Assembly (NCBI RefSeq): GCF_029633865.1
Contig: NC_079220.1
Location: 56,705,356-56,769,355 of the forward strand
Source: Lampris incognitus
Lineage: Eukaryota > Chordata > Actinopteri > Lampriformes > Lampridae
Length of the DNA stretch: 64,000 bases
Direction of reading: 5' to 3'
Below are positions 1-64,000 of the stretch, one piece after another. The notes beneath the pieces were generated by a model. It was not told the DNA's origin, did not search any database, and was given only the letters and a program-made list of their open reading frames with translations. Position numbers and translations under genes: made by a program. Within the stretch, counting starts at the first letter, position 1, and each line of letters begins with the position of its first letter.

Positions 1-358
1 TCAATCAAGCTTCAGTGATCTAGCCATGGGTTTTATCTTTGAATCAATCTATCATTTGTTGTAGTTTTCTGCTTCATAGGATTTGATGATCAGGTAATAT
101 TTTGACTTGATGATCAGTTAATTTTGTCTGTACTTTCGTCATCTTTTAAAAACCTCACATATTGATGTCAGCTATGCATGAATTCGTTGCTACCAGATGT
201 AGATGTGAAAAAGACCCTGCGTGTTCCTTTTGTGCTGTCTACGAAGCTAACAAAGTAAATCACTCACAGTCTTAAAGACTTGCCTTCCAGCCCGACTGGC
301 CAGACTAGCCTGGAATGCAAATGTGGTGTTTGACGCAACAGCATTCGGTCTCTTTCAG
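1..358 (+). other. pold1: pold1 intron, no exon seen
   Basis: The window opens inside a pold1 intron. I looked for the upstream exon carrying the Exo I motif (DIE) and did not find it in either the sequence or a plausible splice frame. A stretch near 210-245 begins with a leucine-arginine-valine reading but does not continue like the gene. The intron ends in a pyrimidine tract and CAG at 356-358. Confidence 0.6.
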
Positions 359-11222
<10,864 letters not shown>

Positions 11223-11324
11223 TGAAAGGCACACACACTTTCCTCATGTGCCTAGTTTTGGCGTATCGTGGATGCTTTCTTTGTGAATTTGTTTTTTTCC
11301 CTTGTTACAACAAATATATTGCAC

Positions 11325-11330
11325 AATAAA
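11325..11330 (+). promoter_or_regulatory. pold1: pold1 polyadenylation signal AATAAA
   Basis: The first canonical AATAAA lies 103 bases after the pold1 stop and is followed by a T-rich stretch. This implies a 3' UTR of roughly 120 bases. Confidence 0.75.
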
Positions 11331-11574
11331 CCTTTTTGTAATGTGAAAAAATGACATCAAACCTCAGTTTTTTGTATAAAGGAAGATTCTTTTTTCAATA
11401 TGGGTTACAAACGGTGACTGGTGAATTATTCCAATTTGATATAAGCTCAACCAACAATTCAAAAACCTACAGATTGAAATGCATGCATAGTAACCCATTT
11501 ACCTGCCAATTAAGACATCTTTTGCAGTAGCTGTCTCTTCATCATCAGCATTGTAGGCACCTATCCAGCTATCT

Positions 11575-12125
11575 CCACTACTACTACTGCTACTGCTCCT
11601 GTTAGGGGTCGCTGCAGTGGATCATCCGTTTCCATCTCTCCCTGTCCTCTGCATCTTCCTCTGTCACACCAGCCACCTGCATGTCCTCCCTCACCACATC
11701 CATAAACCTCCTTTTTGGCCTTCCTCTTTTCCTCTTCCCTGGCAGCTTCATATTCAGCATCCTTCTCCCAATATACCCAGTATCTCTCCTCCACACATGT
11801 CCAAACCATCTCAATCTTGCCTCTCTTGCTTTGTCTCCAAACCGTCCAATCTGAGCTGTCCCTCTAATACTCGTTCCTAATCCTGTCCTCCTCCACACTC
11901 TCAGTGAAAATCTTAGCATCTTCAACTCTGCCACCTCCAGCTCCACCTCCTGTCTTTTCATCAGTGCCACTGTCTCCAAACCATACAACATAGCTGGTCT
12001 CACAACCATCTTGTAAACTTTCCCTTTAACTCTTGCTGGTACCCTTCTGTCACAGATCACTCCTGACACTCTTCTCCACCCACTCCATCCTGCCTGCATT
12101 CTCTTCTTCACCTCTCTTCTGCACT
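11575..12125 (-). mobile_element. RTE-like LINE 3' fragment downstream of pold1
   Basis: An uninterrupted minus-strand frame (12111-11602, 169 residues) reads as the end of an RTE-type reverse transcriptase: RPAMLYGLETVAL, then LEVAELKMLRF, RLRWFGHVWRRD, GRPKRRFMDVVREDMQ and a terminal ERWKRMIHCSDP. The 3' end sits in CTACTACTG-like repeats at 11577-11597. It is 5'-truncated near 12125. A shorter relative lies in the last pold1 introns at 10345-10620. Confidence 0.75.
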
Positions 12126-12169
12126 CCCCGTTACTTTGGACAGTTTACACCAAGTATTTAAAGTCGATA

Positions 12170-12430
12170 CACCTGTTAACCTCCGGCTTGGTCAGGCGTC
12201 CCAACAGACACAATTGGCTGTGTCTGCGGGTGGGAAGCTGGATGTGGGTATGTGTCCTGGTCGCTGCACTAGTGCCTCCTCTGGTCAGTCGGGGCGCCTG
12301 TTCGGGGGGGGGGGCTAGGGGGAATAGCTTGATCCTCCCACATGCTACATCTCCCTGGCTAAACTCCTCACTGTCAGGTGAAAAGTAGCTGGCGACCCCA
12401 CATGTATCGGAGGAGACGTGTGGTAGTGGA
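12170..12430 (+). mobile_element. tRNA-derived SINE, family A, copy 1 (5'-truncated)
   Basis: It shares the family A body: a CTCCGGCTTGGTCAGGCGTC segment, a GTGTCTGCGGGTGGGAAGC block, a G-rich GGGGGAATAG block and the CACTGTCAGGTGAAAAG block. The tRNA-like head is missing. It lies between the RTE-like fragment and the gypsy-like remnant, apparently inserted into retroelement debris. Confidence 0.7.
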
Positions 12431-13950
12431 GGACGTGGAGGACCCCTGGGATGCCGGCGCAGCTTGGACGATAGTTGTCCAGCAGTGGTCTTGCCCCTTC
12501 TCCTTTGACTGGGGTGGAGCGCCATGGTCTCCGAGCCTATGGTGAGCGTGGCCCAGGACATGCCGACTTGGGTGCTCCAGCAGGACAGCAGGTCCAGGCC
12601 GATGATGCATGGGTCCTGGATGGGGGCTAGCCAGAACTCACGCACCATCGCCAGGTCTCTGACATGAATCTGCACATGCTTCGTTTCTTTCATGCTGGCT
12701 CCACCTCCCATCACAGTCTTCATCTGGAAGACAGTAGGGGTCTAGGCTGAAGAGAGCATGCCCTTGGTGCCCTGTAGGGCCCCTGGATGGACAAGGGTGA
12801 TGTTGGACCCAGTGTCCACAAGGGCCTGATGAGCCTGTCCGTTGAGTTTACAGCCCACGTAGATGCCCCTGGTATGACCAAGCTGGCCCACCAAGGTATA
12901 TCAGCCTTGGAAAGGGGCTGGACTTGGGAGCAGTGTTCCTCTCACTGGACCATTCCCCCATCGTTTCCCAGTGGCGGATGGGAACTAGGCTTGAGTCCTG
13001 GTGCTGGGCAGTCATGGGCTATAACCAAGCTCGTCACAGCGGTAGGCGGCCCATGGTGGTCATCGCCGGGGCCAAGGTGTTGGTGGCAGCACCTGGTGGA
13101 CAGGCTCCCTGTCATTGTCCTCCAGCTCGCTGCCCTCAGTCTGCTTCTGACATGTGGGCAAGATGAGGCCATCGGTGGGGTGGCTCAGTCGTAGAGGATT
13201 GCCTTGGCTTGCTCTGTCTCCTGTAGTGCCTCACTCAGCGACTGGGGTGCAGCAAGGCGCACATGCTGGCATAGGCACTCCGGTGTGAGCCCCTGCAGGA
13301 AAGCGTGCAGGGCAAGGCCCTTCTGGTCTGTTTCGCTGAACTGTGGGTTGCTGCGTTGAGCGTGGAGCCACACATTTGCTGCAAGTGTACCCGGGCTCTC
13401 TCCTTCCCGCCGACAGCAGCTGGCCAGCTGCTTCTTTCTCTCGTCTGCAAAGATACGCTGCCCGAAACGTCTTTCCAGCGCTGAAGTGTGGGCCTGGAAA
13501 TTGCTGTGCTCCGCTGGTGTGAGGTCAAGCAGTACCTGCAACGCTTTCCCTTCCAGAGCCAGGTAAACAGCAACCTCCTTGCTTCCCCATTAGTTGTACC
13601 ATGCTGCAAGCCACACCTGGGCCAGATAGGGCTCCCATGGCATTTCACCACCGTATCTTGGCAACTTAGCAGGGGTTCAGTGCACAGCCATGGTTGACAG
13701 AAGATCGGGTGGAGGGGTCATTGGTGATATTGCTGGGGCAGGGGTCAAATCAACCGTGGTTGGGCCGGTGAGTGAATGTTGTTCGGCAACAGTGGGTAAA
13801 GACAGGCCCATGTGGATGACTGTTGGATGATCAGTGGCGACTGACGGCCTTGCAGTGTCCCCTCTGATCCCTAGGCGTGCACTGTGATCCTTAGGAGTGA
13901 TCCAGTCAGAGTACACTGGCGCATCAAGCTGGACTGGTTGCACCATTGGC
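12400..13950 (-). mobile_element. Gypsy-like LTR retrotransposon remnant (gag/protease region)
   Basis: Several minus-strand frames look like a broken gag and protease region. A frame at 13541-13185 has a gag-like helical segment (LERRFGQRIFADERKKQL) followed by an alanine- and glutamine-rich stretch. A frame at 12723-12400 has a REFWLAPIQDPCIIGLDLL segment like the second half of a retroelement aspartic protease. A proline-rich frame lies at 13946-13677. The parts are in different frames and no LTRs, reverse transcriptase or integrase were recognised. The family call is from general resemblance only. Confidence 0.5.
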
Positions 13951-14149
13951 TGGTAAATGTCCGGATTGGTTTCTTCTATCCTATTTAAATGTTGTATTCC
14001 GTAAGTTCTGTTTTATTTTGTACACACATCCATGGCACGTCTGTCCATCTTGGGAGAGAGATCCCTCCTCTGTTGCTCTCCCCTGAGGTTTGAGCTATAC
14101 AAATAAAATTGACGTGACTTGGTATTAGGGGGCCAAGCACCAATAGTAC

Positions 14150-14480
14150 AGGGCACCCTATTTTGTAAGCTATTGTTGTAATATAAAAAATAATGAAAAT
14201 TCAGCAACTTTTTTTTTTCCAAAAATGTAATTGCCTTAGATTGACCATCCTGGTGTACACTTTCTAACACACTTGGTTTTGTAATATAAGTAAGCCCTTT
14301 ATACAGGATGCTATTGAATTTATTTTTTTTTTGGAATATAAACATTTATGAAAAATAACAAAACATTTCAAAAATGTCATTGCTGCAAATTGACCCTCCT
14401 GTTGTGCACTTTCTAAAACACTCGGTTTTTATGAGATGGACGTTCATATGGGAAGCTATTGAAGTTTTTGAAAACGGTCC
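14150..14480. repeat. Diverged tandem duplication, about 150-bp spacing
   Basis: Two similar blocks, about 14217-14322 and 14367-14472, share the order CAAAAATGT, ATTGACC, TGCACTTTCTAA (or variant), ACTTGG/ACTCGG and GCTATTGAA. They differ at many positions, so the duplication is old. Confidence 0.55.
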
Positions 14481-14539
14481 CTTAAATACCCTCGAATGTC
14501 CAATATCCAAACTAAAACCAACTTTATCCCGGTCTGTTA

Positions 14540-14615
14540 AATGTCATTGATTTGAGGCTCCAGCATCCCCGCAACCCTGAGTAGCATACGTGGTTTGGAT
14601 AATGGATGGATGGGG
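14540..14615 (-). repeat. Dispersed fish repeat (TCCATCC...GATGCTGGAGCC family), short copy
   Basis: The reverse complement has the CCATCCATTATCC block and a GATGCTGGAGCC block, also seen at 21270-21370 and 40430-40580. I recognise it as a common dispersed repeat of fish genomes but cannot name its class. Confidence 0.45.
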
Positions 14616-15192
14616 GAAGCCGTCTGCAGTTTTTACAAACACTTTAGAGTTTGCTCACTGAATTCATTTTTGCCTGGGAAGACATTTAAGCTGCACTATA
14701 ATTACAACTGCCAGAAGAACATTTCTATGATCCTGCAGAATGAACATGGTTTCAGTCGTTGTGTGTTTGTTTGGGAGTGCTTGCTTGTACGAGGGCAGAT
14801 GTAGTATACTGTATAGCTGTGGCAGTATGTGAACATTTCCAGTAGTGTTTTGCGCCCGACATCGGTTTAATGAAAAAACCTGGGTTTTCTACCCTTTGTC
14901 AGTGTCGAGGTAAAAAAAAATACCTGTACTACCCAGGGAGTGAGGCATTTTATTCTAAACATTAGCTACTATGTTTTGGTTGAGATTAGATGTTTGTTGT
15001 TTCAAAACTACACCTGATTACAGCATCATAGCTATTTTTGTTTAAGCAATTTTTTTGTTGCCAATAAGTCACAGTAGATTGTCATGCCAGCAATGTTTTT
15101 GACAAGGCTCAGGTCACAAGTTTCAGTGGGTGGGCATGTCTTTTTGCATCTTGAAATATTAATGCACACAGTAAACATTGCATTTAACACAT

Positions 15193-15198
15193 TTTATT
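15193..15198 (-). promoter_or_regulatory. Candidate polyadenylation signal for the Ras gene
   Basis: This is the first AATAAA I found on the minus strand downstream of the Ras stop, about 1.94 kb away. Long 3' UTRs are usual for vertebrate Ras genes, so the distance is acceptable, but nothing else supports it. Confidence 0.3.
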
Positions 15199-17134
15199 GT
15201 TTGGTTTCAGTGCGATTTGAATGTAGTATGTTGAAACTTTCAGGAGGATAATTTTTACACATTGCATGTTAAAGTATTGGTGGTACTTCATGCTAGGGAG
15301 GGTGTGTATCTTCCACAGGGTTCAGACATGGCGACTTTGTCCTGTATAACCTTCAGTAGCTAGACTGAAAGAAGGAACATTTAGTAAAGGTGGATTCTGA
15401 AGTGAAAGTACTGTGCGAAGAAAATGGAAACAACGATCTTTCACTCTTGGGGTGTGTTGTAATGACGTATCAGATGATCATCACTAATCCCACATCCCTT
15501 CAGCGGTTAATCCTCGGTTCCTGATAAAACATCATATTCCTGAGTTTAATCTTAAAAACTGCAAGCCCATGTTTTGAGTATCCAAAATTCTTAGGTGGTA
15601 AAAACAAAAAAAAAACTGCTTAACAAATACCTGAGCCTGGGAGAATGCAGCACGTTTGAGGCTAGAGACTACCTTTGTACCTGTGATGTTTCTTGCATGC
15701 CTACAGTGCTGACAGATGAATATTACCAGTATTTAAAAAAAACAAAACATAATTTTAATATTGGTTTGTTTTATGCACCCGAGCTATTGCAGACTTAATT
15801 TCACCTCCAAAGTGTTGTACTGCAGCTTTAAGTAATTGTACAAATATGGACTGTATAACCCTTGAGCCTTGAAAGGGCAAAGTACAGTATTGGTCCTCAT
15901 AGACTAGGCAACCACAAGTCAGCAGAAGTTCTCAAATTGTGGTAAGCAAAGTGAGCCATCTCTTTAGTCGACACTTGTCGTTCCAGTTTGGTTTCTATGC
16001 TGCAAAGCAGGCCCTCAGATTGCTGTTGAGGCTGAACGTAAGATTAGCATGTCTTGGCCATTATGTTGTGATCAGGGTAAAAGTCTAAGGGATTTACATC
16101 TGCCATTAAAATGCACCTCTGGTGATGATAAAGTCCTTGGTGTAAATCCACTGAGACACAGCGGAGACAGCTTGTTACCAGTTGCTGAAATCACTTCTGC
16201 CCCCTCCCCCCCCAAGATAAGCTGTGGCTGCAAGTTTGCAAAGTGTAAATGGACCGACTTCTCCAAACCACATACACTATCTCTACTTCAGTAATGTCAG
16301 AAGAAAAATGGTGCATAGTTTTACTTTGAGCTGATTTTCATAATCTTGTCGGAAACTGCTGAGGGAGTGCAATGACACCACTATCATGATCCACCACTGC
16401 AGATGTTTTTGTTTTTGAGAACAATTGCAAATGCAATTTTTTCAGTCAGATTCTGATACCATCTGGCTTAAGCTGCATTTTATGGCAAGTGTAAATCGGG
16501 CTTAAGTGTACACAGAAAGTGTTCTGTGTTAGTAGCAAGTCTAAATGTTTTGGGTTTTTTGTTTTTGTTTTTTGTGAGGATGCAAGTTCATTTTGAGCTT
16601 ACTGGTAGTATCATTTGTCCCAATGAAATAACTGTAGTTGGAACCACCCAAATCAAAACTTAATGTTGCTCAGTAAAACACCCACTGTCACCCACCCAAT
16701 CTTTCCTCTTCCATTCAAACAAGGTGTCTACTACAAAAGCACGGGGAATAGTAACGTAGAATCCTATGTCGTGGTGAATGTCATTTAGGTTCGTGGTCAA
16801 AATTCTTTCATACACACAAAAAGTATATACAAGTGCTGAATGCAATTAAAATCAACCAAAATACCCTCTTAATATAGTTTCTCATTGTTGAGACAGATTT
16901 TTTTTTTTTAACATTTGAATTCACAGCATTGTATGGACACTGCTCACTGAATGAGTATGTGGGGAAATTGCATCAGCAATAAAAAAAATGAAAGCTATAA
17001 CAAAATGTTTTAAGTGTATTTACCATGACTACTTCCCTGTCCAAAGTAGTGCTGGCCATCTCCAGTGTGATGGAGAAGGTGCAGCATGGGTGAGGAAAAC
17101 GAGCTGTGGGGGATGTTGGCATTTGTATATATCG

Positions 17135-21659
<4,525 letters not shown>

Positions 21660-21920
21660 TCAACCACGCGTTATTCACTTGTGTAGCATCTGTAGTTTGT
21701 AAAACTGCCTAACTTGGGAAACAACGTCCGAGGCGAAGCTGCAGCTACCGTGTGTCACCCCCCCACCTCCACCCCCCCATAACGTTGACTGACATGGCCT
21801 GACTGGAGAGTGACCCAGATTTAAGGTTACTAACCGTTAGCTGTACCACGTCCTCGCCTAAATGAATGAACGCACGTCATCGCTCGGAATAAAAGCCAGC
21901 AAGCTGGGTAACGAGCTTAC

Positions 21921-22020
21921 CTTTGTGTTGCTTCCTTTCGGTTAACGGTAAAAAAAAAAGTGAACCGAACTTTCCAATGGCAAAATGAGATGAGTTAGCT
22001 TGCTACATAGCCCGAAACGA
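21921..22020 (-). other. Probable non-coding first exon of the Ras gene
   Basis: A strong donor (CAAAG followed by GTAAGC on the minus strand) ends at 21921. The Ras ATG exon has its own acceptor CAG at 21646-21644, two bases before the ATG, so an upstream non-coding exon is required. Vertebrate HRAS, KRAS and NRAS have this arrangement. The 5' boundary is a guess. Confidence 0.45.
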
Positions 22021-22610
22021 TTTCCTTGTTCACAACAGTTTCAAGAAGCGCTCGGAAGTCAGCCGGGAACCGGCTTTCGTAAGGGCGGGCGTGCGTAAAA
22101 ACGATAAACCGTCTGCTTGTAAAGTATCGGCTGAAAAATAACGACCGGTTATAAATAATTTAGATCGTACGAGTCGGTGGAAGCCCAGTGTAGTCCCATT
22201 CTGTGGAAGGCTTTCACGGCGCCTGCGGCTCGACGGCCGACCAATGAAACGGCGGCACGTGAGACGGACGTTGTGACGATCCAATCGCGATAGACTTTCG
22301 GGTTTCAATCGCGGTGAAGTTCCCGCCTTCTAAATGCGGAAGGCGTCCAATCGTAAACACGGCTGGGTCCGTCCCTGGGAGTGGTTAAAAGGAGGCAAGG
22401 CTTGACCACCCGAATCTCGAAGATGAGCCACGCCCAAAACGTGATGACCTGTTCTCCGTTTCGACCAATCAAAATACAGTACAGGAGTGACGTGTCCGAG
22501 AGCGCGCATTCGCGTCTGATTGGCTGAAGAGTATGCCGGCCTTTTGAGTAGGTCGCCCTGTCTGCTGTTGACCTGCTTGATAAACGAATTAACATGGAGA
22601 CTGTGTTTGG
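22000..22610. promoter_or_regulatory. CpG-rich, CCAAT-rich promoter region of the Ras gene
   Basis: Compared with its surroundings this stretch is rich in CpG. It carries CCAAT boxes on the + strand near 22239, 22281, 22348 and 22464, an ATTGG (reverse CCAAT) near 22518, and a CACGTG E-box near 22258. No TATA box was seen in a convincing place. This fits a housekeeping CpG promoter driving the Ras gene to the left. The symmetric CCAAT elements also allow bidirectional activity (see the ATG at 22594). Confidence 0.5.
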
Positions 22611-22734
22611 TATGTTTGTTTTCTTTGGTCCTTGTTGAATGTTGTGCGATTAAAACTAGATAACGGGATTAATGTCGTGTGTGATTCTGTTTAATGTCAT
22701 GTGTACATGACTCGTGCGGAATACGCATTTAATG

Positions 22735-22905
22735 ACGCGAACACCGATCGGCCAAAACATTAAAACCACCAACATTGTGTGAGTCCCCCTCGTGCTGCCG
22801 AAACGGCTCCGACCCGTGGACCCCACAAGACCTCGGAAGGTGGTCTGCGGTATCTGGCACCAACATATTAGCAGAAGACTCCTTGAATAAGTTGCGAGGT
22901 GACAA
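22735..22905. repeat. Dispersed transposon-derived repeat fragment
   Basis: The segment from CCGATCGGCCAAAACATTAA through GTCCCCCTCGTGCTGCC, CCACAAGACCTC and ATCTGGCACCAACATATTAG matches a repeat I recall as common in teleosts. It breaks off near 22905. The element class is uncertain. Confidence 0.45.
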
Positions 22906-23139
22906 CGCACGTCTTCGCTTCCGGTGCTGTAAAAGAGTTCGGTTCTTTCCCGGGAAAACAATCCAGACGCATCCCCACGCTAGAGTCACATTTCACTTCG
23001 AAAAGTCTATCTGTCTCGTGAAATAATAGAATAAACTACGTCATCTGCTAGATATGATCAGTGTCCTCCGCGAAATGTCCTGTGAATCATGTGATGCACG
23101 TTGTGTGTCAGATTTGTCTTGGTGAGTGATCGTTGTTGC

Positions 23140-23515
23140 TAGCGCTCGTCTAGCTAGCTAGCTAGCGCTCGTCTAGCTAGCTTACCGCCATACCACCATA
23201 TCTCTTACCACCATATCTAGCTAGCTAGCTCTCGTCTAGCTAGCTTACCGCCATACCACCATATCTCTTACCACCATATCTCGCTAGCTAGCTCTCGTCT
23301 AGCTAGCTTACCGCCATACCACCATATCTCTTACCACCATATCTCGCTAGCTAGCTCTCGTCTAGCTAGCTTACCGCCATACCACCATATCTCTTACCAC
23401 CATATCTAGCTAGCTAGCTCTCATCTAGCTAGCTAGCTCTCGTCTAGCTAGCTTACCGCCATACCACCATATCTCTTACCACCATATCTAGCTAGCTAGC
23501 TCTAGCTAGCTCTCG
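23140..23515. repeat. 63-bp minisatellite with GCTAGC palindromes
   Basis: About five to six copies of a unit of roughly 63 bp combine CTAGCTAGCTCTCGTCTAGC with TTACCGCCATACCACCATAT and CTCTTACCACCATATCTAG. The GCTAGC/CTAG runs are self-complementary and the TACCACCATATC block occurs twice per unit. Copies differ at a few bases (CTAG versus CTCG). Confidence 0.85.
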
Positions 23516-23964
23516 TGAATGGGGGATGGTGGTTTTTAGCAGAGATGTGAAAGGGGGACGATAACGTTTTTTCTTGAAAGAATTTGTGTTTTACTTCAGT
23601 CGACCTGATATAATTGGTGTATGGTGTATTCAGATGAAGCCATATTCAGTCTTTTTAAGTTATATAGTTAGAATATAGCTGGCACTTCACCGGTGTCAGT
23701 GGAGCCATTGTCTGGAAAGTAGGCTATTAGTGGTAGGTTTAGGCTACTGCAAGTCGAGCTGACTAGTTATGTTTGGGTGTTTTATCCAACATATGTGCTG
23801 TATGTAAATATGTTTTCTATGCAAATTTAGTCATAGCACTGTGTTTAAAGCAGGTCAAGCTTTAATGTCATGTTATTTGTGTTCTGTCTTCTTCCTCTGT
23901 CTATTTCTTTTCAAGTTCATCTTGGAGTGCTTACCACCATATCTTCATAAAACAAAAACAAATG

Positions 23965-24975
23965 GCACTAGGGAATACAATCCGAATGGTGTTTCCCCAA
24001 GTAATGCTCTGCCGACACCGGAGAGGAAAAGGTGCATCTGCCTTCCGGTAGATCCATGACCAGGTTAGTAGGATGAAGTAGCCTGAAGGAAATGTTCTTG
24101 TCGTGCAGCTTTTTCTTTATTGGTGTGAAGGCCTTCCTCTTCTTGTAGAGAACAGTGGACATATCTCTGAATATCATAACATCGGAGTTACCATACATGA
24201 GTGATTTTTTTTTTCTTTCAAGGATTTTCATCACGTCTGTAAAGCAAAGCAGATGGATCACCAGGGCGCGGGGTCAGCCGCCTTCATCGGGATGCTGCTG
24301 GGGTGTACGGTGAGCCCGCTCTGTCTCGATTGAGTCCCCGGTCTCTAGGCCTAGTATTTTTGGAAGCCATTCTTGTAGGAAGGCGATTGCATTTTCCCCC
24401 TCAACTCCTTCTGGAAAGCCAACCAGCCTTAAATTTTGCCTTCTTGCCTTTTTTCCCCCAAATCATCAAGCTTTTCTTTTAGATCATCAATTTCTCCATC
24501 TGTTTGTTTTTTTGTTTTTTGTTTTTGTTTTGTAGTCATCGAGATCTTGGCGTACGAAGTTGAGGCTTTCCGTGTAGCTCTCCTGCTTGTCTTCGATCAC
24601 TTTAACACGTTGTGCACGATTGTCGCTGACACGTGTTTTCCACCGACTCAGATAGAACATTCAACTTGTGGTCCAACAAGGTTTGAATTTTGTTGACCGC
24701 TTTGTCCCATTCCTAAAGAAATCATGTTGATGGGGCTTCGGCGTTAGCTTTGGTCAGGCTAATGCTAGCGCTAGCCATGCTCGGAGTGTTTGTCTTTCTG
24801 CTTTTGTCTTCCATTGTCGCTGCTTCAGCTTTATTCGGGGACACATCCAATATAATGGTGTTGAATTGTGATGAAAGGCACCAGCAGTAGTTGTTTTGGT
24901 ACTTGCGTTGCACAGAAAGGGGTTAAAATAAAGGAATTAGAATAGGAGCTGGTTTCACTGCGTCCGCCCTCTACG
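23965..24975 (-). mobile_element. L1-like LINE 5' end and ORF1 remnant
   Basis: The minus strand from about 24970 reads as a fish L1-type 5' region (a CAAGATGG-like start near 24990-24975), an ORF1 beginning near 24807, and a C-terminal ORF1 part at 24261-23968. That part has KILERKKKSLMYG, VMIFRDMS, and ISFRLLHPTNLVMDLPEG, the order seen in the L1 ORF1 RNA-binding domain. The middle is frameshifted and contains stops. ORF2 was not found. Confidence 0.55.
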
Positions 24976-25629
24976 CTGCCATCTTTTTCTCCTCGAGAAA
25001 TCGTGAGTGAACAGTTTAGCCAACAAATGTTCCCTGGTTTTACTCTCTTTGCAATAAAAAGCCAGTAATGGGGGGAAAAGGCTGTTATTGTGACATTGTT
25101 GACAAATATGCATTCTGAACATGAAAATGTCAACAAGAAATCGACTAAATCCATTTAAAGTTTATATGGTGGCCAAACAATTAATGCATGAGAGGAAAAC
25201 TAAATTTATATTGTGAGCTTGTGGGGTAACTTGTGGGGTAACGTTTCACAAAATTAGCCCTAGGTTAGAGTATATAGTGTATTCCAGTTCCACACATCTG
25301 TTAAAATCCTGATAAGGATCTCCACATGTGTAGTTGTTGTGTTGGTTTCTTCACACTATGACCGCTCTGATTTTGTGAACAATGCTGCGGCGATTTTGTT
25401 CAGGTTTTGAACATGGATTGATATCAAGTTGAAGGTGAAATTCAAGTACGTCTTCATCAGTAACAACGAAGTCTTGCTTTAATTGCACTGGACAGGAAAC
25501 ACACACACACACACACACACAATGGGCATTATGCCCTTTTCTCTGTGAATCCTTTGGCCTGTTGTCCCTACTTCCCTCGTCTGTGACGTTCATGTTCTTC
25601 CCTCTCATGTTCCCCTCTCTTTCTCTCCC

Positions 25630-25661
<32 letters not shown>

Positions 25662-26905
25662 CCTCTCCCTCCCTCTCTCTCCCTCTCTTTCCTTCTCTCT
25701 CCCACTGAGTGCATCTGCTGCTTTATCTAATCTTTGCCTAAAATCACCAAGATAATCCTGTATCCATCTGTCATAAGATAGAGGGGGGGGGGCAGGAGAG
25801 AGAGAGAGAGCGAGGAGGGAGGGGGGGGGGGGGCAGGAGGGAGAGAGAGCAAGAGGCCAGGAGAGAGAGAGAGAGGGGCCAGGAGAGAGAGAGCGAGAGA
25901 GAGCGAGGGAGAGACATTGTGTCATTGTGCTGATGATGTAAAGAATTCTAAGTTATGTGTAATCATGCTCTATTGGTGATAAATCCTAATGATATGACAT
26001 GACTTTACTCAAATGACATGATTTTGAATTCACAATTATTCAAATTTTATTATACACGAGGATATCTCACATATACAGCTTTTATACATAGAATCATTGT
26101 ATTTTTTTGGCTTAAATATCTATATCCTTTTTTTTTTCAACTGATTCCCCATAAGTAATAATACATTTTGTTAGGGTTAGAGGAAGAGAACACTGGAACA
26201 GCAATAAACTGAGACGAAAGAAAAACATGGAAAATACAACAGTACAACAACACTTAAAAAACATGTTCACAGATGTAGTCATACATATCTTTGTCATTCA
26301 TATTTTCCTCATATATTTTCTCACTCGAAATCAACATGGTTCTAGTTTTCCTCAGCTGCTTAAACAATCATGGCCTCTGTCACCAAGCCAACCATTGTGT
26401 TTTTCTCCACAACTCATTTGTGCTCCAGTTACAAACCAGAATGTGCGACATGGAATTACACATCCTCACATATACACCAATTTACACATGCTCTCATTTC
26501 AAAACAACAAACTGTGTCTGACACATAGTTTATTCACACACACACACACACACTCTCTCACACACACACACACTCACAAAGTTACACCTCAGCTACTTCC
26601 TCCTGTGTGTATGTGTGCATATATGTATACCCACATAGTATATGTATATGTGTATATATGTGTATACATACATATGTATGTATACATGTATATATGTGTG
26701 TATGTATGTATGTATGTATGTATTTGTATACATATGTGTATACATACATATATGCATATATACACGTATATATACAAAGAGGATGTATGTATGTATGTAT
26801 GTATGTATGTATGTATGTATGTATGTATGTATGTATGTATGTATGTATGTATGTCTGTCTGTATAGAAATGGATCGGTATACATATATGTGTATATACAC
26901 ACATA
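24976..26905. other. Gene-free stretch with microsatellites
   Basis: No conserved coding sequence was recognised. Simple repeats are (CA)n at 25499-25521, (CT)n at about 25609-25700, (GA)n/poly-G at about 25786-25915, (CA)n at 26535-26575, mixed TATG/TATA at about 26600-26770 and a pure (ATGT)n run at about 26783-26852. Long open frames here are products of the repeats. Confidence 0.7.
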
Positions 26906-28535
26906 CAGTGCATCCGGAAAGTATTCACAGTCCTTCACTTTCCCCACATTTTGTTATGTTACAGCCTTATTCCAAAATGGATTAAAGTCCTTTTTTTCTC
27001 ATCAATCTACACACAATACCCCATAATGACAAAGTGAAAAAGGTTTTGTAGACATTTTTGCAAATTTATTAAAAATAAAAAACTGAAATATTGCATGTAC
27101 ATAAGTATTCACACCTTTTACTCAGTACTTGGTTGAGGCACCCTTGGCAGCGATTACAGCCTCAAGTCTTCTTGGGTATGAAGCGACAAGCTCGGCACAC
27201 CTATATTTGGGGTATTTCTCCCATTCTTCTCTGCAGATCCTCTCGAGCTCTGTAAGGTTAGATGGGGAGCGTCGCTGCACAGCTATTTTCAAGTCTTTCC
27301 AGAGATGTCAATGGGGTTCAAGTCTGGGCTCTGGCTGGGCCACTCAAGGACATTCACAGACTTGTCCCGAAGCCACTCCTTCGTTGTCTTGGCTGTGTGC
27401 TTAGGGTCGTTGTCGTGTTGAAAGGTAAACCTTCGCCCCAGTCTGAGGTCCTGAGCGCTCTGGAGCAGGTTTTCATCAAGGATCTCTCTGTACTTTGCTC
27501 CATTCATCTTTCCCTCGATCCTGACTAGTCTCCCAGTTCCTGCCGCTGAAAAACATCCCCACAGCATGATGCTGCCACCATCCTTCACTGTAGGGATGGT
27601 ATTAGCAAGGTGATGAGAGGTGCCTGGTTTCCTCCAGACGTGACGTTTGGCATTCAGGCCAAAGAGTTCAATCTTGGTTTCATCAGACCAGAGAATCTTG
27701 TTTCTCAGGGTCTGAGTCCTTTAGGTGCTTTCTGGCAAACTCCAAGCGGGCTGTCTTGTGCCTTTTACTGAGCAGAGGCTTCCGTCTGGCCACTCTACCA
27801 TAAAGGCCTGATTGGTAGAGTGCTGCAGAGATGGTTGTCCTTCTGGAAGGTTCTCCCATCTCCGCAGAGGAACGCTGGAGCTCTGTCAGAGTGACCATCG
27901 GGTTTTTGGTCACCTCCCTGACCAAGACCCTTCCCCCCCGATTGCTCAGTTTGGCTGGGCGGCCAGCTCTAGGAAGAGTCCTGGTGGATCCAAACTTCTT
28001 CCATTTACGAATGATGGAGACCACGGTGCTCTTCGGGACCTTCAAAGCTGTAGACATTTTTTTGTGCCCTTCCCCAGATCTGTGCCTCGATACAATCCTG
28101 TCTTGGAGGTCCACAGACAATTCCTTTGACTTCATGGCTTGGTTTCTGCTCTGACATGCACTGTCAACAGTGAGACCTTATATAGACAGGTGTGTGCCTT
28201 TCCAAATCATGTCCAATCAATTGAATTTACTAGAGGTGGACTCCAATCAAGATGTAGAAACATCTCAAGGATGATCAGTGGAAACAGGATGAACCTGAGC
28301 TCAATTTTGAGTGTCATAGCAAAGGGTGTGAATACTTATGTACATGCAATATTTCAGCTTTTTATTTTTAATACATTCGCAAAAATTTCTACAAAACCTT
28401 TTTCACTTTGTCATTATGGGGTATTGTGTGTAGATTGATGAGAAAAAAAAGGAATTTAATCCATTTTGGAATAAGGCTGTAACATAACAAAATGTGGGGA
28501 AAGTGAAGGGGTGTGAATACTTTCCGGATGCACTG
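26906..28535 (-). mobile_element. Tc1-like DNA transposon, end-to-end copy
   Basis: It is flanked by TA on both sides and bounded by inverted CAGTGCATCCGGAAAGTATT termini. The inverted repeats are long, about 215 bp (26906-27120 and 28321-28535), and nearly identical. Each has an outer and an inner AGTATTCACA-type motif, the IR/DR arrangement of fish Tc1 elements. It contains one transposase gene on the minus strand, which is broken. At 1630 bp it is the length expected for an autonomous Tc1 element. Confidence 0.93.
27122..28135 (-). pseudogene. Tc1-like transposase, two frameshifts
   Basis: The N-terminal part (28135-27683) has the paired-type helix-turn-helix DNA-binding region, with MKSKELSVDLQDRIV and a GRPAKLS hook. 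The catalytic part follows in another frame, with SGGS-like [26 protein letters not shown] and [11 protein letters not shown]. Compared with intact fish Tc1 transposases, the frame shifts once near 27700 and again near 27300, just after the DLNPI segment. The last segment runs to a TGA at 27122-27124. Each break looks like a loss of one or two bases, so the protein cannot be made from this copy. Confidence 0.88.
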
Positions 28536-29257
28536 TATGTGTGCGCATATACATACATATGTGTGTGTATATGTGTGTGTGTGTTTAAGTGAAACTAAGA
28601 GCGTGATGGGGGTACTGCACCACTGTGATCTTTGACCTACCATTAAAACATGCTCACCGAACAATGTTTCAGCACCTGCACCCACACAACAACACACATA
28701 CTCAACCGCTGACCCACCGACTCATACACGACTGAAAATCAGGCATTAAAGACAACAGCACAGACTGAGAGCCAGAGATCCAGAAGGACGAGACAGAGAG
28801 AGACAGAGACAGAGAGAGAAAGAGACAGACACAGACAGACAGAGACAGAGAGAGCGAGGGGGGGAGTCATGTTACGTACAGGGAGTAAGACAGAAGGAGA
28901 GGGTGAGGCAAACAGTCAGAAACACAGGAAAGGCAGAAACAGACAGGCAGCAAGAGCTGCTTGGCCTGGGAATAACATATGCACTACTATTATTACTCCA
29001 TGCTATATAACGCCTCAGCAGCTGAGCAACTATCGCTCTCGACGTGTCGCTCTGGTCTCGCCCCTGCAGTGGGGTTGCACACACCAAATGGAAAGTCACA
29101 ACTGTCAGACGGTTACTCACGACATGTGCTTTGTGACCCATAGGCCTGGCTGGACGTGACCTAGTTCGGTCATACCCAGGTGAGGTTGAGCTAGACACCA
29201 CGTGCACCTTTGTGTGCATGTTTGAGCATGCACCCCTGCACATTCATGAGCACATCC

Positions 29258-29693
29258 CCAACAGGCACACATGCTCATCATACCCCTCCCCAACATGCAC
29301 GCACGCTCTTCATACCCCTCCCCAACATGCACACACGTTCATCATACCCCTCCCCAACATGCACACACACTCATCATACCCCTCCCCAACATGCACGCAC
29401 GCTCTTCATACCCCTCCCCAACATGCACACACGCTCATCATACCCCTCCCCAACATGCACACACGCTCATCATACCCCTGCCTCAACATGCACACACGCT
29501 CATCATACCCCATCTCAACATGCACACACGCTCATCATACCCCCCCTCAACATGCACACACGCTCATCATACCCCCCCTCAACATGCACACACGCTCATC
29601 ATACCCCTCCCCAACATGCACGCACGCTCTTCATACCCCTCCCCAACATGCACGCACGCTAATCATACCCCTGCCCAACACGCACACACGCTT
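29258..29693. repeat. 32-bp minisatellite, about 13-14 copies
   Basis: The unit is CATGCACACACGCTCATCAT followed by ACCCCTCCCCAA. Variants alternate between CGCTCATC and CGCTCTTC, and between CCTCCCC, CCTGCCT and CCCCCCT. Because 32 is not a multiple of three and the unit lacks stops on this strand, all three + frames are open. Confidence 0.93.
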
Positions 29694-30393
29694 ATACACT
29701 CTGTGAATTAGACTGATATCACACAAGACTTACAGCCTTACATTTACAAGAAGCATTCATAATTATTTTTTTTTATCAGTTTATCAAGTTGATTCAGTGA
29801 TTTTGGCAAATGGTCCAAAACACGGGGATTATAACACCGTAGCAAGACAAGCACACTGATACAATACTGAAGCACCTTTCTCTTTCCTGACTTAACGGTT
29901 AAAAAAGGAGTCGCTAATGACAGAAACATGATGGGTTTGTGGACTACATCAGCCTGTACACACTATCACATAAAGACATGCTTGGACAGTGCATGCTGTG
30001 GACAAGACAGGGGCGGCACAGCATCAGCCATGCTGTGGTTAAAGGGGCTTCGTGTAATATTTCCTCAGACATGACTGCTGACTGTTGTTGCTGAACAGCA
30101 GTGATTAAAAAAAAAGTAAAAATAAGAGCAAAGTAAAAACACTTGTGCCCTTCATTCCCCCAGTCACCAGTCCCTAGCATACCATGATGCCCTGATGGCA
30201 CCAAGCTGATGCATAATGGCAACTGAAAATGTGCTATTTTGATGTTGTTATTCACATTGCTTAAGAACACAGGTCAGCACTCAGGTGGAAATTACACATA
30301 GCCCCAAAAAGAAACTGGATGCAGCATCCCACCACATTCTAGACAACTAGTTTGTCCACAAGGGGCCTGACTAAGAAAGGCATTAGCTTTTAG

Positions 30394-30399
30394 TTTATT
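30394..30399 (-). promoter_or_regulatory. slc17a7: Candidate polyadenylation signal for slc17a7
   Basis: An AATAAA on the minus strand lies about 555 bases after the slc17a7 stop. It is the first canonical hexamer I noticed there; the real 3' end could be further. Confidence 0.35.
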
Positions 30400-30950
30400 T
30401 GTGTCGATTTCTTTATAATTCAAATAATATTATAGATGTGTGTGTATGTTTAGCTTGTTATATACCCTTTCCATTTTATACCAGAGGCCCCTGGAGTGCT
30501 CAAATGAACCACAGAAGGAAAGTATGCAGCTTACAATTAAAATGAAATGTAATATAACGCCAATGGCCTGAGAGAGTTTCTTGACCGCACACAGATGCAG
30601 GCACAGCCACTCGTACAACAGAGACTCTCCCAGTTATGTGCCTCCCATGAAAACATGACCATTGTGCAACTGCAATGGGCTCAGGAGCAGGAAGGAACCC
30701 TGTTAGATGAGCGCAGTTTGTATATAAATTTTATGTACATTAACCACCCTACACACACACTAACACGCACACACACATACACACTAGAATGAATCAGATG
30801 CATCCCATCTCCCACATGATATTGTCAATACTGTAAAAAAGTACACTGCAGCTGCATTCAGTATTGCGTTGACCATTACATACACTATCTTCCCAGACCG
30901 AATCAACCCGTCTTACCAACTCATTTTACTTTCACTTGCAACTCAATTCT

Positions 30951-42189
<11,239 letters not shown>

Positions 42190-44128
42190 CTGCGAAGAGA
42201 GCCGAGGTGAGGGACTCTCCAGACACCATGAGAGAGGTCTTGATCTATCACAGATCAGTTGGTCAAACACCAAACAAAACACACAGAGGCTTTCTGTTTC
42301 CCGAGTACCGAAACGGGCCTCACCGTGCAGTGCAGTTACAAATGCACATTTTCCACCTTTGCAACTTGCCACTCTAAGTGATTTGAGAGTCAGCTTCCTT
42401 GCCAAAGTGGAAATCGCACTCATTTGGTTATTTATTTTCTATTTAAAAAAAAAAACCCTAACAACCTTCAATTCACAATTTGGACAATTCTCAGCACATA
42501 TTTTACCAATCTGAAGCTTTAGGTCAACCAGATTTGACATGCAACTGATTTTAAAACACTCAAACCTGATTTTGTATTCGCAAATATTCCATGTTGTCCT
42601 CTATCAACCCTAAAATGAGAAAGAAAAGAAACCTCCCTCAACGGAAAACAGCTGTCATTACGTTAATGAACTGATCTAACTCAAACATATGTATAACGTA
42701 ACACGGAAAAGGGGGACGTGGCTGCGGGGAGTGCTTTATGTGGGAGTACGGACACGTCCAACTTCAGATGAGATGTCGCCAATTACAAACAATGGTCGTT
42801 CAGCCAAACCTCAATTAAGGGAAAGCAGGATGTCCTGGTTATAAAAGAGGTCAGGAATCAGGAGCACTTCGTCATTTCATTGCATGTACTTGTTTACATA
42901 AAATGAAATGAAATATCGTTTCCCCAGCCCACAGCAGCGCAACACAAAGACAAAAACACATCTAAAAACTACAAGAACACACATATCAAACTATTAAAAA
43001 AAAATCACTGTCCAGGAGAGCGAACGCCAGGATGACTGTCATCGAACAATGACAATGACTGTCGGAACTGCTGGTCTGCATGGGCTTGCAGTTAGCTTAG
43101 CCTGCCCTGCTTCCACGTCCTGTCAGACCGCCCTCGGTGTTTCCTCTTCGGGCACAGCCCCAGGTAGGGCCGTGGTCCTTGGGCCCACAGGACGCAGCAG
43201 ACCAGGCTCTCCAAAGCCAATCCAGCACCAGCTCCCCCAGCCAGCAAACCAAGATACACTTAGACGCGCAGACGTGGACAAAGACGCTGCATGGACGGTA
43301 CTGGGTGAGGCCGCTGCAAATGAAAGTTCAGGCCACCATCTTCCCACACTGGTACTGGGTGAGGCCGCCGCAAAGGTGAAATCGCGCCGCCATCTTCCCA
43401 CACCAGAAGCAGCAAGGTCATCCTTGGACCAATGGATCCGGATTAAATCAGTGTCCCCTGTAACCAGTGTCCTTAACATGACAGTGTTCCCCTCCCGACT
43501 GTAGCTCACACTACTAAGGGATCAAGCCCCACAAAATTACATTAAGTGAGCATTGTATGAGCGAGTAACCATTTTTGTTTTTGATTTCCTGTCAAAGTTA
43601 AGACAACTCATTCTGATTTTATTCATAATCCCAAACCACAGTTGCCGTCTCAGAGGGCTTTTACATTCACACAGTGGAAAAACAGGTCGATATCGTGAAA
43701 GACAATAGATGACATCCTCTATCCTCATACCCTCACTTTAGCTGCACGTTGAACAGATGAAAAATGTTCAGAACGTTTTGGCTTGAGGCAAGAATCCCTT
43801 TTCCTCACGTTGACGTCTGAATCTTTGCATGTTGTGTTAGTATCTCATATGAGCACCGTAGTGCTGAAAAACGCCTTTGACACATGATCATTGTGCAGAC
43901 ATTTTAACTCCAAGTAAAAAGTCTTCAAAATCTGGTTTCTAAGCTAAACACAAAATGCAATGCTTAGGTGAGTCGCAAACAGGTGATTGCACCACAACTA
44001 CATCAAAAACTGCAAATGAGTAACTGCAATGTGAAGCGATACCACTGGAGGTGCTCCCTGAAGAGGGTTCACCTCCTCTTCAACTGTTTCACTTGAGATT
44101 TGAGGGCTTGTGTACATGGGCTGTAACC
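42190..44128. other. Upstream of or within slc17a7 intron 1; no gene seen
   Basis: This is on the 5' side of the first visible slc17a7 exon. I searched the minus strand for a short exon encoding an ATG plus about 20 residues and ending in a donor of matching phase, without success. A GC-richer open frame at 43049-43504 (+) contains two similar GEAAA-plus-HLPTP segments and could be a dispersed repeat; no family was recognised. Confidence 0.5.
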
Positions 44129-44351
44129 TTTCACATAGGAACTGGTTCACATAGGCGCTGGTTCACATAGGAGCTGGTTCACATAGGAGCCGCTGGTTCA
44201 CATAGGAGCCGGTTCACATAGGAGCTGGTTCACATAGGAGCCGCTGGTTCACATAGGAGCCAGTTCACATAGGGGCTGACTCGCATAGGAGCCGGTTTAC
44301 ATAGGAGCTGACTCACATAGAAGCCGGATCACATAAGAGCCGGTTCACAAA
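44129..44351. repeat. 16-bp minisatellite, about 12 copies
   Basis: The unit is TGGTTCACATAGGAGC, with insertions such as GAGCCGCTGG and variants such as GACTCACATAGAAGC. It is the first array of the minisatellite cluster running to 61.7 kb. Confidence 0.85.
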
Positions 44352-44428
44352 GATTAATTGTCTAAATGCTTTCCTCTACTTACATCACACTGACGCAAAA
44401 ACGTACAATTTCTCGCACACAAGTACTC

Positions 44429-44443
44429 ACACACACACACACA

Positions 44444-44506
<63 letters not shown>

Positions 44507-44575
44507 TCTCTCTCTCACTCTCTCTTGCTCTCTCTCTCTCTCACTCTCTCTCGCTCTCTCTCACACTCACACAAA
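44429..44575. repeat. (CA)n(CT)n microsatellite
   Basis: A short CA run is followed by a long, almost uninterrupted CT run with a few CTTG and CTCG breaks. Confidence 0.92.
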
Positions 44576-44920
44576 GAGACACATATGTTTAGGTCATGAC
44601 TGACTCGGTGTCACACAGTGTGGGAGCAGCTGTCACCGGCCCAGCCCTTAGGAAGACTGGAAGAGAGACAGCCATGAGAGCCCATTTCCCCCAGTGTCCT
44701 GTCCCTCACAGTACCCGAGACCTGCTGCCATGCTGATACTGTCCACAGTCTCAGATACAAACGGACTCTGGAGACGGACCCCTGACCACAACACACTGCA
44801 CATGTCTTCTGATCACCCAGCTTCGTGGACCATGTCAGAGAGCACACACGTCCTCATTTTTGCAAGTGAGAGACGTTCTCACTCCATATGTTGAACTTGG
44901 ACTGACCGTAACATTGACCC

Positions 44921-45136
44921 TGAACCAAACCATGACCCTAACTACCTGTCTACTATGAATCTGACTGGCTATATGAACCAAACCATGACCCTAACTACCT
45001 GTCTACCATGAATCTGACTGGATATATGAACCAAACCATGACCCTAACTACATGTCTACCATGAATCTGACTGGATATATGAACCAAACCGTGACCCTAA
45101 CTACATGTCTACCATGAATCTGACTGGATATATGAT
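44921..45136. repeat. 53-bp minisatellite, about 4 copies
   Basis: The unit contains TGAACCAAACCATGACCCTA, ACTACCTGTCTACCATGAAT and CTGACTGGATATA. Copies are nearly identical; the CATGACC block recurs at 53-base spacing. Confidence 0.9.
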
Positions 45137-45640
45137 ACAACAGCCCGGGACATCATGTACAATGTTGATCGATCTGGGAACATTTCTCACTTCCAGGAAT
45201 CAGGAGAGCAGAGTGTACAGCATACACCAACATTAAGACATGAGAGGAAGAAAGACAAGGAGAGGACACAAGAGAAACAAGCCATTGAAGAACAAAAAAA
45301 AAAAAGAGAAACAACCGAAGGAGCAGAGAAACAGTGGAAAAAAGATTGAAACATAAAAACACACTTGGATTTCACCGTTGCAATTTTCAACTCAAAGGGG
45401 AAGTGGCTTTGAATGTCCTGGTAAACACCAACAAATGCTTTTATATAGATTTTTTATTATTTCTATGACATCCTGGCATTTGATAAGAGTAAGAATTAAA
45501 ACCACATTGATCATGATAATGTAGAAAATGGGTGTTTATGTGCAAGCGCAATATTCAGCAACTAACTGTAACGGCATTTGAAGATTTGTACAAATTCCTA
45601 TTCATCCCGTTCATCCTTACCTACAAACACATTATGACAT

Positions 45641-46583
45641 TTGCCTCTCACTCCTCAGACCATGGTGCAACATCTACCTCTCACACCTCAGGGCATGGTG
45701 CAACATCTACCTCTTACTCCTCAGGGCATGGTACAACATCTACCTCTCACTCCTCAGGGCATGGTGCAACATCTACCTCTCACTCCTCAGGGCATGGTGC
45801 AACATCTACCTCTCACACCTCAGGGCATGGTGCAACATCTACCTCTTACTCCTCAGGGCATGGTACAACATCTACCTCTCACTCCTCAGGCCACGGTGCA
45901 ACATCTACCTCTCACTCCTCAGCGCATGGTGAAACATCTACCTCTCACTCCTCAGGGCATGGTACAACATCTACCTCTCACTCCTCAGGGCATGGTGCAA
46001 CATCTACCTCTCACTTCTCAGGGCATGGTACAACATCTACCTCTCACTCCTCAGGGCATGGTGCAACATCTACCTTTCATGCCTCAGGGCATGGTGCAAC
46101 ATCTACCTCTCACTCCTCAGGGCATGGTGCAACATCTACCTCTCACTTCTCAGGGCATGGTGCAACATCTACCTCTCACTCCTCAGGGCATGGTGCAACA
46201 TCTACCGCTCACTCCTCAGGGTATGGTGCAACATCTACCTCTCACTTCTCAGGGCATGGTGCAACATCTACCTCTCACTCCTCAGGGCATGGTGCAACAT
46301 CTACCTCTCACTCCTCAGGGCATGGTGAAACATCTACCTCTCACTCCTCAGGGCATGGTGCAACATCTACCTCTCACTCCTCAGGGCATGGTGCAACATC
46401 TACCTCTCACTCCTCAGGGCATGGTGAAACATCTACCTCTCACTCCTCAGGGCATGGTACAACATCTACCTCTCACTCCTCAGGGCATGGTGAAACATCT
46501 ACCTCTCACTACTCAGGGCATGGTGCAACATCTACCTCTCACTCCTCAGGGCATGGTGCAACATCTACCTCTCACTCCTCAGG
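45641..46583. repeat. 33-bp minisatellite, about 28 copies, open frames
   Basis: The unit is TCTCACTCCTCAGGGCATGG followed by TGCAACATCTACC. Since 33 is a multiple of three, each frame gives an 11-residue repeat: SHSSGHGATST in one and MVQHLPLTPQG in another. Variation is mainly GTGCAAC, GTACAAC or GTGAAAC. A four-unit block (132 bp) is duplicated near 45681 and 45813. One frame stays open to 47059 through unique sequence with a coiled-coil-like EDKDLRKELQELRVQ segment and FGLQRFAGSD; the latter reminds me of transposon-encoded proteins of fish (PIF/Harbinger-like), unverified. I do not regard it as a demonstrated gene. Confidence 0.92.
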
Positions 46584-47350
46584 TCTGTAGCAGACCCTTC
46601 TCCACTGATCAACGACCCCTGGTGGGCGAAGAAGGCTTGTTAAAGGTGCTACACCGACGCTGTCTGACTGGAGTGGCTATACTGCTGAGACACCACGGAC
46701 GGCGCAGTGTGTGGGAGAGAGCAAAACAGCCCGTTGAGCCGGTCCCTCCTGAGGAGCAACACAATAGTGCAAGGGATCACGACCACTGCTCTGTCCCTGA
46801 ACTGTCTGCTCTGGACATGTCCTCGTCATCGGTAGAAGACAAAGACCTGAGAAAGGAGTTGCAGGAGTTGCGTGTGCAGCGAGAGTTTGGGTTACAGCGG
46901 TTTGCAGGCTCCGATTTAATTTTGGGAGATTTCTGTTTTTCATACATTTTAGAGAATTTTAGAATTCATACATTTCAGAATTTACCAGAAAGTATAAAAT
47001 TACAAGTAAAGGTTATGAGAAAATCTGCAAAGCAGTTCCCATTGCCTTACTCTGACTGAATCAAAGCAGTATGCAGTTTTATTTGATTTCACCTTCTTTG
47101 CCTTCTCTGAGAGCTGGTGATGTAATTGCGTGGTGTTATTGTTTCGCCATCTGCTGGCGTGGCATGCACACTACAGCGTCTTCCCTCGTTCTTTGCGGAT
47201 CCGTGTGCATGCGGATCGTATTCAAAACGATGTCGTCTGAACGCAGAACTTTTGTAAAACGCAAAGGAAAAACTCTTCCGTTTTTAGCGAGACCGTCTAG
47301 CAGTTTAAAAGTTCAGCTAGTTTTTGGTGATGTTGGGCTATCAGCGGCTC

Positions 47351-47929
47351 TTTGTCCATGTGGTGGGTAGTCCATTTGTCCATGTGGTGGGTAGTTCATT
47401 TGTCCAAGTGGTGGGTAGTTCATTTGTCCAAGTGGTGGGTAGTTCATTTGTCCATGTGGTGGGTAGTTCATTTGTCCATGTGGTGGGTAGTTCATTTGTC
47501 CAAGTGGTGGGTAGTTCATTTGTCCATGTGGTGGGTAGTTTATTTGTCCATGTGGTGGGTAGTTCATTTGTCCATGTGGTGGGTAGTTCATTTGTCCAAG
47601 TGGTGGGTAGTTCATTTGTCCATGTGGTGGGTAGTTCATTTGTCCAAGTGGTGGGTAGTTCATTTGTCCAAGTGGTGGGTAGTTCATTTGTCCATGTGGT
47701 GGGTAGTTCATTTGTCCATGTGGTGGGTAGTTCATTTGTCCATGTGGTGGGTAGTTCATTTGTCCATGTGGTGGGTAGTTCATTTGTCCATGTGGTGGGT
47801 AGTTCATTTGTCCATGTGGTGGGTAGTTCATTTGTCCATGTGGTGGGTAGTTCATTTGTCCATGTGGTGGGTAGTTCATTTGTCCATGTGGTGGGTAGTT
47901 CATTTGTCCATGTGGTGGGTAGTTCATTT
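47351..47929. repeat. 24-bp minisatellite, about 24 copies
   Basis: The unit is TTTGTCCATGTGGTGGGTAG plus TTCA, with CATG/CAAG as the main variant. The minus strand reads as an 8-residue repeat MNYPPHGQ or MNYPPLGQ. Copies are almost identical over 579 bp. Confidence 0.95.
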
Positions 47930-48029
47930 CAAGCTCTTTTATATTTTGTTTATATCGAGCAATTCCACACAGCAGAACAGAGAACTCAGGAGAGAGGCCA
48001 TCTGTGTGCTGCAACCTGTCTACTCTAAC

Positions 48030-48129
48030 CACACACACACACACACACATACACACGCACACGCCACACACGCACGCATGTGCACGCACACACACATGCA
48101 CACGCCACATACACACACGTGCACGCACG

Positions 48130-48165
<36 letters not shown>
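48030..48165. repeat. CA-rich microsatellite with CACG interruptions
   Basis: (CA)n runs alternate with ACGCACGCA and CATGCACACGCC segments and end in a pure (CA)n run at about 48133-48163. Confidence 0.92.
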
Positions 48166-48166
<1 letters not shown>

Positions 48167-48689
48167 TGTACACACAAGTTGTACAGATATATTTTTACCC
48201 TCAACAAAATGTGCAGCACACGTTGAGAGAAGTGCTAACGTTAATGCAGGTGTATTTAGCTGGGTGCACGTGCGAGCTTGTGAATGTGAGGACGCAGGGA
48301 CACAGACGCGTGTCAGGCTCCCGGTTTCCATCGGGTTGATCCATTTAGCCAGTGAGCTGGAGAACAGTGTGGAGAAGCAGGCGGGATCACCACAAGGATT
48401 TGTTCCATGTGATGGGGACAGTTGCATCTGAGGGAGGTGAATCACATTTGAGCTTTAACATGCCATTTAAGGCAGCGTTTGCTTTCTGGATGTTGCCCTT
48501 TTTTATTTCCAGCCACACAAAAGTCCTCCGGGATGAACACTTTCTGTCCCGCAGGCTCCAGGCACGTCTCAGCTGCAAGATAACTTCTTCACTCCAGCTC
48601 ACACAAGACACGTCACATTCTGACTGTGGTCAATTATTGATGTGTTTTATGCTGATGAAATATTCAGTCCTGCTCATACACCATACACT

Positions 48690-48690
48690 G

Positions 48691-48778
<88 letters not shown>

Positions 48779-48783
48779 GTCTA

Positions 48784-48838
<55 letters not shown>
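48690..48838. repeat. (CTAT)n-(CTGT)n tetranucleotide microsatellite
   Basis: About 22 pure ATCT units are followed by about 13 GTCT units. The two-motif structure arises from one substitution spreading through part of the array. Confidence 0.95.
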
Positions 48839-49001
48839 CTATTTGTCTGTCCATCCGCCCGCCTGCACCTTTGCCCCTCATCTATCTGTTTTCAATCCTT
48901 TCCATCTATTCATTCTCCTCCCTTTCTCTCTGCTGGTGGCTTGTACTCCCTGCCCCCTTTCAATAATGCAGATTCTATGTAATCCCTTCACACACTACAT
49001 A

Positions 49002-49365
49002 CATGCAGGCAGGCAGTACATGCAGCCAGGCAGTACATGCAAGCAGTCATTACATGCAAGCAGTTAGTACATGCAGGCAGGCAGTACATACAGTCAGTCA
49101 GTACATGCAGTCAGTAAATGCAGTCAGTCAGTACATGCAGGCAGTCAGTAAAGCAGGCAGTCAGTACATGCAGTCAGTCAATACATACAGGCAGGCAGTC
49201 AGTACATGCAGCCAGGCAGTACATGCAGGCAGCCAGTACATACAGTCAGTCAGTACATGCAGTCAGTCAGTACATGCATGCAGTCAGTACATGCAGGCAG
49301 TCAGTACATGCAGTCAGTCAATACATGCAGGTAAGCAGTCAGTACATGCAGTCAGTCAGTAAGAG
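49002..49365. repeat. Irregular 12-20-bp repeats of CAGTACATGCAGTCAGT
   Basis: Blocks of AGTACATGCA alternate with GGCAGGC, GTCAGTC and GCCAGGC linkers, giving units of variable length in multiples of about four bases. Confidence 0.88.
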
Positions 49366-49489
49366 CAGAGAGCAGCAGAACAATCAGTAATACACCAGCG
49401 CTTTACCATCAAAGGATATTGTCCCTATTAAGGACTTGTATTGCAATGCTTTGTAATTTTTAAGAGATTAAAGAGGCTGTGTCCCCCCC

Positions 49490-52400
49490 CTCCCTCTGAG
49501 TGGATGGGGGCGTGACTGAGCAAGCGGAGCGTGTGAGTGTTTATTGTGACTTTACAGTGTGAATGACTTTCAAACTTGTTTCTGTCTTTGTCTTTTTTGT
49601 AAATGTTGTAAATAGTGTGTATTGTAGGGTTTGTTTGTTTGTTTGGTGTGTAGATAGTGAGTTTTTAGGGGGGTTGTGTGTGTGTGTGTTTATAGTCGGT
49701 CAGCGTTTGCTGGTCGGCGTGCTAATCACCGGCATGGATCTGTCCAAACTGACCAGGAAGCACGGTATTAAGATCGTGCTGGCTTTCCCTTGTTCAGTGG
49801 AGGACTGCTGTCTGGCCGTGGGGCAGGTTGTGGGCTTTCTCTTGTTCAGTGGAGGACTGCTGTCTGTCCATGGGGCAGGTTGTGGGCTTTCTCTTGTTCA
49901 GTGGAGGACTGCTGTCTGTCCATGGGGCAGGTTGTGGGCTTTCTCTTGTTCAGTGGAGGACTGCTGTCTGTCCTTGGGGCAGGTTGTGGGCTTTCCCTTG
50001 TTCAATGGAGGACTGCTGCCTGGCCATGGGGCAGGTTGTGGGCTTTCTCTTGTTCAGTGGAGGACTGCTGTCTGGCCGTGGGGCAGGTTGTGGGCTTTCT
50101 CTTGTTCAGTGGAGGACTGCTGTCTGGCCGTGGGGCAGGTTGTGGTCTTTCCCTTGTTCAGTGGAGGACTGCTGTCTGGCCGTGGGGCAGGTTGTGGGCT
50201 TTCCCTTGTTCAATGGAGGACTGCTGCCTGGCCATGGGGCAGGTTGTGGGCTTTCTCTTGTTCAGTGGAGGACTGCTGTCTGTCCTTGGGGCAGGTTGTG
50301 GGCTTTCTCTTGTTCAGTGGAGGACTGCTGCCTGGCCATGGGGCAGGTTGTGGTCTTTCTCTTGTTCAGTGGAGGACTGCTGCCTGGCCATGGGGCAGGT
50401 TGTGGTCTTTCCCTTGTTCAGTGGAGGACTGCTGTCTGGCCGTGGGGCAGGTTGTGGTCTTTCCCTTGTTCAGTGGAGGACTGCTGTCTGGCCGTGGGGC
50501 AGGTTGTGGTCTTTCTCTTGTTCAGTGGAGGACTGCTGCCTGGCCATGGGGCAGGTTGTGGTCTTTCTCTTGTTCAGTGGAGGACTGCTCTCTGGCCGTG
50601 GGGCAGGTTGTGGTCTTTCTCTTGTTCAGTGGAGGACTGCTCTCTGGCCATGGGGCAGGTTGTGGTCTTTCCCTTGTTCAGTGGAGGACTGCTCTCTGGC
50701 CGTGGGGCGGGTTGTGGACTTTCTCTTGTTCAGTGGAGGACTGCTCTCTGGCCATGGGGCAGGTTGTGGTCTTTCTCTTGTTCAGTGGAGGACTGCTCTC
50801 TGGCAGTGGGGCAGGTTGTGGGCTTTCCCTTGTTCAGTGGAGGACTGCTCTCTGGCCGTGGGGCAGGTTGTGGGCTTTCCCTTGTTCAGTGGAGGACTGC
50901 TCTCTGGCCGTGGGGCAGGTTGTGGTCTTTCTCTTGTTCAGTGGAGGACTGCTCTCTGGCCGTGGGGCAGGTTGTGGTCTTTCTCTTGTTCAGTGGAGGA
51001 CTGCTCTCTGGCCATGGGGCAGGTTGTGGTCTTTCCCTTGTTCAGTGGAGGACTGCTCTCTGGCCGTGGGGCGGGTTGTGGACTTTCTCTTGTTCAGTGG
51101 AGGACTGCTCTCTGGCCATGGGGCAGGTTGTGGTCTTTCTCTTGTTCAGTGGAGGACTGCTCTCTGGCAGTGGGGCAGGTTGTGGGCTTTCCCTTGTTCA
51201 GTGGAGGACTGCTCTCTGGCCGTGGGGCAGGTTGTGGGCTTTCCCTTGGACAAGGTCCAATACACTTGGAGAGCAGAGTAGGTACTTTCAGATTACAGTT
51301 GGTACAGAGATAATTTACAGGGCTAAAAGATGTTTGGAGAGATTTGACAAGCAGCGTCTTGAGGAGGGCGGTTGGTCTGGGTTTAGACACTGCATTGTTT
51401 TTAATGGATTTAAGTTTTTTAAAACTACGTGAATTAACTCCTTTTTATCAAGCACTTTTTAAGACATGGACTTTATTTAAATGGAAGTGACTGGAGCCTA
51501 CAAGCTCTTTGCACTGGCTATTGGAAGAGCCTCTTATTAATGGGGCCAGAATGGATGTTCAGGACAGCACAATACCAGGTCCCACCAGCATGCTATGCAC
51601 TACTGGAGTGGTCACTCTGAGGAGGATAGTGGATGTAGCTGGTCCTGGACTGACCGAGACCCAGGCTGTGGTATTCTCTTCTCGGACTTAGATCTATTTG
51701 ACAGACCAGGAACATTTTAAACATGTGGATTGAGAGACTGACGGAGGAGGAGTTAATGATGCTGCAGGAGTACAGCGGTGGAGTGGACGCTCCTGGTGAT
51801 AATGATCCTTTTCCGGAGCTTTTTTTTCCCTCCAAATCTGGATGGAGTCTCAGGACCCCCTGTTAAACATAATGGACTGCAAATATGTGAACTTGTACAC
51901 AGTTAAAGGGAAAACTGTATAGAATTGTTGCGTGAAAGCTCCGAACAAACTTAAACTGGGTGGGAGAGTCGACACAGTGTGGAGACAAGAAGCAGATGTG
52001 GGCAGTGGGGTGAAACCAATATGGAGGCTTTTGTATAAACCACCTCTCAAGAAAAGGACTGGTGATTTACAATGGAGAATTCTCCGTGGTGCCATTGCAG
52101 CTTCAGGTGTCAACTGTCTTTCATTGTTTTGACAGACGAAAAGACTCTGCAACCTTTTGGTACACTGAAGAACGTTTCTCGACTGTTTGGTGAGAGGTGG
52201 TCTAACCTGTCTTGATTTTGGGAGATGGCTACAAGAAAATCTGCCGCCTCCGAGTGGCAGCTACTAAAACTGGTAGTAGGGAGGCCAAACTGTCCATCTA
52301 CAGTAGCAGGAAGAGCAGAGTGGAGAACAGGACAGGGCAGGAAGTACTTCCTGTTTTCATCTCAGTGGCGAAAGCCGGAGTCAGGGTTGACTGATTTTAG

Positions 52401-52620
52401 GTTCTTTAAAGGGAGGAGTAGCATGGGGGATTTCATCAGAGGTGGTGCTCCCATGATGCAGTTTGCTCTGTGGCAGGTGAGGAGTTAATGTTTAATACCA
52501 TTTCTTAGTCAGTGATGAAATTGTTCTTTTAATCGAGCCGTACAGTCATTTTTTGTCATGGAAAAAATGTTTGGATTTTTTTCAGTCTTTTTAATAAAGG
52601 CTTTTAAAAATAAAAAAAAC
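49490..52620 (+). mobile_element. Tx1-like LINE, internally deleted and expanded by a minisatellite
   Basis: The left part has a start MDLSKLTRKHGIKIVLAF followed by CSVEDCCLAVGQVVG, which resembles ORF1 of fish Tx1-clade LINEs. That second segment is the seed unit of the 52-bp array. To the right of the array, broken frames match the C-terminal end of a Tx1-type ORF2: LHWLLEEPLINGARMDV, GVVTLRRIVDVAGP, KPIWRLLYKPPLKKRTGDL, LQWRILRGAIA and later SIYSSRKSRVENRTGQ. The 3' end has AATAAAGGC near 52592 and an A-rich tail ending about 52619. The rest of ORF1 and most of ORF2 are absent. The clade name comes from memory of the family, not a search. Confidence 0.62.
49781..51248 (+). repeat. 52-bp minisatellite, about 28 copies
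   Basis: The unit is GGCTTTCTCTTGTTCAGTGG, AGGACTGCTGTCTGGCCGTG, GGGCAGGTTGTG. Since 52 leaves remainder one on division by three and the unit has no stop in any + frame, all three + frames stay open for about 1.5 kb, each with a 52-residue cycle. The left half carries CTGTCTGTCC, CTGTCTGGCC or CTGCCTGGCC; from about 50588 copies carry CTCTCTGGCC. Rare variants recur at multiples of 52, including a 364-bp spacing. G-rich blocks lie on the + strand. Confidence 0.95.
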
Positions 52621-53290
52621 CTCTCTCGCGCCCTCCCTCTCTCTCTCTCTCTCTCGCTCTCCTCCTGTCTCTCTTCTCATTATTCATGTCTCGCTCTGAC
52701 TCTTTCTGTCACCCTCTTAACCATGCATGTCCTTTTTACTTCCTTTAGTTCCTTTGCTCTTCTCTTTCTCTCTTCCTCTCTCTCTCTGTCTGTCTCTCTC
52801 TCTCACTTGCTGTCTCCCTCTCACTGCCTCCCTCTGTCTCCCGCTCTCTCTGTGTCTCTCTCCCTCTCTCTCCCTCCCCTCTCTTTCACTCTCTTGCCCT
52901 CTCCCTCTCTCTCCCTCTCTCTCCCTCCCCTCTCTTTCGCTCTCTTGCCCTCTCCCTCTCTATCACTCTCTCTCTCCCTCTCACTGCCTCTCTCTCCCGC
53001 TCTCTCTGTGTCTCTCTCTCCCTCCTCTCCCTCTCCCTCTCCCTCTCTTTCACTCTCTCCCCCTCTGTCGTGCTCTCTCTCTTCCTCTCTCCCTGTCTGT
53101 CTCTCTCTCTCACTTGCTGTCTCCCTCTCACTGCCTCCCTCTCTCTCCTGCTCTCTCTGTCTCTCTCTCTCCCTCCCCTCCCTCTCTCTCCCTCCCCCTC
53201 TCTCTCTCTCCCTCTCTGTTGAGCTCTCCCTCCCCTCCCTCTCTCTCCCTCTCCCTCTCTGTTGTGCTCTCCCCCCCCCCCCCTCTCTCT
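52620..53290. repeat. CT-rich simple repeat with larger duplications
   Basis: The stretch is nearly all pyrimidines on the + strand. Within it, blocks of about 60-300 bp recur (for example around CACTTGCTGTCTCCCTCTCA at about 52804 and 53111), so it has grown by segment duplication as well as slippage. Confidence 0.9.
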
Positions 53291-54100
53291 CATGAGCTGT
53301 AGGCGTGATTCCACGGTCTCTGTCCTCGCACTGCTCTCTCTAATCCGTCACAACATTCAGATTAGGATTACCAAAAATGATGCACTTCCGGAAATGAATA
53401 TGGAAGTACAAACTGGTGCGGGTGTGTTTCAGCATCCTTCCTGCCACACCACAGCTCCCTCTCTTCACTTTATCTGAAGAAACATTCATTTTGTTTTAAA
53501 ACAGTTTGCTCACACTTAGACATCAGTCATCCGTTTGTATCATTTATTTATAATGAGAAAATCACTTTAAATGATCATTATTTGTGGATTACAAATAGCT
53601 AATAACTAAATAAATACATTTTGTTATCTGTCATTTTTGGGAAATTAGGCATTACACATACATGTCATTTGGGCCGGTGCTCATTATTATCAAATGAAAT
53701 CGTGTCCGGTCAATTCCCCCGTCGTTGCAAGCATTGGTTCCTAACTATTGTGACATTTGACCTTTCAGATCTGGAAAATCTGTCTCAGTTCACTGGCAAA
53801 TGACTTCCTGTGACTAACTCGCTGCTGTTAGTGGCGGGAAGGCTGGTGTCTAGTTACTTTTCCTTGCTCCAACGCCAAATCCTGAGCACAGCTTGTATGA
53901 TGGGAGGTACATAATGTAGACACACATCAGCACCATCATCATCATCATCATCATCATAGAGACAGTAGACACACAAAAGAATCTGCTAAAAATCTTCTTT
54001 TCACTTGACAAACGATTTACACAAGGAGAGTATTCGACCAAATAGAAAAAGACAGTGTTCCTTATTTCTGCAGTCCCCCATTGGCACCCTGTGTGCTCTC
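53291..54100. other. Unique-looking sequence, no gene recognised
   Basis: Between the CT tract and the 11-bp array I see only short unconnected frames and a small (ATC)n run at about 53931-53957. Confidence 0.6.
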
Positions 54101-54107
54101 TTCGTCC

Positions 54108-54805
54108 TCCCTTTGTCCTCTCTGTCCTCTCTGTGTCCTCCCTGTGTTCTCTCTGAGTTCTCTGTGTCCTCTCTGTGTCCTCCCTGTGTCCTCTCTGTGT
54201 CCTGTCTGTGTACTCGCTGTGTCCTCCCTGTGTCCTCTCTGTGTCCTCTCTGTGTCCTGTCTGTGTCCTCTCTGTGTCCTCTCTGTGTCCTGTCTGTGTA
54301 CTCGCTGTGTCCTCTCTGTGTCCTGTCCACTCGCTGTGTCCTCCCTGTGTCCTGTCTGTGTACTCGCTGTGTCCTCTCTGTGTCCTCTTTGTGTACTCTC
54401 TGTGTCCTGTCTGTGTACTCGCTGTGTCCTCTCTGTGTCCTCTTTGTCCTGTCTGCGTCCTCTCTGTGTCCCCCCTGCGTCCTGTCTGTGCCCTCTCTGT
54501 CCTCTCTGTGTGCTGTTTGTGTCCTCTGTGTCCTGTCTGTGTCCTGTCTGTGCCCTCTCTGTCCTGTCTGTGTCCTGTCTGTGTCCTGTCTGTGCCTTCT
54601 CTGTCCTGTCTGTGTCCTGTCTGTGTCCTGTCTGTGCCTTCTCTGTCCTGTCTGTGTCCTCTCTGTGTGCTGTGTGCCCTCTCTGTGTCCTCCCTGTGTC
54701 CTGTCTGTGCCTTCTCTGTCCTGTCTGTGTCCTCTCTGTGTCCTGTCTCTGTCCTCCCTGTGTCCTCCCTGTGTCTTCCCTGTGTCTTCCCTGTGTCCTC
54801 TCTGC
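54108..54805. repeat. 11-bp minisatellite, about 60 copies
   Basis: The unit is CTCTGTGTCCT with variants CCCTGTGTCCT, GTCTGTGTCCT and GCTGTGTCCT. Deletions of two or three bases shift the phase in places. Three frames are open on each strand over most of its length; the minus strand reads as Thr, Gln, Arg, Gly, His, Glu and Asp repeats. Confidence 0.93.
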
Positions 54806-55115
54806 ACAACCTGTCATTATACAGGGTGATGAGTCTTCTGCGTCAGTCTGTCTTGCTTCAGTGTGAGCGAGTGATGCGAGAGACTCTCATTAAACCACCA
54901 GACAGATTGTGGCCTAACACCTACACATATGCTACCAGCTAACGAGGCTGGCCCGCAGCAGTAATTACTGTTAATTACAAAGACTTTCAAACTACAAACT
55001 CTCCGTGTACGTCTGTGTGTATGAGCGCGTCTGTCTGGATCTGGCAGACGAACTGGAAACTCACGCTGAACATGGCATGTTGAGGAAGAACATTAAATAG
55101 CACCGAGCTCAAGAA

Positions 55116-55236
55116 AATACAGGCAGAAAATACAGTAAGACAGGCAGAACATACAGTAAGACGGACAGAACATACAGTAAGACAGGCAGAACATACAGTA
55201 AGACGGACAGAAAATACAGTAAGACGGACAGAAAGT
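55116..55236. repeat. 21-bp minisatellite, about 6 copies
   Basis: The unit is ACATACAGTAAGACAGGCAG plus A, with GGCAG/GGACAG alternating. Confidence 0.88.
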
Positions 55237-55345
55237 TGATGTCAGTGTTATTTCTGACAAGCTCCATGTCATCTAGCATCGCTGCAAAAGGTCTGCAACA
55301 GTTGCTAACTGAGTGAAAGTATGAAAGTATTCCTGGGTAGACATG

Positions 55346-55436
<91 letters not shown>

Positions 55437-55949
55437 CTCTCTCTCTCTGTCTCTCTCTCTCACACACACACACACACTCACTCTCTCTCACACACACACT
55501 CACTCTCTCTCTCTCTCACACGCACACACACACACACACACACAAATTCACTCACTCTCAGACACACACACACACACACACACACTCAATCACTCACACA
55601 CATACTCACTCACTCACACACACACACTCGCTCACACACATACACTCACTCACTCACTCTCTCACACACATACACCCACTCACTCACTCACTCACACTCT
55701 CGCTCACACTCACTCACTCATACACACAAACACACACTCACTCACTCTCTCGCTCTCTCACACACACTCTCTCTCTCTCTCCCTCACTCACACACACACA
55801 CACACACACATACTCACTCACTCACATGCACACACATACACTCACTCACTCACCGACACACTCACTCAGTCACTTCCACACACACACTCACTCACACACA
55901 CACACACACTGACTCTCTCTCGCTCTCTCTCACACACACACACACACAA
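55346..55949. repeat. (CT)n and (CA)n/CACTCA composite microsatellite
   Basis: A CT run of about 90 bases is followed by CA, CACACT and CACTCACT mixtures up to about 55949. Confidence 0.94.
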
Positions 55950-55972
55950 AATTTGTCTCTCATCATTTGAAG

Positions 55973-57042
55973 GCTCATGTTACTATGTATCCCAGGTCAG
56001 CCTACATATTACTATGTATCCCAGGTCAGTCTACACATTACTATGTATCCAAGGTCAGCCTGGTCAGCCTACACGTTACTATGTATCCCGGGTCAGCCTA
56101 CACATTACTATGTACCCCAGGTCAGCCTACACGTTACTATGTATCCCAGGTCAGCCTATACGTTACTATGTATCCCAGGTCAGCCTATACGTTACTATGT
56201 ATCCCAGGTCAGCCTGGTCAGCCTACATGTTACTATGTATCCCAGGTTAGCCTACACGTGACTATTTATCCCAGGTCAGCCTACACGTTGCTATGTATCC
56301 AAGTTCAGCCTACACATTACTATGTATCTCAGGTCAGCCTACATGTTACTATGTATCCTAGGTCAGCCTACATATTACTATGTATCCCAGGTCAGCCTAC
56401 ACATTACTATGTATCCCAGGTCAGCCGACACGTTACTATGTATCCCAGGTCGGCCTACACATTACTATGTGTCCCAGGTCAGTCTACACATTATTATGTA
56501 TCTCAGGTCAGCCAACATGTTACTATGTATCCCAGGTCAGCCTACACATTACTATGTATCCCAGGTCAGCCTACACATTACTATGTGTCCCAGGTCAGTC
56601 TACACATTACTATGTGTCCCAGGTCAGTCTACTCATTACTGTGTATCCCAGGTCAGCCAACACATTACTATGTATCCCAGGTCAGCCTACATGTTACTAT
56701 GTATCCCAGGTCAGTCTACACATTACTATGTATCCCAGGTCAGCCTACACGTTACTATGTATCCCAGGTCAGTCTACACATTACTATGTATCCCAGGTCA
56801 GTCTGCACATTACTGTGTATCCCAGGTCAGCCAACATGTTACTATGTATCCCAGGTCAGCCTACACATTACTATGTATCCCAGGTCAGCCTACGCATTAC
56901 TATGTGTCCCAGGTCAGTCTACTCATTACTGTGTATCCCAGGTCAGCCAACACATTACTATGTATCCCAGGTCAGCCAACACATTACTATGTATCCCAGG
57001 TCAGTCTACACATTACTATGTGTCCCAGGTCAGTCTACACAG
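55973..57042 (+). repeat. 29-bp minisatellite, about 37 copies
   Basis: The unit is ATTACTATGTATCCCAGGTC plus AGCCTACAC, with AGTCTACAC, ACGTTACT and GTGTCCC variants and two ten-base insertions (GTCAGCCTGG) near 56058 and 56216. The unit length is not a multiple of three and lacks stops on this strand, so three frames remain open for about 1.1 kb. Confidence 0.95.
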
Positions 57043-57861
57043 TGCATCACCTCCTGTGCGCATGTTGAGAACCTGGTTGGTCTCAGCTGGCAACAATTAA
57101 TGATTGAGAAAGCATGAGCAAGCAGGAGTCCTATGGCCTATGGCATTCTACAATATCATAATTACAACAGGAAGAGGCATTCTACAATACCATAATTACA
57201 ATAGGAAGAGGGAAATGGGAGTTGGACTATGGCAGTTCAAAACAAATGTATTAACATGCATAAGGAAACCATGCAGCATACATTTAACTGTAGCACGTTA
57301 AAGCAAAGTGCTTACATCAAATATGTATTGTGGTGAAGTCATCAACTGGATTGTTTCAACAATGAGACTGTAGTGTTACAACAATCACTTGAGAAAATAC
57401 TGTATGAACCATAGACAACTGCATTGCAGAGACACCTGAAGACAACATGAATTATTTCACAGAGCTGGTCAGTTACAGCAATGTGTCCCCACCTAGGCCG
57501 AGATACTCTTAGAAACTGTATTTTTTAAACATCTGTTTTATTGGGTTTTGCAATTTTTTCAAACAACACAAACAAACAATCAAGCATATGCATCCCCTCC
57601 CTCCCTCTTTCCCTCCCTCCCTTCCATCCCCAGAGCAGAGATAAGCAGTAGGAAAAAATGGTAGTTCAGGTGACAGTCATATCAGAGACAGAATCTCATT
57701 GAAAGTCATTACAGTAACAACAGGGTTCCTGCAGTACATGCATGGACCCCTAAAGAAAACTAACAGCACACCACTGTATGTGCATGTGTGTGCATGTATG
57801 CAGAACATCCTGTCTAACCTTCTGGGGCTCTAGCTATCCCCATCCTCTGGAGCACAAATTG
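57043..57861. other. Unique-looking sequence, no gene recognised
   Basis: Only short open frames are present. A small CCCTCC-rich patch lies at about 57595-57632. Confidence 0.6.
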
Positions 57862-58457
57862 CAAGCTGTAGCATAGCACCACATGATGAGGGCTGAACTG
57901 AGACATGAGGCACAAGCTGTAGCATAACACCACATGATGAGGGCTGAACTGAGACATGAGGCACAAGCTGTAGCATAGCACCACATGATGAGGGCTGAAC
58001 AGAGACATGAGGCACAGGCTGTAGCATAGCACCACATGATGAGGGCTGAACAGAGACATGAGGCACAGGCTGTAGCATAGCACCACATGATGAGGGCTGA
58101 ACAGAGACATGAGGCACAGGCTGTAGCATAGCACCACATGATGAGGGCTGAACTGAGACATGAGGCACAAGCTGTAGCATAGCACCACATGATGAGGGCT
58201 GAACAGAGACATGAGGCACAGGCTGTAGCATAGCACCACATGATGAGGGCTGAACTGAGACATGAGGCACAAGCTGTAGCATAGCACCACATGATGAGGG
58301 CTGGACTGAGACATGAGGCACAAGCTGTAGCATAGCACCACATGATGAGGGCTGAACAGAGACATGAGGCACAGGCTGTAGCATAGCACCACATGATGAG
58401 GGCTGAACTGAGACATGAGGCACAGGCTGTAGCATAGCACCACATGATGAGGGCTGG
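57862..58457 (-). repeat. 51-bp minisatellite, about 12 copies
   Basis: The + strand unit is CAAGCTGTAGCATAGCACCA, CATGATGAGGGCTGAACTGA, GACATGAGGCA. Variants are CAAG/CAGG and AACTGAG/AACAGAG. The minus strand is open in three frames with a 17-residue repeat, one reading MWCYATACASCLSSALI. Confidence 0.95.
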
Positions 58458-58539
58458 ATTAAACCCAGGTCAGGACACAAGACTGTTGTTACCTTTCATA
58501 TTACATCCACTGAGCGCTCTTTGTAATCCCCTCATAAGA

Positions 58540-58640
58540 GGATGATGGAGAGAGCAAGAGAATGAGAGAGAGAGAGAGAGAGCGAGAGAGAGAATGAGAG
58601 AGAGAGAATGAGAGAGACAGCGAGACAGAGGTAGAAAAGG
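58540..58640. repeat. (GA)n-rich microsatellite
   Basis: A purine-rich GAGAGA tract with AATGAGAGAGA and CGAGAGAG interruptions separates the 51-bp and 64-bp arrays. Confidence 0.85.
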
Positions 58641-58736
58641 AGACTCCACTAGCAGATGTGTTACGTAATGCCAGAAGCTCTTGTTATTTATTCAGAGTCG
58701 TTTGCTAAAATCTTCCAATGTTCTGCTGAGTGTAAC

Positions 58737-59884
58737 ATGCTCTTGTCTCTTCTTCTCAACTCATCCTGCCCTTTTCTTCTTCTTCCTCGCTTCCCTACCA
58801 TGCTCTCGTCTCTTCCTCTCAACTTATCCTGCCCTGTCCTTCTTCCTCAACTTCCCTACCATGCTCTCGTCTCTTCCTCTCAACTTATCCTGACCTGTCC
58901 TTCTTCTTCCTCAACTTCCCTACCATGCTCTCGTCTCTTCCTCTCAACTTATCCTGTCCTATCCTTCTTCTTCCTCAACTTCCCTACCATGCTCTCGTCT
59001 CTTCCTCTCAACTTATCCTGTCCTGTCCTCCTTCCTCGCTTCCCTACCATGCTCTCGTCTCTTCCTCTCAACTTATCCTGTCCTGTCCTTCTTCCTCAAC
59101 TTCCCTACCATGCTCTCGTCTCTTCCTCTCAACTTATCCTGTCCTGTCCTTCTTCTTCCTCAACTTCCCTACCATGCTCTCGTCTCTTCCTCTCAACTTA
59201 TCCTGTCCTGTCCTTCTTCTTCCTCAACTTCCCTACCATGCTCTCGTCTCTTCCTCTCAACTTATCCTGTCCTGTCCTCCTTCCTCGCTTCCCTACCATG
59301 CTCTCGTCTCTTCCTCTCAACTTATCCTGTCCTGTCCTTCTTCCTCAACTTCCCTACCATGCTCTCGTCTCTTCCTCTCAACTTATCCTGTCCTGTCCTT
59401 CTTCTTCCTCAACTTCCCTACCATGCTCTCGTCTCTTCCTCTCAACTTATCCTGTCCTGTCCTTCTTCTTCCTCAACTTCCCTACCATGCTCTCGTCTCT
59501 TCCTCTCAACTCATCCTGCCCTGCCCTTCTTCTTCCTCAACTTCCCTACCATGCTGTCGTCTCTTCCTCTCAACTTATCCTGTCCTGTCCTTCTTCTTCC
59601 TCGCTTCCCTACCATGCTCTCGTCTCTTCCTCTCAACTTATCCTGTCCTGTCCTTCTTCTTCCTCGCTTCCCTACCATGGTCTCGTCTCTTCCTCTCAAC
59701 TCATCCTGTCCTGTCCTTCTTCTTCCTCACTTCTCAACTCATCTTGTCCTGCCCTTCTTCCTCCCTTCCCGAACATGCTCTCGTCTCTTCCTCTCAACTC
59801 ATCCTGTCCTGTCCTGTCCTTCTTCTTCCTCACTTCTCAACTCATCCTGTCCTGTTCTTCTTCCTCCTCACTTCCCTACCATGG
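58737..59884 (+). repeat. 60-64-bp minisatellite, about 18 copies
   Basis: The unit is CTCGTCTCTTCCTCTCAACT, TATCCTGTCCTGTCCTTCTT, CTTCCTCAACTTCCCTACCA, TGCT. Lengths of 64, 61 and 60 differ by the number of TTC triplets and CTC/CGC changes. A four-unit block of 249 bp is duplicated (first copy from about 59021, second from about 59270). The + strand is about 75-80% pyrimidine by eye. Confidence 0.95.
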
Positions 59885-60129
59885 CAGGGGAGAGTTTTGG
59901 AAAGATGGGTGCTAGCCGACCCGTTTATATGGTCAACGTGTCAGTCAAATGCATGATGGTAACTGAATATTTGAGTTTATCTTTTTTTATTATTATTATT
60001 TGAATGAACAGTGGTGTCTCCCCGCTCTCCTATCATGGCTCCCTCTTCACCCTCCTCCCTCAAGTGAACAGATTGGGTCTCAGTGGGACCATGTCACCTA
60101 GGGAGGCACCCTCCTCCCCCATTATGTTG

Positions 60130-60130
<1 letters not shown>

Positions 60131-60169
<39 letters not shown>
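60131..60169. repeat. (CT)n microsatellite
   Basis: A pure CT run of about 19 units. Confidence 0.93.
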
Positions 60170-60171
<2 letters not shown>

Positions 60172-60299
60172 CCTGTAGACAGACACACGCAGACATTATT
60201 CAAGCATCCACGCTCCATGACCTTCGTACACTTTCACTTTATAATCTAAAGACCACGAGAGCTCACATAGTGTAACACTGACTACACAGCCACACTGAA

Positions 60300-60301
<2 letters not shown>

Positions 60302-60340
<39 letters not shown>
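60302..60340. repeat. (CA)n microsatellite
   Basis: A pure CA run of about 18 units followed by ACATACACG. Confidence 0.93.
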
Positions 60341-60345
<5 letters not shown>

Positions 60346-60506
60346 ACCGTACCACCAGTGTAGTTATTAAATATGTATGATTCCTTGGCCACTGGAAAAA
60401 AAGGAGTGATTTATTCATCGTTCTAAAAGTGGCCGAACATAAAATAAAACTAAAATGGCAGGCAAGAGTTGTAACAAATAGCAACCACAGTCATGTTTTC
60501 TCCACT

Positions 60507-61737
60507 TATACTGAGGTATCTCTAAGTCCTCATATGATCTCCAGGTATCTTATACTGAAATATCTCTAAGTCCTCATATGATCTCCAGGTATCGTATACT
60601 GCGGTATCTCTAAGTCCTCATATGATATCCAGGTATCTTATACTGAGGTATCTCTAAGTCCTCATATGATCTCCAGGTATCTTATACTGAGGTATCTCTA
60701 AGTCCTCATATGATCTCCAGGTATCTTTTGCTGAGGTATCTCTAAGTCCTCATATGATCTCCAGGTATCTTATACTGAGGTATCTCTAAGTCCTGATATG
60801 ATATCCAGGTATCTTATACTGAGGTATCTCTAAGTCCTCATATGATCTCCAGGTATCGTATACTGCGGTATCTCTAAGTCCTCATATGATATCCAGGTAT
60901 CTTATACTGAGGTATCTCTAAGTCCTCATATGATCTCCAGGTATCTTATACTGAGGTATCTCTAAGTCCTCATATGATCTCCAGGTATCTTTTGCTGAGT
61001 TATCTCTAAGTCCTCATATGATCTCCAGGTATCTTATACTGAGGTATCTCTAAGTCCTGATATGATATCCAGGTATCTTTTGCTGAGGTATCTCTAAGTC
61101 CTCATATGATCTCCAGGTATCTTATACTGAGGTATCTTTAAGTCCTCATATGATCTCCGGGTATCTTATACTGAGGTATCTTTAAGTCCTCATATGATCT
61201 CCGGGTATCGTATACTGCGGTATCTCTAAGTCCTCATATGATCTCCGGGTATCTTATACTGAGGTATCTCTAAGTCTTCATATGATCTCCAGGTATCTTT
61301 TGCTGAGGTATCTCTAGGTCCTCGTATGATCTCCAGGTATCTTATACTGAGGTATCTCTAAGTCCTCATATGATCTCCAGGTATCTTATACTGAGGTATC
61401 TTTAAGTCCTCATATGATCTCCAGGTATCGTATACTGCGGTATCTCTAAGTCCTCATATTATCTCCAGGTATCTTATACTGAGGTATCTCTAAGTCCTCA
61501 TATGATCTCCAGGTATCTTATACTGAGGTATCTCTAAGTCCTCATATGATCTCCAGGTATCTTATACTGAGGTATCTCTAAGTCCTCATATGATCTCCAG
61601 GTATCTTATACTGAGGTATCTCTAAGTCCTCATATGATCTCCAGGTATCTTTTTCTGAGGTATTTCTAAGTCCTCATATGATCTCCAGGTATCTTATGCT
61701 GAGGTATCTCCAAGTCCTCATATGATTTCCAGGTATT
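60507..61737. repeat. 44-bp minisatellite, about 28 copies
   Basis: The unit is TGAGGTATCTCTAAGTCCTC, ATATGATCTCCAGGTATCTT, ATAC. Variants are TTTTGC for TTATAC, GATATCC for GATCTCC, GTATACTGCGG for TTATACTGAGG, and TCCGGG for TCCAGG. Three different variants (at 60593, 60725 and 60791) each reappear 264 bases later, that is six units. It contains stops in all frames. Confidence 0.95.
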
Positions 61738-62309
61738 ACTCTCACTGTCGCAGCAGGGTGCAGGGAAATTACAAATGGAAACAAACTTCATAAAAATGCC
61801 GTCAGTGCACATCAGTAATGTGTGCAACAGATAAAACCATTGATCAAACAAACAGGTCAGCATGGTGAAGTTGCCATTTTTGAAATACGTTTTTCAAGCA
61901 GTGTTAATGTAAAATAAGTGAAGTGTGCTGACGTAACGGGGGCAGTTAGCAGTGTTGCTCATAATAGCAGCACTCAGCAGTTGTAGCTTAGCCGAACCGC
62001 TCAGCCCTGAAAGTTCTCTCGTCTGTGCAGCCCTCAACACACGCTAGTGTACATGTGGCCACACCTATACAAAACAGCACATGGGAGAGACTGTGGCAGG
62101 AACAGGCAGAGACAACGAGAGAAAATGAGACAGAGCGCAGAAACAAGTAGACTTTCTCATTGCCATGCCTAACTTTTACCTACAAGCCACCGTCAAAGAC
62201 ATCCGTCACTCTCAAGGTTGACTCAAGGTTGACTCAAGGTTGACTGTTGAATTGGACAACAGCTGCATGTGCCTGCTCTTCCTCCTCCTCCTCCTCATTT
62301 TAATACATT
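61738..62309. other. No gene seen
   Basis: Only short frames. A 12-bp direct repeat (TCAAGGTTGACT) occurs three times at about 62211-62247, and (CTC)n lies at 62281-62296. Confidence 0.6.
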
Positions 62310-62945
62310 TTCTTGTTTCGCACATGTTTCTATCCAAAGCAGCTTACAGAGGAGTCAGCCATCAGCAGACATATTTGTGTTTCAACCTACAGGCGTGTTA
62401 GAGCCTTAAAATGTAATCACGTCATAGCCAAGAGTGCATGTGGCGTCAAGCACAATTAGTGTAAGTACACAACAGGTAGATCGCTTCTAGTGACCCAAGT
62501 AGGAGGTGATTCCAAATGAACTGGACAATGCAACAAATCAGTACCACAGTCATGCTTGGAGACTATCTGGGTAGGGCTGGAAAGGGAACGTTTTAGGCCT
62601 TTTTGAATGAAATAAACACATCTGCAGCCCTAAGGGAAGCCATTAGGTTTCATACCAACATTTTGGGGCCACAAACTGTAGCCTTCCAGAGGTGGAGCGA
62701 CGAGGGTTAGCAGCAGAGTACATGTTATATGAGTGTGCAGGTAAGTTGGTGTGGTTCCTTGAACTGCTCAGAAAGGTTTTGAGCTTCATTGGCGGCAGGA
62801 ACCAGGAGCAAAAGTAAAGATACAGAGAGAGGCGGGACATCTTGGCGGATAGAAAACCAAGCAGGCGGCGTTGTATTGGAACCTTTGCGGTGGTGGAATT
62901 GCAGTAGTTTAACCAAGAGATAAGCAGGGCCTGGAGCAGCACGTC
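62310..62945 (-). mobile_element. L2/CR1-group LINE remnant, decayed
   Basis: The minus strand from 62942 begins with LLQALLISWLNYCNS, comparable to LIQALVISRLDYGNS in the element at 36185-37120, and ends with GRLQFVAPKCWYET, comparable to the late WWNEPP region. The 3' end (near 62335) has the shared CTGCTTTGGATAGAAAC-type tail. The frame is disrupted and internally shortened. Confidence 0.6.
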
Positions 62946-62964
62946 AAGCTCTGATCATCAACAT

Positions 62965-63125
62965 TATCATTACAGTTCAATTTAGCAGATGCTTTTATCC
63001 ATGCAACATACATTAGGAGTCTAAGGAACAGACTCTTACTGGAGACTCATCTCCACCTGGGTTTGAACCTCTGATCTCCAGCGGGAAAGCCGGCGTTCTT
63101 ACCTACTGAGCTCTCCAGCTATTAA
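62965..63125 (-). mobile_element. Short tRNA-derived SINE with LINE-like tail
   Basis: The reverse complement starts with a tRNA-like head (AGAGCTCAGTAGGTAAGAAC, B box AGGTTCAAACCCAGG). It ends with the GGATAAAAGCATCTGCTAAA tail also present in fish L2-type LINEs. This is the usual arrangement of a SINE mobilised by a partner LINE through a shared 3' end. Confidence 0.6.
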
Positions 63126-64000
63126 CACCATTAACATCACTGAGAAAATCAATTAGTTATGACCTCATCATAAACTAAGATCAATAACGGTTTAATGTTT
63201 TGTTCCTATTACAGCTGGCTGGTAAGCTGGTTAGGACACTACGAAACCTGACGTCCGAAGGGATGACAAGGCTCCTCTTCTTGCTGGGTAGGCCAGACAT
63301 CTGGCAAACTGTACTGACCTAAAGCCACAAAGTTAACTGCAACGACTGGTGTTACGTGAGCCTATTTACACCAAGTGATGGGTGGATCCCTGGATGCACA
63401 CGACACAAGGCTCAGACATCAGGAAATGTTGATTTTCAGCAAGCAGAGGAGAGTGTTCAGCTCAAAACAAGCTCTTTCTTGTCCTCAACAGTGCTGCAAA
63501 TCCAACCCCCCCCCCCACACACACACACACACACACATGTAGGCTATCTCTCTAGAAACTTCAGTGAAAGGTAACGCCTCACTGCCAGTAATATGTAATA
63601 ATTAATAGCATGCTTACAAAAGACTCTGCCATAGCTATAGAAATATTTTCAGTGTAATCAGACAATACGAGGCGTGGCTATCTGATGACTGTCAGAAAAA
63701 GATATCCAAGTCAACAACACAGGTGTAGTAGAATGTTCCTTGAGTTTACAGGGATTAAAAATGCTTTTTGTCCCTGATCTTGCACCGCATGAACACACAG
63801 AAGCTCACAGCTAAGCACAAAGGAAGAGGAGAAAATGTATTGGGGGGGGGGCTTTGTATGATTAAGGCACATCATTGCTCGGATGTGACACAAAACCGGC
63901 CCACGGGAGCAAGAGAATGTAGACGATAGCACGAGCTGGTCACGGAGCGCTCCCCTAGCTCAGATTTAATGTGAGCCCACTGAATGCTTATTTGGCGTGA
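63126..64000. other. No gene seen
   Basis: Only short frames. A poly-C and (CA)n microsatellite lies at about 63506-63538. There is a poly-G run at 63842-63850. Confidence 0.6.

Follow-up and report, generated by a model that had tools for sequence, protein, structure and literature searches.

Whether minisatellites crowd near chromosome ends by virtue of a special sequence or of a special place is a long-standing question, and it is raised by an interval (44129-61737) of the 64,000-nucleotide stretch of Lampris incognitus DNA analysed here as a whole (the window), in which an initial annotation had noticed a dozen tandem arrays covering close to half of the sequence. TRF recovers all twelve at the places given, with units of 16, 53, 33, 24, 17, 52, 11 (or 42), 21, 29, 51, 64 and 44 bp, the 64-bp units being organized in a 249-bp higher-order period (Table 1), and together they occupy 8,510 bp, or 48.3% of the interval, in agreement with that estimate. 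The arrays, whose units fall in the range of about 10-100 bp, are closely spaced. If all periods are counted, tandem repeats take 10,524 bp (59.8%) of the interval against 5.1% of bases 1-44128 (55.0% against 4.4% for periods of at least 10), while 20 dinucleotide-shuffled versions of the interval yielded no more than 51 bp of called tandem repeat. The accompanying claim that the rest of the window has far fewer arrays holds in these figures but overstates the case, because minisatellite cover averages 18.6% over 35 stretches sampled from this genome. In the 264 kb around the interval, 44 merged arrays (at least 100 bp, period at least 10) were counted, 14 of them starting inside it, and the densest 17.6-kb span contains 15.

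Table 1. Tandem arrays and neighbouring features, in window coordinates
Feature	Position	Strand	Basis
Vesicular glutamate transporter gene, exon 2 to C terminus	30954..42191	-	
Vesicular glutamate transporter exon 2	about 41940-42191	-	splice acceptor before 42191
A16: 16-bp array, 13.4 copies	44130..44349	+	TRF
B53: 53-bp array, 4.1 copies	44921..45135	+	TRF
C33: 33-bp array, 28.7 copies	45637..46583	+	TRF
D24: 24-bp array, 24 copies	47351..47929	+	TRF
E17: 17-bp array, 21 copies, degenerate	49000..49361	+	TRF
5' part of dispersed retroelement-like sequence, ORF start MDLSKLTRKHGIKIV	49526..49780	+	
F52: 52-bp array, 28.2 copies	49781..51248	+	TRF
G11: 11-bp (42-bp) array, pyrimidine-rich	54089..54804	+	TRF
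H21: 21-bp array, 5.5 copies	55119..55234	+	TRF
I29: 29-bp array, 36 copies	55980..57041	+	TRF
J51: 51-bp array, 11.7 copies	57862..58456	+	TRF
K64: 64-bp array, 249-bp higher-order period, degenerate tail	58736..59874	+	TRF
L44: 44-bp array, 28 copies	60505..61736	+	TRF

If one sequence had seeded the whole cluster, the units would be expected to resemble each other. They show no relationship to one another, except for a weak match between E17 and H21 (69.6% over 79 bp, E 0.00055; E 0.04 in another comparison), so that their annotation as unrelated stands, with the correction that the F52 unit is not unique sequence and represents a piece of a dispersed element. A shared subtelomeric satellite family was rejected, since the sampled stretches contain 14 arrays, none of which has a unit in common with another of them or with any of 37 regional arrays. 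The C33 unit forms a second array 62 kb away, the flanks of the two being different, whereas queries taken from J51 (409 bp) and L44 (396 bp) matched only their own loci; the final ten units of D24 are identical. Weak matches were also noted for I29 (66%, at 5.11 Mb of contig C13) and D24 (69%, at 4.92 Mb of contig C24), each about 5 Mb from a low end.

As for the place, the window lies 3.45-3.47 Mb from the end of the 60.2-Mb contig C13, the contig end being taken as the chromosome end. The interval is thus inside the last 5 Mb, which are called subtelomere in Linthorst 2020 (PMC7608644), and the proposed subtelomeric position is supported in this broad sense but not in the narrow one, as the last few hundred kb are not reached. 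Within this genome, arrays are more frequent towards the ends than in the interior, as supported by a small sample: 7 of 11 stretches taken 2-5 Mb from contig ends contain at least 10% minisatellite versus 5 of 24 internal ones (Fisher P = 0.022, small samples). Internal stretches also have long arrays, and three of the 24 are wholly tandem. Ordinary neutral build-up by slippage in an unconstrained non-coding stretch of a repeat-rich genome, with the cluster as its upper tail and with no special regional process, would agree with the genomic mean given above and with the presence of arrays in the 100 kb on each side of the window, as well as between the exons of the adjacent SLC6-type gene. 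Nevertheless, we hold it rather unlikely, given the enrichment of the samples towards ends, the fact that, when the local arrays were placed at random 20,000 times, no such span reached 15 (best 14), and the tandem forms of the F52 element, which among the matches listed occur only near ends. The same density throughout the genome, which the initial annotation had set against its own interpretation, is only half excluded, as the genome is repeat-rich generally; the interval is still the tandem-repeat peak of its 264 kb.

We consider it probable, with some reserve, that the interval is a distal-chromosome minisatellite cluster, in which closeness to the end allows any sequence present to become duplicated and to expand. 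Because DNA near chromosome ends would suffer more breaks and repair synthesis, short duplications could arise in whatever sequence sits there, and these may then grow and homogenise via slippage, unequal exchange or synthesis-dependent repair. The unit would be supplied by the sequence, the instability by the position and the persistence by weak constraint. The notion that the region repeatedly gives rise to new tandem repeats gains support both from the unrelated units and from the comparison that one retroelement allows.

This comparison concerns F52, the unit of which forms part of a retroelement-like sequence with dispersed copies, the array having grown from the 52 bp adjoining the 5' element part at 49526..49780. 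The start of the element's ORF is conserved in several copies; no Pfam family was assigned to this ORF above the cut-off, and it may be non-LTR ORF1-like. The F52-type piece is present as a single unit in 36 of the 39 other listed places, and among the matches listed four loci contain more than one (about 1.7, 1.8, 28 and 49 units), situated 0.66-3.47 Mb from ends. All four are therefore within 5 Mb of an end versus 3 of 32 single-unit loci (P = 0.0006, or 0.003 without the window locus), in a comparison chosen after seeing the data, with 40 of 76 and 40 of 232 candidates scored. The two long arrays lie at opposite ends of the same chromosome, and each has the same orientation with respect to its own end. 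A dispersed element with an inner piece single in some places and tandem in others amounts to a natural experiment in which sequence hardly changes; should every copy of the element follow the pattern, position is separated from sequence, and the test may be transferred to other genomes. That position alone decides, the segment being single inside chromosomes and, where an end is less than 5 Mb away, tandem with about 2 to 49 units, is a possibility we advance only tentatively; long arrays at opposite ends with a derived base in common would fit exchange between ends.

The same loci may be read otherwise, namely as members of a retroelement subfamily with a pre-existing tandem 52-bp duplication retained mainly near ends, in which case the cluster would be partly imported. 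The unit boundary is identical at all four tandem loci and may indicate one prone subfamily; T occupies unit position 8 in all 49 units of the low-end locus and in 17 of the 28 in the window, but the six single copies read all lack it, and the 5' monomers of the element are themselves tandem at the low-end locus. On the other hand, the two array loci agree by only 87% in their 5' parts, a likeness no greater than that to random copies, and the adjoining downstream part of the element is absent at all four tandem loci. Searches with C33, D24, I29, J51 and L44 units, which skip very common words, returned no dispersed single copies, and we regard importation as doubtful.

An origin in a meiotic double-strand-break hotspot resembling human MS32 would predict that arrays mutate at one end. 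Variant polarity reached nominal P<0.05 in D24 (rho -0.50) and F52 (rho 0.40), but it is absent from the other four of six arrays, and no recombination motif recurs across the arrays; we regard such a hotspot as doubtful. PRDM9-type and chi motifs are absent from the arrays, and the human minisatellite core occurs with at most one mismatch in only two of the twelve, F52 and K64. Variant maps revealed block duplication in one of six arrays, F52, which contains a duplicated multi-unit block. Structural causes were sought as well. R-loop formation, implying coherent strand asymmetry, was rejected, GC skew being positive in six arrays and negative in six, and so were hairpins as a common cause: on the + strand, no array piece (88-128 nt) folds beyond its shuffles (z = -1.4 to 1.9). 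None of the twelve arrays has a three-G quadruplex motif; two-G motifs (24 in F52, 7 in K64 and 1 in G11) are confined to these arrays and therefore not common to all. Finally, an assembly artefact is very improbable, for although tandem arrays are error-prone in assembly and the contig has a run of 200 N 33 kb past the window, the window itself contains no N, the seven mapped arrays have distinct unit variants in mostly irregular order, and C33 and F52 units elsewhere in the genome carry private variants.

With respect to genes, the cluster occupies non-coding DNA upstream of exon 2 of the vesicular glutamate transporter gene, probably its intron 1. Exon 1 gave no match in 42.2-64.0 kb, and the five one-mismatch motif hits in the 264 kb, none of them in 42.2-144 kb, are not convincing; the exon may have diverged, or it may sit at 64-69 kb, where the sequence is given as N. 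From 75 listed ORFs, ten outside the arrays were compared with Pfam as candidates for hidden genes; the span 42.2-64.0 kb contains nine of the ten, including five within the interval, and none of the ten has a family above the cut-off; searches for Rfam families, tRNA and phage DNA produced no matches.

Among known systems, codfish genomes (haddock, PMC5894186) share with this one a high tandem-repeat density in fish, although units there are 1-10 bp and here of minisatellite size. Birth of minisatellites from transposable elements is described for man, mouse and soybean in a review (PMC9659126), and F52 conforms to it as a piece of a dispersed element, while searches with five other units showed no dispersed source. 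In Lathyrus sativus, as Vondrak 2019 (PMC7004042) reports, retrotransposon-derived satellites expand in primary constrictions, and LTR retrotransposons already carry short arrays. The likeness consists in a dispersed element with a short unit that forms long arrays in one chromosomal zone only; here, in contrast, the piece is mostly single-unit, expansion occurs near chromosome ends and one element only is concerned. Human VNTRs, according to Linthorst 2020 (PMC7608644), are enriched in subtelomeres, DLGAP2 and PTPRN2 being VNTR-laden brain genes, and are GC-rich there, the class with >60% GC and patterns >15 bp being enriched 21-fold. The twelve arrays differ in their GC content of 39-58%, although GC richness characterises the human case without defining such clusters, and in belonging to a genome that is repeat-rich throughout, but they correspond in that many arrays occur in a gene, in location within the last 5 Mb and in terminal enrichment, and the cluster most likely belongs with the known subtelomeric VNTR clusters.

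All twelve arrays named in the initial annotation were recovered in their places by TRF, and its estimate that they occupy close to half of positions 44129-61737 corresponds to 8,510 bp, or 48.3%. Total tandem-repeat cover of this interval amounts to 59.8% (55.0% for periods of at least 10) versus 5.1% (4.4%) in 1-44128, in agreement with the claimed scarcity of arrays in the remaining window, and at most 51 bp were called in the dinucleotide-shuffled interval (n = 20). The units are mutually unrelated, as had been proposed, with the exception of a weak match between those of 17 bp (E17) and 21 bp (H21) in all-against-all BLAST. The window extended by 100 kb per side (264 kb) contains 44 merged arrays of at least 100 bp and period at least 10, 14 of them starting inside the interval; its densest 17.6 kb holds 15 arrays, matched by none of 20,000 random placements, while the top 17.6-kb span clear of the interval reaches 21.6% cover. 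Nevertheless, tandem repeats are abundant genome-wide and not just here: minisatellite cover averages 18.6% over 35 sampled stretches of 2 kb (one with 845 N), which remained from 40 chosen positions after five had proved to lie off their contig. The refuting condition set initially, an equal density throughout the genome, therefore applies as far as general repeat richness is concerned, but not to the local maximum, since the interval tops its 264 kb.

The 537 contigs of the assembly total 1,481,484,146 bp. Within them, the window occupies 56705356-56769355 of contig C13 (60,220,590 bp); the placement on chromosome scale suggested initially therefore puts the interval 3.45-3.47 Mb from the high end, contig end being assumed to be chromosome end. 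Sampled stretches located 2-5 Mb from ends (n = 11) have 26.3% cover, with at least 10% in 7 of 11, versus 15.5% in internal ones (n = 24), where five reach 10% and three of those five are wholly tandem (P 0.022 by Fisher's test and 0.043 by a rank test; Fisher's P falls to 0.015 without one near-end stretch, L038, assigned post hoc by position). A degenerate telomere-like repeat (GTTAGGGTTGG) was observed at C13:2.195-2.197 Mb (stretch L047), well inside the low end.

The array with 52-bp units (F52) offers a comparison between tandem and single states of the same sequence. Among 40 scored of 76 candidates, its unit occurs in at least 36 single-unit and at least 4 tandem places, and six single copies examined have long flanks in common, by which the unit is identified as a piece of dispersed retroelement-like sequence (232 candidates with one copy as query, 40 scored). 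In single copies its open frame begins MDLSKLTRKHGIKIV; no Pfam family scored above cut-off for this frame, which we take to be ORF1 of a non-LTR element. The window copy is devoid of the adjoining downstream part present in single copies. Two clusters of copies, at 10.1-10.5 and 42.7-43.3 Mb of contig C18, look as if borne by a repeated locus.

Features within and around the window (window coordinates unless a contig is named)
Feature	Position	Strand	Details
POLD1 exon	within window	+	
RAS-family exon	within window	-	
Tc1/mariner-type transposase pieces	27292-28177	-	Pfam DDE_3, HTH_Tnp_Tc3_2, HTH_SB
Vesicular glutamate transporter gene	30954 to exon 2 at 42191	-	
SLC6-type gene	~80-91 kb, past window	-	three exons above Pfam cut-off, one below
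Dispersed ~400-bp element, six copies	12172, 19776, 34170, 35646, 38729, 40988		all left of interval
Retroelement-like 5' part	49526-49780		runs directly into F52 array
Tandem F52-unit locus	window		28 full units; 3.47 Mb from end
Tandem F52-unit locus	C13:1.133-1.135 Mb		49 units; 1.13 Mb from end
Tandem F52-unit locus	C2:151.81 Mb		~1.8 units; 0.66 Mb from end
Tandem F52-unit locus	C1:3.05 Mb		~1.7 units; 3.05 Mb from end
Second C33-unit array	108180-108513 (L009:4180-4513)		

The unit boundary is identical at all four tandem loci listed. Among 32 of the 36 listed single-unit places, for which both end distances are known, two lie less than 5 Mb from an end. Taking the C18 cluster of nine as one leaves 2 of 24 single-unit loci terminal (P 0.0007 by Fisher's test, rising to 0.006 when all four places of unknown distance are set terminal), in a test devised post hoc, after the list was known, and with few tandem loci. 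Eight more loci were added by hand from the element search, the 10-Mb group of C18 counting as one (1 of 8 terminal); each is assigned one unit since the alignments span it and exceed the query stretch by at most 37 bp. In the enlarged set 3 of 32 are terminal (P 0.0006; 0.003 when the window locus, the starting point of the search, is omitted). Possibly a tandem-prone subfamily of the element, instead of position, accounts for this distribution: T at unit position 8 is found in 17 of the 28 window units and in all 49 units of the C13:1.13-Mb array, versus none of the six single copies examined. Recent copying between these two array loci is disfavoured, their element parts being only 87% alike, no nearer than random copies, and their right flanks unrelated. 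About a dozen tandem ~31-bp 5' monomers of the element lie upstream of the low-end array (L067 and L060, C13:1.133-1.136 Mb); the window copy has one.

Near-end position probably favours birth and growth of short duplications in any local sequence: close to the chromosome end duplications of resident sequence would form, and then enlarge, more readily. The two ends of the piece that was duplicated to give F52 have only GG in common. Growth is probably in part blockwise; an ordered run of unit types is repeated in F52, equalled by none of 5,000 shuffles, and block recurrence was not significant in five other arrays. No fold, three-G quadruplex or motif general to the arrays was found, two-G motifs occur in F52 and K64 (64-bp units), and GC skew has no shared sign. 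The cause may be meiotic breaks, replication, or both; more breaks and crossovers at chromosome ends are described, for stickleback and not for this genome, in passages of PMC11239493.

Genome-wide searches with ~400 bp of each of six arrays (C33, D24, F52, I29, J51, and L44, named by unit length) returned the own locus only for L44 and J51, and the own locus plus one weak match, about 5 Mb from low ends, for D24 (C24:4.92 Mb, 69%) and I29 (C13:5.11 Mb, 66%). Among the matches listed, the C33 unit is present in two places only, the second being an array of 334 bp, 62 kb off, ~95-97% alike and with unrelated flanks; sequence resembling by eye the dispersed ~400-bp element adjoins this copy, after it, at 108.5 kb.

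As for the genic environment, exon 1 of the transporter, presumably slc17a7, should lie between 42.2 and ~80 kb; it was found neither in 42.2-64.0 kb nor, by motif scan, from 69 kb onward, and 64001-69000 reads N. The cluster is therefore probably situated in intron 1, or else directly upstream of the gene. The genome is presumably that of a ray-finned fish, and local synteny, we presume, resembles human 19q13.33.

Searches with less specific queries in part of the open-licence literature retrieved no report of a tandem-versus-single contrast at fish chromosome ends. That transposable elements give rise to tandem repeats is well established, as passages of PMC9659126 recount. In the excerpted text of PMC7608644, VNTR-type structural variants are enriched 7.1-fold within the terminal 5 Mb of human chromosomes, which is the human counterpart of this cluster, and two brain genes contain a disproportionate number. 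The nearest precedent for comparing tandem and single copies of one element is Lathyrus, where, according to sections of PMC7004042, retrotransposon arrays enlarge at primary constrictions.
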